A DNA stretch of 64,000 nt, from contig NZ_QFWH01000003.1 in NCBI RefSeq assembly GCF_003149375.1, positions 186,001 to 250,000 of the forward strand. The letters run 5' to 3'. The first letter of the stretch is position 1, and every line of letters begins with the position of its first letter. The notes under the pieces were generated by a model, which was not told where the DNA came from, did no database searches, and saw nothing but the letters and a program-made list of their open reading frames with translations. The translations under genes were made by a program, and so were the position numbers. Positions 1 to 64,000 of this stretch are shown here, piece by piece. The stretch is from Vampirovibrio chlorellavorus (GTDB lineage Bacteria > Cyanobacteriota > Vampirovibrionia > Vampirovibrionales > Vampirovibrionaceae).

Positions 1-1100
<1,100 letters not shown>

Positions 1101-1123
1101 TCAGAACTTTCAGAATTTGGGAG

Positions 1124-1152
1124 TGTACATTTTAAATGCCTTTGGGTATAGT
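1124..1152 (+). promoter_or_regulatory. Probable sigma-70-type promoter of tRNA-Ser
   Basis: A -35-like TGTACA (1124-1129) and a -10-like TATAGT (1147-1152) are separated by 17 bp, about 67 nt upstream of the mature tRNA 5' end. The region also separates the tRNA from the divergent ligA gene. The match is by eye to the consensus (4/6 and 5/6). Confidence 0.4.
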
Positions 1153-1218
1153 TTCATCCACAGGTTGTGGAAACGTTTTTTTAAACGCTTCCGTCCCTTC
1201 CCAGGGAAACCCTCTGTT

Positions 1219-1309
1219 GGAGCGGTGTCCGAGTGGTTTAAGGTGCAGTCCTGGAAAGACTGTGTTGGTCTAAAGCCAACCGGGAGTTCGAATCTCCCCC
1301 GCTCCGCCA
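1219..1309 (+). tRNA. tRNA-Ser (anticodon GGA)
   Basis: Class II tRNA with acceptor arms GGAGCGG (1219-1225) and CCGCTCC (1299-1305), discriminator G, and encoded CCA (1307-1309). The anticodon stem CAGTC/GACTG encloses the loop CTGGAAA, giving anticodon GGA, which reads UCC and UCU. A long variable arm (TTGG...CCAA) and the T loop GTTCGAATC are present, as expected for serine. A T-run follows directly after CCA. Confidence 0.97.
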
Positions 1310-1358
1310 CTTTTTTTCGTGTTCGTGTATCCTTCCCTTTTTCTGGGTTCATTCTTTT

Positions 1359-1475
1359 GTCTACCAATTAATGAATTGGTAGACACACCTCGGCAGGTAC
1401 GCCTACTTTAATATGTAGGCTTAATCTGCAAAAACGGCGCGCACGATGGTTATTGATCGGTAGTTGTCGATCAAT
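1359..1475. other. Cluster of three short perfect inverted repeats in a ~410-bp non-coding stretch
   Basis: Downstream of the tRNA (1310-1720) I see no convincing gene. The stretch holds three hairpins in a row. The first has arms GTCTACCAATT/AATTGGTAGAC with a 4-nt loop (1359-1384), the second GCCTAC/GTAGGC with an 8-nt loop (1401-1420), and the third ATTGATCG/CGATCAAT with an 8-nt loop (1452-1475). None is followed by a clear T-tract, so they do not look like ordinary terminators. They could be regulatory sites or part of a structured leader for the gene starting at 1721. Confidence 0.45.
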
Positions 1476-1720
1476 GGTTGATGATCAAGAGTCCAGCTTC
1501 AAGGCTCGTGCTTCAAGTGGAATCCCCTCTAAAAACGCTGTTTCAAATCCCAGTGTGCAAATCCCGGTCTTCAAGTCCAGTGTCCTGGAAGGTACAGGTT
1601 CGAGGGACAGCGCATGGCACCCCATGAAGTCCTTTCCTCTGGCGGCTGATGCGAGAACCGGGCTGGCTGGAACGTCGTCTTTGAATTGGTTTTTCTCTGT
1701 TTGTATCAGGAGGTTTGGCA

Positions 1721-2221
1721 ATGATTACTTTGGGTAACGCGCTTCGGTTTGGGGGACATCATAGTCAGGAGACCCTGCGGACCAGTCGATTCTTGTTGGG
1801 CTCTCCGGTCGCTTCTATTGGCAGCCCCTTTGGTAGCGATGTGTCCCTGTCCTCCAGACGCAGTGAGTCTCTGGAGCGATCCCCCAGAGGGGAGCGGAAA
1901 CCGGCTGTCAGGGGCGAATTAACCAAGCTCGCATATCAACAGGCCATTCACAGTACGCAAGCCTACATGGCCCAAACGCTGAAGCTGGTGAACATGATGA
2001 ACATTGCCGCCATGCAGGGGAAAGAGACCCATCAAAGCCTGCTCACCCGGATTCGCTCTACCGAAATGGACGCTCATGGCGCAGACATGATCCTGAATGA
2101 CCTGAACCGGACCAGTGAGGCCTTTGACGATTTGCAGCAAGACTTGCAGCGGCTGGTGCAAAGTCACCATCAGCTGGTGAAGACCGTGCGGCAGGACCCT
2201 CGCTTTGATCGCAAGGCTTGA
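1721..2221 (+). CDS. Hypothetical protein with helical C-terminal half and N-terminal RFG motif
   Basis: Function not recognised. A perfect AGGAGG at 1708-1713, 7 nt upstream, fixes the ATG at 1721 and yields 166 residues. The first ~65 residues are low-complexity and Ser/Arg/Gly-rich (MITLGNALRFGGHH then SLSSRRSESLERSPRG). Residues ~70-166 look almost entirely alpha-helical and heptad-like (AYMAQTLKLVNMMNIAAMQG, then DLQQDLQRLVQSHHQLVKTV). There is no signal peptide or membrane segment. The LRFGG motif at residues 8-12 resembles the N-terminal motif of the glucan enzymes at 29-42 kb. The strong ribosome-binding site and clean codon use argue for a real gene. Confidence 0.7.
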   Translation: MITLGNALRFGGHHSQETLRTSRFLLGSPVASIGSPFGSDVSLSSRRSESLERSPRGERKPAVRGELTKLAYQQAIHSTQAYMAQTLKLVNMMNIAAMQGKETHQSLLTRIRSTEMDAHGADMILNDLNRTSEAFDDLQQDLQRLVQSHHQLVKTVRQDPRFDRKA

Positions 2222-2889
2222 GGCGATACAGCCTTGCCCAAGGAGGCTTTACTCCCGGGCTTGAGGCACTTGCGCTTTGCTCTGTTCAGGAGTTTGATGC
2301 TCAGGGCCAGTGTATTGGCTGAAGCGTGCAGGTAGGCCTGTGCAAACTTCAAAAAGCGACGGGTGTCTGTAGGAGTGCGAAAACAGTAACCTGAGCCGGA
2401 AAGCCAAGCGCGTTTGCGGCAGCAAACACGTGGATGGGGCTCAAGAGCAGCCTTTTTAAAAAGGGAAAAAGACCCAAAGCCAATGGCTTGAGCCTTTTAG
2501 GGACAAACGAGGTGGTTTATGTGGATTCTATAGGCAGTATGGCCTTGGTTGCCGCACTGGCTCATCCACTGAACAATGGAGTCAAAGAGGCACAGGCACG
2601 GGCTCCTGTAGAAGATGGAGGGTGAAATTCGCCTCAGCGGAACAATGCTTTTTATATTACAGCGCCGGAGGGCCGATCCACGGCCTTTGCAGATCCATTG
2701 ATGGCAGGACTCTTTTCTGAAAAGTCGAACTGAAAATCAACCATTGGGTCGGGGCGGAATTGATCTGCGGATCAATGCAATCGGGGGCCGCCTTTGTCAT
2801 ACTAGGAGTGTAACGAACAAAGCGATGTGGATGGCACTCCGTTCGACATACCCGGGTTCACGCAAACCACAGGGATAAGCGAGGAAGTT
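2222..2889. other. Non-coding stretch, no convincing gene
   Basis: About 670 bp between two plus-strand genes. A possible 63-codon reading frame from 2434 to 2625 has no good ribosome-binding site and no recognisable family. I see no RNA gene, strong terminator or clear promoter here. It may be a decayed gene or a long 5' region for the FlgM-like gene. Confidence 0.35.
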
Positions 2890-3258
2890 ATGGTTGATAG
2901 TATTTCAGGGAAATCCAATCCAATTCAGGACAATGGTCTGCTGAACGTTGATCGGCAGCAGTCCGTGGAGAAAACCAACCTGGAGTCGGCTCGGGAGGGA
3001 CAGTCCGCAGGCCTGGGCAAGCTGCTGGATGAGGCCACCATTTCGGATGAGGCCAGAAAAGCCTATGAAAAGGACAAGGAAGTGATGCGTTTCAGCCGCC
3101 TGGCCCAGCGCATTCAGGTTCCCTTTGATGGCGAAAAAGTGGCCCAAATCAAGAATTTGCTGGATAACGGCAGAATTAACGAGTACCTGCGCAATATCAA
3201 TACGGACGAACTGGCTCAAAGCCTGCTCGATTCCCCGTCCGCCGCTTTTTTGCGCTAG
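2890..3258 (+). CDS. FlgM-like anti-sigma-28 factor
   Basis: Probably binds and inhibits the flagellar sigma factor (sigma-28/FliA). The start is ATG 2890, preceded by GAGGAAG at 2881-2887; a GTG at 2827 in the same frame has no such signal. The protein has 122 residues, slightly longer than usual FlgM (~95-100). The C-terminal half carries the FlgM pattern: ISDEARKAYEKDKE, then EKVAQIKNLLDNGRINEY and a final DELAQSLLDS, equivalent to the R/KV-x-x-I-K-x-x-I-x-x-G-x-Y...LA-x-x-LL signature. The N-terminal half is polar and probably disordered, as in FlgM. No other flagellar gene is next to it, so the role rests on the C-terminal pattern only. Confidence 0.65.
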   Translation: MVDSISGKSNPIQDNGLLNVDRQQSVEKTNLESAREGQSAGLGKLLDEATISDEARKAYEKDKEVMRFSRLAQRIQVPFDGEKVAQIKNLLDNGRINEYLRNINTDELAQSLLDSPSAAFLR

Positions 3259-3494
3259 AACTGCGCGATCGGTTTGGGGCCTCTTTCAGGTAAAGGGGTC
3301 TCAATATCCAAAAAAACTCCTGTGGATTGCCAATAGGCCTCATCGGCAAAGCCGGTTGGGGCCTTTCCTTTTGGCTTAGTTTCTTGGGTTGGTTTCCCGA
3401 TGAGCCGGTTGCCTGAAATCAGGGGGCGCCTGCCTGTTTGAAGATCCTCCATTTGATGGAGCCAACTTGCCCTCAAGGTTTTCCCCCTCCTACC

Positions 3495-3509
3495 GATAAC
3501 CGGGTTATC
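3495..3509. promoter_or_regulatory. Perfect 15-bp palindrome upstream of secreted-protein gene
   Basis: GATAACC-G-GGTTATC lies 36 bp before the start codon at 3545, close to the ribosome-binding site. Position and symmetry suggest an operator or a leader hairpin. No known regulator consensus is claimed. Confidence 0.35.
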
Positions 3510-3544
3510 TGGTCCCCGATCGGTTGAACGAAGGAGTTTACCTG

Positions 3545-4195
3545 ATGCCAAGTCCGTTGGGTTTTAGACATAAAAGCGCCGCTTTGCTTCTGTTGGCCTG
3601 TCTGGTATGGACAGCGGCCCCGGATTTGACCGCCGAAGCCAAAAAGAAGGCTGCCAAGGTAGATCCGGCTGCGCAGGCGGCGGCGGAGGCTGAGGCCAAG
3701 GCGAAGGCCGCTGAAGCGGAGCTGCAAAAAGGACTCACCCCGCTGGCCACTGATTTGACCAGGCTGATGATGCGCATTCAGGGGCGGGGGTTGCTGTCTC
3801 CTGAGGAGGCGGGCAAGCTGGTGGAAATTAAATACAAATTGCTGGACTTGATGGAGCAGTACCCGCAAAACCCCATGTTGGCCAAGCCCCTGTATCAGGC
3901 AGGCACGCTCTTCTCCGAGCGGGAGGCTTATAACGATGCCTTTGAAATGTTTCAATACCTGGCCCAGGGGTACATGAGCAATCCCTACGGGGCCAAGGCC
4001 AAAGGACAAATCCAGATGCTGGAGCGCAAGTTCGGGGCCAATTACTTCTCCGTGGAGATGGCTGCCCCGGTGGCCCCGCCTGCGACCGCTGAAACTCCCC
4101 CGGGCGCCGTTGCCAGTGGGAGTCCCAAAGCACCGGGTACCCCGGTTACGCCAACCACAACGCCACCCGCAGCGCCCGCTGCCCCTAAGAAATGA
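3545..4195 (+). CDS. Secreted/periplasmic hypothetical protein with TPR-like helical core
   Basis: Function not recognised. ATG 3545 is preceded by AAGGAG (3531-3536), giving 216 residues. An N-terminal signal sequence is visible (basic start, hydrophobic AALLLLACLVWTAAP, then a small-residue cleavage region). Next comes a charged Ala/Lys/Glu-rich stretch (residues ~33-65) that is probably a coiled coil. The middle is helical and resembles tetratricopeptide hairpins (LLDLMEQYPQNPMLAKPLYQ, then YNDAFEMFQYLAQGYMSNPY). The C-terminal ~45 residues are Pro/Ala/Thr-rich and look disordered. It may be a YbgF/BamD-like envelope protein, but no family signature is certain. Confidence 0.7.
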   Translation: MPSPLGFRHKSAALLLLACLVWTAAPDLTAEAKKKAAKVDPAAQAAAEAEAKAKAAEAELQKGLTPLATDLTRLMMRIQGRGLLSPEEAGKLVEIKYKLLDLMEQYPQNPMLAKPLYQAGTLFSEREAYNDAFEMFQYLAQGYMSNPYGAKAKGQIQMLERKFGANYFSVEMAAPVAPPATAETPPGAVASGSPKAPGTPVTPTTTPPAAPAAPKK

Positions 4196-4347
4196 TGCTT
4201 CAACGGAGCTTATGTAAAGGATTGTAACGAAGGGGTCAGTCCGCACTTCAGTTTTTTCCAACCCGACACGATACATTCACAAAACAATAAACTTCCCACG
4301 GACAGCACTGATTACCGGAGCCAATTGTCGGAGATCAATCAACCCCA

Positions 4348-4725
4348 ATGACTGTTTTTCATCAGCTTGAATCCCTGCCCATCGCCTACTTGCTGGTGCT
4401 TGGCTGGGTGCTGTGCGCCACGGTGACTGGTAAAATCCTGGGGCGCACGCTGCTGGATTCTACCTCAGGCTCTGTGCAACGGTTGTTGTCCCGTGATGTG
4501 GGTATTGAGCTTACCGCGGACAGTTTGCCCGTTCACGTGTTTGAGAAGGCCATACTGGACAGTCTGAATGTTCAGATTGTGTTTCATTGTATTGGCGATT
4601 TTGCCAGACTGGTGGGGGGATCAACCTTACAGCCGGTCTTGCTGGTCAATCCACGAACGCCTGAACCGTTGTACCCCGAAAGATACTGGAGTGGATGTCC
4701 GCCTGATTGCTGTTCCCGGTTCTAG
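4348..4725 (+). CDS. Small hypothetical protein, one hydrophobic segment (uncertain)
   Basis: Reading frame of 125 codons with a hydrophobic N-terminal segment (YLLVLGWVLCATVTGKIL). The first ~90 codons use third positions much like neighbouring genes. The tail (YWSGCPPDCCSRF) looks non-coding. A GGAG at about 4330 is too far upstream to be a normal ribosome-binding site. It may be a small membrane protein or a degraded gene upstream of the pilin gene. No family was recognised. Confidence 0.3.
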   Translation: MTVFHQLESLPIAYLLVLGWVLCATVTGKILGRTLLDSTSGSVQRLLSRDVGIELTADSLPVHVFEKAILDSLNVQIVFHCIGDFARLVGGSTLQPVLLVNPRTPEPLYPERYWSGCPPDCCSRF

Positions 4726-4864
4726 CGAGCCTAGATTGTTTGGTGGATTTTTGGGCTCAATACAGCCCGGGATTTATCCAAACTGGCGCAAGAACGCTAG
4801 ACTATACAGTAAGTTGGGATTAGGCGTTACATCTTTGACAACATTTTTTGGAGGTATTTGTTTC

Positions 4865-5440
4865 ATGAACCAGTTTAAGCGTCAACAAGGTTTCACTTTG
4901 GCGGAACTGTTAATCTCTCTGGCCATTTTGGGGGTTATTGCCACTTTTACCATTCCTAAAATTCTGACCTCTTCGGCCAACGGGCAGAACACGGCCATCG
5001 CCAAGGAAGTGGCCTCCATGATTTCAGCGGGTTTTTCCACCTACACGCTGAATAACGGGGTGGCCAACACGGTTGCCCCTGGTGACTTGACTCAATATTT
5101 TAACTATGTGTCCACCACCACTTCCGGTACGCCCAGTGCGGCCACCACTGGGCAGGCCTTGCAGACCTGTAGCGCTACCTTGCCCTGCATGCTCCTGCAC
5201 AACGGGGGGGTACTCCAATGGGATACTGCCCAGACCTTGAACGGAACCACCACCACCCACGCGGTTACCTTCAACCTGGATCCCGACGGGGCCGGTGCCC
5301 AGGGACGGATAACCTTCTGGCAGTTCGCCAACGGTCGCTTTACCACCGGTGGTCAACTGGCTGGTATTACGCCACAGTCTTCGGCCATTACCTTAACCAC
5401 CACCACCACCGACCCCAGCTATCTGGCCAACTGGAACTAG
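4865..5440 (+). CDS. Type IV pilin-like / pseudopilin protein
   Basis: Secreted structural subunit of a type IV pilus or a type II secretion pseudopilus. The start is ATG 4865 with GGAGG at 4850-4854 (191 residues). The class III leader is clear: MNQFKRQQG, then FTLAELLISLAILGVIATF. Cleavage by prepilin peptidase is expected after Gly9, with methylation of the new N-terminal Phe and the conserved Glu at mature position 5. After the hydrophobic stem the protein is Thr/Ser/Gly-rich with one Cys pair (LQTCSATLPCMLLHN), typical of the minor pilin/GspH-like fold. It is a lone gene with no pilus assembly genes nearby. A hairpin follows the stop codon. Confidence 0.85.
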   Translation: MNQFKRQQGFTLAELLISLAILGVIATFTIPKILTSSANGQNTAIAKEVASMISAGFSTYTLNNGVANTVAPGDLTQYFNYVSTTTSGTPSAATTGQALQTCSATLPCMLLHNGGVLQWDTAQTLNGTTTTHAVTFNLDPDGAGAQGRITFWQFANGRFTTGGQLAGITPQSSAITLTTTTTDPSYLANWN

Positions 5441-5462
5441 GTTTAAAATACGCCTGAACGGG

Positions 5463-5493
5463 CTCCCTGTATGACAGGGGCCTGTTTTGGCCT
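5463..5493 (+). terminator. Probable terminator after pilin gene
   Basis: An imperfect hairpin (GGCTCCCTG / CAGGGGCC around loop TATGA) is followed by TGTTTTGG, about 20 nt after the pilin stop codon. Confidence 0.45.
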
Positions 5494-5591
5494 TTGTGGG
5501 GTGTCGTGTGTCATTCCGTTTCAGTCATGCGGTGCATTTGTTCGGATTCCGGGAGCGTATCATTGCCTCAGGCATTCCCTCAGGCATTCCC

Positions 5592-6110
5592 TCAGGCAAT
5601 GCCTCCGGCCCGAATGCGCTGGACCAGCCCGGGTACGATCTGGCTTTTGAATCGTTGGACAAGGCTGATCTCCTCAGGCGCTAACCCGACTCCCACCGGG
5701 AGCGCTTGCAAGGGGAGATGGGAGGAAACGGCCTGAGGGCGGGGTCGGTGGAGGGCTGTTGTCAGGGGTTGCCTGAGGGAAAAGGCGTCCGCCGCCCGAT
5801 GAAAGGCCTCCAGCGTTTGATCCAGCCGCTGCAGGGTGGTGTGTTGCCCTGTGGTCTGGGCCAGCTTGCGGGCCACCCGGACCGCCAGATTCATGCGGCA
5901 CCAGTAGGCGATTTCAGGATGGGTCAGGGCGGCTATCATGGCGTGGCGAACATGGTGCCCTCTGGGCAGCGTGGGGCTGTGGCCATGAGGGGCTTGCGCG
6001 TATATTTCCCGAAAGATCTGCGCCGCCCCTGGGCCCATCTGCCGCATCCGCTCCAGGAACTGCTGGGCCTGAGTGGGGCTTGCCGGGGTGTTGTGCGGTC
6101 GGTGGGACAT
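5592..6110 (-). CDS. Hypothetical protein, helical, basic
   Basis: Not recognised. ATG 6110 is preceded by AAAGGAGC, so expression is likely; the product has 172 residues. It is rich in Arg, Gln, Ala and His, with predicted helices throughout (AQQFLERMRQMGPGAAQIF, then MNLAVRVARKLAQTTGQH and TLQRLDQTLEAFHRAADAF). There is no signal peptide or membrane span. Three 12-bp tandem copies of CCTCAGGCATTC lie at its 3' end (5566-5601). A Fur-box-like palindrome with a well-spaced promoter lies about 330 bp upstream at 6429-6457, so the gene may be metal-regulated through a long leader. Confidence 0.6.
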   Translation of the reverse strand: MSHRPHNTPASPTQAQQFLERMRQMGPGAAQIFREIYAQAPHGHSPTLPRGHHVRHAMIAALTHPEIAYWCRMNLAVRVARKLAQTTGQHTTLQRLDQTLEAFHRAADAFSLRQPLTTALHRPRPQAVSSHLPLQALPVGVGLAPEEISLVQRFKSQIVPGLVQRIRAGGIA

Positions 6111-6197
6111 ACAGGCTCCTTTATGGGAAAGGAAGGCGGCACATAGGGAAAGCAGACTGCAAGAAAAGCGGCAGTCAGCCCAAGAGAGACAGGCAGG

Positions 6198-6380
6198 TCA
6201 GGTCATGCCCGCAATTAACTTGAAAGATTGCGTGAAAGCTGATTCGCTGAAAGCGGAGGCCAGCCCCGGCAAGAGATCTCGCGGGCTTGGCTGGATATTC
6301 AGATTGTCCTCACTACGTATATGAAAACCGGGTTCTTTTCTGTGTGAAAAGAAGGCGGGGTTGAATCGGATGGGGGGCAT
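6198..6380 (-). CDS. Possible small protein (60 aa) with N-terminal PPIRF motif
   Basis: Reading frame starting MPPIRFNPAFF inside the leader between the promoter at 6429-6457 and the gene starting at 6110. No strong ribosome-binding site is visible, and codon use is only weakly gene-like. It is listed because its first residues match the PP-x-[VI]-R-F pattern seen at the N-termini of the glucan enzymes in this window. It may equally be an untranslated leader. Confidence 0.25.
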   Translation of the reverse strand: MPPIRFNPAFFSHRKEPGFHIRSEDNLNIQPSPRDLLPGLASAFSESAFTQSFKLIAGMT

Positions 6381-6428
6381 TGCCACACGGCTTGCCCAAA
6401 AGACATATTATTGATCGAATCTGGATCT

Positions 6429-6457
6429 ATCATAGCAAGGTTGAGAATTATTCTCAA
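6429..6457 (-). promoter_or_regulatory. Promoter overlapped by Fur-box-like palindrome
   Basis: On the minus strand, TTGAGA (6457-6452) and TATGAT (6434-6429) are spaced 17 bp apart, a good sigma-70-type promoter. The -35 lies inside the perfect palindrome TTGAGAATTATTCTCAA (6441-6457). Its 7-1-7 core TGAGAAT-T-ATTCTCA closely resembles Fur-family operators. Repressor binding there would block RNA polymerase. The expected transcript runs toward the genes at 6380 and 6110. Confidence 0.5.
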
Positions 6458-6472
6458 GTGGTTTTTCAAAAT

Positions 6473-7402
6473 CTAGGGCGCTTGTGGGAGGGCGCAGGAC
6501 TTGAGTGGTTGCGACTCCAGCTTCCAGCGGACTGTCAGGCGCTTCAGGGTGCCGTCAGCCCGCATGGCCTGAAGGGCCTGATTGACGCTTTGTTTCAGGC
6601 TGTCGGACTGATGGGGGTGGCCGCTTTTGCGAAAAGCCAGTCCGTAAAGCTCCTGGGACAGGGTTTCCGGTAAGCGCCGAACATCGCATCGCTCTGAGAG
6701 CAAGCCATGGAGCAAGGCGTCATCACTGCTCAGGGCCTCTCCCTGTTTGGCGTTAAAGGCGCTCAAGGCCTCGCTAAGGGTGGGGAAGGTTCGGTATCGG
6801 GCCTGTGGAAGGCGGGCTCGAATGGTGGCTTCACTGGTGGTGCCTGCCACCAGCAGGATCGTTTTATGGCGCAGATCGCTCAGGTGTTTTGCCGGGCTGG
6901 CCTTTGGGACGATCACGATCTGTTGGGCCACAAAGTAGGGCTCACTGAAGTCCATCAGTGTGGCCCGTTCGGGGGTAATACTGAGGGTGGCGGCCACCAG
7001 GTCAAGGCTGCCGGTATTCAGGGCCATCAGCCGGGTGGAGGCAAAGACCTGATGGAAACGCACGGCCTCGGCGTTTCCCAGAAGTCGCCGGGTGATTTCT
7101 TTCAGCAGGTCAATATCAAAGCCTTGTGGCCTGCCCTCAGCGCTCAGGTAAGCAAAGGGATGGCTGTTGTAGTGGACCCCCGCCCACAGTTGCCCCCTCT
7201 GCTGAATTTGGGAGAAGGTGGGGGCGCTTTGGCTGTGGGTGCAGGCCATTAAGGCAAAAAGGCCCACGCAGCCAAGCACAAGGAGTGCCGCCGGCATGGC
7301 TGTGCGCAGGACAGTGGCGGCTGCCAGACTGGATGGCCGGTTGTGTTCTCTCATGGTTTTTACCAAAAGCTGTTTCTGCCAAGCGCTGATACGCTGGATC
7401 AC
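6473..7402 (-). CDS. Solute-binding lipoprotein, amino-acid ABC transporter family 3
   Basis: Periplasmic or lipid-anchored substrate-binding protein for a polar amino acid or similar small solute. Near the N-terminus there is a hydrophobic segment ending in the lipobox LMAC. The SBP family 3 fold follows: GQLWAGVHYNSHPFAY, then GRPQGFDIDLLKEITRRLLG, the LMALNTGSLDLVAATLSITP hinge motif and MDFSEPYFVAQQIVIV. The start is GTG 7402, preceded by GGAGG at 9 nt; an internal ATG at 7354 would also keep the signal peptide. No permease or ATPase gene is adjacent, so it either works with a distant transporter or acts as a sensor. Confidence 0.8.
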   Translation of the reverse strand: MIQRISAWQKQLLVKTMREHNRPSSLAAATVLRTAMPAALLVLGCVGLFALMACTHSQSAPTFSQIQQRGQLWAGVHYNSHPFAYLSAEGRPQGFDIDLLKEITRRLLGNAEAVRFHQVFASTRLMALNTGSLDLVAATLSITPERATLMDFSEPYFVAQQIVIVPKASPAKHLSDLRHKTILLVAGTTSEATIRARLPQARYRTFPTLSEALSAFNAKQGEALSSDDALLHGLLSERCDVRRLPETLSQELYGLAFRKSGHPHQSDSLKQSVNQALQAMRADGTLKRLTVRWKLESQPLKSCALPQAP

Positions 7403-7736
7403 AAGTATGGGCCTCCGCCTCCTGCCCCGGCTGGCCGGTCAGTCCAGGGGCCGGGTTGATCGTCTCCGCAACCAGCATATCGCACCTGCCCTGATTCTGA
7501 ACAGCCTTTTGGGTAGACGGTCATTATGATTCCGCTATGATTCCAATCGACAGACTGTCTGGGCTGCCCGCACGTCCGGGGACCTCTTTCGGGTAAATCG
7601 AGACGCCTCCGCATAAAGCGGGCTCAACTTTTGAACGGGTTGGCCGATACTGGATCAGTGCGGCCCGCTTCGGGCGGTAACGGATGTCGACGTTTCAATA
7701 CCTCGTCTCAATGACGAATCTGGAGTTCCTTCGCTT

Positions 7737-8837
7737 GTGAGTTTTATTGGCCCTAACTTCAGACCACCCGGACAGTCGTCCTATCAGTCCCGGGGCCCCG
7801 CCCAGGGGGAGGGACTCCAGTCCACTGGGGGGCCTGCTCATCCGGAGGGCGTCAGTCCGGGGAATTATACCCGGCCCGCAGGGTCGGCTTTGCCTGCCGG
7901 AACTTTGCCTTTGGCGGCCCTGATGGCTGGGAATCTGCCCTTGCCTGCCGAGGACTTGGCCCGATTGCTGCGAAATTTGTTTCAGTTGCCCAAGGACATG
8001 ATTCAGCTGTTGGCCCTGTTGTCGGAGCAGGAACCGGCAGTGGGGCAGGCCTTGCTGGAAGCGCTGGCGCAGGAAGAAGCCAAAGTACCGCTGGAGGCCT
8101 TGCAGGATTTTTTGCAAGGGCGGGTGGATACGGCCCAGCAGAAATTACTGAAACTGTTGCAGGGGAATCCCTCGGCCATGGCGGGCTTGGGGGATGTCGG
8201 CACGCTGATGCAGGGGCTGGGCGAGCTGGCCGATAAAATCAGGCAGGGGCCGCAAGGGACCCTGGATGCCACGGTCACCCTGTACCTGCCCTTTTACCCA
8301 TTGCATCCGCCGCAAGCCTTTACCCTGCGCTTTGAAACCCCGGAGGAAGGGGCTGAAGGGCGATCCGAATCGGTTGAGCCCCAACTGGTGGTGTATGTGG
8401 AGACCCTGACTCTGGGCGCCTTTCGGGCGGTGATTTTGCCGGACGCCGACAAGCCTGCCGGTCATTGGCAGGCCGTGATGTCGCACGAGGCCGCAGCGGG
8501 GCCTTACCTGCAAGCCATTGAAACGGGTCTGCAAGAAGCCGCTTCGGGTTCAATGCCCATTCGTTTGCTGTTCGCCCCCAACGCCAGTGAGCGCAATGCT
8601 CAGGGGGGCAAGGGTGACCCGGTGACTACGGAGGCAGCCTCTTCTCAGGGTTCAGTAAATCAGCGTTCGATAAATCAGCCTGCTTCTGATGGGGGAGGGT
8701 CCGCTGGCCGACAGTCGGTGGGCTTGCACCCGGCGGGGGGCGTCTCCGTGCTGGCCATTCAGGTGGCCTATCTGCTGATTCGGGTCATTCTGGAGCTGGA
8801 CAATCGCAATGCCCTGCTGAATGCAGGAAGTGCTTAA
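7737..8837 (+). CDS. Hypothetical protein, Pro/Gly-rich N-terminus, helical middle
   Basis: Not recognised. GTG 7737 is preceded by GGAG at 7722-7725 (366 codons). Residues 1-55 are Pro/Gly/Ser-rich (MSFIGPNFRPPGQSSYQSRG). Residues ~60-150 are Leu/Gln-rich helices (LAALMAGNLPLPAEDLARLL). Residues ~170-290 look like a mixed alpha/beta domain (DATVTLYLPFYPLHPPQAFT, LVVYVETLTLGAFRAVILP). After a polar linker, the last ~25 residues form a hydrophobic helix (VSVLAIQVAYLLIRVILEL). The architecture is loosely reminiscent of flagellar hook-length control proteins (FliK), but I do not see the FliK C-terminal signature. It converges on obgE. Confidence 0.65.
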   Translation: MSFIGPNFRPPGQSSYQSRGPAQGEGLQSTGGPAHPEGVSPGNYTRPAGSALPAGTLPLAALMAGNLPLPAEDLARLLRNLFQLPKDMIQLLALLSEQEPAVGQALLEALAQEEAKVPLEALQDFLQGRVDTAQQKLLKLLQGNPSAMAGLGDVGTLMQGLGELADKIRQGPQGTLDATVTLYLPFYPLHPPQAFTLRFETPEEGAEGRSESVEPQLVVYVETLTLGAFRAVILPDADKPAGHWQAVMSHEAAAGPYLQAIETGLQEAASGSMPIRLLFAPNASERNAQGGKGDPVTTEAASSQGSVNQRSINQPASDGGGSAGRQSVGLHPAGGVSVLAIQVAYLLIRVILELDNRNALLNAGSA

Positions 8838-8871
8838 CCCGGGTTCCGGCGAGGCTTGTAAGAAGTGCCTT

Positions 8872-10185
8872 TTAATCTTCAAGCGAGAGGGGCAGGGCCA
8901 TGGCGTCTTCATCATCCGGGTAGTAATCAAATTCCAGTCCGGCCATTTGCACAATGTGCCCCTCTTCGGCGCCTTGGCGGGCCAGTTCCTTGTACACGCC
9001 CATGGCCTTGATGATGTTCATGAGGCGCTGGGAGGCTTCCCGGTTTTTCATGTCCGTCACGCTGAACAGACGGTCGATTTTTCCGCTGACCACGTTAAAG
9101 ACTTTGCCTTTGCGATGAATCTCAAAGTGGCTGTCATCGTTGTCAAAGGCCCGTAAGTCGGCCACCAGAGGAACCACTTCCTCATCCGGCGGCAGTTCTT
9201 CCAGCATGCGGAACACGTGGTGCAGCAGCGGATCAATGCCCTGATGGGTGACCGAGGAAATGGCAAAGACCAGTCCCTGGGTTTTCTGGGCCAGTTCCGC
9301 CCGGTAATGCTCCAGTACCTCTTCAGGCACGGCGTCTATTTTAGAAAGCACAACCACCTGCGGCTTTTGGGCCAGCCTTTGGCTGTACTTGGCCAGTTCG
9401 GTATTGATTAAATCAAAGTTGGGAATAATGGTATCCTCCGGGGCGGACAGATCCACCAGATGCAGCAGCAGGCGGGTGCGCTCCACGTGGCGTAAGAACT
9501 CATGCCCCAGGCCAATGCCTTCGCTGGCCCCTTCCACCAAACCGGGAATGTCGGCCACCACAATGCCATCGCCGTTGGGTTTTTTAACCACACCCAGATT
9601 GGGCACCAGCGTGGTGAAGGGGTAATCGGCGATTTTGGGTTTGGCGGCGCTGATCACACTGATAAGGGTGGATTTTCCGGCGTTGGGCAGGCCAATAATG
9701 CCCACCTGAGCCAAAAGTTTTAACTCCAGTTCCAGATTGCGCTCAATGGCTGGTTCGCCCGGTTCCGAAAACTGGGGGGCCTGACGCTTGGAGGAGGTAA
9801 AGCGGGAGTTCCCTCGTCCCCCCCGGCCACCGGCGGCCACCAGTACCCGATCGCCCGGTTCTCGCAGGTCGGCGATGGCGTCGCCGTTGTCGGCGTCTCG
9901 AATGATGGTGCCACAGGGCACCCGAATGGTCAGATCTTTGCCGTTTTTGCCGTGCATGTTTTTAATGCCGCCCTTTTCCCCGTCTTCGGCCTTGAAAATG
10001 GACATGTATTTAAAGTCCATCAGGGTATTCAGGTCGCTGGTGGCCTCGATAAAGACATCACCGCCCCGACCGCCGTCCCCTCCCGCCGGGCCGCCAAAGG
10101 GCACGTATTTTTCCCGTCGCCAGGCCACCATGCCGTTACCGCCGGAGCCGGACATTATGTGAATGGTAGCCTTATCAACAAACAT
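8872..10185 (-). CDS. obgE: GTPase ObgE/CgtA (large-subunit ribosome assembly)
   Basis: Essential GTPase that associates with the 50S subunit and links ribosome maturation to stress. ATG 10185 (MFVDKATIHIMSGSGGNG) is preceded by AAGGAT; upstream codons in frame are not conserved sequence. The 437 residues comprise three domains. The Gly-rich Obg fold (residues 1-158) is followed by the G domain, with G1 GLPNAGKST, G3 DIPGLVEGAS and an SKID variant of the NKxD motif. The C-terminal OCT domain (VFNVVSGKIDRLFSVTDM ... GLEFDYYPD) is followed by an acidic tail. Length and order match the family exactly. Confidence 0.97.
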   Translation of the reverse strand: MFVDKATIHIMSGSGGNGMVAWRREKYVPFGGPAGGDGGRGGDVFIEATSDLNTLMDFKYMSIFKAEDGEKGGIKNMHGKNGKDLTIRVPCGTIIRDADNGDAIADLREPGDRVLVAAGGRGGRGNSRFTSSKRQAPQFSEPGEPAIERNLELELKLLAQVGIIGLPNAGKSTLISVISAAKPKIADYPFTTLVPNLGVVKKPNGDGIVVADIPGLVEGASEGIGLGHEFLRHVERTRLLLHLVDLSAPEDTIIPNFDLINTELAKYSQRLAQKPQVVVLSKIDAVPEEVLEHYRAELAQKTQGLVFAISSVTHQGIDPLLHHVFRMLEELPPDEEVVPLVADLRAFDNDDSHFEIHRKGKVFNVVSGKIDRLFSVTDMKNREASQRLMNIIKAMGVYKELARQGAEEGHIVQMAGLEFDYYPDDEDAMALPLSLED

Positions 10186-10319
10186 GGGGAAATCCTTATT
10201 AAACAGGGGGTGAGGGAGGGAATCGAATGAGGGATGGACACTGGGCAACAGGCCTGAGGGTTGTTTGCCCGTATCGGCCGTGGGCCCTATGGTACTACAA
10301 ACCGGGGACAGGTTCACGC

Positions 10320-10349
10320 TTGGCTGGATGGGAGTGGCCTCGTTATAAT
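10320..10349 (+). promoter_or_regulatory. Probable promoter of M23 peptidase gene
   Basis: TTGGCT (10320-10325) and a perfect TATAAT (10344-10349) are separated by 18 bp, about 70 bp upstream of the coding start and divergent from obgE. Confidence 0.5.
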
Positions 10350-10421
10350 AAGTAGAAAGGTCTTTCTGGTTTGCGCCAGCCTTGGACCGATGGCCGTATT
10401 CAATAGTTGGGAGCGTGTGTT

Positions 10422-11426
10422 TTGGGCGTAAAACGATATGGTGTGTTGCCGCTGGCTTTAATGGTTTTACTGGCCGGTTCCTGGTTGGCCCAGTCTCAGC
10501 CGGTGCCCTTGCCGGGCGCCTCGAATGATGCGGGGGAATGGACTCCGGCTGCCAGCCAGGCGCACCCTTCCGCCAAGCCCTGGGCTACCCATGCCGTGGC
10601 CAGCAGCGCCGGGCCCGCCAACGCCGCTCAAGGCCTTCAATTGAAATCGACCAGCACGGTGAAACAGGGGGAAGTGTTGAAAGTGACCCTGCAACACGCC
10701 ACCGGCATGCAACTGGGCACCAACGATTACGCTTATGCCACGCTGGCCGGACGCAAAGCACGACTGTTCAGCCAGCCCGATGGCCAATTATTGGCCCTGT
10801 TGCCGGTTTCCGTGTATGAAAAACCCGGGGTGTACCCGCTTTCCATTTACAATGCCGCCGGGGTACCGGTAAAAACAACGGATATCACCATTCAGGATGG
10901 CCGCTATAAAACCCAGAATGTTTCTGTAAGCAAAGGCACCGCTGGACTTCAACCCTTACCCGGTGAGCTGGAAGCCATTCAGGCCCTGAAAGACACCGTC
11001 AGTCCGGTGCGTTACTGGGAAGAGCCCTTTGTCAGTCCCACCGTGGATTGCCAGAACTCCCCGTTTGGGGTGAAGCGTTACCACAATGGGGTGTCGACCG
11101 GGGATTATCACAAGGGCGTGGACTTGCGTTCTCCCGCGGGGCGACCGATCAAGGCCACCGCCGCTGGCGTGGTGAAAATCGCGACTATGTACCGCTTGCA
11201 CGGGGGCACCGTGGGGCTGGATCATGGACAAGGCATCGGCTCGGTGTACATTCACATGTCCAGGCTGGCCGTAAAGCCGGGAGAAACGGTCAAAAAAGGC
11301 CAGACCATCGGCTATGTGGGCTCTACGGGATTTGCTTCCGGGCCTCACCTGCATTGGGGGCTATACGCCAGCGGCTTGCCGGTCAATCCCAATCAGTGGG
11401 TGGCCAACGTGCCCAAGTGTAACTAG
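10422..11426 (+). CDS. M23 family peptidase (LytM/lysostaphin-like), exported
   Basis: Zinc endopeptidase, or a degenerate relative, acting on peptidoglycan cross-bridges in the periplasm. TTG 10422 follows GGGAG (10409-10413) by 8 nt; a TTG at 10407 and an ATG at 10461 are alternative starts. The signal peptide includes VLPLALMVLLAGSWLAQS. The middle region is beta-rich. The C-terminal M23 domain contains YHKGVDLRSPAGRPI (HxxxD zinc ligands), SVYIHMS and SGPHLHWGLYASG (HxH), so all zinc ligands are present and activity is likely. About 334 residues. Confidence 0.85.
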   Translation: MGVKRYGVLPLALMVLLAGSWLAQSQPVPLPGASNDAGEWTPAASQAHPSAKPWATHAVASSAGPANAAQGLQLKSTSTVKQGEVLKVTLQHATGMQLGTNDYAYATLAGRKARLFSQPDGQLLALLPVSVYEKPGVYPLSIYNAAGVPVKTTDITIQDGRYKTQNVSVSKGTAGLQPLPGELEAIQALKDTVSPVRYWEEPFVSPTVDCQNSPFGVKRYHNGVSTGDYHKGVDLRSPAGRPIKATAAGVVKIATMYRLHGGTVGLDHGQGIGSVYIHMSRLAVKPGETVKKGQTIGYVGSTGFASGPHLHWGLYASGLPVNPNQWVANVPKCN

Positions 11427-11488
11427 GGCTTTGCCAGTGCCTTTGGCATAGAATAGGGGCGTGTTGGTAAGTTCCAGAGGCACCGGTT

Positions 11489-12322
11489 ATGCCCACCCAG
11501 TCCAAATCCCCAAAATCGCCCAAGCCCGATTCAAAGTCATCGCTTCAAAAGACCGCTTCCAAAAAATCGGCTAAAGCGCCTGTTGCCAAGGGTTCAGCTC
11601 GTGCGGACAAGGCCCCGTCGGCCCCAAAGGCAGTAACGTCCGCATCCGCCTGCCCCATGGACACCCACACCATGTGTCAGGTTTTGGAAACCTTGACCCA
11701 CACCTATCACTACCATCCCATGGGGGAGTTGACCCAGCATGACCCTTACAAGGTGCTGGTGGCTTGCGTCCTCAGTTTGCGAACCAAGGATGAAGTGACC
11801 ATGCCCGCCAGCGAACGCCTGTTCGCTCATGCCGATACGCCTGAAACAATGGTGCAACTGCCCGTTTCCCAAATCGCCGAGCTGATTTACCCGGTGGGCT
11901 TCTACAAAACCAAGGCCCAGAGTATTCTGGATTTTTCCCAGAAGCTGCTGGACGATTTTGCCGGAGCCACGCCCAAAACCATCGAGGAACTCCTGACCCT
12001 GAAAGGGGTGGGGCGAAAAACGGCCAATCTGGTGGTGGGTCTTGGGCACGGGTTGCCCGCCATTTGCGTGGATATCCATGTGCATCGCATCTGCAACCGG
12101 CTGGGCTATGTGCAGACGAAAACCCCCGATGAAACGGAAATGGTGCTGCGCCAGATTTTGCCCGGCCCCTACTGGAGCGTGATTAACACCATGATGGTGC
12201 TGCACGGTCAGCAAATCTGTCGTCCCATTGGCCCCCATTGTGAGGTTTGCCCGGTGGCCGATTTTTGCTGCAAGGTGGATGTGAAGCCCCGCGCGGGAAA
12301 AGCGGTGAAAAAAACCGGTTAA
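11489..12322 (+). CDS. nth: Endonuclease III (DNA glycosylase/AP lyase)
   Basis: Base excision repair enzyme that removes oxidised pyrimidines. The HhH motif [14 protein letters not shown] contains the catalytic Lys, and [14 protein letters not shown] contains the catalytic Asp. Four cysteines near the C-terminus, spaced C-x6-C-x2-C-x5-C ([17 protein letters not shown]), bind a [4Fe-4S] cluster. The protein is 277 residues rather than ~211. The excess is an N-terminal Lys/Ser/Ala-rich tail of ~50 residues ([18 protein letters not shown] onward), probably disordered and DNA-binding. A weak AGAGG precedes ATG 11489. Confidence 0.95.
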
Positions 12323-12371
12323 AATCGGCGGCCATTGTGAAACGCCTTGTTACAATTGCGTTTGGCCCACC

Positions 12372-12400
12372 TTGGGATTGCCGGGTGCCCGTGTTATAAT
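12372..12400 (+). promoter_or_regulatory. Probable promoter of gyrB with ~240-nt leader
   Basis: TTGGGA (12372-12377), a 17-bp spacer and a perfect TATAAT (12395-12400). The 12323-12640 gap holds no convincing gene, so gyrB mRNA would have a leader of about 230 nt. Confidence 0.5.
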
Positions 12401-12622
12401 CGTACCTGCCAAAAGGTTGATGGCTTCATAATTGTTCGGTTTGAGTCCGCTTTGACTGGCCATGCCATGATGATGAGTCCGATTTGAGCTTTGTCTTTGG
12501 ACTTCGTCGTTGAGGCCACCGGTGACCCGCAACTATGAGACCGCGTTTACTCGTCGTTCTTTAGAAGTCAATCCCAATGGTAATCAGCCGTTTTTTGCGA
12601 CCGGCCACCCTGGTTGCGATAA

Positions 12623-15091
<2,469 letters not shown>

Positions 15092-15113
15092 GGCTACCCT
15101 CAATTAAGTTGTG

Positions 15114-15146
15114 GAAAGCGCTGTCCTGTTCTGGATGGCGCTTTTC
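15114..15146 (+). terminator. Probable Rho-independent terminator after gyrB
   Basis: GAAAGCGC (15114-15121) pairs with GCGCTTTTC (15138-15146), which itself supplies the T-run; it lies about 20 nt past the gyrB stop. Confidence 0.5.
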
Positions 15147-15251
15147 TCCTGTTGAGCGGAGTTGACTTTGTGATAGGATGATGCGCATTAGGGTTGAGTT
15201 GCGTTTTTCGGTTCCAAAGTCGGAAAAATTCAAACTGGAGAGATATTAGAG

Positions 15252-16004
15252 ATGAAATCCCTGCAAGTTCCGGGCAAGCGTTGGTTAAGTATGGGTGTAT
15301 TATCCCTGATGGCCTGGATGGCAGTGATGGGCTTGCTGGCGCTGGCTCAGGAGCCTCCCGCTGTGCCGCAATCCACTCCTGATGAAACGCAGGCCATTGA
15401 AAACGCCCAGACCTTGCGGGATCAGCGCGTGCCAAAAGCCCGGGTCAGTCGCGAAAAAGCCATTGAAATGGTGCAAGCCGCCGGGTGGATGCAGGCCGAC
15501 GCCAAGGGGAATTTTCAGTCTCAACGCTCCCTCTCTCGGGCGGAATTGGCCACGGTGCTGACCAAGGCGTTTCAGTTGGACTCCCGGAAAAGTGGGGTGG
15601 AAGAGGTGGAGAGCCTGAAGGACGTGCCGGCCAACCACTGGGCGGCCCCCAGTATTGAAACCGTGATGCGTCTGGGTATTATGAAGGGCTACCGCCCCGG
15701 CTATTTTTATCCCAACCAGCACATTAACCGGGCCGAGGCTCTGTCTATCATGGCGCAGGCTTATGGGGTTCAGCAGTACGACGATGAGACCCTCGACACC
15801 ATTCTTGCCCCTTATTCCGACGCCGGTCAGATTCCGGGCTGGGCCAGAAAGGCATTGGTCACGGCCCTGAAAAGCGGTTTTATTGATGTGGATGACAGCG
15901 GTTCACTCAATCCCTTGAAACCCATGACCCGTGGGGATATGGCCTATGCGCTGGGCCAGTATCTGAAGCGTCTGGAAGAATCGACCCGCCCGAACCTCAA
16001 TTAG
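15252..16004 (+). CDS. SLH-domain protein, exported
   Basis: Envelope protein with S-layer-homology repeats that usually bind cell-wall-linked polymers. In Cyanobacteria and relatives such repeats occur in outer-membrane-linked proteins. The signal peptide is MKSLQVPGKRWLSMGVLSLM followed by an Ala/Leu-rich core. Three SLH-like units are visible. The first (residues ~70-110) includes LSRAELATVLTKAF; the second includes LKDVPANHWAAPSIETVMRL, GIMKGYRPGYFYPNQHINRA and EALSIMAQAYG; the third includes PGWARKALVTALKSGFIDV and MTRGDMAYALGQYL. There is no large C-terminal beta-barrel, so this short 250-residue form may be a linker or assembly factor. Confidence 0.85.
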   Translation: MKSLQVPGKRWLSMGVLSLMAWMAVMGLLALAQEPPAVPQSTPDETQAIENAQTLRDQRVPKARVSREKAIEMVQAAGWMQADAKGNFQSQRSLSRAELATVLTKAFQLDSRKSGVEEVESLKDVPANHWAAPSIETVMRLGIMKGYRPGYFYPNQHINRAEALSIMAQAYGVQQYDDETLDTILAPYSDAGQIPGWARKALVTALKSGFIDVDDSGSLNPLKPMTRGDMAYALGQYLKRLEESTRPNLN

Positions 16005-16113
16005 CGTTACCGCAATTCAGGTTCTATTTGCCAAATACGCCATAGTCTAGGACAATGGGCTCAGGATAGCTGATCACTGATTTTGTCTAAAAGCTTTATC
16101 GTTGGAACGTTTG

Positions 16114-17826
16114 ATGCCGATACTTGTCCTCTCACTTCGCCTTTTTTGTCTGGTTGCGCTGGCTGGATTTCTCTCGAACGCAGCCGGAAGTTTTGCGGCA
16201 AGCCCTGAGACTACTGCTCCTGAGGGGCTTGCTCAGGAGGCGCCTTCCTTGCCGACCTCGCAAATGGGGCCAGTCTCGCAAAGGGGGCCGGTTCAGCAAG
16301 CGGCCCCGGCTCAATCTGTGTACCCGCCACAAAAGCCAAACGTCGCCACCCCCGCCAATAAGAACGCCCCAGAGGAGCGGGCCGCGGATCGTAATTTGCC
16401 CGACGCCTCCCCGCCTCCCGCACAGGACATTCAGGCGCTGGAGCAGCAGCCCATTCATTTGTTTGATGAGCAAAAGCTGGAAGAAGGCCGTTCCCTGCTG
16501 AACAAGGTTCTGACGGCATCCGTGGTCAAGGTGCAGGAATATCCGGTGGATTTGCCCACGGTGTTAAAACTGGTGGAAAAGCAAAACCTGTTCTTGCAGG
16601 ATTCGACCATTAACGCCAAAGTGGAAAACAACCGCTTTTTCCGCTCCGTTTCTGACTTATTGCCGGATGTGACCGGGACGTATAACCAGTCTCGCTTTCA
16701 AGGGGCCATTCAGATTTTTGGTAGCCAGACCTTGCAGGTCTTTCAAACCCGGCTTGTACCGCAGGCCACGGCCAGCTGGGTGATTAACCCCGGCGGACGG
16801 GACGTGTTTACCGCTCTGGCCTTCAAGCAACGGGCCCGTGAGGCCAAATACTTGCTGAACCAGACCTTGCAGGAGCAGTTGACCCAGGCCACCATCGAGT
16901 ATTATGAGTTGATTGCCGCCGGAGTCAATGTGGCCAACGTGCGGGCCAACATTCAGGAAGTGCAGAGTCAGGTGGCCCTGAACGCCGCTCGTTTGAAAGC
17001 GGGCGTGGGCACCAAGCTGGATTTGGAACGGGCCCGCTCCCAGTTGATTGAGCGGGAGCAGGAGTTGATTACCGCTGAGAACACCTTGGCCAAGGCCCAG
17101 CAGAATTTGCTGAGCCGACTGAATCTGGACCCGGATGTGGCCTTGCTGCCCCCTCAGGTGAGAGCGGAAGCCCGCATTTTGATTCCCTTGAACGTGGATA
17201 CCCAGCAGCTGGTTGATCGGGCCATGGAGAAAAACCCTACCCTGAAGGCGATTCAGCAAGAAATTCGGGCGCTGGGGTATGAAGGAAAAGCGGTGCTGGC
17301 CGATGCCATTCCCACCGTCACGCTGCAGGCTTATATCAACGGGACTGGCCCGGAAATCGATAAGCTGGGGCTGGGTCGTTTTGGCGGATTCGCGGTGCAG
17401 TCCACCCTGTTTAACGGGTTGGGCACTACGCTTCCGCTGGATTACCGCACACGCCGGTTGCTGGTAGCCCAGCAAAAAGTGCGCCTGAAGGAGCAGGAAC
17501 GGCTCATCCAGACGGATGTGATCAATGCGTTTCTGGACAGCCGGGCGGGCGCCAAGTCCATTTTTACGGCTCAGGAGTTGCTGGGCGTGGCAGAGGAGGC
17601 CTACCGCCTTTCTTTTGGGCGCTACAAGGCCGGTTTGGGTATTAACGTGGATGTTTTAAACGCGCAAACGGCTCTGGCCCTGGCCCGGGTGCGGGTGGTA
17701 CGCGCCATTTTTGATTTCAATGAAGCCCAAGTGCGCCTGCTAAAGGCCGTTGGCGAAGTTACCTCCTCCCACATCCTGAACGGAATGAAAGCAGATGCAT
17801 TTACACAAAAGACTAAATCCCCTTAA
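16114..17826 (+). CDS. TolC-family outer membrane efflux protein
   Basis: Outer-membrane channel of a tripartite efflux or secretion system. The ATG at 16114 begins a signal peptide (MPILVLSLRLFCLVALAGFL); an upstream in-frame TTG at 16102 is less likely. A Pro/Gln/Ala-rich linker (residues ~30-110) precedes two outer membrane efflux domains, which show the long helical pattern LTQATIEYYELIAAGVNVAN and ERARSQLIEREQELITAENT. The second repeat contains EEAYRLSFGRYKAGLGINVD and VRAIFDFNEAQVRLLKAVGE. At 570 residues it is slightly longer than most homologues because of the linker. It overlaps the next gene by 32 bp, so it is in one operon with the adaptor and pump. Confidence 0.92.
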   Translation: MPILVLSLRLFCLVALAGFLSNAAGSFAASPETTAPEGLAQEAPSLPTSQMGPVSQRGPVQQAAPAQSVYPPQKPNVATPANKNAPEERAADRNLPDASPPPAQDIQALEQQPIHLFDEQKLEEGRSLLNKVLTASVVKVQEYPVDLPTVLKLVEKQNLFLQDSTINAKVENNRFFRSVSDLLPDVTGTYNQSRFQGAIQIFGSQTLQVFQTRLVPQATASWVINPGGRDVFTALAFKQRAREAKYLLNQTLQEQLTQATIEYYELIAAGVNVANVRANIQEVQSQVALNAARLKAGVGTKLDLERARSQLIEREQELITAENTLAKAQQNLLSRLNLDPDVALLPPQVRAEARILIPLNVDTQQLVDRAMEKNPTLKAIQQEIRALGYEGKAVLADAIPTVTLQAYINGTGPEIDKLGLGRFGGFAVQSTLFNGLGTTLPLDYRTRRLLVAQQKVRLKEQERLIQTDVINAFLDSRAGAKSIFTAQELLGVAEEAYRLSFGRYKAGLGINVDVLNAQTALALARVRVVRAIFDFNEAQVRLLKAVGEVTSSHILNGMKADAFTQKTKSP

Positions 17827-19138
17827 AGACGTCCGATACTCTCTGGTTGCTGTTGGTTTGGTATTGTCTGTTTCTCTGGCCGGTTGCGCCGGTGGAGGGG
17901 GTGGCTGGGAAATGCCTCCGCCGGTGGTAGAAACCACTCGCGCGGCACAACAACCCTGGACGATTAATTATGCGGCCACCGGCACTCTGCAGGCCAACAA
18001 CCGCATTGATCTGAATACGGAAACACCAGCAGTGGTCAGCCATATTCTGGTGAAAGAGGGTGACGTGGTCCGGTTGGGGCAGGTGTTAATGCGTTTTAAG
18101 GCGGACAAGCAGCTGGCTCAGGTGCAGCAGGCCGCCGCTGGTATCGCTGTCTCTCAGGGCAACGTGGAGCAGCAACAGGCCGGTATCAGCCAGTTTCAGG
18201 CGCTGGCCGAAAGCACCCGGGTTAAGTGGCAATTGAGCAAATCCGAATTGGCTCGCTATGAGCAGTTGTATCAGGATGACTTTGTTTCCCAGCTGGAGCT
18301 GGATCAGAAGCGTACCGCCTTTCAATCAGCCGCTTCCGATTATCAGGCCGCTTTGCAGCAATTGAACGCGGCCAGGGCACAGGCCGCCCAGGCGGCTTCG
18401 TCGCTGGCTCAATCCCGGTCGAGTTACCGGTATAATATGGCTTTGGCGGGTGAAACCGTTATACGGGCCCCTTTTTCAGGGGTTGTTGGCACCAGATACG
18501 TTGATTTGGGTGATTATGTGGCCCCCACCGAGAAGCTAATGACGCTGGTGGACAATTCCGCCTTTCGTATTTCCTTCACCGTGCCGGAACGCTATCTGAG
18601 TCAACTCAAGCTGGGATTGCCGGTTTCCGTCAAATTTGAGGGGCTGGGTGGCAAGACCGTGGCGGGTCAGGTCAACTTTGTGGACCCGGTGATCGACGCG
18701 AATGCCCATACGGTCAAGGTGAAGGCCATGTTGCCCTCCGCTCCGGGGCTGACGGACGGCCTACTGGGTGATGTCTCACTGGCTTTGGGGGTGATTCCCG
18801 ATGCGGTGGTCATTCCGGAAGAGGCCATCGTGCCCCAAGGGGAAAAGACCTTTGTTTATGTGGTCAGACACGAGGTTTATCAGCCGCGCACCGAGGCAGG
18901 TAAGGATAAGGCGCCTGCCAAGGCCGAAGAAAAATCCGCCAAACCATCGGGTCCGGTTGATGTGGCCCATTTGCAGGAAGTGTCCGTCGGTTACCGGGAA
19001 GCAGGCAAGGTACAAGTGGTCAGCGGGCTGCGTCCCGGCGATCGGGTGATTGTCAGCGGCCTGCAAAAGGTCAGCGACAACCTGCCGGTGAATCCTGATC
19101 CCGCTCCTCCCGGTGCCACCGGTACGAAAGGGAACTAG
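17795..19138 (+). CDS. RND efflux periplasmic adaptor (membrane fusion protein), lipoprotein
   Basis: Links the inner-membrane RND pump to the TolC channel. The signal sequence ends in the lipobox LAGC (residue ~31). A barrel-sandwich/lipoyl half (AVVSHILVKEGDVVRLGQVL) leads into a long alpha-hairpin with Gln/Ala-rich helices (residues ~105-205). The second lipoyl half follows (ETVIRAPFSGVVGTRYVDLG, then DYVAPTEKLMTLVD). The beta-barrel contains FRISFTVPERYLSQLKLGLP. The membrane-proximal domain carries a Lys/Glu/Ala-rich insertion (residues ~370-390). It ends 2 bp before the pump gene. Confidence 0.93.
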   Translation: MHLHKRLNPLKDVRYSLVAVGLVLSVSLAGCAGGGGGWEMPPPVVETTRAAQQPWTINYAATGTLQANNRIDLNTETPAVVSHILVKEGDVVRLGQVLMRFKADKQLAQVQQAAAGIAVSQGNVEQQQAGISQFQALAESTRVKWQLSKSELARYEQLYQDDFVSQLELDQKRTAFQSAASDYQAALQQLNAARAQAAQAASSLAQSRSSYRYNMALAGETVIRAPFSGVVGTRYVDLGDYVAPTEKLMTLVDNSAFRISFTVPERYLSQLKLGLPVSVKFEGLGGKTVAGQVNFVDPVIDANAHTVKVKAMLPSAPGLTDGLLGDVSLALGVIPDAVVIPEEAIVPQGEKTFVYVVRHEVYQPRTEAGKDKAPAKAEEKSAKPSGPVDVAHLQEVSVGYREAGKVQVVSGLRPGDRVIVSGLQKVSDNLPVNPDPAPPGATGTKGN

Positions 19139-19140
19139 CC

Positions 19141-22100
19141 ATGTGGATTTCCAATATTTCCATCCGGCGTCCGGTACTGGCCACCGTGGTTTCCGTCTTG
19201 ATGATTCTCTTCGGGCTGGTCAGCCTGTCCTTTCTCTCCGTGCGGGAGTATCCGGACATCGATCCGCCCATTATCTCCGTGGCCACGGTCTACCCGGGGG
19301 CCAGCGCCGAGATTATGGAAAGCACCATCACCGAACGTCTGGAAGACGAGCTGATCGGTATTGAGGGCATTCGTAGCCTGAACTCGGTCAGTCGAGAAGG
19401 CATTAGCAATATCATTGTGGAGTTTGAGCTTGATCGGGACGTCAACGTGGCCGCTCAGGACGTGCGGGATCGGGTGTCCCGGGCCCGGGGACAGTTGCCC
19501 GATGATATCGAGGAGCCCATTATCTCCAAGCAGGACACCGACGCCAGCGCCATTATGTGGTTCAGTTTGTACGGTAAAAATTATTCTCCGCTTCAGATTA
19601 CCGATTACGCCGATCGCTTTATCACCGACCAGTTGCAGACGGTGGACGGGGTGGGTTCGGTTATTATCGGCGGAGAGCGGGAGTACGCCATGCGCCTGTG
19701 GCTGGACCCCCATAAAATGTCCGCCCGGCAGGTTTCGGCGCTGGATGTGGAGAAAGCGCTGCGGGCCGATAATGTGGATATTCCCTCAGGGCGGATTGAA
19801 AGCACCAATCGGGAGTTTACCGTGCGCACCCAGGGCGAGCTGAAGACCCCGGATCAGTTTAACCGCCTGATTATCAAGCGGGTGAACGGCTTGCCGGTGT
19901 ATCTCTCCGACATTGGGCATGCCGCCATCGGGGCCAAGGATGAACGCTCTCTGGTGCGTTTTAACGGGCAACCGGCAGTAGGTTTGGGGATTGTCAAGCA
20001 GTCCAAGGCCAACACCCTGGATGTGGCCCGCTCGGTCAAGGCCAAGGTGCAGGAAATCCGCAAGACCCTGCCGCCCGGCTTGAGCATGGAAACGGCTTTT
20101 GATAGCTCTATTTTCATTCAGCGCTCCATTGATGAAGTGGTGGAATCCCTGTTTGTGGCCTTTGGGCTGGTGGTTCTGGTCATCTTTTTCTTTTTGCGGA
20201 ACCTCAAGGCCACCTTCATTCCCTCCATTTCCATTCCCATTTCACTGGTGGCCACTTTCACCATCATGTACTTTCTGGGGTACACCATCAACACCATCAC
20301 CCTGCTGGGGCTGACGCTGACCATCGGTCTGGTGGTTGATGACACCATCGTGGTTCTGGAGAACATCTACCGACGCATTGAGGATGGCGAAAAGCCCATG
20401 GAGGCTGCGATCAAGGGCACCGAGGAAATCGGTTTCGCCATTATCGCCACCACGGCGGTTTTGGTCGCTGTGTTCCTGCCCATTATCTTTTTGGGTGGGG
20501 TGCTGGGCCGTATCTTGAAAGAGTTCGCTGTGGTTGTGGCGGGTTCGGTTATGATTTCGGGCTTTGTGTCCCTGTCGTTGACCCCCATGTTGTGCGCCCG
20601 TATGTTGAAAGCGGACCACACCCAGGGCAAGCGCGGCTGGAATCCCATTGAAGGGGTTCTGGATGTTTTCTACGCCTTTGTGGAAGGCTGCGCCAACCTG
20701 TTTGAACGCACCCTCCGCATGGTCATGGATTGGAAGTGGCTGGTGTTTGCCGCGGTGACGATTCTCGTGGTGGTGTGTGGTGCGCTGTACAACCTGATAC
20801 CCCGTGAGTTCCTGCCCACTGAGGATCGGGGCTCCATCCTGACCTTTGTCAGCTCCCCGGAAGGGTCTACCCTGGATTACACGGACAAGGCCGTGCGCAA
20901 GGCGGAGCGGGTCTACATGAAGACCCCCGGGGTGGAAAATCTATTCTCCGTGATTGCCTTGTCCGCCACGGGGCCCGGGCAGGTCAACAGCGGCATTATG
21001 TTCGTGGATCTGCAATCCCAGGAGGAACGCAAGCTGAAGCAGGATACCATTGTGAATATGGTCATGCCCCAGCTGTTGAGCATCCCGGAGGCTTTTGTAT
21101 TCCCCATTAGCCCCCCCTCCAGCCCGGTGCAGTCTTTTGGTAAGCCCATCGAAATGGCCGTGCAAACCAATGGCGACATTAAGGAGCTGGACGGTGTCAT
21201 TAACAAGATTATCGGACGTTTGGCCAAGGAAGTGCCTTTTATGGTCAACGTGGATTCCGACCTGAAGCTGAACAAGCCCCAGCTGGAAGTGGGCATCAAC
21301 CGGGAGAAGGCTTCGCTGCTGGGTGTTTCCGTAAGGGATACCGCCCGTACCATGCAGATTATGCTGGGCGGTCTGGATTTATCGACTTTTCAGTACAACG
21401 GCAAGCGCTACGATGTAATGGTACAGGCCCTGCCGGAACTGCGGGCCACCCCGGATCAGCTGGCCAATATTTACGTCGCGGGTCGGGATGGCATGCTGGT
21501 GCCCTTATCCAATGTGCTGGAGTACGCCGAGGCCGTAGCTCCCAAGGAGTTGAACCACTACAACCGGATGCGGGCCGCTACCATCAGCGCCTCCCTCATT
21601 CCCATACCCGGTGTCAGTCTGGGTGGGGAGCTGGAGAAGCTGCGGCGTATCACGCAAGAGGAAATCACCCCCGGGATGCGGATTGCCTGGAAAGGGGAGG
21701 CCAAGGAGTTTTTCGACGCCAACTCGGCCACCTTCTTTGCCTTTGGCCTGGCGGTGCTGGTGGTGTTCCTGGTGCTGGCCGCCCAGTTTGAAAGTTTCAG
21801 CGATCCCTTGATCGTTATGCTGACGGTGCCATTGGCCGTGGCGGGGGCGGTACTGACCCTGTTTGTGTTGTCTTACGGGCCTATGCTGCTGAAAACCCTC
21901 CCCATGTTTGCCGATTGGGTGCCGGTCAAGTACAACCTCAACGTTTACAGCCAGATTGGTCTGGTCTTGCTGGTGGGCCTGGTCACTAAGAATGGCATTT
22001 TGATTGTGGAATTCGCCAACCAGATTCGGGAGCGGGAGCCGCAAAAATCCCCTCGGGAAGCGGTCATTGAAGCGTCTCGCATTCGCTTCCGGCCCATCGT

Positions 22101-22296
22101 CATGACCTCGGTGGCCACTATTTTTGGGGCCATTCCCATTGCCGTCGGTCTGGGCGCTGGTGTGGACGGGCGGAAGCCCTTGGGGGCCGTCATTGTGGGC
22201 GGTATGCTGCTTGCCACCTTCCTGACCCTGTATGTGGTCCCGCTGATGTACGACTTGGTGAAGACCCGTCAACTGAGCAAAGCGGTCAGTCGCTAA
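19141..22296 (+). CDS. RND-family (HAE1/AcrB-type) efflux permease
   Basis: Proton-driven inner-membrane pump that exports hydrophobic or amphiphilic compounds. The 1,051 residues show the family's 12-TM plan with two large periplasmic loops. The start MWISNISIRRPVLATVVSVL is typical. TM4 carries LTIGLVVDDTIVVLENIYRR with the two proton-relay Asp residues. TM10 carries LVGLVTKNGILIVEFANQIR with the essential Lys. The periplasmic motif EYPDIDPPIISV is present. It is probably HAE1 (drug) rather than heavy-metal type, because no metal-site Met cluster is visible. The substrate cannot be told from sequence. Confidence 0.95.
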   Translation: MWISNISIRRPVLATVVSVLMILFGLVSLSFLSVREYPDIDPPIISVATVYPGASAEIMESTITERLEDELIGIEGIRSLNSVSREGISNIIVEFELDRDVNVAAQDVRDRVSRARGQLPDDIEEPIISKQDTDASAIMWFSLYGKNYSPLQITDYADRFITDQLQTVDGVGSVIIGGEREYAMRLWLDPHKMSARQVSALDVEKALRADNVDIPSGRIESTNREFTVRTQGELKTPDQFNRLIIKRVNGLPVYLSDIGHAAIGAKDERSLVRFNGQPAVGLGIVKQSKANTLDVARSVKAKVQEIRKTLPPGLSMETAFDSSIFIQRSIDEVVESLFVAFGLVVLVIFFFLRNLKATFIPSISIPISLVATFTIMYFLGYTINTITLLGLTLTIGLVVDDTIVVLENIYRRIEDGEKPMEAAIKGTEEIGFAIIATTAVLVAVFLPIIFLGGVLGRILKEFAVVVAGSVMISGFVSLSLTPMLCARMLKADHTQGKRGWNPIEGVLDVFYAFVEGCANLFERTLRMVMDWKWLVFAAVTILVVVCGALYNLIPREFLPTEDRGSILTFVSSPEGSTLDYTDKAVRKAERVYMKTPGVENLFSVIALSATGPGQVNSGIMFVDLQSQEERKLKQDTIVNMVMPQLLSIPEAFVFPISPPSSPVQSFGKPIEMAVQTNGDIKELDGVINKIIGRLAKEVPFMVNVDSDLKLNKPQLEVGINREKASLLGVSVRDTARTMQIMLGGLDLSTFQYNGKRYDVMVQALPELRATPDQLANIYVAGRDGMLVPLSNVLEYAEAVAPKELNHYNRMRAATISASLIPIPGVSLGGELEKLRRITQEEITPGMRIAWKGEAKEFFDANSATFFAFGLAVLVVFLVLAAQFESFSDPLIVMLTVPLAVAGAVLTLFVLSYGPMLLKTLPMFADWVPVKYNLNVYSQIGLVLLVGLVTKNGILIVEFANQIREREPQKSPREAVIEASRIRFRPIVMTSVATIFGAIPIAVGLGAGVDGRKPLGAVIVGGMLLATFLTLYVVPLMYDLVKTRQLSKAVSR

Positions 22297-22432
22297 GAGT
22301 CATACGAAAGCCATGGTTTGATTGCTGTGCCGGGCTCCTTTGAAATTCTATTTTGTAATTTCAGTATTATTGCATTATGCTCATTGCCGGAATACACAAA
22401 CTCTGGAATATGATCTGAAGGAATAATCGCGC

Positions 22433-23143
22433 ATGAAGCATTCAATCGTGGGATGGGGGCGGCAGACTGTGGCCCTGCTAGTCTTGGGGGGAACACTGGG
22501 AGTGGTGGCCGGTGCGGGCTGGGCTGGGGCGGAACCGCTGCAGGATGAAACGACTCAGGAAGTGGCCCTGAGCCCGGATGAGCGCATGGTGGCCCATCAC
22601 GAGGGGTCCAGCGCCGGGGTCGGTCAATTGCTGCACAACGATGAAGACCCGGATGCGGAAGTGACCGACAGCCTGTGGGGCAACCTGCTGTTGTCCATGG
22701 CCTACCGCCGGGACGCTGAGTTAAAGCACCTGGTGAAAAAAATGGGTGTGTCCAACAACCTGTTTCTAGCCAGTATTGCTGGGGTTAGCGGGCTGGGGTT
22801 GGCCCAAAGTGTCACGGGTTTGGCAACCTTGTACCGGGCAGAAGGTGGCTCTCATGACGAGCATGGCGGCAGCGGGCACCGTGAGAGCAAAGGCGCCTCC
22901 ATCATGGGCGTGGTGGGCAGTGGGGTGACTTTGCTGAGCATTGGTACCCACGTTTATCTGGAACATCGCTACAAAAAGCAGATTAAAGCTCGTCAGCAGA
23001 TCATCAACCATCAGGTGCTGCACGTATTGGAGGACCTGGAATCCGGGGTGAATACCGAACTGGTGCAGCCTCAGTTGGTGTCTCTGGTGGGAGGGCGGGC
23101 CACGGGCGAGTTTTTGCAACTGTGGCGTGCCGCCCATCCCTAG
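22433..23143 (+). CDS. Hypothetical exported/membrane protein with His-rich loop
   Basis: Not recognised. The 236 residues begin with a signal-like segment (VALLVLGGTLGVVAGAGWAG). Two further hydrophobic helices follow (FLASIAGVSGLGLAQSVTGL, then SIMGVVGSGVTLLSIGTHVY) around a polar loop, GGSHDEHGGSGHRES. Five His/Asp/Glu residues in that loop could bind metal. The C-terminal part is a basic helix (EHRYKKQIKARQQIINHQV). It follows the RND operon by 136 bp and may have its own weak promoter (TTGTAA-17-TATGCT, 22355-22380). A link to the pump is only positional. Confidence 0.65.
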   Translation: MKHSIVGWGRQTVALLVLGGTLGVVAGAGWAGAEPLQDETTQEVALSPDERMVAHHEGSSAGVGQLLHNDEDPDAEVTDSLWGNLLLSMAYRRDAELKHLVKKMGVSNNLFLASIAGVSGLGLAQSVTGLATLYRAEGGSHDEHGGSGHRESKGASIMGVVGSGVTLLSIGTHVYLEHRYKKQIKARQQIINHQVLHVLEDLESGVNTELVQPQLVSLVGGRATGEFLQLWRAAHP

Positions 23144-23210
23144 GTAATAGTGGCATATACAGCTTGGCTAACTAAAATCTTTGGTGAGGGGTGGCCTCAC
23201 CCAATGTTTT

Positions 23211-23242
23211 AAACCCCGCTCTCGGTCTGAAAGCGGGGTTTT
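23211..23242. terminator. Bidirectional terminator between convergent genes
   Basis: A 10-bp perfect stem AAACCCCGCT/AGCGGGGTTT (23211-23220, 23232-23241) has an 11-nt loop. It has T-rich flanks on both strands and sits between the hypothetical gene (+) and typA (-). Confidence 0.8.
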
Positions 23243-23265
23243 AGTCTTGAATCGGTTTTTGGGAA

Positions 23266-25116
<1,851 letters not shown>

Positions 25117-25218
25117 AGTGGTCCTGTGTCGGTGACAATGGGGGTGGGGATGTGTGCGGAAACCCGCTGGTGCTTACCGGTTGACTTTTACTTAAAAGCT
25201 GCTTTTTTGTAACGTCTC

Positions 25219-25247
25219 ATTTTGACCCGACCCGGTTTGGCTGTCAA
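25219..25247 (-). promoter_or_regulatory. Promoter of typA
   Basis: A perfect -35 TTGACA (25247-25242), a 17-bp spacer and a weaker -10 CAAAAT (25224-25219) on the minus strand, about 100 bp upstream of the typA start. Confidence 0.5.
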
Positions 25248-25269
25248 TTCTCGGTCTCAAAGGTAACCT

Positions 25270-27219
25270 CTACGGGGAGGGGTGGGCTAACAGGGCGGCG
25301 GTGAGTGTTTCCCACTCGGCGTTTGCGGCTTCCAGCGTTGTCTTTTGGCTTTCCAGTGATTCACTGAGGGCTTGCAACTTCTGAAAATCCTGCTGGATGG
25401 CCGGATCAGACAATTGCGCCTCCAGTTCGGCAATGGATGCTTCCAGACGCAGAATGTCCTTTTCTTGCCGGGTCAGCTTTTTTTCGATTTCCTTGCGGGC
25501 TTGCAGGGGGCTGAGCTGGCTGCCCTTGCTGGCGGGGTTGGGGTCCATGGCCACCGAGGTGACCTTTTTAGAGTCCCGGGCGGCTTTGCTGGCAGCGGCC
25601 TCCAGCGTTTTGGCCCGTAGCTCGTCCCGCTTGAATAGATAGTAGTCGTAATCGCCCGCGTACTGGATGAGATGGCCCTCATAAATCTCCCAGATGTGGG
25701 TGGCCAGCTCCTGAATGAAAAACCGATCGTGGGAGATGCACAGGATGGTGCCTTCAAACTCTTTAAAGGCTTCCGCCAGCACTTCCTTGGCCGGGATGTC
25801 CATGTGGTTGGTCGGTTCATCCAGCAACAGGGTGTTGGGGCCGGTCAACATCAACTTGGCGATGGCCAGCTTGCTTTTTTCGCCCCCGCTCAGCACTTCC
25901 ACCGGCTTGAACACCTCATCTCCGCTGAACAGAAAGCGGGCCAGCAGGCTGCGCACTTCGGTGTGGGTCATTAGGGGGGCCGTTTCGTGCAGGGTGTCGA
26001 AGGGGGATTTCTTGGCGTCCAGGGTTTCCAGCTGGTTTTGGGAGAAGTAGCCCAGCTTGACGTTATACCCCTTCTCGATGGTGCCGGTGGTGGGCTCTTC
26101 CAGTCCTAATAACAGCCGGAACAGGGTTGTCTTGCCGCAGCCGTTTTCCCCCAGGAGGAAAATACGCTGGTTGCGCTCAATATCGCCTTCCAGTCCTTTG
26201 AACAAATGTTTATTTTCAAACGATTTTTTGAGATCGCGCAGGCTGATCACTTCCCGGCCACTGGCTTGCGGCGGTGGGAATTTAACGCTCATGCGGCTTT
26301 GATCCGTCTGGATGGTCTCCACCCGCTCCAGTTTGGCCAGTTGACGCTCCCGGCTTTTGGCCTGAGTGCTGCGGTTAGCGCTGGCCTTGAAGCGTTCCAC
26401 AAAGGCGGTTTGCTTGGCGATTTCTTTTTGCTGGCGATCGTAGGCGGATTGGGTGCGCTCGATCAGATCGGCCTTTTGGCGCTGGAAATCGCTGTAGTTA
26501 CCCGTCCATACGGTAACCCCGCCCAGCTCCACTTCGGCAATCTCGGTGCAGACTTCATTCAGGAACCGACGATCGTGGGAGACCAGCACAATACCGCCCG
26601 GATAGCCTTTCAGGAACTGCTCCAGCCACTCGCAGGACTCCAGATCCAGGTGGTTGGTGGGCTCGTCCAGCAGTAAAATATCGGCCCCTTCCAGCAGGAC
26701 CTTGGCCAGGTTGATGCGCATGCGCCAGCCGCCGCTGAAGTCATCAGTTTTGCGCTCATAATCATTCTGACTGAAGCCCAACTCTTGCAGTAAGCGGCCA
26801 ATACGGCTGTCCAGCGTGTCTAAATCGTATCGGTTCACTTGCTCCTGCACGTCGCACAGGCGGGTGATGGCCTCGGTCTGCTCATCGCCGGATAAATGCT
26901 CCAGACTCTTCAGAATGCGGGCTTCTTCCGCGCGCAAGGTGTCCACTATGGCGTACACTTGTCTCATTTCCTCATACAAGGTCAGGCCGGGGGTCAGTTG
27001 TGGCTCCTGGGAGAGGTAGTTGACGTGGCAACCGTAGCCATGGCTCACGTTGCCGCCATCCGGCTGGTAGATGCCCATCATGAGCTTGAGCAGCGTGGAT
27101 TTTCCGCAGCCGTTTCGCCCGACCAGCCCCAGTCGGCTATCGGGCCGCACTTGCAGGGTGATATTCTCAAACAGGGGTTCTCCGGCGAAGGTTTTGGTGA
27201 CGCCTGACAGTTGTAGCAT
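25270..27219 (-). CDS. ABC-F family ATPase (Uup/YheS-like)
   Basis: Soluble twin-ATPase protein that acts on ribosomes, not a transporter. Two nucleotide-binding domains are complete: Walker A GRNGCGKST and GENGCGKTT; signatures FSGGWRMRINLAKVLL and LSGGEKSKLAIAKLML; Walker B ILLLDEPTNHLD and TLLLDEPTNHMD. A charged linker joins them (YDRQQKEIAKQTAFVERFKA). The C-terminal ~90 residues form the coiled-coil extension seen in Uup/YheS-type members (RLEASIAELEAQLSDPAIQQ). At 649 residues it is a regular length. There is no adjacent antibiotic gene, so a housekeeping role is more likely than drug protection. Confidence 0.93.
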   Translation of the reverse strand: MLQLSGVTKTFAGEPLFENITLQVRPDSRLGLVGRNGCGKSTLLKLMMGIYQPDGGNVSHGYGCHVNYLSQEPQLTPGLTLYEEMRQVYAIVDTLRAEEARILKSLEHLSGDEQTEAITRLCDVQEQVNRYDLDTLDSRIGRLLQELGFSQNDYERKTDDFSGGWRMRINLAKVLLEGADILLLDEPTNHLDLESCEWLEQFLKGYPGGIVLVSHDRRFLNEVCTEIAEVELGGVTVWTGNYSDFQRQKADLIERTQSAYDRQQKEIAKQTAFVERFKASANRSTQAKSRERQLAKLERVETIQTDQSRMSVKFPPPQASGREVISLRDLKKSFENKHLFKGLEGDIERNQRIFLLGENGCGKTTLFRLLLGLEEPTTGTIEKGYNVKLGYFSQNQLETLDAKKSPFDTLHETAPLMTHTEVRSLLARFLFSGDEVFKPVEVLSGGEKSKLAIAKLMLTGPNTLLLDEPTNHMDIPAKEVLAEAFKEFEGTILCISHDRFFIQELATHIWEIYEGHLIQYAGDYDYYLFKRDELRAKTLEAAASKAARDSKKVTSVAMDPNPASKGSQLSPLQARKEIEKKLTRQEKDILRLEASIAELEAQLSDPAIQQDFQKLQALSESLESQKTTLEAANAEWETLTAALLAHPSP

Positions 27220-27257
27220 GGGGCTGGGTTTACTCAGGTTATGGGGACGAGAGGTTT

Positions 27258-27286
27258 ATTATAGAGGGACTTATTATAAATATAAA
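27258..27286 (-). promoter_or_regulatory. Probable promoter of ABC-F gene
   Basis: On the minus strand TTTATA (27286-27281) and a perfect TATAAT (27263-27258) are 17 bp apart, about 40 bp before the coding start. A second TATAAT-like box lies at 27273-27278. Confidence 0.4.
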
Positions 27287-27385
27287 ACAGCACAGAGCGG
27301 AAGCCTGCCTTTTTTCTGGCCGGGAATTTACAGAAAATGGCTGGACGTGTTGCACGGTAGAGGTTGCCAAGCGGTTTGTGAGGCG

Positions 27386-28762
27386 CTAGCTGCCCAGCAA
27401 GGCATCCTCAGGGTGGGGATGAGGCTCCACTACCGCCAGGCTCTTGCGCTCCTTGACCGTTTGCAGCATCAGGGTGGCCGCAATCATGGCCATGCCGCCA
27501 ATAATCAGGGCCACGGCCACGTTGTCGTTGAAGTAATCGTGAACGACTTTGCCCACCAGTAGATTACTGACCACACCGGGCGCGGCGATAAAGATGTTGA
27601 AGGTGCCCATCATGACGCCTTCCTTGCCCTTGGGCAGGTGATCCGACAACAGGGCGAAGGGGATGGACAGGGTGGTGGCCCAGCCGATGCCGATCAGGCC
27701 CATGGCGATCATGATTTGCAGGGGGGAGTGAATGAACCACATGGACAGAAAACTGCCGGCCATGCAAAGCAGACCCAGCGAGTGAACCGCTTTCTTGGAG
27801 CTGAGCCCGCACAGTTTGCCAATGAACATGGAGAATACGAAGCAGACCCCATTCAGGATGGCGTAGCCGATTTGCACCAGTTGCACGCCTTCGGCGTAGC
27901 GGGCGCTTTGGGGATCGGTGGCCCCGAAGATATGATGGGGGACATAGACGGAGAAGAAGGTAAACAGGCACATCAGGCCAAACCAGGTCATGCTGTGAGC
28001 CAGACAGAGCTTCAACCCCTCCTTGGGCATGCTGGCGATGGACTTGAGGGTACCCACCAGAAAATTATCCTGCGGCTCGGAACTGGCTTCCGGGGAGCTG
28101 TACTGGATGCCCACCGGCGGTTGCTCCGGGGTGGTCAGGCTGGTCCACAGCATGGCCAGCAACATGGCCCCGGCTCCCAGATAAAACAGGCCGTGCAGGC
28201 TGGGGAATTGGGCGGCAATGACGAAGGCGGCCACTGAGCCCAGGCCGATGGTAAAGCTCATCATGGAATAGGCGGTGGCCTGCTGGCTGGGATGCACCAC
28301 GTCCGGCACTAGCGAGCGGTAAGGCCCCTGGGTGATGTTGATGCTGGCGTCCAGTACCCACAGCAACACGGCGGCCATCCACAGGGCGGACACGTTGGGC
28401 ATCAGCACCAGAGAGATAACTGTGAGAATGGCACCCAGCAACAGAAAGGGACGACGGCGGCCCATGGGCAGGCCGCAGCGATCGCTCAGGGCGCCTACAA
28501 TGGGTTGTACCAACACGCCGGTCACCGGCCCCGCGCAATTAATCAGGCCCAGCATTTGGGGATCCGAACCCAGACGCTCCAGCAAGGGGCCCATTTGTCC
28601 GTTCTGGATGGCCCAGGCGAATTGTATCCCCAGAAAGCCCACGCTGATATTGAGTAACTGCCAGAAATTTTTCTGCTTCCAGGCATCGGGGTCGATGGGT
28701 GGCTTGATGCCTGTAACGCTGCGTTTTTCCTGGGCGGGGGGAGTTAGAATTCCTGGCGGCAT
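27386..28762 (-). CDS. MFS sugar transporter, SLC45/GPH-like
   Basis: Twelve-TM inner-membrane carrier, probably a proton-coupled disaccharide or oligosaccharide importer. Features of the SLC45-like sucrose/maltose family are visible: NISVGFLGIQFAWAIQNGQM, the loop 2-3 motif GPVTGVLVQPIVGALSDRCG and GRRRPFLLLGAILTVISLVL. The TM4-5 motif LDASINITQGPYRSLVPDVV is also typical. At 458 residues it has normal length. The next genes upstream encode glucan enzymes, which supports a role in glucose-polymer metabolism. The exact sugar is inference. The ribosome-binding site is weak (AAGGAA, 11 nt). Confidence 0.85.
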   Translation of the reverse strand: MPPGILTPPAQEKRSVTGIKPPIDPDAWKQKNFWQLLNISVGFLGIQFAWAIQNGQMGPLLERLGSDPQMLGLINCAGPVTGVLVQPIVGALSDRCGLPMGRRRPFLLLGAILTVISLVLMPNVSALWMAAVLLWVLDASINITQGPYRSLVPDVVHPSQQATAYSMMSFTIGLGSVAAFVIAAQFPSLHGLFYLGAGAMLLAMLWTSLTTPEQPPVGIQYSSPEASSEPQDNFLVGTLKSIASMPKEGLKLCLAHSMTWFGLMCLFTFFSVYVPHHIFGATDPQSARYAEGVQLVQIGYAILNGVCFVFSMFIGKLCGLSSKKAVHSLGLLCMAGSFLSMWFIHSPLQIMIAMGLIGIGWATTLSIPFALLSDHLPKGKEGVMMGTFNIFIAAPGVVSNLLVGKVVHDYFNDNVAVALIIGGMAMIAATLMLQTVKERKSLAVVEPHPHPEDALLGS

Positions 28763-28988
28763 AAAAACGATAATTCCTTCACGGCAGGTGCCATGTCTTA
28801 ATGAAAACGGAAGCGAACGAGATGTGTGTCCATTTGCGCTATTAATGTAAACCCCTAACGGACGCCTTCTATTGTCCTACACCGGCGCTGAATTGACCAG
28901 CGACCCGAAACCACCTAGCCGAAATAAAACAAAATGAGGGCATTGAAGGGGAAAATACAGCTTTATATTTCTTCACCAAAGCCAATAT

Positions 28989-31900
28989 TTAAGCGGACGT
29001 TCCGGGCGTGTCACGTTTCAAAATGCGCTTCAAAATGCGGTTGGCCTTGATGTCAAATTTGGTGGCCTCAGTCACGCCATCGTCAGCCAGTTTCACCAAC
29101 TCACCGCTTTCCTTCAGCTTGAAGCGTTCTTTGGTTTCGATATCCACGTAAACTGTGCCCGCTTTCAAGTGGTCGGACTTCAGCGGTAAGGCATTGAGGG
29201 TGCGTCCTGGTTCGCTCCACTGACCCTGGACGTTGCTGTAGCGATCGGGGCTGGTTTTGTCGTTGGTGTCCAGCGCCGGGATTTGCTTGCCGTTGGCGGT
29301 GTTGGGTTTGCCGGTATCCACCAGCACAATGACCTGATCCGCCCCGTTGTCCCGAATAATGGGCAAAATGCCGTGTGCATCGTTGGTTTCCACCGGCAGA
29401 ACAATCCCGTCTGTCAGCACGGATAACTGCTTGCGGCTGTTGAAAATTTGTCCCACCCGCTGCCAGTATTTGCCAAATTCACTGTCTTGGCCTTCTTGCA
29501 GGCGATCGGTACGGATGATGCCCCGGTTTTGGCTGTAAATATTTTTGGTAAATTCACTGCCACCCTGGCCGAACAAATCCGGCAGGTATACGGAGGGGTT
29601 GCCGGGTAAGGCGTTCTGAATGGCGAAAATACGTTCCTGCTTGGCCAGCACGGGAGACATGGCCGTGTTGTACAGGTTGAGTTTCAGCGTTTCAATCTGA
29701 GGTTGAGTGAGGTTCGTTTCTCTGAGTCCTTTATGGGCGTAATGAAACACCTGATTCAAAGCGGCATCCAGTGGCATGTAGCCAAAGTGGGCGCCCCATT
29801 GTTGAATGGCCTGATCCAGACCCTTCCAAATGGCTTCCTGTTGCGGGGTGGTGAGGGCGCTCGGATTGTTTTTCAGCACGTCTGCCATGGCGTTGTTGAT
29901 GATCCCCCGCATGGCTTTGGCCTCACCGGGTTCGGCCATGCGATTCTTGAGGATGTCCTCAAGTTTGTCCAGTGCTTGCTTCTGTTGCGCTGCGTTTGTG
30001 CCCTTCAATACCGGGCTGAGTTCCGTCAGTTCCCGTAACACGGAGCGGTCGTTGCTGCCCACACCTTTCTCTGGATCCAGGCGATTTTCGATTAATCCAC
30101 GCAGCTGTTTGGGGAATTGGGTACGTAAATCCATAGGAAGGGCGCCCCGCAAGTAGTGTTTCTCGCGCTCTGTTTTTTCATCCCATAAAGCGGCTTTGGC
30201 TTTTTCCGTGTAAATTTCAGCAGGCCAGGTAGGCTTCTCCTTGGACAGGGTGCCGGGGATATCGGCGTTGCTGGCCGGTTGTAGCCATTTTCGGAAGGTG
30301 GTCAGCCACTGGTCTAAAGTGTTGTCATCGGGCAGCCCCAATGCCTGTTTCAACTCGTCTCGTCGATGGGCGAAGCTGGGCATATATTGCACTTCGTGCA
30401 GGCCCTGATCCATAAACTCCAGCAGGCCGGGCTTTTGACTGCGATCCTGATTGAACAGTTCCGGGTTGATCAACAGGGCGTGGCTGGTGGTGCTGAAGTC
30501 GTGGCTGCCGGTCAGGTTCTGGAAATTGCGCTGGGCGAACAGGGGCACTTCCTGCGTCATTTTTTCCACATGGTTTTTCAGGAAATGGTTGGGCGTCATC
30601 TGGGAAGCCCCGAATTCATCGGGTCGCTGGGCGTAGTTGACCAGTTGCAGCAGCGGGCTGTAGGTATGCTCCATGTTGGGGGCGCTGGTAAAGGTGTTGC
30701 TCTCAAACAGGCTTTTTTTCAGGGCCTGCCCTTCCTGACTGTGATCATCGTCTCGGGCCAGCAAGCCAAAATCGGTCAATTCGGCGATGACCGAAGCCTT
30801 GGGGAACACGCCCCGCATGGCGTCGCCCAGCTTTTGTCCCCAGAATTCGTTGAGGTACTTCACCTGCTCCCGGAAGGCCTCACGGGCTTTTTCCGTGTTG
30901 GGGGCCTGACGCACTTGATCCAAATCGGCCACGTCTTTAGCGGCGTCAATCCGCCAGTTCAGTCCAAACTCCCGTTCCTTCAGCACGTTAGCGGCCAGAT
31001 TGACCAGCGAGGGCTCCAGATCCTGCACGATTTTTTCAACTTCTTCCCGAATTTGCACTTGCAGTGACGGCTCGTTCTTGGGGCCAGGGTAGTTCAGCTC
31101 CCGCAGGCGCTGGCGAATTAAAATGGGCAAGCGGCGGGCCGCCTCCCGAGGAGGGGCCTCAATCAGGCTGGGTGGCAGGCTCTCGTAAAAGGCCGTTTCC
31201 AGCGCTTCGGGGTTGAGGGCCAGTTCTTCAGCCTCTTTCAGGCTTTTTCCGGTAATCAGGCTAATGTATAACTTTTCTCCCAACTGATCGGCCACAATGT
31301 CCTGAATGGCCTCATGGCGCAGTTTGTATCCGGCTGAATTCTCTTTGTTTAAGTCCAGCTCGTTGAAAATCTGCTGCATTTTGCGGCCCACCGCTTTTTC
31401 AATGCGTGGGGAAAACACAAACTGGCTGAGGTATTCAAAGGGCTTGCCCACATACGGAATGTCAATCAGGGTGAGGAAGCGATCCTCCAAAGCGTTCATC
31501 AGCTTGCCCTGCCGCAGGGGCAGCGATTTTAAAAACTGGTCTTCATTCAGGTTGGCCTTGAACAGGATGGGAAAAGGCACCGTGTTCAAGGGCACATTTT
31601 GCAGCAGGGTATGGGCAAAGGCCTGACCGGTTTGGACCCCCTCGAAGGTGGGCTCGCTGTTGGCAAATTCCTTGAGCGTGTCCTCTTTGAAATGGTCGAC
31701 TGGCAGCGCGGTTTTGGGCGGTAAAATACCGTAGGTTGGCTGAATATCCGGGGGACCGTCCCTCAGCGTTACACTTTCTAAAATCTCGGCGGCTGTCGGT
31801 TCTTTTGTCTTGTCCTGAGAGGCCGCTTTGAGTGCCTGTTTGGCTTTGGCCATGTTCACCGCCACCTGATGGGTGTAGTGGTTCATTACCATGCGGCTCC

Positions 31901-33365
31901 AGTAATTGACAGCGCCTTTCAGGTAATTCACTACCTCGGGACTTTGGGTGTTCATCAGGGCCACATCCAGTTGCCCGTCCCATTTTTTGGAGGAATGATC
32001 GTTATCTGGCGTGGTCAGGCTCAGGTTTTTCCAGTCCAGAAATTTGGCCTTGGGATTCAGCCCCTCGCTGCTGGCTTCCAGCTTGGCTTTCACTTCTTTT
32101 GGATCCACCGGGAAGCGATACTTTTGCACGGAGTTTTTACTGCTTTTCAACTCGGCGGCCAGCTCCGGGCTGACCCGTTTGGGCTGGCCCTGTTCATCTT
32201 CCAGTCGGGGATCATACAGTTCGATAAACGTGGGTTTGACTGCCTGATAATCGTCCTGCACCGGGTTGTTGAGGATGCGGATGGCAAAGGCGTCAAAGTC
32301 AACCTCGCTGCGTCCGGCAATGGTTTTGGTGGGTAAAACGCCAAACTTGTAGGGTTCCTGGGCCAGACTGGGCAGCTTGCTGCGATCGCTGGTCTCGTTT
32401 TCCCCGAAGTGGAACCAGGTGCCCCAGTAGGGGGAGTTGGCCCGATGGCGCAGGTTGGAGAGAACCTGTATCCCGTTCATACCCTGGTTGACGAAGGCGC
32501 CGTCGGCAATCACCTTCATGCCGTTTTTCAGCATTTCATCCAATGAATTGCGGAAGGTTTGCTTGTTGCGGAAGGTGTCGTTCAGGATGTAGGGATCGGT
32601 GGTCCAGTAGCGATGAGAGGACAGGTTATCCCCGCCGATGAACGGTTTGAACAGTACCGCGGAAAATCCCTGATCCTTGATCTTGGGAATCAGCTCCCTG
32701 AAACCATCTTCGTGGCCTTGCCCGGCCGCCTTGGCGAATGCCAGAGTGTCGGCCGTGTCGAGCTTATCGGTTGGCGGCTGTTGCCCCAGAGTGATTTGGT
32801 TGAACTTGTTGAAGTGGTTGCGCACGGGCAAGACGGGCAGGCGTTTTTGGGAGGCCTGAATGTTCCAGTTCCGCGCTTGCCGCTCCTGCACGTCCAGCGC
32901 TTGAATCTGATCCTGGGTCAGGATGCTGTCGGCGTAAATATCAGCGATGACCGAGCTTTTCTGTGGGGTTTGCAAATCGTGCAGGGCAATGCGGTTGAAG
33001 GTATCGGCCTGCTTGGTTTTGCTGTTCTGCACCTGTACCGTTTCCAGATAATCCAGAGGCACGGTCACTGGTTTTTCATCTTCGTCCAGGGCTTCAAAGC
33101 GATAAACGGCTCCCGCTTTCAGGCCTTTGTGATTTTGTAAGCGCCAGTACCCGCTTTGGGCGTCTTTGGTTAAGGCCACGGTTTCCGCGTTGGCGGCGTC
33201 GGCATTGGGAGAACTCAAAATTTTGGCGTGGACTCTGGCGATTTTAGGGTCCTGAAACCCGGGCAAAAACAGCTCGATTTTGTCTGTTTTGCCATCGGTT
33301 TTAGCCTCAGATCTATCATAGCGATATCCAGAAAAGCGAACGGTGGGTGGCTTGATACTGGTCAC
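28989..33365 (-). CDS. Giant GH13-type glucan enzyme with ~520-residue gap between regions I and II
   Basis: Alpha-amylase-superfamily protein, probably cytosolic (no signal peptide), acting on alpha-glucan. GTG 33365 is preceded by AAAAGGAAA at 9 nt; frame codons further upstream lack such a signal. The product has 1,458 residues. Residues ~8-150 form a beta-sandwich resembling CBM48. GH13 region I is VIADGAFVNQG (D288), region II NWRIDAAKDV (nucleophile D807), region III VIAELTDFG (acid E862) and region IV LTGSHDFSTT (D956). The whole triad is kept. Between regions I and II lie ~520 residues, against ~100 usual, with a helical part that includes AVNMAKAKQALKAASQDKTK. The last ~500 residues hold another helical part and a C-terminal beta domain. 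Branching, transferase or hydrolase activity cannot be decided. Confidence 0.8.
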   Translation of the reverse strand: MTSIKPPTVRFSGYRYDRSEAKTDGKTDKIELFLPGFQDPKIARVHAKILSSPNADAANAETVALTKDAQSGYWRLQNHKGLKAGAVYRFEALDEDEKPVTVPLDYLETVQVQNSKTKQADTFNRIALHDLQTPQKSSVIADIYADSILTQDQIQALDVQERQARNWNIQASQKRLPVLPVRNHFNKFNQITLGQQPPTDKLDTADTLAFAKAAGQGHEDGFRELIPKIKDQGFSAVLFKPFIGGDNLSSHRYWTTDPYILNDTFRNKQTFRNSLDEMLKNGMKVIADGAFVNQGMNGIQVLSNLRHRANSPYWGTWFHFGENETSDRSKLPSLAQEPYKFGVLPTKTIAGRSEVDFDAFAIRILNNPVQDDYQAVKPTFIELYDPRLEDEQGQPKRVSPELAAELKSSKNSVQKYRFPVDPKEVKAKLEASSEGLNPKAKFLDWKNLSLTTPDNDHSSKKWDGQLDVALMNTQSPEVVNYLKGAVNYWSRMVMNHYTHQVAVNMAKAKQALKAASQDKTKEPTAAEILESVTLRDGPPDIQPTYGILPPKTALPVDHFKEDTLKEFANSEPTFEGVQTGQAFAHTLLQNVPLNTVPFPILFKANLNEDQFLKSLPLRQGKLMNALEDRFLTLIDIPYVGKPFEYLSQFVFSPRIEKAVGRKMQQIFNELDLNKENSAGYKLRHEAIQDIVADQLGEKLYISLITGKSLKEAEELALNPEALETAFYESLPPSLIEAPPREAARRLPILIRQRLRELNYPGPKNEPSLQVQIREEVEKIVQDLEPSLVNLAANVLKEREFGLNWRIDAAKDVADLDQVRQAPNTEKAREAFREQVKYLNEFWGQKLGDAMRGVFPKASVIAELTDFGLLARDDDHSQEGQALKKSLFESNTFTSAPNMEHTYSPLLQLVNYAQRPDEFGASQMTPNHFLKNHVEKMTQEVPLFAQRNFQNLTGSHDFSTTSHALLINPELFNQDRSQKPGLLEFMDQGLHEVQYMPSFAHRRDELKQALGLPDDNTLDQWLTTFRKWLQPASNADIPGTLSKEKPTWPAEIYTEKAKAALWDEKTEREKHYLRGALPMDLRTQFPKQLRGLIENRLDPEKGVGSNDRSVLRELTELSPVLKGTNAAQQKQALDKLEDILKNRMAEPGEAKAMRGIINNAMADVLKNNPSALTTPQQEAIWKGLDQAIQQWGAHFGYMPLDAALNQVFHYAHKGLRETNLTQPQIETLKLNLYNTAMSPVLAKQERIFAIQNALPGNPSVYLPDLFGQGGSEFTKNIYSQNRGIIRTDRLQEGQDSEFGKYWQRVGQIFNSRKQLSVLTDGIVLPVETNDAHGILPIIRDNGADQVIVLVDTGKPNTANGKQIPALDTNDKTSPDRYSNVQGQWSEPGRTLNALPLKSDHLKAGTVYVDIETKERFKLKESGELVKLADDGVTEATKFDIKANRILKRILKRDTPGTSA

Positions 33366-33645
33366 GGCTGAAAGTTTCCTTTTAAAGCAATCGTCAAAAT
33401 CGACCTTGAAAAATTGAACCCGTTTGCAATGGATGGCTTGCCTGCGATTCAGTGTATCGATGCGAGACAACCAGAAGCAACCATGTGAAACGCATGATGC
33501 GGCAAGGTTTGCAGACCCCTGAAAGTTTTACCTGCATCAGTCATACTATAAAAGTTCTGGCATGCCAAAAGTTGCGAATCAATTTCAGTATGGGTTGCCT
33601 GTGAGTGTATCTGGTTAAAGATAATAAAAGCAATTTAGTTAACAA

Positions 33646-33681
33646 TCATGAAACCAGTTGGCTTTCCCGTGTGTTTCATGA
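33646..33681. promoter_or_regulatory. Inverted repeat in divergent promoter region of glucan genes
   Basis: TCATGAAAC (33646-33654) is mirrored by GTTTCATGA (33673-33681), with half-site centres 27 bp apart (under three helical turns). It lies in the 33366-33840 gap between the giant GH13 gene (-) and the three-gene operon (+). Position and symmetry suggest an operator for coordinate control. The rest of the ~475-bp gap is AT-richer than its neighbours and has no gene. Confidence 0.4.
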
Positions 33682-33840
33682 CAATTATTAGCATTGAGGG
33701 CTGTTATATGAGTAGCTCCAAAGACAGGGGTCTTGGTTCACCGTACAATCACAGCCCTACACATTTCAAACACGGTCAACACAATCTGCCGGAAACCGGC
33801 AAGTATTCGAAAGTCTAGGGGTCTCTTTCGGTTTTTTTGC

Positions 33841-35235
33841 ATGGGTATCACACCAACCATTACATCCTATCCCAACCCGGCAGGAGCCAGTCTCCGTCCC
33901 CCTTTCACGCCTTGGGGGCAGCTTGTTGCGCCCCTTGCCAGTCAGGCACTTACCAGCCAGGTAACCAATGGCGTGAATCCGGCCCTGTTGTACCGTCAGG
34001 ATACCCGCCCGGCACCGGTCACCGAGTTACTGGCTGACCCCATCACCCGTAAAAAATACGGCCTGAGTACCCCCTTCGACGACACTTTGCTGCGCTTGTC
34101 CCCCTGGGGTAAATTGAAACTGTCGGCAAATGAAACTTTGGTGAAATTGCCCAAAACGCTCTATCACGGGTTGCGGGGCGATCAAAAATTCACCTTTTCC
34201 AATTTCCTGAACGTGACCAGCATTCCCTACTATCTGGGTGGCGCTGTTTTGGCCCTCAGTTTCCGGGCCGGACGGGCCCATCTGGATTTTTCCCGCCAGG
34301 CGGTAGGGGTTTTGCTTTACTATCTGGGCACCCGGGCCGCCAATACGTGTATCGACAACTTCTACAAGGCTAAAACCGGGGTGGATTTAAACCTGCGTTT
34401 CCGTAAAGCCAATGGCGATGTGGAGCGGGTGTTCGCCAGTACGGACTTCCCCCGTTTTGATCTGCTGGAGAGCAAGGACTATCGCCGCATGATGACCCGT
34501 TTGGGGGTGCCGGACGATGTGTCTGATCCCAAGCGAGAGGTGCAGGATCGGGTGCGCACCATCATCAGCGCCGCTCGGGCGGACAAGCTGATTTTAGGAA
34601 ACATTCTGGCTGCCGTGGGGGCCGGTTACATTGCCCGCAGCGATGCCTGGGCCAATGTGATGCAGGGCGGTCCCGGTGGTTGGGGCAACCTGAAAAATAT
34701 CTGGAATTTGTCAAACAAGCTGGAAGGCGGGCCGTTCGATCGTCTGGCGAACACGGGTAGCCATGTGGCTTCCAAAGTCGCCGAACCTTTCAAGGAAGCC
34801 TTTTTCGGGAAGGCCAACACGGCCGGTATGAGCGCTTTGGACATTCGTCACGCCAACCTGAAACGCTACGGGGTATGGGGCACCGTGGGGACGCTGGGGG
34901 CCATGATTCTGGCTCACAGCTGGATTGCCAGCCGTCCCAGCCGCAAAGCCTTTGAGTCGCCATTTATTACCAATCTCTCACCGGCCCTGGCACCGGAGCA
35001 ATCCGCCGTTACGGCCGCCATTCAGCAGCAGCTACCGGGTGGCTCGGTGGATAAACTGCCCCGTAAAGGGGTGTTTGAGGTGGCACAGCGGCTGGAGTCC
35101 GGTCAGTCCTCTCCCGCTCAGCAGGTTTTGCTCACTCAGAACGCGCCTGCCTTTACGGGCGTGACCCCGGGGCTTGGCAACGGTTTTCTCCCTTGGCCTG
35201 CTCTGGCCCAGTTCCCTGAAGGGAGGGTTCAATGA
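33841..35235 (+). CDS. Uncharacterised membrane protein, KTGV family member A
   Basis: Not recognised. ATG 33841 is chosen because upstream codons in frame are unlike coding sequence; the ribosome-binding site is weak. The protein has 464 residues. The first ~45 residues are Pro/Gly-rich. Hydrophobic segments occur at residues ~125-170 (SIPYYLGGAVLALSF; AVGVLLYYLGTRAANTCID), ~248-265 (ILGNILAAVGAGYIA) and ~345-360 (GTVGTLGAMILAHSWIA). The motif KAKTGVDLNLRF follows the first pair (Lys178 of KTGV). It aligns position for position with the next gene, so the two are tandem paralogues. Its stop overlaps the next start (ATGA), so translation is coupled. Confidence 0.7.
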   Translation: MGITPTITSYPNPAGASLRPPFTPWGQLVAPLASQALTSQVTNGVNPALLYRQDTRPAPVTELLADPITRKKYGLSTPFDDTLLRLSPWGKLKLSANETLVKLPKTLYHGLRGDQKFTFSNFLNVTSIPYYLGGAVLALSFRAGRAHLDFSRQAVGVLLYYLGTRAANTCIDNFYKAKTGVDLNLRFRKANGDVERVFASTDFPRFDLLESKDYRRMMTRLGVPDDVSDPKREVQDRVRTIISAARADKLILGNILAAVGAGYIARSDAWANVMQGGPGGWGNLKNIWNLSNKLEGGPFDRLANTGSHVASKVAEPFKEAFFGKANTAGMSALDIRHANLKRYGVWGTVGTLGAMILAHSWIASRPSRKAFESPFITNLSPALAPEQSAVTAAIQQQLPGGSVDKLPRKGVFEVAQRLESGQSSPAQQVLLTQNAPAFTGVTPGLGNGFLPWPALAQFPEGRVQ

Positions 35236-37076
35236 TTGGAAGCGGCTTGCCGCCAGTCTATGGGGCTGGCTGGTCGACAGGCTATCAGACCAAGTCCTTC
35301 AGCCCGCCGGTCTCTCCCAATGGCTGGGTCCGCCAGCACTGGCGTCCTGTACTGAACCCCATGATGGGCCCCAGCACCCTGCTGCCGCCAGTCAAAGTGG
35401 CCAATACCCCGCCGGTGAACTTGCCGGTGCAGGCACCGCCTTCCAACGATGACTTACAGCAAAAGTATCCCGGGCTGTATGCCCGCCTGGCCAAAAACCA
35501 ACTGGTGGAAGACCTGAAGCCGGATCTGGTAGGGGTGGCCAAAACACTGGGGCAGGTCAGCCGTCAGCAGCCGGTCAAAGATTCCAGCATGGCTGATCTG
35601 GATGACAATATGAAGCGCTTTGGCAGTTTGGCCATTGCCTCGCTGGCCACTTTGGGGCTGAAGCAAAAGATTCTGGGTGTGGGAGAGTACGTTGGCTTTT
35701 TAAGCTGGTTTGCGGCCATGGCGGCCACGCCCACGGTCATTAACAATATGGTTCGCCTGAAGACCGGTGTTAATTTGGGGCAGAAGTACGACAGCACCTA
35801 CGGTGAGCGGCTCAACATCTTTAAAGATCCCAACTACCTGCCGTTGCACATTTTACCGCCGGATGAGATGGCCAAGGTGGCCAAGCGGCTGAACGTTCCG
35901 CCGGGGCCCAACCAGCGCCTGGAAACCGAAGAAAAAATGCGTCAGATTTCCGTGCAAACCCACACCTGGTGGATGCTGATGGCGGGCCCGGCGACCCCGG
36001 TGATTTCCGGTCTGGTGGCGGATAATCTGCAACAGCCGGTCATCCGGGGCTACAACTGGCTGGGAAGTCACTTTGCCAGTTGGCGGGCCAAGCAGTCCTT
36101 GTCCAAAGCCAGCGACGCCGTGTTTGAAAGTCGCCTGAAAGGGGCTGTGGATCGCCTGACGGGTGGCCTGCCAGAGTCCGAGTTGACCAGCTGGTGGAAA
36201 GATTTTGGGGAGGCCATCACCAAGGAAACTGGCTTGCGCAACGCCCTGACTCGCAAGGAGGTCATGGACGAGGGTGAGTATCTGCTGAGTGATAAAATTA
36301 CCCGCTATTTCACCAACGAGGCCAGGGACAAGCAGCGTCCAGTGGCCGGTTTCACCAAGGAAAAAGCGGATCGTACCCTGGCCTATCTGGCCCGCCAGTA
36401 TGAGGTGATTGAGAAATTTGATGAGAACGGCAAGCCGATTCGTGAATATGGCGGCAAGCTGGGCGCGCTGAGAGAAAAAGCGCTGGGACTGCTGCAAGGG
36501 TTTGAGGAGCAACTGGAGGCCGAGCGGAAGGCCACTCAGGACGCCGAAAAACTGACCAAACTGCAAAAGCGGATTGATCGGGTTCGCTGGTATGCCGCCG
36601 AGGTGGACAAGAATATTGTGAATGCCGGATCGACCGTGCAGCATTACCAGGCCACCATGAAAAAGGCCCTGAAAACCTTTGAGGCGGATTTGGCCAAGGA
36701 CAAGCTGGATAAGGCGGTTCATAAAATTCGTTTAAACCTGGATAACAGCAATGTGACCCATTTGCTGGATCAGAAGCTGCAAGGGCAGTCTCAGGTGGCC
36801 CGTCAATTAGGACGCTCGGCTTTTGCGGAGCTGGAAAACGCCATGGCGGGCGGTCAGACCCACACGGTGTCCAAGCTGATGGGCGCGAATCCCAAGACCC
36901 ACCTCATGCGGGTGCTTCGGGATGTGAAGGCCCATAGCATGTGGCGGAATCGCATGGTTTATGGTCTGGGTGGGGCGCTGTTCGCTGCCTCTGCCCTGTA
37001 CACCACGGTGATGGTAGGCCGCAACTTTAAGCCTGCCGCCCCTCCGCCGCCCAACCCACAGGGAGGGCAAGGATGA
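35232..37076 (+). CDS. Uncharacterised membrane protein, KTGV family member B
   Basis: Not recognised; paralogue of the preceding gene. 614 residues from ATG 35232. The N-terminal ~75 residues are Pro/Gly-rich (PPVYGAGWSTGYQ). Hydrophobic segments at residues ~135-175 (SLAIASLATLGLKQKIL; VGFLSWFAAMAATPTVI) are followed by the motif RLKTGVNLGQKY with Lys177, the same position as in member A. Another hydrophobic part is WWMLMAGPATPVISGLVADN. Unlike member A, it carries a long coiled-coil region (residues ~360-500; LEAERKATQDAEKLTKLQKR) and a C-terminal TM (YGLGGALFAASALYTTVMVG). Its ATG and stop codons both overlap neighbours as ATGA. Confidence 0.7.
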   Translation: MIGSGLPPVYGAGWSTGYQTKSFSPPVSPNGWVRQHWRPVLNPMMGPSTLLPPVKVANTPPVNLPVQAPPSNDDLQQKYPGLYARLAKNQLVEDLKPDLVGVAKTLGQVSRQQPVKDSSMADLDDNMKRFGSLAIASLATLGLKQKILGVGEYVGFLSWFAAMAATPTVINNMVRLKTGVNLGQKYDSTYGERLNIFKDPNYLPLHILPPDEMAKVAKRLNVPPGPNQRLETEEKMRQISVQTHTWWMLMAGPATPVISGLVADNLQQPVIRGYNWLGSHFASWRAKQSLSKASDAVFESRLKGAVDRLTGGLPESELTSWWKDFGEAITKETGLRNALTRKEVMDEGEYLLSDKITRYFTNEARDKQRPVAGFTKEKADRTLAYLARQYEVIEKFDENGKPIREYGGKLGALREKALGLLQGFEEQLEAERKATQDAEKLTKLQKRIDRVRWYAAEVDKNIVNAGSTVQHYQATMKKALKTFEADLAKDKLDKAVHKIRLNLDNSNVTHLLDQKLQGQSQVARQLGRSAFAELENAMAGGQTHTVSKLMGANPKTHLMRVLRDVKAHSMWRNRMVYGLGGALFAASALYTTVMVGRNFKPAAPPPPNPQGGQG

Positions 37077-38764
37077 CCATGCAGCTACCCCCGATTCAAA
37101 TGTTTCGCTATGGACAGCCGGTGTCTCCGTGGTCAGGTCGTCCTGAGCTGTCCCTGAGGAGTCAGGCACAGGGGGCCAACCTGCCGAGCCTTCCGGCCCT
37201 GTCCCCGCTGCCTGCCCCAGATGTGTTTGTGCGTCGGGCAGCCATGGGGCCCACGGCTGCTGGCCCAAGTTATCCCGCCAATGGCCTGTTTACCATGGGA
37301 GCCATTCCTCCAAGCATTGCCCCGCAGCCCGTTTGGCAGAATCGTCTCAAGCGCATGTTTCATAACAATCAGGCTTCCATCTACGCCCTGAACATTCGCA
37401 CCTTTGGGGCCAAGGATAAAAATCTTGATGGCCGAATTTCTCCCATTTCCGGCGAGAATGGCACTTTTTTGTCGGCGGTGCAGAATCTGGACCAACTGGT
37501 GGCCTTGGGCGTCAACACCATTCACCTGCTGCCCATTAACCCCATTGGGCAGGCCCGCCGCTTTGGGGCCGCTGGCAGCTTGTACGCCCCCTCCGATTAT
37601 CATTCCGTCAACCCCGAGTTTGACACCCCCGGTAACAGCACCACGGCTTTGGAAGAGGCCCGTCAGTTCGTAGAGGAGTGTCACAAGCGCAATATTCACG
37701 TGATGGTGGATGTGCCCAGTTGCGCTTCGGAGGACTTGGCCCAGTCCCGACCGGATCTGATTCTGAAGGATCGCCACGGTAACAAGCTGACCCCTACCAA
37801 TTGGGTGGATATCGTCATGTTCAAGAACGACGATGCCCTGCGTCAGTATTACGAAGGCTTTTTTGATTTGATGGCCAACCAACTGGGCGTGGATGGCTTC
37901 CGGGTAGACGTGGCCCGTGCCCGCACGCCTGATTTTTGGCGTTACTTTACCGGTAAATACGCCGATAAGGCTTGGCTGGCTGAAAGTTACTGCGAAGAGG
38001 ATCAGTCGCCTTTAAAAAACCTGCCCCGGGATATTCCCGAAACCCTGCTGAAATCCGGTTTTGATTCCATTTACGGACAGTTCCATATTTTCCACGCCAT
38101 GCCCAACGCCAAGGAGTATATGGATTACTTGCTGTCCAACCGGGCCATGTTCCAGCGGGCCAGCCAGCAAGGCGGCAACGATAAATCGTTCATCGGCTCG
38201 TTTTTGACCCACGATGACCCCAGCCTGATGGAACACGGCGGCGCCCCCATGTGTCTGCTGGCCTCCGGCTTGATGACCACCCAGCCGTGGACCAATCCCT
38301 ATATTCTGGACGGCTTTACCACGGGCTACACCGGGGAGTTCGATATTTTTAACTTTGTACCCCAGCACAAGGGAACCCACCCGGAAATCGGACTGTTTTT
38401 AAAGCACATGCTGACCCTGCGCAACAGCCCGCAATACGGTCCCGTGTTGACCCAGGGGGCTTTTATTCCCATTCCGGTCAACAGTGAGAATCCCAACAAT
38501 CAGGTCATTTCCTTTGCCCGTCAGGCCAACGGAAAAACCTTGCTGGTGGTGGCCAACAAGGATGTCAACGCCCGCTCTCGGGCCACTCTGTCCATCCCGG
38601 GGATGAATTCCTTCCAGCCGTTGAACAACCTGGCTCCCAGCTACGGGCGTCCCAGTCAGTTTTATCCCGGCGTCAATCAGCTGGAAGTGGACTTGGGGCC
38701 GGGTCGCTTCCATATTTTTGAAATCAACACACCGTTTCTGTCCCGCTCATTGCCCACCTATTAA
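37073..38764 (+). CDS. GH13 alpha-glucan enzyme, maltosyltransferase-like
   Basis: Alpha-amylase-superfamily enzyme coupled in translation to two membrane proteins. 563 residues; GGGAGGGCAAGG precedes the ATG at 37073 (a second ATG at 37079 is possible). The N-terminal ~75 residues are low-complexity, with QLPPIQMFRYGQP near the start. Region I is VMVDVPSCASED (D213; the usual Asn-His are replaced by Ser-Cys), region II GFRVDVARA (R277, D279), region III WLAESYCEED (E304) and region IV LTHDDPSL (H380, D381). Region I resembles the aberrant one of Thermotoga maltosyltransferase. A C-terminal beta-domain (LLVVANKDVNARSRATLSIP) completes it. Maltosyl transfer is inference; hydrolysis is also possible. 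Confidence 0.8.
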   Translation: MTMQLPPIQMFRYGQPVSPWSGRPELSLRSQAQGANLPSLPALSPLPAPDVFVRRAAMGPTAAGPSYPANGLFTMGAIPPSIAPQPVWQNRLKRMFHNNQASIYALNIRTFGAKDKNLDGRISPISGENGTFLSAVQNLDQLVALGVNTIHLLPINPIGQARRFGAAGSLYAPSDYHSVNPEFDTPGNSTTALEEARQFVEECHKRNIHVMVDVPSCASEDLAQSRPDLILKDRHGNKLTPTNWVDIVMFKNDDALRQYYEGFFDLMANQLGVDGFRVDVARARTPDFWRYFTGKYADKAWLAESYCEEDQSPLKNLPRDIPETLLKSGFDSIYGQFHIFHAMPNAKEYMDYLLSNRAMFQRASQQGGNDKSFIGSFLTHDDPSLMEHGGAPMCLLASGLMTTQPWTNPYILDGFTTGYTGEFDIFNFVPQHKGTHPEIGLFLKHMLTLRNSPQYGPVLTQGAFIPIPVNSENPNNQVISFARQANGKTLLVVANKDVNARSRATLSIPGMNSFQPLNNLAPSYGRPSQFYPGVNQLEVDLGPGRFHIFEINTPFLSRSLPTY

Positions 38765-38822
38765 TTGAAGGTGAGGGCAGACTCACCTGATTTAATCTTT
38801 CCGGAAGCATCTCAAGACATGG

Positions 38823-38905
38823 TGCGGCCTGTCATTCCCACCTGCGTTGGAATGACAAATACCTCTATAGGGAAGCATCTCGTAGCACGACAGGGCAGCA
38901 TTCCG
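38823..38905. repeat. Dispersed intergenic repeat, shorter copy
   Basis: Shares three blocks with 58547-58684. These are TGCGGCCTGTCATTCCC (38823-38839, identical), GGAATGACAAATA (38849-38861, identical) and a 19-bp block ACGACAGGG... (38887-38905, 17/19). TGTCATTCC and GGAATGACA form a hairpin with a 10-nt loop. It lies between the convergent GH13 and GT5 genes. Confidence 0.7.
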
Positions 38906-38931
38906 AATCTTTCCGGGAGATCGTGCTTTTT
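38884..38931 (+). terminator. Possible terminator at end of GH13 operon
   Basis: AGCACGA (38884-38890) pairs with TCGTGCT (38921-38927), followed by TTTTTA. The loop is long (30 nt) but includes a smaller ATTCCG/CCGGGA pairing. It overlaps the repeat copy at 38823-38905, which may have supplied it. Confidence 0.4.
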
Positions 38932-38935
38932 AGGG

Positions 38936-41902
38936 TTAATCTTTTCGCAGTGAGAACAGTCGGCCCACGGCGGCCCAGAATTGCTCGTTGCGCTGCCACA
39001 GCCAGGTCCAGTAGCGTTTGATATTGGCCACAACACCGGCGTTGTTCTCCACGGGCCCTGGGCTTGGACGGGTCTGCACGTACTGGGGCTCAGCCGGTGT
39101 CGGTGGGTTTAAGGCCGCCCGGAAGGCGTTGAGTTCATTCGTGTGTTGTTCGCGGATTTTGGCGTCCACACGGTTGGATTCCAGGGCGGGCAGGTAGTAA
39201 TTCTGGATAATTTTTTCCCAGCTATGCTCGGTGTCCACATACTTGATGGCATTAATGCGGGTTTCTGTATCTTTCCCGCTCTTCAGCAACTCAAATCCGC
39301 GATAGAAAGCGTCGGTCAGCTTGTCGGCGGCTTTCTGATTGATTTCATCATTTGGCTGAATGATCGTAAGAACTTTGTTGTACTGGGTTTCCAGATCCTG
39401 AGGGTTTTCTTTCAGCAGGCGGTGGGCGTCCCGGATTTCCTGGGCATGCTCGGAAAATTTGCCGTTCTTAATTTTATTGCTTAACTGATCTCGTTTCTCT
39501 TCCATGGCCTTTTTGCGCTGGGGAGAAGCGGTGGGATCTGCCTCCAGCCGAGCCAGGGCGTCCTGGAAATCTTTTCGTTGAATCTCAAAACTTTTCAGTT
39601 TGTAATCCAGGGTGTTGGCCAGCCCTTCCATTTTGCCCAGCAGGGCCACAAATGCCTTTTGCTCCGCCGCCTTCAGCTTGGCTTCTTCTTTGGCGTCGGG
39701 CTTGCTTTTCAAGGCTTCCAGCGCCGACCGGTTTGTGACCAACGCTGCCTTCAACCGCTCCAGATGCTCATAATCCTGCCGATCATCGATGTACTCCTTG
39801 TACTGATCGATGTCTAACGGATCCATCAAAAAACCGTTTTGGGGCTTATCCCAGACCGGTTCCCATTCTTCTCCGGCGGCGCGGGCTTTCTCTTTCAGTT
39901 TGGCGTTCATGTCCGGTTCGCTAACCGTGGTGCGCAAGCCATCCACCCCATGCACCACCGGCAGGGAACCCATTTTCATGGCCTCCAGCTGGGTCAGGCC
40001 GTAGGGTTCGTATAAGCTGGGCAGGGCTGTGAAATCGGCCCCGGCGTTGATCTGCTTGACCTCATCCTGGGTGGCGAACACGTTGGGGATGTACACCCGA
40101 TTCTCACCAGAATTGGTGTTGTATTTTTTGTTAACGCCCTCGATCCACTTAATGATTTCTGGATCCGTGGTATCCCCCACCATGACCACCTGAACATCGG
40201 GGTTATTGGCCAGCAGGGTGTCCACGCTTTTCATGAATACGTACACGTTCTTCTGGCGAGGATCCAGCCGGGCGGCCCAGGCAATAATAGGGGCATTGGT
40301 ATCCTGCTTGAGGCCCAGCTTTTTTTGCAGGGCCATTTTATTGGCCCTTTTAAACGCCTGCATTTGTTCGGCCGTGGGTAGTGTTTCGCCCGGATGGACT
40401 TCCAGCTTCTGGAATTTATACGGCTGATTGTCCTTGGCGGTGCGCCCCGCTTCCGCTGCCGTGATTTGGGTGGTGATTTTTTTCAGATTCTTTTCAGCGT
40501 TATTCCAGGCTTCTTTGGCCAGTTCGGTTTGGGCCGGGTCATTTTGCTGCTGGATGGTTTCGAATTTCTCTTTCAGCGTTTCGACTTCTGTTTCCAGTTT
40601 GGCCTTTTTAGCCACCGCGTTTTGGTGCCACTCGTCATACCCTTCTTCCAGGCACCTGGGGGCTTGCGGGCCAGAGGCGGTGTAATCCGAGCTGAGGCCG
40701 TGGTGCAGGTTGTAAGTGCGCTGGTCCTCGCTTTTTTGGCGCAAGGTACTGATAAAAGGCGCGCCGTTGGGCAGGGTGCTTTCCAGCATGGTGCGCTTGA
40801 AGTTGTTGTTCACCCAAATGGAATCGGCGGGTTCAATGCCCGCGTTCAGGGCGGAAAAAGTGCGTTCCTGATCAAACAGGCGGTTCGGGGTGAGCAGACC
40901 CGCCCGGTGGGCCACGTGAGGGGCCTGTTCCTTATCGAACATGTTATGCACCACAAAGTGCTTGCGGGTATAGGGATCGTCCGCCAATTCGTTGTTGACC
41001 GGGCCGGTCAGCCAGTCGTGGGCGATCACAAAGTCAATGCTCTTGCGGAAGTCTTTGCCCTTGGGCACTTCCACGCCCTCCAGGACCGGGAACTCCGCCG
41101 GTTTATGAAGGTTGTTGAAGCGCTTCAATCGGGCGGCCCGAGGGTCGGGGTTGTTGCCATCCAGCAGGGGCACCAATTCGCTGGCCGCCCGGTTGAACAG
41201 CATAACCTTGTCAAATTCGCCCGCTTCCGGGGTGTAGGTGTAATCGGACAATCCTTTTTCCGTCTCAAGGCCGTATTTGTTTTTCCCGATGAAGTAGTTG
41301 TCGTTGCGCAGGGCGTACACCCAGTTGCCTACTCGCTTTTCTTCCGGCTGGGTGTGGTTGAATTCCTCAAAGCCGGTGGCGCTCTCAAATTTTTGCAGCA
41401 CTTCCAGCTTGATGGTGCGGTGATCGTCTGTCTTGTAGGACAAAAAAGTGCCGGTGGGTTGAAATAAATCCGCCTCGGAAACGGTCTTGTCGCCTTTGGC
41501 AATTTTGTCCCGGATTTCCTGATCGACCTTGCGGTGCGCTTTCATGTAGGGGACGATAATGCGCAAGTCCTTTTTGTGGGTGAATTGGGCAAAGGCCTCC
41601 GGGATGGTTTTGGACACTTCGCCCAGCCCGCCCACCTTGGCCGGAATACGTTCGGTGGTGATCCACACCCCGTTTTGGGGCTGATGATCAATGTTGCCCC
41701 GGGAAGGAATGCTGGCGGAGCCGAAGCGGATTTTCAGGCGATCCGACGGGCCTTGCAGGCCGGGAGTCAAGGTACCCATTCCGATACCGGTATTTGCAGG
41801 GTGGGCCGTTTGGGTTGAAGGGGCTACACTGGCCGCTCCGAAACGAACCTGCCGCCGTGGGTCAGGATACAACTGGGGACGGTTTTGTATGGTGTAGGAC
41901 AT
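38936..41902 (-). CDS. GT5 glycogen/starch synthase, extended with coiled coils
   Basis: Transfers glucose from ADP- or UDP-glucose to alpha-1,4-glucan. 988 residues, about double E. coli GlgA (477). The N-terminal ~70 residues are low-complexity with a repeated motif, QVRFGAAS (20-22) and KIRFGSAS (59-61). The catalytic part starts at ITTERIPAKVGGLGEV (K89, the K-x-G-G-L sugar-nucleotide motif). It continues with IDFVIAHDWLTG and PSLYEPYGLTQLEAMKMG (catalytic Glu 632). Between K89 and E632 about 180 residues are added, including a coiled coil (KLETEVETLKEKFETIQQQN). A ~250-residue coiled-coil tail follows the second Rossmann domain. The ribosome-binding site is weak. Donor specificity cannot be read from sequence. 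Confidence 0.85.
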   Translation of the reverse strand: MSYTIQNRPQLYPDPRRQVRFGAASVAPSTQTAHPANTGIGMGTLTPGLQGPSDRLKIRFGSASIPSRGNIDHQPQNGVWITTERIPAKVGGLGEVSKTIPEAFAQFTHKKDLRIIVPYMKAHRKVDQEIRDKIAKGDKTVSEADLFQPTGTFLSYKTDDHRTIKLEVLQKFESATGFEEFNHTQPEEKRVGNWVYALRNDNYFIGKNKYGLETEKGLSDYTYTPEAGEFDKVMLFNRAASELVPLLDGNNPDPRAARLKRFNNLHKPAEFPVLEGVEVPKGKDFRKSIDFVIAHDWLTGPVNNELADDPYTRKHFVVHNMFDKEQAPHVAHRAGLLTPNRLFDQERTFSALNAGIEPADSIWVNNNFKRTMLESTLPNGAPFISTLRQKSEDQRTYNLHHGLSSDYTASGPQAPRCLEEGYDEWHQNAVAKKAKLETEVETLKEKFETIQQQNDPAQTELAKEAWNNAEKNLKKITTQITAAEAGRTAKDNQPYKFQKLEVHPGETLPTAEQMQAFKRANKMALQKKLGLKQDTNAPIIAWAARLDPRQKNVYVFMKSVDTLLANNPDVQVVMVGDTTDPEIIKWIEGVNKKYNTNSGENRVYIPNVFATQDEVKQINAGADFTALPSLYEPYGLTQLEAMKMGSLPVVHGVDGLRTTVSEPDMNAKLKEKARAAGEEWEPVWDKPQNGFLMDPLDIDQYKEYIDDRQDYEHLERLKAALVTNRSALEALKSKPDAKEEAKLKAAEQKAFVALLGKMEGLANTLDYKLKSFEIQRKDFQDALARLEADPTASPQRKKAMEEKRDQLSNKIKNGKFSEHAQEIRDAHRLLKENPQDLETQYNKVLTIIQPNDEINQKAADKLTDAFYRGFELLKSGKDTETRINAIKYVDTEHSWEKIIQNYYLPALESNRVDAKIREQHTNELNAFRAALNPPTPAEPQYVQTRPSPGPVENNAGVVANIKRYWTWLWQRNEQFWAAVGRLFSLRKD

Positions 41903-41964
41903 TGGATAAAATACCCCTGTGCCTTTCTTCCTGTGGATGAGATTGAAAAGCTAAGAATGAAAAG

Positions 41965-41978
41965 AACGCTGAAGCGTT
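41965..41978. promoter_or_regulatory. Perfect 14-bp palindrome upstream of glycogen synthase
   Basis: AACGCT-GA-AGCGTT lies 63-76 bp upstream of the GT5 start, followed at 41982-41998 by a second inverted repeat (ATTGC/GCAAT). Probably an operator; the regulator is unknown. Confidence 0.35.
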
Positions 41979-42102
41979 GAAATTGCTTATTGGCAATTAA
42001 AAAATCAGACCCATCAATTGCAGATTATTAACGCACAAAGGCGGCTCTGTGCCAAGCGGCTCTGACGCATGACAGGCATGGGTTTTAACGTTTTGGTGAC
42101 TG

Positions 42103-42142
42103 TACAAAAAGAACAGCCCCGAACGACGAATTTCGGGGCTGT
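42103..42142 (-). terminator. Rho-independent terminator of TPR gene
   Basis: An 11-bp perfect stem ACAGCCCCGAA/TTCGGGGCTGT (42113-42123, 42132-42142) is followed on the minus strand by TTCTTTTT. It ends about 25 bp past the TPR-protein stop. Confidence 0.9.
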
Positions 42143-42167
42143 AAGGGTTGGCGTGCAAAGTCTGGCT

Positions 42168-44153
42168 TTAGTATTGCGCCGTTTTGGCCGGGGTGTTCAG
42201 TTGCAAGGGCGCGGCCTGAGTGTTGGTGGCCGGTGCGCTGTAAGGCATGCTGGCCCCGCCTTGCGGCTGCGGAGAACCGCTTTGCTTCAGGGCCATTTCC
42301 TGAGCCTTTTCTTGCAGTTTGGCGATTTTTTTCAGGTACCCTTCGCGCTCTTTCACCGGCAAGTCCGGGGATAAGCCCAGATAGAACTGGTAAGAGCGGG
42401 CGGCCAGATTGTATTCCTTGGTTTTTTCATACAACTTGGCCAGCTCCAGACGGGCTTCCGGCTGACGGGGGTTTTGGGACAAGGTGTCCTCGTAAAAATC
42501 GATGGAGCTTTCCTTGCCGGTGCGCCGCCAGGTGTTGAGGGCTTTGGCTGTACGCAGGGCTTTCTGGGACTCCGCCTCGGCTTTCTCAATCCGATCGATA
42601 CCCCGCTGGGCTTTCAGGTTACCCGGTTCGGCAGCCAGGGCGGCCCGGTAGGCGTCCTTGGCCCGGGGCAGATCCCCGTTCACCTTCAGGGTGTCGCCGA
42701 TGATCAGCAATTGGTCTGAATTGCCCGACGCCCGCTGCATCAGCCCGTTAAAGACCTGATCGGCTTCCTGATAACGTCCCAGCGACAGGTAGGCTTCTCC
42801 CTGGGCCATGGCTTCCGCGTCGTTTCGGGGGGACCGGCTGACCAGCGTGTTCAGCTCGGCTTCGGTCATGGCCGGTTTGCCAGCCAGTTGACTAATGCGC
42901 AGGTTGGCCAGGTGCAGGCGCAGGTCGCCCGGATTCATGCGCAGGGCTTCCTGAATGGACTGCTCGGCGTTCAGCAAATCGCTGTCGGCGCCCATGGTCT
43001 GGCTCCAGTTGGCCTGTTTTTGGGCAATGACCGTCAGGGCTTGGGAAATGCCGTTAATGGCATCGGCGTCCTGCGGGTTCTGCTTCAGGGATTCCTTGTA
43101 GTATTGCAGGGCCTGATCCGGCTTGTCCACAGTCAGGGCCAGGCGCCCCAGCCGGTTGCGACCTGCCGAGAAGTTGGGATTGACGTTGATGGCGCTGCGC
43201 AACTCGGACATGGCCAATTCGCCATCGCCCCGGCTGTCAAAAATATCGGAAATGGCCACATACGCTGGCATAAAGGCGGGGTTGGCCTGAATGGCCTTGC
43301 GGTAGTTGGCAATGGCCGCCGAGGTATTGCCCTGGGCCTGATAGGCGTCGGCCATTTTGGACATGACTGAGGCGTTGCCCTGATTCAGGGACAGGGCCGT
43401 GTTCAGGGATTTTAAGGCTTGGTGCGTGTCTCCGCTTTGCAAATAGGCTTCACCCAGCCGGTAGTGGGCCATGTAGTTTTTACTGTTTAGTTTAATGGCC
43501 CGTTGGAACTGTTGTTTGGCCCCGTTCACATCGCCGGAACTCAGGCGCATGATGCCTTCGTTCAGGATGGCTTCCGCAAAGCGGGGGTCCAGTTCCAGTG
43601 CTTTCTGAAACTCGCTTTGGGCCTCGGCGTTGCGTCCCATAAAGCGATAGGTTACCCCCAGCTGGTTGTGTGCTTCCGGGGAGCGGGGATTGGCTGCCAC
43701 GGCCTTTTGCAATTCACTGGCGGATTTGGCCAGTAGCTCATCCCGTTGACCCCGGTAGGTCATATCCAGCGAAGCGGTCTGGTTGCGGTACACAATCCCC
43801 AATGCGGTGCGGGCGGTGGCGTTATTGGGCGATTTGGCCAGCACCATGTTGGCGTTTTTCTCGGCGGCACCCAGTTTGAAGAGTTCCGCCTGGGCATTGG
43901 ACAAGGCCGCCCGGGCGGCGATGTTTTTAGGGTTGGCCTGTAACAGTTTGGTGTAACGGGCCTCCGCAGCCTGGTAGGCTCCGGTTTGCAGGTAGGCATC
44001 CGCATTTTGCGGATTATTGTAGGAATAGGAGGTTCCTGCCTTGTAAACCCGAGAGGCTGCTTCTGCCCCCAGGTTCGGGGTGACCAAGGCGGTCAGGGTT
44101 AACAGACTTACGCCACAGGCTATTGCCCACGCTCGGCTTGATTGAATCCTCAT
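42168..44153 (-). CDS. Exported TPR-repeat protein
   Basis: Large scaffold or adaptor protein. The ATG at 44153 opens a signal peptide (MRIQSSRAWAIACGVSLL, then TLTALVTPNLGAEA); GGAGAG lies about 11 nt upstream. The 661 residues then consist of roughly 14-15 tetratricopeptide units from residue ~45 to ~620. Clear examples are AYQAAEARYTKLLQANPKNI, AEAQSEFQKALELDPRFAEA, GDTHQALKSLNTALSLNQGN and NTSAAIANYRKAIQANPAFM. The C-terminal ~50 residues are Gln/Pro/Ala-rich and disordered. It is presumably periplasmic and involved in protein-protein contacts, but its partner is not shown. It is divergent from the response regulator at 44519. Confidence 0.88.
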   Translation of the reverse strand: MRIQSSRAWAIACGVSLLTLTALVTPNLGAEAASRVYKAGTSYSYNNPQNADAYLQTGAYQAAEARYTKLLQANPKNIAARAALSNAQAELFKLGAAEKNANMVLAKSPNNATARTALGIVYRNQTASLDMTYRGQRDELLAKSASELQKAVAANPRSPEAHNQLGVTYRFMGRNAEAQSEFQKALELDPRFAEAILNEGIMRLSSGDVNGAKQQFQRAIKLNSKNYMAHYRLGEAYLQSGDTHQALKSLNTALSLNQGNASVMSKMADAYQAQGNTSAAIANYRKAIQANPAFMPAYVAISDIFDSRGDGELAMSELRSAINVNPNFSAGRNRLGRLALTVDKPDQALQYYKESLKQNPQDADAINGISQALTVIAQKQANWSQTMGADSDLLNAEQSIQEALRMNPGDLRLHLANLRISQLAGKPAMTEAELNTLVSRSPRNDAEAMAQGEAYLSLGRYQEADQVFNGLMQRASGNSDQLLIIGDTLKVNGDLPRAKDAYRAALAAEPGNLKAQRGIDRIEKAEAESQKALRTAKALNTWRRTGKESSIDFYEDTLSQNPRQPEARLELAKLYEKTKEYNLAARSYQFYLGLSPDLPVKEREGYLKKIAKLQEKAQEMALKQSGSPQPQGGASMPYSAPATNTQAAPLQLNTPAKTAQY

Positions 44154-44401
44154 AAAATCAGGGCTCTCCACTCAACAATGTATTTTCATTGGCATCATAG
44201 CGAAATAGCAGTCCTGAATACATCCCTCTACAGTGTAATTGTCCGGCTTTTGGCATGCGGGTACCCTTCCGGAGCCTTTTTGGCATGGGATAGGGATGAG
44301 ACTGATTACCCACGCGTTACCCATCCATAGATGAGCCGATTAACTGTTTGGGTTACCCAGGGCTACACAAGGATAAGAAAGTCCTCTGCCTAACTAGCTA
44401 C

Positions 44402-44430
44402 TTAGCAATCCATCAGGCTTTCCCTATAAT
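44402..44430 (+). promoter_or_regulatory. Probable promoter of response regulator gene
   Basis: TTAGCA (44402-44407), a 17-bp spacer and a perfect TATAAT (44425-44430), about 90 bp upstream of the start at 44519. The 44154-44518 gap between the divergent genes shows nothing else clear. Confidence 0.5.
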
Positions 44431-44518
44431 TCGGCCATCGTCTCGGATTGACGTTTGTGAAGGGTTATTCAACCAAACAGGTTAGCGTTGAAAAGATAAT
44501 ATCGAGGTTAGACCGATA

Positions 44519-45193
44519 ATGATTGACAATTTAAAGCGGGAAAGCGAAGGAAAACATCGATTGGTAATAGTGGAAGATTATAAACTGGTTCGCATTGGTC
44601 TGAGGATGGTGTTGAATGCCGATCCGGACTTGCAGGTGGTTGGGGAAGGCGACAGCGGGGAGCAGGCTTTGGCCTTGCTGAAAACCATGACGCCCGACCT
44701 GATTTTACTGGATTTGGGCTTGCCCGATATGGACGGTTTTCAGCTGATTCAGGAAATCCGGCGGTTTAACCGGACTTCCAAAATCCTGATACTCAGTTCC
44801 CAAGAGGCGGAAGAGCCGGTCTTGAAGGCTTTGGCCATCGGGGTGAACGCCTATTGCCTGAAAGACATTCTTTCCCAGCGGCTGGTGGAAGTGGTGAAAA
44901 TGGTCTGCGGCGGGGCCATCTGGCTAGACCCCCGGGTAGCCTCCAGAGCGTTGCAGCGCTTTTCTCAGGAGGCCAACCAGCATGCCCTGGGTTCCGCGGC
45001 CACCCTCAGCGAACCGGAACGGGAAATCCTGCGCCTGATCGTGGAAGGGGTCAGTCATGTGCATATCGCCCAGGCGCTGGATTTAAACCCTTCAAACCTG
45101 AAGCGTTATTTGGGTAGTATTTTACAAAAGTTATCCGCCTTTGAGGGCATACACGCCACCCCGTGCGCCCGCAATTACGCCACCCTGTGCTAA
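44519..45193 (+). CDS. NarL/FixJ-type response regulator with atypical DNA-binding domain
   Basis: Two-component regulator. The receiver domain is intact: LVIVEDYKLVRIGLRMVL (acidic pair), LILLDLGLPDMDG with the phospho-accepting Asp, LILSS (Thr/Ser switch) and YCLKD (Lys). The C-terminal LuxR-type HTH begins normally (LSEPEREILRLIVEGVSHVH) but is divergent where the recognition helix should be (LDLNPSNLKRYLGSILQKLS). It ends in an unusual Cys-containing tail (ATPCARNYATLC) without the usual final helix. No kinase is adjacent. It is clearly related to the regulator at 54410: YC(L/M)KDI and GAIWLDP are shared. Confidence 0.88.
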   Translation: MIDNLKRESEGKHRLVIVEDYKLVRIGLRMVLNADPDLQVVGEGDSGEQALALLKTMTPDLILLDLGLPDMDGFQLIQEIRRFNRTSKILILSSQEAEEPVLKALAIGVNAYCLKDILSQRLVEVVKMVCGGAIWLDPRVASRALQRFSQEANQHALGSAATLSEPEREILRLIVEGVSHVHIAQALDLNPSNLKRYLGSILQKLSAFEGIHATPCARNYATLC

Positions 45194-45506
45194 TTAATCG
45201 AAGGGGGGATAAGGCTTCGCTATGGCAGAGGCTCCGTTCATCGCCGGATGAAGGGAGCTTTTGTCTTTTGGTAACCCTGTCGTTCAAGGTCGGCGTGGAA
45301 CCGGATAACCGGTGTAAGACTCGATAAGATAAAAAGAGATAAAAGACTGCATATCAATGGCTGGGTATAACGATGGGAAGAACGCCTTTTTGCCGTTTAA
45401 TTGCGCCCTGAGTGAATTGAGCCTGATGAATGAGGCCACTCACAATCTTGCCAAATGCCATAAGAACCCCATTCCAAAAGAAGCCTATTCAAAAAGTTCG
45501 TACAAT

Positions 45507-45540
45507 TCAAAAAGCCTGCCCTCAACAGAAGGCAGGCTTT
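45507..45540 (-). terminator. Rho-independent terminator of HU gene
   Basis: A 10-bp perfect stem AAAGCCTGCC/GGCAGGCTTT (45511-45520, 45531-45540) is followed on the minus strand by a short T-run, about 20 bp past the HU stop. Confidence 0.85.
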
Positions 45541-45562
45541 AAGACTTTAGCAGAAACCGTGC

Positions 45563-45841
45563 TTATTTCTTGGCAACGAGTTCTTTGAACTTTTTACCAG
45601 CAGAGAAAGCGGGAACGGTTTTCGCCGGGATTTTCAGCTCTTTGCCGGTTTGAGGGTTACGGCCGGTACGAGCAGCGCGCTTGCGGGGCTCGAAGGTGCC
45701 GAAGCCAATCAGGGTTACTTTTTTGCCTTTGGCAACGGTTTTGACAATGGTTTCTACGATGGAAGCCAAGGTCTCATCCACTTGCTTCTGAGACACTTTG
45801 GTCTTTTTTGCGACTTCTTGTACTAATTCTTCTTTATTCAT
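45563..45841 (-). CDS. HU-family DNA-binding protein
   Basis: Small nucleoid protein that bends DNA. ATG 45841 gives 92 residues (MNKEELVQEVAKKTKVSQKQ); GAGGAG lies 11 nt upstream. The signature GFGTFEPRKRAARTGRNPQT and the beta-arm with Pro (ELKIPAKTVPAFSAGKKFKE) are complete. Members of this length are usually homodimers. It is a monocistronic unit with a good promoter (45877-45904) and a strong terminator. Confidence 0.97.
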   Translation of the reverse strand: MNKEELVQEVAKKTKVSQKQVDETLASIVETIVKTVAKGKKVTLIGFGTFEPRKRAARTGRNPQTGKELKIPAKTVPAFSAGKKFKELVAKK

Positions 45842-45876
45842 GGGAAACACAACTCCTCAGATTTAATTACACCCTT

Positions 45877-45904
45877 ATTATAGGGGTTGTTTAACCAAAG
45901 GCAA
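45877..45904 (-). promoter_or_regulatory. Promoter of HU gene
   Basis: On the minus strand TTGCCT (45904-45899), a 16-bp spacer and a perfect TATAAT (45882-45877), about 35 bp before the start codon. Confidence 0.6.
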
Positions 45905-46822
45905 GTAGATCTTTTGCGACTTCATGCGTGTTCTACGGATGTAGAATACTTGGATGGCAAGCCTACCCCTTACCTTGGGGACTTGAAAGCGTGATAGGCA
46001 AAGGCCACTTTTCAAAGCCTGTCTGTGTTTTGGCGTATCCCTCTTCTGGCTGTAGCTTCACAGGATGAGCTTGGTGTGAGGCCCACACCATTCAGGTTTT
46101 TGCTAAGTTTAGAATGCAAATTCCAGTTTTGATTCCTGCCCGCTCTGTAGATGTGGGGCGTTTCTCAGGTGGGGAGAGGCTGGCTGCTCTCCACCCGGTT
46201 TTTGCTTTGGGGCCTTTTAAACGACAAAAACACCAGAGTGGTTCTGGTGTTTTTGTGGCGCTGCTTTGGTGGGGCGCTCGATTCAGCGCCGCCATTGCCC
46301 TGACGGAGCATTTACAGACCGGGGTAAGCCCTTGTCTGCCAATGTCCGTCGCTGGAGAAGCTACAAAAAGGGTGATGGCGATTTCGTGATCAGTCTTCAA
46401 CCGCCTTAACCAGTTCTTATTATGCGACTGGGGGTGCAATGAAATAACTGCCTGTAAGAATAAAAAAACATATATAAGGTGGCTAATCGAAATCATGCCG
46501 AAGTAGACAGTGGGCGGATGGCTGTTTTTGTGACAGTGGACATCAAGCCTGTCTTTGCCGGGCGTTCTGTTTGCTGCCCTGGCGCTGGCGTGGATACTGG
46601 GCCAGTCCTGCCCGGTGGTGAACCTGAGATGATCACCGATTGGGGGGGGGCTTCTCACGCGTGTGATGATCTCTTGTCTGGGGTCGGGGTATGATGTGGG
46701 GTATGATAAGGTACAGGTGCAGCTTCGTCGCGTGGAATTGACGCACAGAATCGTTGCACGGTTCCCGTCCTGATTTCCATTCCGTATTGAGCGTATCAGG
46801 CAACTGCGAGAGGTATCCCCTT
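45905..46822. other. ~900-bp non-coding region
   Basis: No reading frame here looks like a gene: those present lack ribosome-binding sites and have random composition. The only clear signal is a strong bidirectional hairpin at 46226-46254. A TATATA box at 46471-46476 on the minus strand could start a ~230-nt transcript ending at that hairpin. A GGCGCT/AGCGCC hairpin lies at 46274-46291. The sequence does not match tmRNA, RNase P RNA or SRP RNA by eye. Confidence 0.4.
46226..46254. terminator. Strong bidirectional terminator in non-coding region
   Basis: A 12-bp perfect stem (46226-46237 with 46243-46254; AAAAACACCAGA and its complement) has a 5-nt loop and T-runs on both strands. No protein gene ends nearby, so it may close a small RNA transcript. 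Confidence 0.7.
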
Positions 46823-47356
46823 ATGAATATTCCGGCGTATTACCGCGCTTTTTATCGTCTTTACCTGCGTTTTTCCATCGTTATGATGATTGCGGCCCTG
46901 TTGATGGGGATTTTGTTTCAGGAGTCCTCCAAAAAGGCCCCCATCTCTGAAATGCTGCCAGCCGGGGCGCACCTGGAATCTGTGTTTGGCCTGTCTTTGG
47001 TGCATGGACACACCTTTCTGATTGGGGCGCTGATCCCCCTGGCCGTGACCTGGATGTTGTTTCTGGGCTTGCAGATGGGCTTTGCGCCACTCTCGGAAAA
47101 AACCTTGCGCTGGACCAGTCGGCTTTACTTGCCCAGTTCCGTGGTAGCGGTCTTGTTAATGCTGTACAAAGGCTACCACTTCCTGCTGGGGGTCCGTAGC
47201 GGAATTCTGGATTTGGCCGCCCTGAACACCTCCCTGTTTTTGGGTAGCCATGCCCTGAGGGCCTCGGTTTACGGCTTAACCCACACCGCCATGGCGGTGG
47301 GCTTGTCAATTGTGCTGATTGCCTTTTGGAAAAGCATGAACAAGTCCCAGGCATAA
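46823..47356 (+). CDS. Four-TM membrane protein, DUF2871-like
   Basis: Small integral membrane protein of unknown function. ATG 46823 follows AGAGG by 10 nt and gives 177 residues. Four hydrophobic helices are visible: FSIVMMIAALLMGILFQ, LIGALIPLAVTWMLFLGL, LYLPSSVVAVLLMLYKGYHF and THTAMAVGLSIVLIAFW. A conserved-looking LVHGHTFLIG leads into TM2. The pattern recalls DUF2871 proteins, but that call is by eye only. The C-terminus is short and basic. Confidence 0.65.
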   Translation: MNIPAYYRAFYRLYLRFSIVMMIAALLMGILFQESSKKAPISEMLPAGAHLESVFGLSLVHGHTFLIGALIPLAVTWMLFLGLQMGFAPLSEKTLRWTSRLYLPSSVVAVLLMLYKGYHFLLGVRSGILDLAALNTSLFLGSHALRASVYGLTHTAMAVGLSIVLIAFWKSMNKSQA

Positions 47357-47411
47357 GTCTCAGAAATCAGCCCCGAAGCAATTAGCCTCAGGCAGGCGTC
47401 CATCCGGTTGT

Positions 47412-47669
47412 CTAGCTGGGGGCGGATGGGCTGGTAGCGGTCTGGTTCTCATCGGCACTGAGCGTTTTGATGGCGTTATTGATCAATGCCTCCGCTTCCG
47501 CCTGTCTGGAGGTTTTGCTTTCCAGTCGGCTCAGTTGCAGGCTGGCGGTTTGCAATGCCTGCAAAGCGGCCAGGCGATGCGATTTCTGGGATTGTCCGGC
47601 GAAACTGGCCCCAATGCTGATGATTAGCAGTAAAGCGGTCAGTAACAGGTATACCCGTTTAGAAATCAT
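47412..47669 (-). CDS. Small exported protein of unknown function
   Basis: 85 residues from ATG 47669 (MISKRVYLLLTALLLIISIG); GGGGAG lies upstream. After the signal sequence or membrane anchor there is one charged amphipathic helix (LAALQALQTASLQLSRLESK) and an Ala/Glu-rich second helix, ending in a Ser/Pro tail. No family recognised. It converges on the DUF2871-like gene. Confidence 0.5.
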   Translation of the reverse strand: MISKRVYLLLTALLLIISIGASFAGQSQKSHRLAALQALQTASLQLSRLESKTSRQAEAEALINNAIKTLSADENQTATSPSAPS

Positions 47670-48055
47670 GGTCTTGTTCACTCCCCTTTGTGTCGTGATC
47701 TCTTGCACAGGATGGACTTTATTTTCCGGTGTAGAGACTTTGGATGTGTTTTCCTCAACAGTCGTCAGGCACCAGAACCGGATACGCTCCGGGTATCTTG
47801 GGCAGGCGCTTCCTGTCAAGGCCCTCTTGCATTGGACAAAATAATATTGGACGAACTATCAGTTTACGATCTGGAAATTGTTCAGTTTGAATACCATCAT
47901 TATGCCTTAAATCGGGCTTGGCGAATAGCCCCAACCGGTTAGGTTCCGGCATTGCTTTTGGTGCATAATAGGCTTCTATAGCAACCAAAGCAGACATCAA
48001 AACAAACACCACAGTAAACACTAAAGTAAACAAGTCCAGGGAGGCACTTGCGACC

Positions 48056-48823
48056 ATGACTCAACCTGTATCCAGCCAGCAACAGGTAGTGCGCACGGAA
48101 TGGGTCACCATCCCGGTGGAAGGGCAGGGCATGCAGGCCTATTTGGCCCGCCCTCAGGGAGAAGGCCCCTGGCCCGCCGTAGTGGTGTTGATGGAGATTT
48201 TTGGCATCAACAGTCACATCCGGCAAGTGACTGAGCGCATTGCCGCTGAGGGCTATGTGGCTCTGGCCATTAATTACTATCATCGCACCACCGAGAATTT
48301 TGAGCTGGAATATACCGAAGCGGGCATGACCGTGGGCCGCCAGCACAAGGATCAAACCACCCGGCAAGGCATTCTGGAAGATCTGCGAGCCAGTGCGGCT
48401 TATCTGGGCCAGCAGCCTTTTGTGCGAAATCCGGAGCGGATGGCCAGCATCGGGTTTTGCTATGGGGGACACGTGGCTTGTATTGCCGCCACCCTGCCCC
48501 CGTTTGTCGCCAGTATTGCTTTTTACCCGGGTGGGGTCGCGTATAGCGCCCCCGGGGGTGGAAAACCCACCATTGAATACGCCCCGGACATGCACGGCCA
48601 GATTCTGTGCCTGTTTGGCAAAGAGGATCCCCTGATTCCGGTGGCCGAGACGCACCGGGTGGAAGCAGTTCTGCAACAGGCCCAGTGCCACTATGAAGTG
48701 ATTCGTTACGATGAGGCCGGTCACGGGTTCTTCTGCGATCAGCGGGCTGATTACCGCCCAGAAATTGCCGAGGATGCCTGGCGTCGGGTCAAGGCCTTGT
48801 TATCTCAGACCCTGAAGCACTAG
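48056..48823 (+). CDS. Dienelactone hydrolase family protein
   Basis: Alpha/beta hydrolase. The catalytic triad of the family is visible: Cys in GFCYGGH (nucleophile), Asp in FGKEDPLIP and His in DEAGHGFFCD. The Glu that pairs with the Cys at rest is in VVLMEIFG. The 255 residues are of normal length. GGGAGG lies 11 nt before ATG 48056. In most bacteria such enzymes are general esterases rather than true chlorocatechol-pathway enzymes. No aromatic-degradation genes are near, so the physiological substrate is unknown. Confidence 0.92.
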   Translation: MTQPVSSQQQVVRTEWVTIPVEGQGMQAYLARPQGEGPWPAVVVLMEIFGINSHIRQVTERIAAEGYVALAINYYHRTTENFELEYTEAGMTVGRQHKDQTTRQGILEDLRASAAYLGQQPFVRNPERMASIGFCYGGHVACIAATLPPFVASIAFYPGGVAYSAPGGGKPTIEYAPDMHGQILCLFGKEDPLIPVAETHRVEAVLQQAQCHYEVIRYDEAGHGFFCDQRADYRPEIAEDAWRRVKALLSQTLKH

Positions 48824-48837
48824 CGTTATTATTGAAT

Positions 48838-48984
48838 GGCGGGTATCCCTTTACCCTATTTTTCTAACTGTTTGAGTACAGCGAGTTAAAAAAACGTGGG
48901 CTTGGCAGCTTTGCCAAAAGAAATTCCACCGACTTGTCTGAGCGGCACGCAGTTTTAGAAACATGGGGTGAAGGGATACCCGCC
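48838..48984. repeat. 147-bp imperfect foldback element
   Basis: Outer arms GGCGGGTATCCCTTTACCC (48838-48856) and GGGTGAAGGGATACCCGCC (48966-48984) match 18 of 19. Inner arms (TTTCTAACTG and CAGTTTTAGAAA) extend the pairing. It fills the gap between the convergent hydrolase and GerMN genes and has no reading frame. It could be a MITE-like insertion or a very large terminator-like structure. Confidence 0.6.
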
Positions 48985-49001
48985 TAATTGTATGAGAGCG
49001 G

Positions 49002-49628
49002 CTATTCCAGCTCCAGGCCCTCGCCACCCACATAGGGGACGGGTTTGCCCTCAATGGCGATTTTCAGCCGATAACCGGGGTTGACGCTTTGCACGACCTT
49101 CTGGAGTTCCGTCACCCGGCCAATCATGCTGGTGGCTCCGCCGCCGGTGTTAAAGGTTTTCGATAAATTGACGGTCACCGTGTTCCCTTGCGTCCACAGG
49201 CCCAGCAAGCGGGTGCCCTTGGGAATCTCGCTTCCGGCTGTGGTTTTAAGGCCCTGTCCCAATTGACCTTGCAGCAAGTGGGTAATGGCCGCCTCCAATG
49301 AGCTGGTGGTGGCGGTGGCCGTCAGTCGGGGGGCCTGTACCGGAGTGGTCAGGGCCAGCTGAACCCGTAACGCGGGGCGAGCGGCTACCCCCAGATCATC
49401 GGGCGGATCTTTGATGATAGGTTCTGCCATGACCGGCTCTGCTTTGACCGTTTCCGCTTTGGCCACGGCCCAATCCTGAAGGATCAATGGCCGATGATGA
49501 GGGGCGAACTGCTGGACCATCCAGGTGGTGGCCAGCAGAACCAGCAAGCCCAGTAGCAAAATCAGCCACTCTGGTCGCAGGGGGAGGTACTGCTGATTTT
49601 TAATGGGGGGAAGGTAAAAGAGAGGCAT
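49002..49628 (-). CDS. GerMN-domain protein, membrane-anchored
   Basis: 208 residues from ATG 49628 with AAGGAG 7 nt upstream. A single N-terminal TM (LILLLGLLVLLATTWMV) is followed by a Pro/Glu/Ala-rich linker. The C-terminal GerMN domain shows IPKGTRLLGLWTQGNTVTVN, LSKTFNTGGGATSMIGRVT and YRLKIAIEGKPV. In Firmicutes this domain occurs in spore-germination protein GerM. In Cyanobacteria and others it appears in non-sporulating cells, probably in envelope remodelling. No peptidoglycan enzyme is fused here. Its role is unknown. Confidence 0.85.
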   Translation of the reverse strand: MPLFYLPPIKNQQYLPLRPEWLILLLGLLVLLATTWMVQQFAPHHRPLILQDWAVAKAETVKAEPVMAEPIIKDPPDDLGVAARPALRVQLALTTPVQAPRLTATATTSSLEAAITHLLQGQLGQGLKTTAGSEIPKGTRLLGLWTQGNTVTVNLSKTFNTGGGATSMIGRVTELQKVVQSVNPGYRLKIAIEGKPVPYVGGEGLELE

Positions 49629-49786
49629 GGCGAATCTCCTTTCGGACGGTCTGGTGTCTCACGATGTCCTCAGTTTAATTCTTCTCGCCGGTCAAATCAT
49701 GAGCCATTCAGCGAAGAAGGATCTGGGCCATTTGGCTATCAGCCATAGCGTTCAACCGGCAAACCCAACGAATAAGCTGAAAGTTT

Positions 49787-49821
49787 AAATGCCCGGACAG
49801 GCAGGGAAAGTCCGGGCATTT
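49787..49821 (-). terminator. Terminator hairpin after D-lactate dehydrogenase gene
   Basis: A 12-bp perfect stem AAATGCCCGGAC/GTCCGGGCATTT (49787-49798, 49810-49821) is followed on the minus strand by TTTAAACTTT. It is 42 bp past the stop of the dehydrogenase gene. Confidence 0.7.
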
Positions 49822-49862
49822 GCGCTTTTTGGAGGCGTTTTTCAGGTGTCTCTGGCCAGTCT

Positions 49863-50891
49863 TTAGGAACGGGCCGCAGGCACCTTCAGTTCCCCGGGTA
49901 CGGGTAGCACCTGATTGGGGCAGGCCTCTCCCCGTTCCACCTGGCTGATGTTGCTGAGGGTGGTCTGGGCGATGTTGGCCATGGCCTCCTGGGTGAAAAA
50001 GGCCTGATGCCCGGTAATCAGCACGTTGGGGAAGGTCATCAGCCGGGCGAACACATCGTCTTCCATGCACTTGTCCGAAAGATCCTCGAAGAAGATATCG
50101 GCCTCTTCCTCGTACACATCCAGCCCCAGGTAGCCCACCTTACCGGCTTTCAATCCCCGGATGATGGCCTGGGTATCGATGATGCCGCCCCGACTGGTGT
50201 TGATGATCATGACCCCGTCTTTCATCTGGGACAAGGTTTCATCGTTGATCAGGTGATAGGTCTCTGGCGTGAGGGGGCAGTGCAGGCTGATGATATCGGA
50301 TTGCCGGAACACTTCTGGCAGGCTGACACACTGAATACCGTGTTCTTCAAACAGGATGTTGGGGGCCGGATCGTAGGCCAGCACCCGGCAGCCGAAGCCT
50401 TTCAGGATGTTGGCGGCCACCGTACCGATTTTTCCGGTGCCCACAATGCCCACAGTCTTGCCGTGCAGATCAAAGCCCAGCAGGCAATCCAGCTTGAAGT
50501 TGCCTTCCCGCACCCGGTTGTAGGCTTTGTGGAATTTACGGTTCAGGGTCAGGATCATGCCCACGGCGTGTTCGGCCACGGCATAGGGAGAGTAGGCCGG
50601 AACCCGCACCACGGTCAGTCCCAACTCCTGGGCCGCTTCCAGATCGACGTTGTTATACCCGGCGCAGCGCAGGGCCACCACTCGCACGCCATGCCCGGCC
50701 AGGGCCTGCAGCACCTCACGGTTCAGGGTGTCATTGGTGAACACGCACACGGCCTCATAGCCTGCGGCCAGTTGCTCGGTGGCACTGTCCAGATGCGGCT
50801 CGAAAAAAGTCAGCGCATGGCCTGCGGACTGGTTGGCCTCGGTTAAAAATTCCCGATCGTAAACCTTGGCGCTGAAAACGGCCATTTTCAT
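49863..50891 (-). CDS. ldhA: D-lactate dehydrogenase (LdhA-type 2-hydroxyacid dehydrogenase)
   Basis: NADH-dependent fermentative reduction of pyruvate to D-lactate, or a closely related 2-hydroxyacid reaction. ATG 50891 has AAGGAG 8 nt upstream. The dinucleotide-binding GTGKIGTVAANILKGFGCRV is present. So are the active-site residues: Arg in INTSRGGIIDTQAIIRGL, Glu in LGLDVYEEEADIFF and His in ITGHQAFFTQEAM. AYSPYAVAEHAVGMILTLNR and LRCAGYNNVDLEAAQELGL are typical of LdhA. 342 residues, normal length. It lies 33 bp after the Usp gene, in an operon with two small winged-helix-like genes. Confidence 0.93.
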   Translation of the reverse strand: MKMAVFSAKVYDREFLTEANQSAGHALTFFEPHLDSATEQLAAGYEAVCVFTNDTLNREVLQALAGHGVRVVALRCAGYNNVDLEAAQELGLTVVRVPAYSPYAVAEHAVGMILTLNRKFHKAYNRVREGNFKLDCLLGFDLHGKTVGIVGTGKIGTVAANILKGFGCRVLAYDPAPNILFEEHGIQCVSLPEVFRQSDIISLHCPLTPETYHLINDETLSQMKDGVMIINTSRGGIIDTQAIIRGLKAGKVGYLGLDVYEEEADIFFEDLSDKCMEDDVFARLMTFPNVLITGHQAFFTQEAMANIAQTTLSNISQVERGEACPNQVLPVPGELKVPAARS

Positions 50892-50924
50892 GGGGATAGC
50901 TCCTTGTAGACGGTTAAACTGCGT

Positions 50925-51380
50925 TTATAGAATGGTACCCGATTTCAGCATTTGTGGCAGCTTGGCGGGTACGGGCTCAAAATTGCGATGGATGGTCACC
51001 GGGCGCTGGCATTTTTCCATCACCGCAATGCTGACGCTGCCCAGCAGTAACTTGGTAAAGCCCGTGCGTCCGTGTGAGCCCAGCAACACCTGATCAGCCT
51101 CGATGTCCTCGGCGTAGTCGCAAATCAGGCTGATGGGATCGCCTTCCAGAAAAATGGCCTTTTCCACCTGGCAACCCAGAGACGTTAATAGCTCCCGGGC
51201 GGTCTTCAGGGCTTCCTGCACCCCGGGGATTTCATACTCCACCAGACTCACTTCGTTGTAGTTGACCGGTACCACGTACAGCAGGTAATACTGCGTATTG
51301 GTTTTGCTGAAGGTTTGGGCGGCCCAATACAGGGTGCGGGTGGAACAGTCGGAACCATCGATGGGTAACAAAATTTTCAT
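50925..51380 (-). CDS. Universal stress protein A family
   Basis: Cytoplasmic ATP-binding stress protein. 151 residues from ATG 51380 with AAGGAG 9 nt upstream. The start MKILLPIDGSDCSTRTLYWA is typical of UspA. The ATP-binding loop G-x2-G-x9-G-[ST] is present as GSHGRTGFTKLLLGSVS. The C-terminal extension (EPVPAKLPQMLKSGTIL) is a little longer than usual. The gene is between the winged-helix-like genes and ldhA on the same strand, which suggests induction together under low oxygen or energy. Confidence 0.93.
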   Translation of the reverse strand: MKILLPIDGSDCSTRTLYWAAQTFSKTNTQYYLLYVVPVNYNEVSLVEYEIPGVQEALKTARELLTSLGCQVEKAIFLEGDPISLICDYAEDIEADQVLLGSHGRTGFTKLLLGSVSIAVMEKCQRPVTIHRNFEPVPAKLPQMLKSGTIL

Positions 51381-51417
51381 GGTGGGGATCTCCTTCTCAC
51401 TCAGGGGTTACTTTAAC

Positions 51418-51723
51418 TTATGAATGCTCGTTGCGCCATACCTCCAGCGGGGTATCCAGACCGGTCAACCTGTAATCCAGCCCCTGATTGCGTAAAAAGC
51501 GAAGGGCGTCATGCATTTCCATATGAGAGCATTTGAAAAAGCCAGCCCACTGGCTGAGGGAGGGCAGCAGGCAGGACGTCTCTTTTTCAGACAGGCGTTG
51601 GGCAATGAGTTTGTATAAAAACCGGGCCCGGTGGTTATTGCGGTTGGTGTGCGTGGTCGGTGCCAGGTACGGGGGGAATTGCTCCAGCGGGAGCGCTTTT
51701 ACAGGTTGACTGGTTGATTCCAC
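51418..51723 (-). CDS. Small winged-helix-like protein, copy 2 of a tandem pair
   Basis: 101 residues from GTG 51723, with GGAGGG 8 nt upstream inside the end of the preceding gene. The only strong signal is shared with that gene: HDALRFLRNQGLDYRLTGLD aligns with LDALFELKKQGCQYRVYGLD. The region before it (LYKLIAQRLSEKETSCLLPS) resembles the N-terminal helices of a GntR-type winged helix, so a small DNA-binding regulator is possible. There is no ligand domain. Function is inference; the gene itself is supported by spacing and homology. Confidence 0.6.
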   Translation of the reverse strand: MESTSQPVKALPLEQFPPYLAPTTHTNRNNHRARFLYKLIAQRLSEKETSCLLPSLSQWAGFFKCSHMEMHDALRFLRNQGLDYRLTGLDTPLEVWRNEHS

Positions 51724-51727
51724 GGCG

Positions 51728-52189
51728 CTAACCCTCCACAATCAGGAGTTTGGGCTGGCGTTCTCCCGGGGCGTCCGCCACCACGTTTCCTGGAAGCGCT
51801 GCCTGTGGCCGCCCGGTCAGGGCCGGGGCGGGTCGGGGTGTTTTTGTTTTGGTCGGTTGATTTTGAGTGTGTTTCTCGGTTTCAGGGGTTGGGGTGAGCC
51901 ACAGCTGGATGTCGCCATCCAGCCCGTACACCCGGTACTGACAACCTTGCTTCTTGAGTTCAAACAGGGCGTCCAGCACATCCAGCACCCCACGGTCATA
52001 AACGGCGGCCAGGGTCAGGGCGCAAGGTAGCACCAGCGTCCGCGGGGTGCCGGTTCCCTCGGCCAGTAACTGCTGCTTCAGGTGCGCGGTGATTTGTGGG
52101 GCGCTGTCGATCCGGTCATCCAGCAGCACGGGTTGCCAGTTTTCTGTGGGGGCTTGGGGGGTGAGCTTTGTTTTGCGAACGACGGTCAT
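51728..52189 (-). CDS. Small winged-helix-like protein, copy 1 of a tandem pair
   Basis: 153 residues from ATG 52189; AAGGAGG lies 7 nt upstream. The first ~95 residues contain helices resembling a GntR-type winged helix (HLKQQLLAEGTGTPRTLVLP; LAAVYDRGVLDVLDALFEL). They end in the shared motif KKQGCQYRVYGLDGDIQLWL. The C-terminal ~60 residues are Pro/Thr/Lys-rich and disordered. It is the first gene of a four-gene operon (this gene, copy 2, Usp, ldhA) and may regulate it. Other readings, such as a protein-interaction module, cannot be excluded. Confidence 0.65.
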   Translation of the reverse strand: MTVVRKTKLTPQAPTENWQPVLLDDRIDSAPQITAHLKQQLLAEGTGTPRTLVLPCALTLAAVYDRGVLDVLDALFELKKQGCQYRVYGLDGDIQLWLTPTPETEKHTQNQPTKTKTPRPAPALTGRPQAALPGNVVADAPGERQPKLLIVEG

Positions 52190-52564
52190 AGTGCGCCTCC
52201 TTGATTATCCTTGTGGATTACGCTTGTGCTTTCAGTGTAGCGATTTTCGGCGGGGTCCGAATTGCCCGTTCTGCGAAGGCTGGAATCAGCCGTTTTACCG
52301 ATAGCCGAATGCCTGATTTTAGCCCCATGACAATATGAGATTTTTAGAATGTGTTAACCCCAAAGGATGCCAACACAACAAACCCGCTTGGGGGTTCAGC
52401 ATTTATCTTTCAACGGATTTCAAACTCACCCCGATCTTTCAAACACGGAATTCTCTTTGGCCGGTGTTCGGGCTAACTCCTTGGACGCTGGCCATTTTTA
52501 TCGCTTTCGGTTGGGGAAGCCGGTTCACTTCCAGGTTTCAAAAAAAGATGAAGGAGAGAACACC

Positions 52565-53071
52565 ATGACGCCCAGCGCCAAATCCATCATGAACTCGCAG
52601 GTTATCACCGCCCGTCCGGATATGACGTGTGATGAGGTGCAGCAGTTGCTGACCATCAATAAAATCAGCGGGGCCCCGGTGGTGGATCGGGAAGGTCGGC
52701 TGGTTGGGGTGATTAGCGTCAGTGATATTCTGGCCAGCGGTTTGAATATGGGCGTGTCCACTTCCGTGGAACAGGCCTTGCTGGATCGCCTGTTGGCGGA
52801 GGAGGGCTTTCATCTGGAAGGCATTGCCGAAGGCTTTGTCTCTGACTTCATGACCCGGGATGTGGTGCGGGCCTTCCCGGACACCAGCGCGCATCGTCTG
52901 GCGGAGTTAATGCTGCATCATCGGGTGCATCGGGTTATCATTGTGGAAGCGCATACCAATCAGGTCAAAGGCATTGTGACCTCTTTCGACTTGCTCAAAG
53001 TGCTGAAAGAAGCGCCCAGATCCTGTGGCGGTCATGCGCCCAATCAGTGTAAAAGCCTGGTATCCGCATGA
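52565..53071 (+). CDS. CBS-domain-pair protein
   Basis: Probable adenine-nucleotide sensor. ATG 52565 follows GAAGGAGAG; 168 residues. CBS motif 1 is MNSQVITARPDMTCDEVQQL ... ISGAPVVDREGRLVGVISVS, and CBS motif 2 is FMTRDVVRAFPDTSAHRLAE ... VHRVIIVEAHTNQVKGIVTS. No enzyme domain is attached, so it is a stand-alone Bateman module. Its stop overlaps the start of the histidine kinase gene (ATGA), so it probably tunes that kinase or is co-made with it. Confidence 0.9.
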   Translation: MTPSAKSIMNSQVITARPDMTCDEVQQLLTINKISGAPVVDREGRLVGVISVSDILASGLNMGVSTSVEQALLDRLLAEEGFHLEGIAEGFVSDFMTRDVVRAFPDTSAHRLAELMLHHRVHRVIIVEAHTNQVKGIVTSFDLLKVLKEAPRSCGGHAPNQCKSLVSA

Positions 53072-54360
53072 AGCAACCCCGGTCCTCTTCCAGACAATCT
53101 TCACCGGTTCCCGCCGCTGCCGCCGATCGGTCGGAGGGGGCTGGACTGGTTGAGCCCTTGCCGGATTCTCCCTTGCCGGACTCTCCCCAGTCCCTGCTCA
53201 AGCAGTTGGGTGATTTCAAATTCGCGCTGGATGAGGCGGCCATTGTGGCCATTACCGATGCCCAGGGGCGTATTACTTACGTCAACGACACCTTTTGCAA
53301 AATTTCCCGGTACCCACGGGAGCAATTGCTGGGTCAGACCCATCGCATCATCAATTCGGGGTACCATCCCCGCTCGTTTTTTCGGGAGATGTGGCAGACC
53401 ATCAGCAAGGGGAACGTGTGGAAGGGAGAGGTCAAGAACCGGGCCCAGGATGGCACGTATTACTGGGTGGATACCACCATTGTGCCGTTCATGGATGAGG
53501 CCAACGGCAAGCCGGTTCAGTTCATTGCCATCCGCAAGGACATTACTTACCTCAAGCGCATTGAAGGCGAATTGCGCCTGTTGAACGAGGAACTGGAAAA
53601 ACGGGTAGCCCTGCGCACCGGGGAGCTGGAAGCGACCATTGCCCAGCTTCAGGAAAGTGAGCGGTTGCGGGAAACCTTTGTGTCCGCCCTGACCCATGAC
53701 CTGCGGACGCCCTTGGTGGCCGAGCGCCGGGCCCTGGAACTGATGGACGCCCAACGGGACAAATTGCCGGAGAAGCTGGCCCCCCTCACCCAGCACCTGA
53801 TCCGCAACAACGAGGATTTGCTGGCCCTGGTCAACAAGTTGCTGGAAACCTATCAGTACGAATCCGGGCGAGTGCGCTTGCTGCTGGAGTCGATTGCGCT
53901 GGCCGAACTGGTTCAGGGCAGTGTGGACAAGCTCCAGCCGCTGGCTCACAGCAAGGGCATTACGCTCTCGGTTGATATCCCCCCGATGCTTCCGTCCGTG
54001 CCGGGCGATCCGCATCAGTTGCAACGGGTGTTGGTGAACTTAATTGGCAACGCCCTGGAAAACGTGCAGGCTGGCGGCTGGGTTCGGGTTGCCGCCGCTT
54101 TGGATGACGAGACGGCCCTGCGGCTGGATGTGGTCGACAATGGCCCGGGTATTCCGCCGGAGGTCTTGCCGCATTTGTTTGACCGGTATTTTCTGGTGCA
54201 GCAGACCCGAAAAAAAATTGGTTCCGGTTTGGGGCTGTCTATCTGTAAAATGATTGTGGAACTGCATGGGGGCCGCATTACTGTTGACAGCACGGTGGGT
54301 GAAGGCTCTCGATTTTGTATCGTCTTGCCCCTGAAACCCATACCCATCCCTAATTCTTAA
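53068..54360 (+). CDS. PAS-domain sensor histidine kinase, soluble
   Basis: 430 residues, translationally coupled to the CBS gene. A Pro/Ser-rich start is followed by one PAS domain with a PAC motif (IVAITDAQGRITYVNDTFCK; AIRKDITYLKRIEGE). A coiled coil leads to the kinase core: H-box VSALTHDLRTPLV (phosphorylated His), N-box LVNLIGNALENV, G1 VVDNGPGIPPEV and G2 GSGLGLSICKMI. There is no transmembrane segment, so the signal is cytosolic, possibly a redox or small-ligand cue sensed by PAS. The response regulator gene follows 49 bp downstream and is the likely partner. Confidence 0.95.
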   Translation: MKQPRSSSRQSSPVPAAAADRSEGAGLVEPLPDSPLPDSPQSLLKQLGDFKFALDEAAIVAITDAQGRITYVNDTFCKISRYPREQLLGQTHRIINSGYHPRSFFREMWQTISKGNVWKGEVKNRAQDGTYYWVDTTIVPFMDEANGKPVQFIAIRKDITYLKRIEGELRLLNEELEKRVALRTGELEATIAQLQESERLRETFVSALTHDLRTPLVAERRALELMDAQRDKLPEKLAPLTQHLIRNNEDLLALVNKLLETYQYESGRVRLLLESIALAELVQGSVDKLQPLAHSKGITLSVDIPPMLPSVPGDPHQLQRVLVNLIGNALENVQAGGWVRVAAALDDETALRLDVVDNGPGIPPEVLPHLFDRYFLVQQTRKKIGSGLGLSICKMIVELHGGRITVDSTVGEGSRFCIVLPLKPIPIPNS

Positions 54361-54409
54361 TACCCAATGCCCCCACCTTCCTCCCCTTGAATGACTTTGC
54401 GGAGACCCT

Positions 54410-55129
54410 ATGAATCCCCCATCCCTGACCCGCCCTGCCCAGGTTTTAATTGTGGAAGATCACGAGCTGGCCCGCTTTGGCCTGAGCATGGCTCTGGCTG
54501 AAAAAGAGGGGCTGGAAATTGTGGGCGAAGCGGAAAACGGACAACAGGGCGTGGATCTGGCTTTGGATAAAAAGCCCGATTTAATTTTGATGGACATTGG
54601 CATGCCGGTAATGGACGGCATTACGGCCACCCTCAAAATCAAGGAAGCCTTGCCGGAAATTAAAGTGCTGATGCTGACCTCCATTCAGAATCACGAGGAA
54701 GTGCTGGCCTCCATGGCCGCCGGGGCCGATGCCTACTGCATGAAAGACATCAAGATGGATCGGCTGTATCAGGTCATTCAAATGGTGCTGGATGGCGCTA
54801 TCTGGCTGGACCCGGCCATTGCCCGCATGGTCATGCAAACCCTGCCGGTGGGCATGGCCGTGGCGATGGAGCCGTCAGCCGAAGCCGGTCTGGAGGCGGG
54901 GGATGGTAAGAAGGCTCAGGGGCGGGTGCGTTACAACGCGGAACTGACCGAGCGGGAGCTGGAAGTGCTGAAGTGTATTGTGGACGGCAAAAGCAACAAG
55001 GAAATCGCCCTGAGTTTGCAGGTGTCCGCCCATACGGCCAAGGCCCACGTGGCCAGCATTATTCAAAAATTATCGGTGGATGATCGCACTCAGGTGGCGG
55101 TCAAAGCCCTGCGGGAAGGGCTGGTTTAA
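54410..55129 (+). CDS. NarL/FixJ-type response regulator
   Basis: Partner of the preceding kinase. The receiver has VLIVEDHELARFGLSMAL, the phospho-Asp in LILMDIGMPVMDG, a Thr switch in MLTS and YCMKD. The output LuxR-type HTH is canonical: LTERELEVLKCIVDGKSNKE, then IALSLQVSAHTAKAHVASII and KLSVDDRTQVAVKAL. 239 residues, GGAGA upstream. A 30-residue Ala/Gly linker separates the domains. Related to the regulator at 44519. Confidence 0.95.
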   Translation: MNPPSLTRPAQVLIVEDHELARFGLSMALAEKEGLEIVGEAENGQQGVDLALDKKPDLILMDIGMPVMDGITATLKIKEALPEIKVLMLTSIQNHEEVLASMAAGADAYCMKDIKMDRLYQVIQMVLDGAIWLDPAIARMVMQTLPVGMAVAMEPSAEAGLEAGDGKKAQGRVRYNAELTERELEVLKCIVDGKSNKEIALSLQVSAHTAKAHVASIIQKLSVDDRTQVAVKALREGLV

Positions 55130-55173
55130 CCGCCGGAACGCGCTGGCACTCTGAGTCTGATTCGGGGAGCTGT

Positions 55174-55989
55174 TCAGTGCTTCCCGCTGCCAGTTGGTTG
55201 CAGGAACAGCAGGCTGCTGCCCAACGTGGAAAAACGATCCCCGGGGGTGGCCCGTGTGGCTTGTTTCAGGCGAGCGCTGACAATCCCAATCACTTCCCCC
55301 CGGACGTTGAGGATGGGCCCGCCACTGTGCCCCGCTGGCAAGTTCAGGGACAAGCGCAGCAGCACCCACTGGTTGGGCTGCCATAGTACCTCCTCAATGC
55401 GATTTTCATAAATCAGGCCCTGAATGGCCGGATGCGCGTGCAGGCCCAGCACCCACACGGATTCGTGTCGGTTTGGCAAACTGGAGGCCAGAGGCAGGCA
55501 GGGGTAATCTCCCTTGGGCAATTGCAGGACAGCCACATCGGCTTGCGGATACAGCATCAGCAAGCGGGCCGGTAAGGCTTCTCGACCGGAGAGGTAGATG
55601 GTGACAGGGCCATTGGCTTCGACAATATGGGCGGCGGTGATCAGGGTTCCGGTGTGGCTGATGAGGACGCCGCTGCCCACTGCTGTTCCGCTCTGAACCA
55701 GGGCCACGGGTTCGCTCAGGGCGGCCAGACTGGTGATATCTTTTGAGGCGGGATTGGCGCAGTTCATATTGACCATCGGGGGGCCTGCCTTGTGTGGAAG
55801 ATGATGCGGGCGGGCCACCGACCGGCTGCCGGATGCGTCCAGCAGACACAGGGTTAAGGCTACCGAAAGCAGGCTATTGCCCAAGTAGGGATGCTGTCTG
55901 ACCCACCCGGTGAACTCCGCTTTGGGCCTGACCGGGCACGCCATATTGCTTCGATGGTAATGACGCTGGTTGAGAAACCACAATGTCAT
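55174..55989 (-). CDS. Trypsin-like serine protease, membrane-anchored, DegP-like
   Basis: ATG 55989 with GGAG 7 nt upstream gives 271 residues. A hydrophobic segment (NSLLSVALTLCLLDASGS) acts as signal or anchor. The protease domain shows His in GSGVLISHTGTLITAAHIV, Asp in YPQADVAVLQLPKG and Ser in PAGHSGGPILNVRGEVIGIV. The nucleophile context is G-H-S-G-G-P rather than the more common G-N/D-S-G-G-P, but the triad is complete. No PDZ domain follows. It is probably a periplasmic or outer-leaflet protease. Convergent with the response regulator gene. Confidence 0.85.
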   Translation of the reverse strand: MTLWFLNQRHYHRSNMACPVRPKAEFTGWVRQHPYLGNSLLSVALTLCLLDASGSRSVARPHHLPHKAGPPMVNMNCANPASKDITSLAALSEPVALVQSGTAVGSGVLISHTGTLITAAHIVEANGPVTIYLSGREALPARLLMLYPQADVAVLQLPKGDYPCLPLASSLPNRHESVWVLGLHAHPAIQGLIYENRIEEVLWQPNQWVLLRLSLNLPAGHSGGPILNVRGEVIGIVSARLKQATRATPGDRFSTLGSSLLFLQPTGSGKH

Positions 55990-56132
55990 GGTAATGCTCC
56001 AGGGCCCTGTAAGAGGTAGCATACGCCTTTTCCGGCGACTTCGCATTGGACGGGTGGTGAGTCGAATTCAGCATTAATAACATTGAATCAAATCGAAGGC
56101 AGCCTGACCTGTATTTTTGTTTTCGCCCGGAT

Positions 56133-56765
56133 TTAATACTCAATGCCCTTGCGGGCCTTTACCCCAATGTCCCAGTAGTGTTTGATGGGGCGGATTTCTG
56201 AAACCAGATGGGCCAGTTCGATAATATCCGGGTGGGCCCGCCGACCGGTCAGAACCAGCTCCAGTTCCGGCGGTTTATTGCGCAGCAGGTCTTTCATTTC
56301 CTCCAGCGGAATCAAGCCTAAATCAATGGCGATGTTGGCCTCATCCATCACAATCATCTGATACTTGCCGGAGAAAGCGGCCCGTTTGACGATTTCCCAG
56401 CCGTTGGAGACTTCGACGGCGTCTTCCGGTTTCATGTTGTGGGTAAAAACAATGCGATCCAGCCCGGCCTGCACAATGGTCAGCTGCTTGGAAATTTGCG
56501 GGCTGAGCTGACGAGCGGCGTACAGTTCGCCGTAGTCATCGCCTCCTTTGGTGAACAACACCAGCAGCACATGCCAGCCCCGGCCCAATGCCCGAAATGT
56601 TAACCCCAGACTGGCCGTGGTTTTCCCCTTGCCATCCCCGGTGTAGACCTGAATGTACCCCCGTTGGGCAAAGGTGGGGTTCACCAAATCCTCAACAGCC
56701 GAAAGATTGCCCGGGGGAGGCGGTTTGGGTGGCTCAGAAGCCGATGCTTGCTCATCTGCGCTCAT
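56133..56765 (-). CDS. cobO: Cob(I)yrinic acid a,c-diamide adenosyltransferase (CobO/BtuR)
   Basis: Adds the 5'-deoxyadenosyl group to cobalt corrinoids, in B12 synthesis or salvage. P-loop YTGDGKGKTTASLGL is near residue 40; IVMDEANIAIDLGLI and VLTGRRAHPDIIELAHLVSE complete the family pattern. ATG 56765 gives 210 residues; an upstream TTG at 56828 is possible but adds unrelated sequence. The ribosome-binding site is weak. The short Pro-rich N-terminus (residues ~1-30) is extra. No other cobalamin gene is in the window, so salvage is likely. Confidence 0.93.
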   Translation of the reverse strand: MSADEQASASEPPKPPPPGNLSAVEDLVNPTFAQRGYIQVYTGDGKGKTTASLGLTFRALGRGWHVLLVLFTKGGDDYGELYAARQLSPQISKQLTIVQAGLDRIVFTHNMKPEDAVEVSNGWEIVKRAAFSGKYQMIVMDEANIAIDLGLIPLEEMKDLLRNKPPELELVLTGRRAHPDIIELAHLVSEIRPIKHYWDIGVKARKGIEY

Positions 56766-56881
56766 GCTTCTATTCAAACAGATTATCGTAAAAATGGGTA
56801 GGTCTGATTGTCGGGGAAAACTGCCCAAGCGGCTGATTTAATCCGCATAAAACATTGTAAAGTAGCATATTAGCAATAGGA

Positions 56882-57070
56882 ATGATGGTTATGGACGAAG
56901 AATTCAGCATTTGCCCCCTTTGCCAACAAAAAGCGGTTAAGGTCAAAACAGTTTTCTTTCGTGAGTTAAAAAATGGCTTGCCGTCCAACACCGAGACGGA
57001 AACGGTGATTGAGCAGGAGTGCGTGGCCTGTGGCTGGATCGCCTCCAGTCCGGTCCCTGCGGTCTCCTGA
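56882..57070 (+). CDS. Small zinc-ribbon protein
   Basis: 62 residues. Two CxxC pairs, ICPLCQQKAV and ECVACGWIAS, are separated by about 30 residues, typical of a rubredoxin-like or TFIIB-type zinc ribbon. In-frame ATGs at 56882, 56885 and 56891 are all possible; AGGA at 56877-56880 favours one of the later two. A second protein of similar plan is at 63596-63802. Function unknown, perhaps a regulatory or nucleic-acid-binding ribbon. Confidence 0.65.
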   Translation: MMVMDEEFSICPLCQQKAVKVKTVFFRELKNGLPSNTETETVIEQECVACGWIASSPVPAVS

Positions 57071-57128
57071 TTGACGGAAGCCATTTGCATCTATTTCTGG
57101 ATAGTGACGGGAACGGGGGAGGTTTTTT

Positions 57129-58103
57129 GTGAGTCAGATTCAACCCAATCGCGCGCAAACCGAGGAGCGGCACACAGAAAGCGCCTCCTCAACGGCGCGC
57201 ATTACACGTGTGACCCTGGTTATTGAGTACGGGGACGATCCCGACGCTGTGCTGCCCCTTATCCAGAGTCTGGCTTGCCTGCTCGGTCCCCAGTCCGTGG
57301 TTTTGACGCTGGTTCATGCCGAGTACGACTGGGTCAGCGTGCATTCCGATTTTGCCGATGAGGCTCAGGAAATGGGCGCTCGGCTGGCCCAGCGGGAAAT
57401 CGCCCTGAAAGCGGCCAATCAGGCCGTTCGGAGTGAATTGTGCAAGCAGGGTTTTACCCTGAGTGATGAATGGGAAATGACCACTGCCGGAGAAGGTTCT
57501 AAAACTTTGCTGGCCCAGTTGAAAGAAACCGGGCAGGATCTCCTGATTCTGGTACAGCCCCCATCCGGGGGAGCGGCAGGCAAGGCCAGCCACTTTGGCC
57601 TGACCATGGCCATCCACACAGAGGTCTCTGTGCTGGTTTTGCGTAAAGTCATCACGGCCAAACCGGCTCAGCTTAAAATATGGCTGGGCGTGGATGCCTC
57701 GGACGCTTCCCTGAATCTGGCCCGCAAGTTGGGTCAGTACCTTGGTGTGGTTGATGAAGTGCCAGTGTCTCTGATCACTGTTCAAACGCCGGTCTATCAG
57801 GAAAACGCGCTGCTGGCACCGTTTGTTAACCAGTCGGTGCTGGATGACGCCTTGCTGAGCAATGCCAATCTGGTTTTTGAAATGTGTCAGGATATTCTGG
57901 AAACCCAGGGCGTTGCCGTGGCCGATTGTCGACGTTTGCTGGGCTCGCCCGCCTCCGAGTTGGGGGCGGTGGCCGAGGCGGAAGATCCCGATGTGATTGC
58001 GGTGGGGTCCCATAACCGCAAGGGGGTGTTGGCCTGGTTGCTGGGCAGTGTCAGTTCCCAGTTATTGCATTGGGATACCCACAATTTGCTGATCGTGCGT
58101 TAA
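57129..58103 (+). CDS. Tandem universal stress protein
   Basis: 324 residues with two Usp-like halves. GTG 57129 follows GGGAGG by 6 nt. The second half has the ATP loop GSHNRKGVLAWLLGSVSSQL (G-x2-[RK]-[KG]...GS); the first half has lost it (PPSGGAAGKASHFGLTMA). The start is polar and Thr/Ser-rich (residues 1-25). It is probably a stress-induced, ATP-binding protein with one active and one degenerate half. It is separate from the single-domain Usp at 50925. Confidence 0.85.
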   Translation: MSQIQPNRAQTEERHTESASSTARITRVTLVIEYGDDPDAVLPLIQSLACLLGPQSVVLTLVHAEYDWVSVHSDFADEAQEMGARLAQREIALKAANQAVRSELCKQGFTLSDEWEMTTAGEGSKTLLAQLKETGQDLLILVQPPSGGAAGKASHFGLTMAIHTEVSVLVLRKVITAKPAQLKIWLGVDASDASLNLARKLGQYLGVVDEVPVSLITVQTPVYQENALLAPFVNQSVLDDALLSNANLVFEMCQDILETQGVAVADCRRLLGSPASELGAVAEAEDPDVIAVGSHNRKGVLAWLLGSVSSQLLHWDTHNLLIVR

Positions 58104-58216
58104 TTCGCAGGCGTGGCAGATTGGGTTATTCGATTTTGATAATCGTCTTGATGATCGGCCGGATTTTGAGGATGGCCGGGTCTTAATCAAGCTCGCTTCT
58201 TAATCAGGATTTGCTT

Positions 58217-58396
58217 TTAATCGTCCGGGGTCTGGGACAGCTTTTGCAGTTTGCGCAAGCGGCTTTTTTCCCGCAATTGCTGGGTGGATAAGGACTCCAG
58301 TTCCGGCAATGTTTTTTGCAGATTCTTTTGTTGATGGTGGTAATCGTTTTGCCGAAACAGGTCTTCGGTCACGTCCTTGCAGTGCTTATCGCTCAT
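58217..58396 (-). CDS. Small charged hypothetical protein
   Basis: 59 residues from ATG 58396 with GAGGA 8 nt upstream. Very charged and helical (DLFRQNDYHHQQKNLQKTLP; STQQLREKSRLRKLQKLSQT). No family recognised. The start is supported by the ribosome-binding site and by composition; a longer frame from 58498 lacks these. Convergent with the tandem Usp gene. Confidence 0.45.
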   Translation of the reverse strand: MSDKHCKDVTEDLFRQNDYHHQQKNLQKTLPELESLSTQQLREKSRLRKLQKLSQTPDD

Positions 58397-58546
58397 TGTG
58401 ATTGTCCTCGGATGGTGCATGCGAATACTCACCATAGCAACTCTTTTTTGGGCGCGCCATTGGACAATAGAGGAATGACAGAGGGCTGGGGAGGTCAATC
58501 TATTGAGACCAGATATGTTTATTTTGTTTTGTTTTGTTTTTCACGT

Positions 58547-58684
58547 TGCGGCCTGTCATTCCCGCGAAGGCGGGAATCCAGTTATAAAGATTAAATCAAC
58601 CATAAAAAAATGCAATCCGGACAATTTTTTCCTGGATTCCCGCCTTCGCGGGAATGACAAATAGAACGACAGGGGAGCATTTCG
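58547..58684. repeat. Dispersed intergenic repeat, longer copy with paired dRS3-like cores
   Basis: Contains a 28-bp perfect inverted repeat (58554-58581 with 58632-58659). Each arm holds ATTCCC-N8-GGGAAT, the neisserial dRS3 consensus, and can fold into its own hairpin. Flanks match the copy at 38823-38905 in three blocks. No reading frame. It lies next to the MFS gene. It resembles a MITE, but target-site duplications were not seen. Confidence 0.75.
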
Positions 58685-58779
58685 TTCATTGTTATTTCAA
58701 CTCGCCGCACTCAAATAGTTGCAAACGGGTTGTGAAGGCAGCCTTACGTTCTCACTTTTTTCCGGCTCACTTTTCTGGT

Positions 58780-60021
58780 TTAAGTTTCTGTGGGTGGCGG
58801 ATCGTGGAGTTTGTCCAGCTTGCGGAGTTCCGGCCAGCAGAGGGCGGTGCCCACTACGGTGACAATGGTGGCGATGCCGCCAAACACCACCGAGGCTACC
58901 GGGCCGAAGTAATGGGCCACGGTGCCCGATTCAAAACCGCCCAGTTCGTTGGAAGTGCCAATAAATACGTAGTTAATGGCCGAAACCCGACCCCGCATTT
59001 CATCCGGCGTGCGCAACAGGACCAGTCCCTGCCGGATGACCACGCTGACGTTGTCGCAGGCCCCGGACAACACCAGCATGGCAAAGGACAACCAGAAGTT
59101 TGTGGACAGGCCAAAGACAATGGTGGCCACCCCAAATCCGGCCACCGACCACAGCAGCCAGCGTCCGGCCTGCCGAAACTGGCTGTTTTTGGCCAGAACA
59201 AACCCGGTGGCCAATGCCCCCAGCGAGGGCGCCATCTGCAGCAGGCCCAGCCCATCCGGGCCCACCCGTAAAATATCCTTGGCGTAAATGGGGAGCAGGG
59301 CCACAGCGCCTCCAAACAGCACCGCGAACAGGTCCAGGGTAATGGCCGCCAGAATCAGGCGGGTTCTGGCCACAAATGCCAGACCGGACACCATGGACTT
59401 CAGGCTGAGGGCCTCCCTGGCCCGGGCCACCGGACGCACGGATATGATGGTGAGAACGGCCCAGAACAAGAGGCTGGATAGGCAGTCGACCGTATAAACC
59501 AATGTAGCGCTGTGTTGCCAGCCCAGCATCAAACCGCTGAGGGCTGGCCCCAGGATGGCCGAGCCCTGAAAGAAAATGCTGTTCCAGCTGATGGCGTTGG
59601 TCAGGTTTTGGGTGCTGACCACTTGTGGCAACAAGGCGGCGTTGGCTGGACTGTGAAAGGCTCGCCCCACCCCGGCCAGAAACAGGCAAGCGTAAATGCC
59701 CTGTACTGGGCCGTGCAGAATGGACAGGGCCACCAGCCCGGCTGTGGCCAGGGCGTTTAAAATTTGGGCCCCTATCAGCACGTTGCGCCGATCGTGATTG
59801 TCCACCCAGTGGCCCACCGGCAGGGTCAGCAGCACAACGGGTATCAGTTGCACCAGTCCAATCAGGCCCAGGGCAAAGGCGGAGTGGGTACGTTCGTAAA
59901 CCTCCCAGCCCACGGCCACGGTCAACATCTGTCGGCCCAACATGGAAATGAAGGAACCGATGGAAAACAGCAGAAAGTTTTTTTCGTGCAGGGCGTTTTC
60001 AGGGTGAGGGTTGGAGGTCAT
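58780..60021 (-). CDS. MFS transporter, EntS-like exporter family
   Basis: 413 residues with 12 hydrophobic segments. The start FSIGSFISMLGRQMLTVAVG and the loop motif GHWVDNHDRRNVLIGAQILN resemble the MFS_3 (EntS/enterobactin-exporter-like) group. Further match: GVGRAFHSPANAALLPQVV and NLTNAISWNSIFFQGSAILG. It probably exports a small hydrophobic molecule. No siderophore genes lie nearby, so the substrate is open. The ribosome-binding site is weak. Confidence 0.85.
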   Translation of the reverse strand: MTSNPHPENALHEKNFLLFSIGSFISMLGRQMLTVAVGWEVYERTHSAFALGLIGLVQLIPVVLLTLPVGHWVDNHDRRNVLIGAQILNALATAGLVALSILHGPVQGIYACLFLAGVGRAFHSPANAALLPQVVSTQNLTNAISWNSIFFQGSAILGPALSGLMLGWQHSATLVYTVDCLSSLLFWAVLTIISVRPVARAREALSLKSMVSGLAFVARTRLILAAITLDLFAVLFGGAVALLPIYAKDILRVGPDGLGLLQMAPSLGALATGFVLAKNSQFRQAGRWLLWSVAGFGVATIVFGLSTNFWLSFAMLVLSGACDNVSVVIRQGLVLLRTPDEMRGRVSAINYVFIGTSNELGGFESGTVAHYFGPVASVVFGGIATIVTVVGTALCWPELRKLDKLHDPPPTET

Positions 60022-60069
60022 GGGTGGGGCCTGTGTGGGAAGGGCTCGAGTAGCCCGTTTTGTGGCGGG

Positions 60070-60849
60070 CTAGAGGGGAATCGGAATAATGATTGGAATG
60101 CGGAAACCGCTTTTTTGCCGGGTTTTCTGAAAGTCACTGAAGCGGGACAGGTGGAAGCCGGGTGGGTTGCTGAAATCCGGCTTGGCCGCGTAAATTTTGA
60201 GCAGGGTGTTGACGTCCCGCTGGCTCAGGCGGGAGCCTTCGTTGACCGAGAAGTACATGATATCGGCAGGCTGATCGCTGTGACCCTGAATGCCCAGCGA
60301 GTGCCCGATTTCATGCAGGGCGGTGGCGTACAGCAAGCCCGGGCTGTGCGGCTGCCCGGTCTGATCGTTCAGAGAGATAAACAAATCGTTTTTGGCGATG
60401 TACTTGCCCCAGGTGGACATCATGTTGAGGCCCGCCGCTCCCCGTTCAATGGTGGGCGTGGACAGGGGCCACCAGTTCACCACCATATCGGTCTGAGTGG
60501 TGTCGGGCATAAAGACAAACATGATGCGGTTTTGCAGGGCCCGCTGCCATTCGGCAAAGGCGTCCTTGATGAGTTGGGGGTGCCAGGGCTGCCAACCCGC
60601 CAGATGGGCGGGGGTGCTGATGTGAACCAGCACCAGTCGGGTTTGATCATTCCAGCGATAGATTTTTTTCTGCAAATGAAAATAATCGGTGGGGGCGCTT
60701 TGGGGGGAGGCGACAGACACGGAGGCCGGAAAAGCGGGAGGCAGGCTGCCGCTTTGGGCCGAACCGGGTTGCCAAAAGAAACTCAGGCCCAGCAGTCCAG
60801 TGAGTAGCAGCAGGGCAGGCATTGACCGTTTGAGACGTGGTTTTGGCAA
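60070..60849 (-). CDS. Matrixin-like zinc metalloprotease, exported
   Basis: 259 residues. The TTG at 60849 (after GGTGGAA) or the ATG at 60822 starts a signal peptide (MPALLLLTGLLGLSFFWQPG). The metzincin zinc motif ALHEIGHSLGIQGHSD (HExxHxxGxxH) is followed by the Met-turn region DIMYFSVNE, as in matrixins. Other peptidase-like parts are WQRALQNRIMFVFMPDTTQT and YAAKPDFSNPPGF. It is probably secreted or periplasmic. It is the gene immediately upstream of the MFS exporter on the same strand, 48 bp apart with a small hairpin (60051-60072) between. Confidence 0.85.
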   Translation of the reverse strand: MPKPRLKRSMPALLLLTGLLGLSFFWQPGSAQSGSLPPAFPASVSVASPQSAPTDYFHLQKKIYRWNDQTRLVLVHISTPAHLAGWQPWHPQLIKDAFAEWQRALQNRIMFVFMPDTTQTDMVVNWWPLSTPTIERGAAGLNMMSTWGKYIAKNDLFISLNDQTGQPHSPGLLYATALHEIGHSLGIQGHSDQPADIMYFSVNEGSRLSQRDVNTLLKIYAAKPDFSNPPGFHLSRFSDFQKTRQKSGFRIPIIIPIPL

Positions 60850-61065
60850 GGGTTCATTCCACCGGGTTCAGTTCATTCGACCGGGATTTAAGCAATGCTC
60901 ATGATATCGCACCCTGTCCGGTCATATCCAGTCCGGCTCACCAATACGTGCGCGGCTGACCTCCAGATGGCTTTTGTGGATTGCCCGGTGTAGCCATTGT
61001 CAAGGGCTCGGAGGCTCAGTATGCTGCTACCGGGTAGATCTTTCACCGAGAGAAGGAGCAGCACC

Positions 61066-61518
61066 ATGGCCTACGCAGAGTATCAGGCACAGGCAGCCCG
61101 GCAGTTTGTGGAGCGTCTGCGCCAGTTTGAAACGGGCATGCTCATCACCCACGGCTCCAATGGGCACCTGCACGGGCGACCCATGGCAGTGGCCGAGATA
61201 GAGCCTGTGGAAAGCGAACGTTTCAGTTGCTACCTGTGGTTTTTAACGGGCCTGGAAACGTCCAAGGCCGATGAAATTCGACAGAATCAACAGGTGCTGG
61301 TGACTTTTCAGGATCGGCAGAAGCCCTTTTTAACCCTGAGTGGCCGGGCCCACATTGTTCAGGACGCCGAGCGCGTGGATGCGTTTTGGCGTGAGAACTA
61401 TCGCCGTTGGCTACCCCAGGGCAAGGGAGATCCCAATCTGGCCCTGATTCGGGTTCGTCTGGACGATGGGCAGGTCTGGGAACAGAGCGGGGCGCTGCCT
61501 GAGTCGGTCAGTTTTTAG
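61066..61518 (+). CDS. PPOX/general stress protein 26-like flavin-binding protein
   Basis: 150 residues from ATG 61066, with AAGGAG 7 nt upstream (a start at 60997 in frame is not supported). The split-barrel FMN fold of the pyridoxamine 5'-phosphate oxidase-like family shows in GMLITHGSNGHLHGRPMAV, YLWFLTGLETSKADEIRQNQ and VLVTFQDRQKPFLTLSGRAH. Members of this length are usually general stress (GS26) proteins with unknown enzyme activity, not vitamin B6 synthesis enzymes. Confidence 0.85.
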   Translation: MAYAEYQAQAARQFVERLRQFETGMLITHGSNGHLHGRPMAVAEIEPVESERFSCYLWFLTGLETSKADEIRQNQQVLVTFQDRQKPFLTLSGRAHIVQDAERVDAFWRENYRRWLPQGKGDPNLALIRVRLDDGQVWEQSGALPESVSF

Positions 61519-61672
61519 GGGGAGGGCCTCTCCTTTCTTTTCCTTTGCTTTCTTATCCTCTCCTCTTTTTTTTCTCCCTCATTCTTCCGGGGGCGCTGAA
61601 GACTTTTCGGCGCCGGGCTTGGGCCATCGGCTCTGTCTTGCCAGTGGGCCCTGAAGGCAGTATGATGCGGCC

Positions 61673-62557
61673 ATGGCAAACTGTTGTGACCTGTTAATCG
61701 CCGAACACCGCCAGACGGAAAGCGGGTTGCGCTGGCTTCAGGAACGCCTGGCTATCCTGAGCGGTGCTTCCCATGCCGCTGCCCCTGAGTCGGCCGATTG
61801 GTCGTCCGTGGCCGGGTTTTATGCGGACTGGGCTGCGGATTTGTACCAGCATTTCGTGCTGGAAGAAGAGGCGCTGTTCAGTCTGGTGAGTCAGTACCGT
61901 ACCATGATGCTGATGACCGTGGAGCATGACGATTTGTGGGTCTTGCAGACCGACTTTGAAGGGGCCTTGACCCGCAGCGTGTCCGCCGGGAGCGCTGACC
62001 CTGAGTTGATGCGTCATTTTCAGGCGTTTCAAACCCGTTTGCAAGCGCATATTATCGAGGAGGAGCGGGGCATTTTTCCTCTGGCCCAATCTTGCCTGTT
62101 GCCGGAGGAGCAGGCGTTGGCCCTGCGGCGCTATCGGGAAATTCTGTCTGAGGCGGAACAGGGCGCTGCGCTGGGGCTATCCCGACCCACGCCTGACTTT
62201 CGGATCATTGAGACAGACCTGTCTGGGGCCGTTGACAAACCACTGAGCTATGAGACCTTGTACGAACGGGAACACGCCAGTGTGCAGCATATTCGCCTGC
62301 AGGCGGGCATGAAACAGGCCTTGCACTGGGTGGGGCCCCATCAGTGCCTGTTCCTGCTGTCCGGCTCGGTTACCCTGGAAACCCGGCAGGCACAGATTCC
62401 ATTGTCTCCCGGGCAATGCGTAACGCTGGATTCGCAGCTCTATTTTGCTTTGCAGGCCCACAAGGACGCTCATCTGCTGAATTTCAGGGTCTGGCCGCAT
62501 CCGCATTACATTAAGGCCAACAGCCTGAGTCAGGCTTCTACTGCCCGAAACGCATGA
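61673..62557 (+). CDS. Hemerythrin (HHE)-domain protein fused to a cupin-like domain
   Basis: 294 residues. The N-terminal half is a hemerythrin-like HHE domain. Iron-ligand candidates are H12 (LLIAEHRQTE), H in YQHFVLEEEALF, H in TVEHDDLWV and H plus E in QAHIIEEERGIF. The C-terminal half (residues ~180-280) looks like a cupin: IRLQAGMKQALHWVGPHQCL, FLLSGSVTLETRQAQIPLSP, GQCVTLDSQLYFALQAH. The fusion would pair a diiron oxygen/NO sensor or store with a small-molecule or metal-binding barrel. Function is unknown. Confidence 0.78.
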   Translation: MANCCDLLIAEHRQTESGLRWLQERLAILSGASHAAAPESADWSSVAGFYADWAADLYQHFVLEEEALFSLVSQYRTMMLMTVEHDDLWVLQTDFEGALTRSVSAGSADPELMRHFQAFQTRLQAHIIEEERGIFPLAQSCLLPEEQALALRRYREILSEAEQGAALGLSRPTPDFRIIETDLSGAVDKPLSYETLYEREHASVQHIRLQAGMKQALHWVGPHQCLFLLSGSVTLETRQAQIPLSPGQCVTLDSQLYFALQAHKDAHLLNFRVWPHPHYIKANSLSQASTARNA

Positions 62558-62608
62558 TATTTTGAAGCGCCTGTAGAAAAAGGGATGCCCGATTGGGGGA
62601 CTTGGGCT

Positions 62609-63040
62609 ATGATCGATCCAGTCAATGGGAATTCTGGAATGGATAGTGTAGTTGATCTGGCCAAGTCACGACAGGCCCGAAACGAAAAAAACGAACACGT
62701 GCGTGAGGCCTCTCAGGATTTGCTGGCCCTCCTGGATCATCACCGGCGGCACCTGCCGGAGGAGTTTATGGCCTTTTTGCTGGCCATGGCCATTTCGGAT
62801 CAGGCCATTCAACTGAGCGAGGCCCAAGGCGATCGGCAGACCGGGCAGGATTTTCTGGAAGAGGTGTTTTCCACGGCCCGCCAGTTATTTGAGGGGTATT
62901 ACCCTACGCAGACCCGGCCCATACCGGCGCGCCTTCAGCATCCCCCCCGCACGGACAAGGCGGCCTCCCGCGTGGTTGCCTTCCTGCCGGAACACCCGGA
63001 ATCCCCGCTTGAACCCAGTCGGACTTTATCAGACGATTAA
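62609..63040 (+). CDS. Hypothetical protein, helical
   Basis: 143 residues from ATG 62609 (GGGGGA 9 nt upstream); ATGs at 62585 and 62639 in frame are alternatives. A mostly helical charged body (EKNEHVREASQDLLALLDHH; EEFMAFLLAMAISDQAIQLS) is followed by a Pro-rich tail. No signal peptide. It follows the hemerythrin gene by 51 bp and precedes the VOC gene by 38 bp, so all three may be in one operon. No family recognised. Confidence 0.5.
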   Translation: MIDPVNGNSGMDSVVDLAKSRQARNEKNEHVREASQDLLALLDHHRRHLPEEFMAFLLAMAISDQAIQLSEAQGDRQTGQDFLEEVFSTARQLFEGYYPTQTRPIPARLQHPPRTDKAASRVVAFLPEHPESPLEPSRTLSDD

Positions 63041-63078
63041 ACAGTTCATTCAAAACGTTTAGGAGAGGGGAACCGTTT

Positions 63079-63555
63079 ATGACCGCCACAGCGCCCATTC
63101 CTTCCGGGTTTCACAGTGTTACGCCGCATCTGGTGGTGTATGACGCGGTGGCCGCCCTGGACTTTTATGAGCGGGCCTTTGGGGCGACCGTCACCCATCG
63201 GCTGACTGGCCCCGATGGCAGAATTATTTACGCGGCCTTCAATATTGGCGATTCCGTGATTATGCTGGGGGAGGAGTGCCGGGACTATGGGGTTTTCTCC
63301 CCCACCGCGCTGGGCAATTCGCCTGTACTCATCCATTTGTATGTGCCCAACGCCGATGAGGCTTTTGAAAAAGCCGTTTTGGCCGGGGCTACGATTGAAA
63401 TGCCCGTTCAGGAGATGTTTTGGGGCGACCGTTACGGCAAGGTGACTGATCCTTTCGGGCATCGCTGGGCCATTGCCTCTGTGGTGCGTTCACTCAGTCC
63501 TTCCGAAATGCAGGCCGCTGCCGATGCGGCCATGGCTTGTGAGGTCAAGGCTTAA
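63079..63555 (+). CDS. VOC/glyoxalase-fold protein, PhnB-like
   Basis: 158 residues; GAGGGG precedes ATG 63079. A vicinal-oxygen-chelate fold with paired beta-alpha-beta units: TPHLVVYDAVAALDFYERAF and LIHLYVPNADEAFEKAVLAG. The stretch EMFWGDRYGKVTDPFGHRWA is typical of PhnB-like and bleomycin-resistance-like members. It is probably an oxidoreductase, lyase or binding protein; the substrate is unknown. Confidence 0.9.
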   Translation: MTATAPIPSGFHSVTPHLVVYDAVAALDFYERAFGATVTHRLTGPDGRIIYAAFNIGDSVIMLGEECRDYGVFSPTALGNSPVLIHLYVPNADEAFEKAVLAGATIEMPVQEMFWGDRYGKVTDPFGHRWAIASVVRSLSPSEMQAAADAAMACEVKA

Positions 63556-63595
63556 ACGTTGGCGGGCGTTTCAGAGAGAGCGACTGATCCTGATT

Positions 63596-63802
63596 TCAGG
63601 TTCGGCTTTGTAGCAGTTCTTCCTGGGGCAGGACGGGCGGATTTTCCACCAGAATGGTCCAGCCACACTGCTGGCAATGGTATTCCACCACCGGGATCTC
63701 CGCTTCCAGCAGCACTCGGGTGGTGGCCGGGTCGTAGGTTCGCTTCTCCAGCACCTTGAACTTGAGTTTGTCGTTGCTGCAATCGGGGCAAATTTTGAAC
63801 AT
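63596..63802 (-). CDS. Small zinc-ribbon protein
   Basis: 68 residues from ATG 63802 with GAGGG 7 nt upstream. Two CxxC pairs (KICPDCSND and YHCQQCGWTI) flank a beta-like middle (KVLEKRTYDPATTRVLLEAE). A similar plan is in the 56882-57070 protein, mainly in the CGW(I/T) end. Function unknown. Confidence 0.65.
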   Translation of the reverse strand: MFKICPDCSNDKLKFKVLEKRTYDPATTRVLLEAEIPVVEYHCQQCGWTILVENPPVLPQEELLQSRT

Positions 63803-63932
63803 CGGGCTACCCTCAGGTTGGTTGAGTAAGCCAGATTCTATTATCCGCCCTCTTTTCCAAGGTTACTATGCACCGATCTGGCTAAAACAGGGGGTCGCTT
63901 TTGGGAATTGGCTGGGCCAGGCCGGAATGGGG

Positions 63933-64000
63933 TCAGGACAGGACGGATTCCGGCTGAGCGGCTTTTTGCCCATCGCTTTGTAGCAGCGCCAGCACTCGGG
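63933..64000 (-). CDS. C-terminal end of an unidentified protein (start beyond window)
   Basis: Frame ending at TGA 63935-63933 encodes RVLALLQSDGQKAAQPESVL plus Ser just before the window edge. Composition resembles a coding 3' end, but only 21 residues are visible, so no function is offered. Confidence 0.3.
   Translation of the reverse strand, partial: RVLALLQSDGQKAAQPESVLS

What the first reader, a model, noticed from the sequence alone, without database searches (positions are those of the whole stretch)
27386..41902. Candidate undescribed glucan-metabolism system: two GH13 enzymes, extended GT5 synthase, KTGV membrane-protein pair and sugar transporter
Seen: an SLC45-like transporter, a 1,458-residue GH13-type protein, a three-gene operon (two paralogous membrane proteins and a GH13 enzyme, joined by ATGA overlaps) and a 988-residue GT5 synthase lie together. 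Known: GH13 and GT5 families make and remodel alpha-1,4/1,6-glucan. Inference: the KTGV membrane proteins could anchor or compartmentalise glucan synthesis or transfer at a membrane, which is unlike the cytosolic glg pathway.
Basis: partly seen in the sequence, partly recalled or inferred. Interest (0 to 1): 0.85.

Follow-up and report, generated by a model that had tools for sequence, protein, structure and literature searches.

The report
Lineage-wide membrane-protein/GH13 glucan-enzyme operon
Non-photosynthetic relatives of cyanobacteria, including common gut bacteria and the algal predator Vampirovibrio, share an apparently undescribed three-gene operon that pairs a starch/glycogen-type enzyme with two related membrane-protein-like proteins of unknown family, suggesting that some of their glucan chemistry is held in place by a dedicated protein platform.

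Summary
The window comes from a Vampirovibrio-genus genome. The core is the operon MP1-MP2-GH13B (33841-38764, two ATGA overlaps). MP1 and MP2 are remote paralogues with no Pfam, NCBIfam or PDB relative. The same gene order was found in all 31 loci inspected across five family-level groups. GH13B lies directly downstream of MP2 in 139 of 141 genomes where both hits were listed (the other two are on separate contigs), and MP2 is fused to GH13B in three genomes. MP2 was found in 246 of 335 class genomes, but in no sampled genome outside the class. Catalytic residues are conserved in GH13B (18/19) and in the giant GH13A (19/20), whose barrel is split by ~450-600- and ~175-300-residue inserts. GH13A is linked to the operon in Vampirovibrionaceae and a few other genera and is otherwise co-distributed but separable. 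The GT5 synthase and the transporter are only local neighbours. Best reading: a tethered alpha-glucan-active GH13 held by a lineage-specific MP1/MP2 platform. Membrane location and activity are inferred, not shown. No matching description was found in the papers searched.

The parts
33841..35235 (+). MP1: orphan membrane-protein-like protein (464 aa from the ATG shared with V. chlorellavorus; the mechanical ORF starts at 33733), paralogue of MP2
   Evidence: ORF; start by comparison; no Pfam or NCBIfam family; hhalign to MP2 E 2.9e-13
35232..37076 (+). MP2 (614 aa): orphan all-helical protein with the K-T-G-V motif and a hydrophobic C-terminal helix; immediately upstream of GH13B or fused to it
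   Evidence: low-confidence AlphaFold model, all helical (pLDDT 67); no PDB fold match with E <= 0.001
37073..38764 (+). GH13B (563 aa): GH13 amylase/maltosyltransferase-type enzyme with R277, D279, E304, H380, D381
35232..35235 (+). ATGA stop/start overlap MP1-MP2
37073..37076 (+). ATGA stop/start overlap MP2-GH13B
28989..33365 (-). GH13A (1,458 aa from the conserved GTG; ORF opens at 33470): neopullulanase-like GH13 whose barrel is split by long inserts; D842, E897, H990, D991 in the numbering of the 1493-aa ORF
33366..33840 (.). divergent intergenic region between GH13A and the MP1 operon (about 475 bp)
   Evidence: ORF coordinates
27386..28762 (-). MFS/GPH-type sugar transporter, next to GH13A in Vampirovibrionaceae; local neighbour only
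38936..41902 (-). Extended GT5 (starch/glycogen-synthase type, 988 aa) with an aromatic C-terminal tail; a second GlgA-like protein of the genome; local neighbour only

Best explanation
MP1 and MP2 are paralogous, probably membrane-associated proteins that form a platform, and GH13B is the alpha-glucan-active enzyme held by it, on MP2's C-terminal side. GH13B is probably a cytosolic-side amylase or 4-alpha-glucanotransferase/maltosyltransferase that trims or transfers alpha-1,4-glucan chains. GH13A is a large neopullulanase-like partner acting on the same glucan, present in most but not all of these lineages. In Vampirovibrionaceae a sugar transporter and, in some, an extended GT5 synthase lie nearby. 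Shown: gene order, co-distribution, fusions, conserved catalytic residues, GH13 membership. Inferred: membrane tethering, which side, substrate, reaction, and any contact with GH13A.
For: The triad MP1-MP2-GH13B is in the same order and orientation in 31 of 31 loci inspected. In the class-wide profile searches 139 of 141 genomes with both hits listed have GH13B directly downstream of MP2 on the same strand. MP2 and GH13B are one ORF in G005, G007 (C26) and G008. MP2 is absent from the sampled genomes outside the class and from sampled families f3, f4, f5, f7, f8 and f9. GH13B nucleophile and acid/base are 19/19 and the transition-state Asp 18/19; GH13A residues are 19/20. The GH13B profile matches amylases 4gkl and 3dhu, maltosyltransferase 1gju and GlgE; GH13A matches neopullulanase-type enzymes by profile and GH13 enzymes by fold. 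GH13A lies beside the operon in Vampirovibrionaceae, in f11 G252 and in f6 G162.
Against: Hydrophobic segments in the window's MP1 and MP2 are weak. The MP2 model is low-confidence and charge patterns do not settle topology. No activity is known. GH13A is separable: G256 and G302 keep it without MP2, and G087 has the triad without it. In nine core Gastranaerophilaceae loci the operon's upstream genes are envelope genes (KdsC-like, UppP and others), not glucan genes.
Confidence: 0.5

Rival explanations
1. Envelope role: MP1/MP2/GH13B process or transfer an alpha-glucan or other alpha-linked glycan destined for the cell envelope rather than storage glucan.
For: In nine core Gastranaerophilaceae loci the operon directly follows a UppP (BacA) gene, preceded by PTPS, KdsC-like and mostly KdsD-like genes; MP2 is probably a membrane protein.
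Against: That neighbourhood is missing in Vampirovibrionaceae and in the eight loci from other genera and families; no signal peptide is apparent on GH13B; GH13A and the transporter point to alpha-glucan/oligosaccharide chemistry.
Confidence: 0.2
2. Uptake metabolon: GH13A and GH13B convert imported oligosaccharides (sucrose/maltose type) as they enter through the MFS/GPH transporter, with MP1/MP2 keeping the enzymes near the transporter.
For: The transporter lies at GH13A in seven Vampirovibrionaceae loci, one ORF away in G003; V. chlorellavorus feeds on starch-storing Chlorella (PMC4451040).
Against: The transporter is not at the operon in f2, core f6 or the eight further loci.
Confidence: 0.15
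3. Ordinary intracellular amylase operon: GH13B is a housekeeping maltodextrin enzyme and MP1/MP2 are co-transcribed proteins with an unrelated job.
For: GH13 enzymes are common; adjacency alone does not prove interaction.
Against: Three natural MP2-GH13B fusions, near-perfect linkage across many genera, and MP2-less f6 genomes (G256, G288, G302, G316, G319) show only weaker, paralogue-level GH13B hits.
Confidence: 0.15

Closest known systems
GH13 alpha-amylases/maltosyltransferases (4gkl, 3dhu; 1gju maltosyltransferase; GlgE)
   Same: GH13B: same catalytic Asp/Glu/Asp and closest profile matches
   Different: Constant operon partner, sometimes fusion partner, of an orphan membrane-protein-like family; distant in sequence
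GH13 neopullulanase/cyclomaltodextrinase-type enzymes and Nostoc debranching enzyme NPDE (2wc7)
   Same: GH13A: catalytic residues and barrel; fold match TMt up to 0.72 to NPDE
   Different: About 1,280-1,610 aa, barrel interrupted by ~440-600 aa before the nucleophile and ~175-300 aa after the transition-state Asp
Classical GlgA-GlgB-GlgC-GlgP pathway
   Same: GT5 synthase family and GH13; a GlgA-sized GT5 (487-aa frame) lies elsewhere in the genome
   Different: Different GH13 types and orphan partners; no GH13-type GlgB over cut-off in this genome or in the four Gastranaerophilaceae tested
SLC3 heavy chains (rBAT, 4F2hc); analogy from own knowledge
   Same: A GH13 domain held at a membrane next to a transporter
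   Different: No homology of MP1/MP2 was shown; here the catalytic residues are intact and the GH13 is likely cytosolic

Membership tests
GH13 (GH13B) | Barrel with Asp nucleophile, Glu acid/base, Asp transition-state stabiliser and Arg two residues before the nucleophile | tested here: met
   R277, D279 and E304 19/19; H380-D381 18/19; PF00128 over cut-off
GH13 (GH13A) | Same residues in a TIM barrel | tested here: met
   19/20 sequences; AlphaFold of the G007 orthologue pLDDT 83, pTM 0.84, matched to GH13 structures
Neopullulanase/cyclomaltodextrinase subfamily of GH13 (GH13A) | Subfamily assignment by full-length similarity | tested here: inconclusive
   Best profile hits are of this type but cover mainly the first part of the barrel; best fold E-values go to maltooligosyltrehalose synthases
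Glycogen synthase GlgA (GT5) | Over the GlgA model cut-off | tested here: not met
   TIGR02095 131.6 bits against 328.45; membership of the GT5 fold family itself is supported (PF08323)
GH13-type branching enzyme GlgB (GH13A or GH13B) | Score above the TIGR01515 cut-off | tested here: not met
   Neither locus scores over the cut-off in the genome search; GH13B 11.9 bits
SLC45/GPH sucrose symporter (transporter) | TIGR01301 cut-off 511 bits | tested here: not met
   104.5 bits; MFS membership met
Any described membrane-protein family (MP1, MP2) | Match to a Pfam, NCBIfam or PDB entry | tested here: not met
   (only weak single-member or coiled-coil matches)
Integral membrane protein (MP1, MP2) | Transmembrane helices | tested here: inconclusive
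   Hydrophobicity scan only: 1-3 segments over 1.5 in most orthologues, none in the window copies

The most novel reading that the evidence does not exclude
MP1/MP2 form a dedicated membrane platform on which GH13B, and GH13A through its conserved N-terminal F-x-G peptide, build or remodel an alpha-glucan, taking the place of the GH13-type branching enzyme that most of these lineages lack: a membrane-organised glucan pathway unlike cytosolic glycogen metabolism. Open: GH57-type branching enzymes were not searched, two Vampirovibrionaceae with the operon also have GlgB, and enrichment of the peptide over the proteome was not established.
Probability: 0.12. Interest if true: 0.8.

Novelty: new variant of a known kind. 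Interest (0 to 1): 0.55.

Why it matters
Gastranaerophilaceae are widespread gut bacteria with little known biochemistry, and Vampirovibrio is an algal predator. A near-universal operon in these lineages that binds an alpha-glucan enzyme to two orphan protein families marks a core function that has not, as far as the searches show, been described, and V. chlorellavorus carries it. If the enzymes are tethered at a membrane, it would be a form of glucan metabolism organised differently from the soluble glg pathway.

Tried and rejected
A genome-wide N-terminal F-x-G tag: F46 is invariant in GH13A, but the motif is not clearly enriched over proteome samples; after removing GH13A orthologues the excess over reversed-motif and downstream controls is small, so it is not claimed. 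The MP2 fold search gave no PDB match with E <= 0.001 and the model is weak. The MP2 profile against PDB sequences gave only coiled-coil/helical-bundle noise. Pfam hits for MP1/MP2 members were single-member and incoherent. The six-gene 'system' was rejected as a unit because GT5 and transporter linkage is confined to Vampirovibrionaceae. Literature searches found no description of the operon. One family scan failed through a wrong coordinate and was not repeated.

Full report
Origin. The window is G000:C3:186001-250000. A same-genus genome, G004, carries the same block; a contig of matching length (217646) is Vampirovibrio chlorellavorus NCIMB 11383, LAPX01000008.1.

Observation. The six ORFs exist as described. 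GH13A has 1,458 aa from the GTG shared with its orthologues, and MP1 most likely starts at the ATG at 33841. MP1-MP2 and MP2-GH13B overlap by ATGA. MP1 and MP2 are homologous to each other and have no Pfam, NCBIfam or PDB relative that holds up.

The core unit. In every locus inspected MP1, MP2 and GH13B follow one another in one orientation: the window, 12 loci of Vampirovibrionaceae (f1) and the neighbouring family f2, 10 loci of core Gastranaerophilaceae (f6), and 8 loci from f10, f11 and further f6 genera, 31 in all; in G010 GH13B is cut by the contig end. (Family names f1 = Vampirovibrionaceae and f6 = Gastranaerophilaceae are my assignment from the named Vampirovibrio record and the size of the group; the tool gives numbers only.) MP2 and GH13B are one ORF in G005, G007 (C26) and G008. 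A class-wide profile search found MP2 in 246 of 335 genomes; GH13B-profile hits, which include general GH13 enzymes, were found in 293. Of 141 genomes whose two strong hits were both listed and compared in a script, 139 have GH13B directly downstream of MP2 on the same strand and the other two have the hits on different contigs. A phylum sample found MP2 in 131 of 292 genomes, all of them in the class. Five f6 genomes without MP2 (G256, G288, G302, G316, G319) have only weaker, paralogue-level GH13B hits.

The enzymes. GH13B keeps Arg277, Asp279 and Glu304 in 19 of 19 sequences and Asp381 in 18; its nearest solved relatives are amylases 4gkl and 3dhu, then a maltosyltransferase and GlgE, so hydrolysis and transfer are both open. 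GH13A keeps its residues in 19 of 20; the exception is a second copy in G007 that has lost all of them, and the second GH13B copy of G007 has lost the transition-state Asp. The G007 GH13A model is good (pLDDT 83, pTM 0.84) and matches GH13 enzymes over about 1,200 alignment columns, NPDE with TMt 0.72 and maltooligosyltrehalose synthases with the best E-values. Long inserts split the barrel.

Linkage of the rest. GH13A is divergent from MP1 in the window and in G001, G003, G004, G005, G007 and G008, directly after GH13B in f11 G252 and f6 G162, and 7.7 kb from MP1 in G176; it is unlinked in G009, f2 and core f6. It is separable: G316, G319 and G288 lack both, G256 and G302 keep GH13A without MP2, and G087 has the triad without GH13A. 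The transporter accompanies GH13A in Vampirovibrionaceae. The GT5 is adjacent in G000 and G004, on the same short contig in G002, and beyond the transporter in G008; elsewhere it is unlinked, and in G001, G003 and G007 it is next to a TPR gene, as it is in the window. GT5 in the genus ends in hydrophobic aromatic tails, which may bind membranes; this is inference.

Mechanism. Fusion and fixed order make it likely that GH13B works on MP2, and MP1 as its paralogue likely pairs with MP2. MP2 is predicted all-helical, with low confidence. Topology is undecided. GH13B shows no apparent signal peptide, so a cytosolic face is the simpler assumption. A GH13-type GlgB over cut-off is missing from G000, G001, G004, G009, G010, G014 and four f6 genomes, but present in G005 and G008, which also carry the operon; GH77 is present in all of these, phosphorylase-like hits in nearly all. 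This leaves room for, but does not show, a branching or transfer role. In nine core f6 loci the operon follows UppP, PTPS, KdsC-like and mostly KdsD-like genes, which keeps an envelope role open.

Limits. Co-distribution is strongly clustered by clade, so it is weaker evidence than the linkage and the fusions. All work is on sequence; no expression, localisation or activity data exist here.

Known literature. The V. chlorellavorus genome paper reports 123 carbohydrate-active enzymes and proposes that most of them degrade prey polysaccharide, including starch (PMC4451040); the first Melainabacteria paper predicts starch and glycogen fermentation (PMC3787301). A review of prokaryotic alpha-glucan enzymes does not name these organisms in the part held (PMC11046441). 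No paper found describes the operon.

Noticed in passing
window GH13A residues 44-48 (VRFSG, 1493-aa numbering), GT5 residues 19-23 and 58-62; GH13B of L158, L160, L161, L163; MP1 of L097-L105: A short N-terminal motif of the form [VILP]-x-F-x-[GA] (or close to it) recurs in non-homologous members of this set in distant families; F is invariant in 20 GH13A sequences. Several other lineage-specific proteins carry it, but genome-wide enrichment was not established.
   Followed up: partly
window 52367 (+), 234 aa: Protein with the same kind of N-terminal motif (MPTQQTRLGVQHLSFNGFQ); family not determined.
   Followed up: no
L107, L108, L110, L111, L114 (GH13A C-termini): In Gastranaerophilaceae GH13A also ends with a related motif, often followed by a basic LYNPQY-like stretch (e.g. 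LTFTGRKVLYNPQY).
   Followed up: no
L085 and L086 (G007): A second operon copy and a second GH13A in G007 have lost catalytic residues (GH13B transition-state Asp; all of GH13A), suggesting pseudoenzymes beside intact copies.
   Followed up: partly
L097-L105: Conserved upstream block (KdsD-like, KdsC-like, PTPS, UppP) before MP1 in core Gastranaerophilaceae.
   Followed up: partly
window 42168-44171 (-): TPR protein that also neighbours the extended GT5 in G001, G003 and G007, where GT5 is away from the operon.
   Followed up: partly
genomes: No GH13-type branching enzyme over cut-off in the window's genome and in four Gastranaerophilaceae that have GH77 and GT5.
   Followed up: partly
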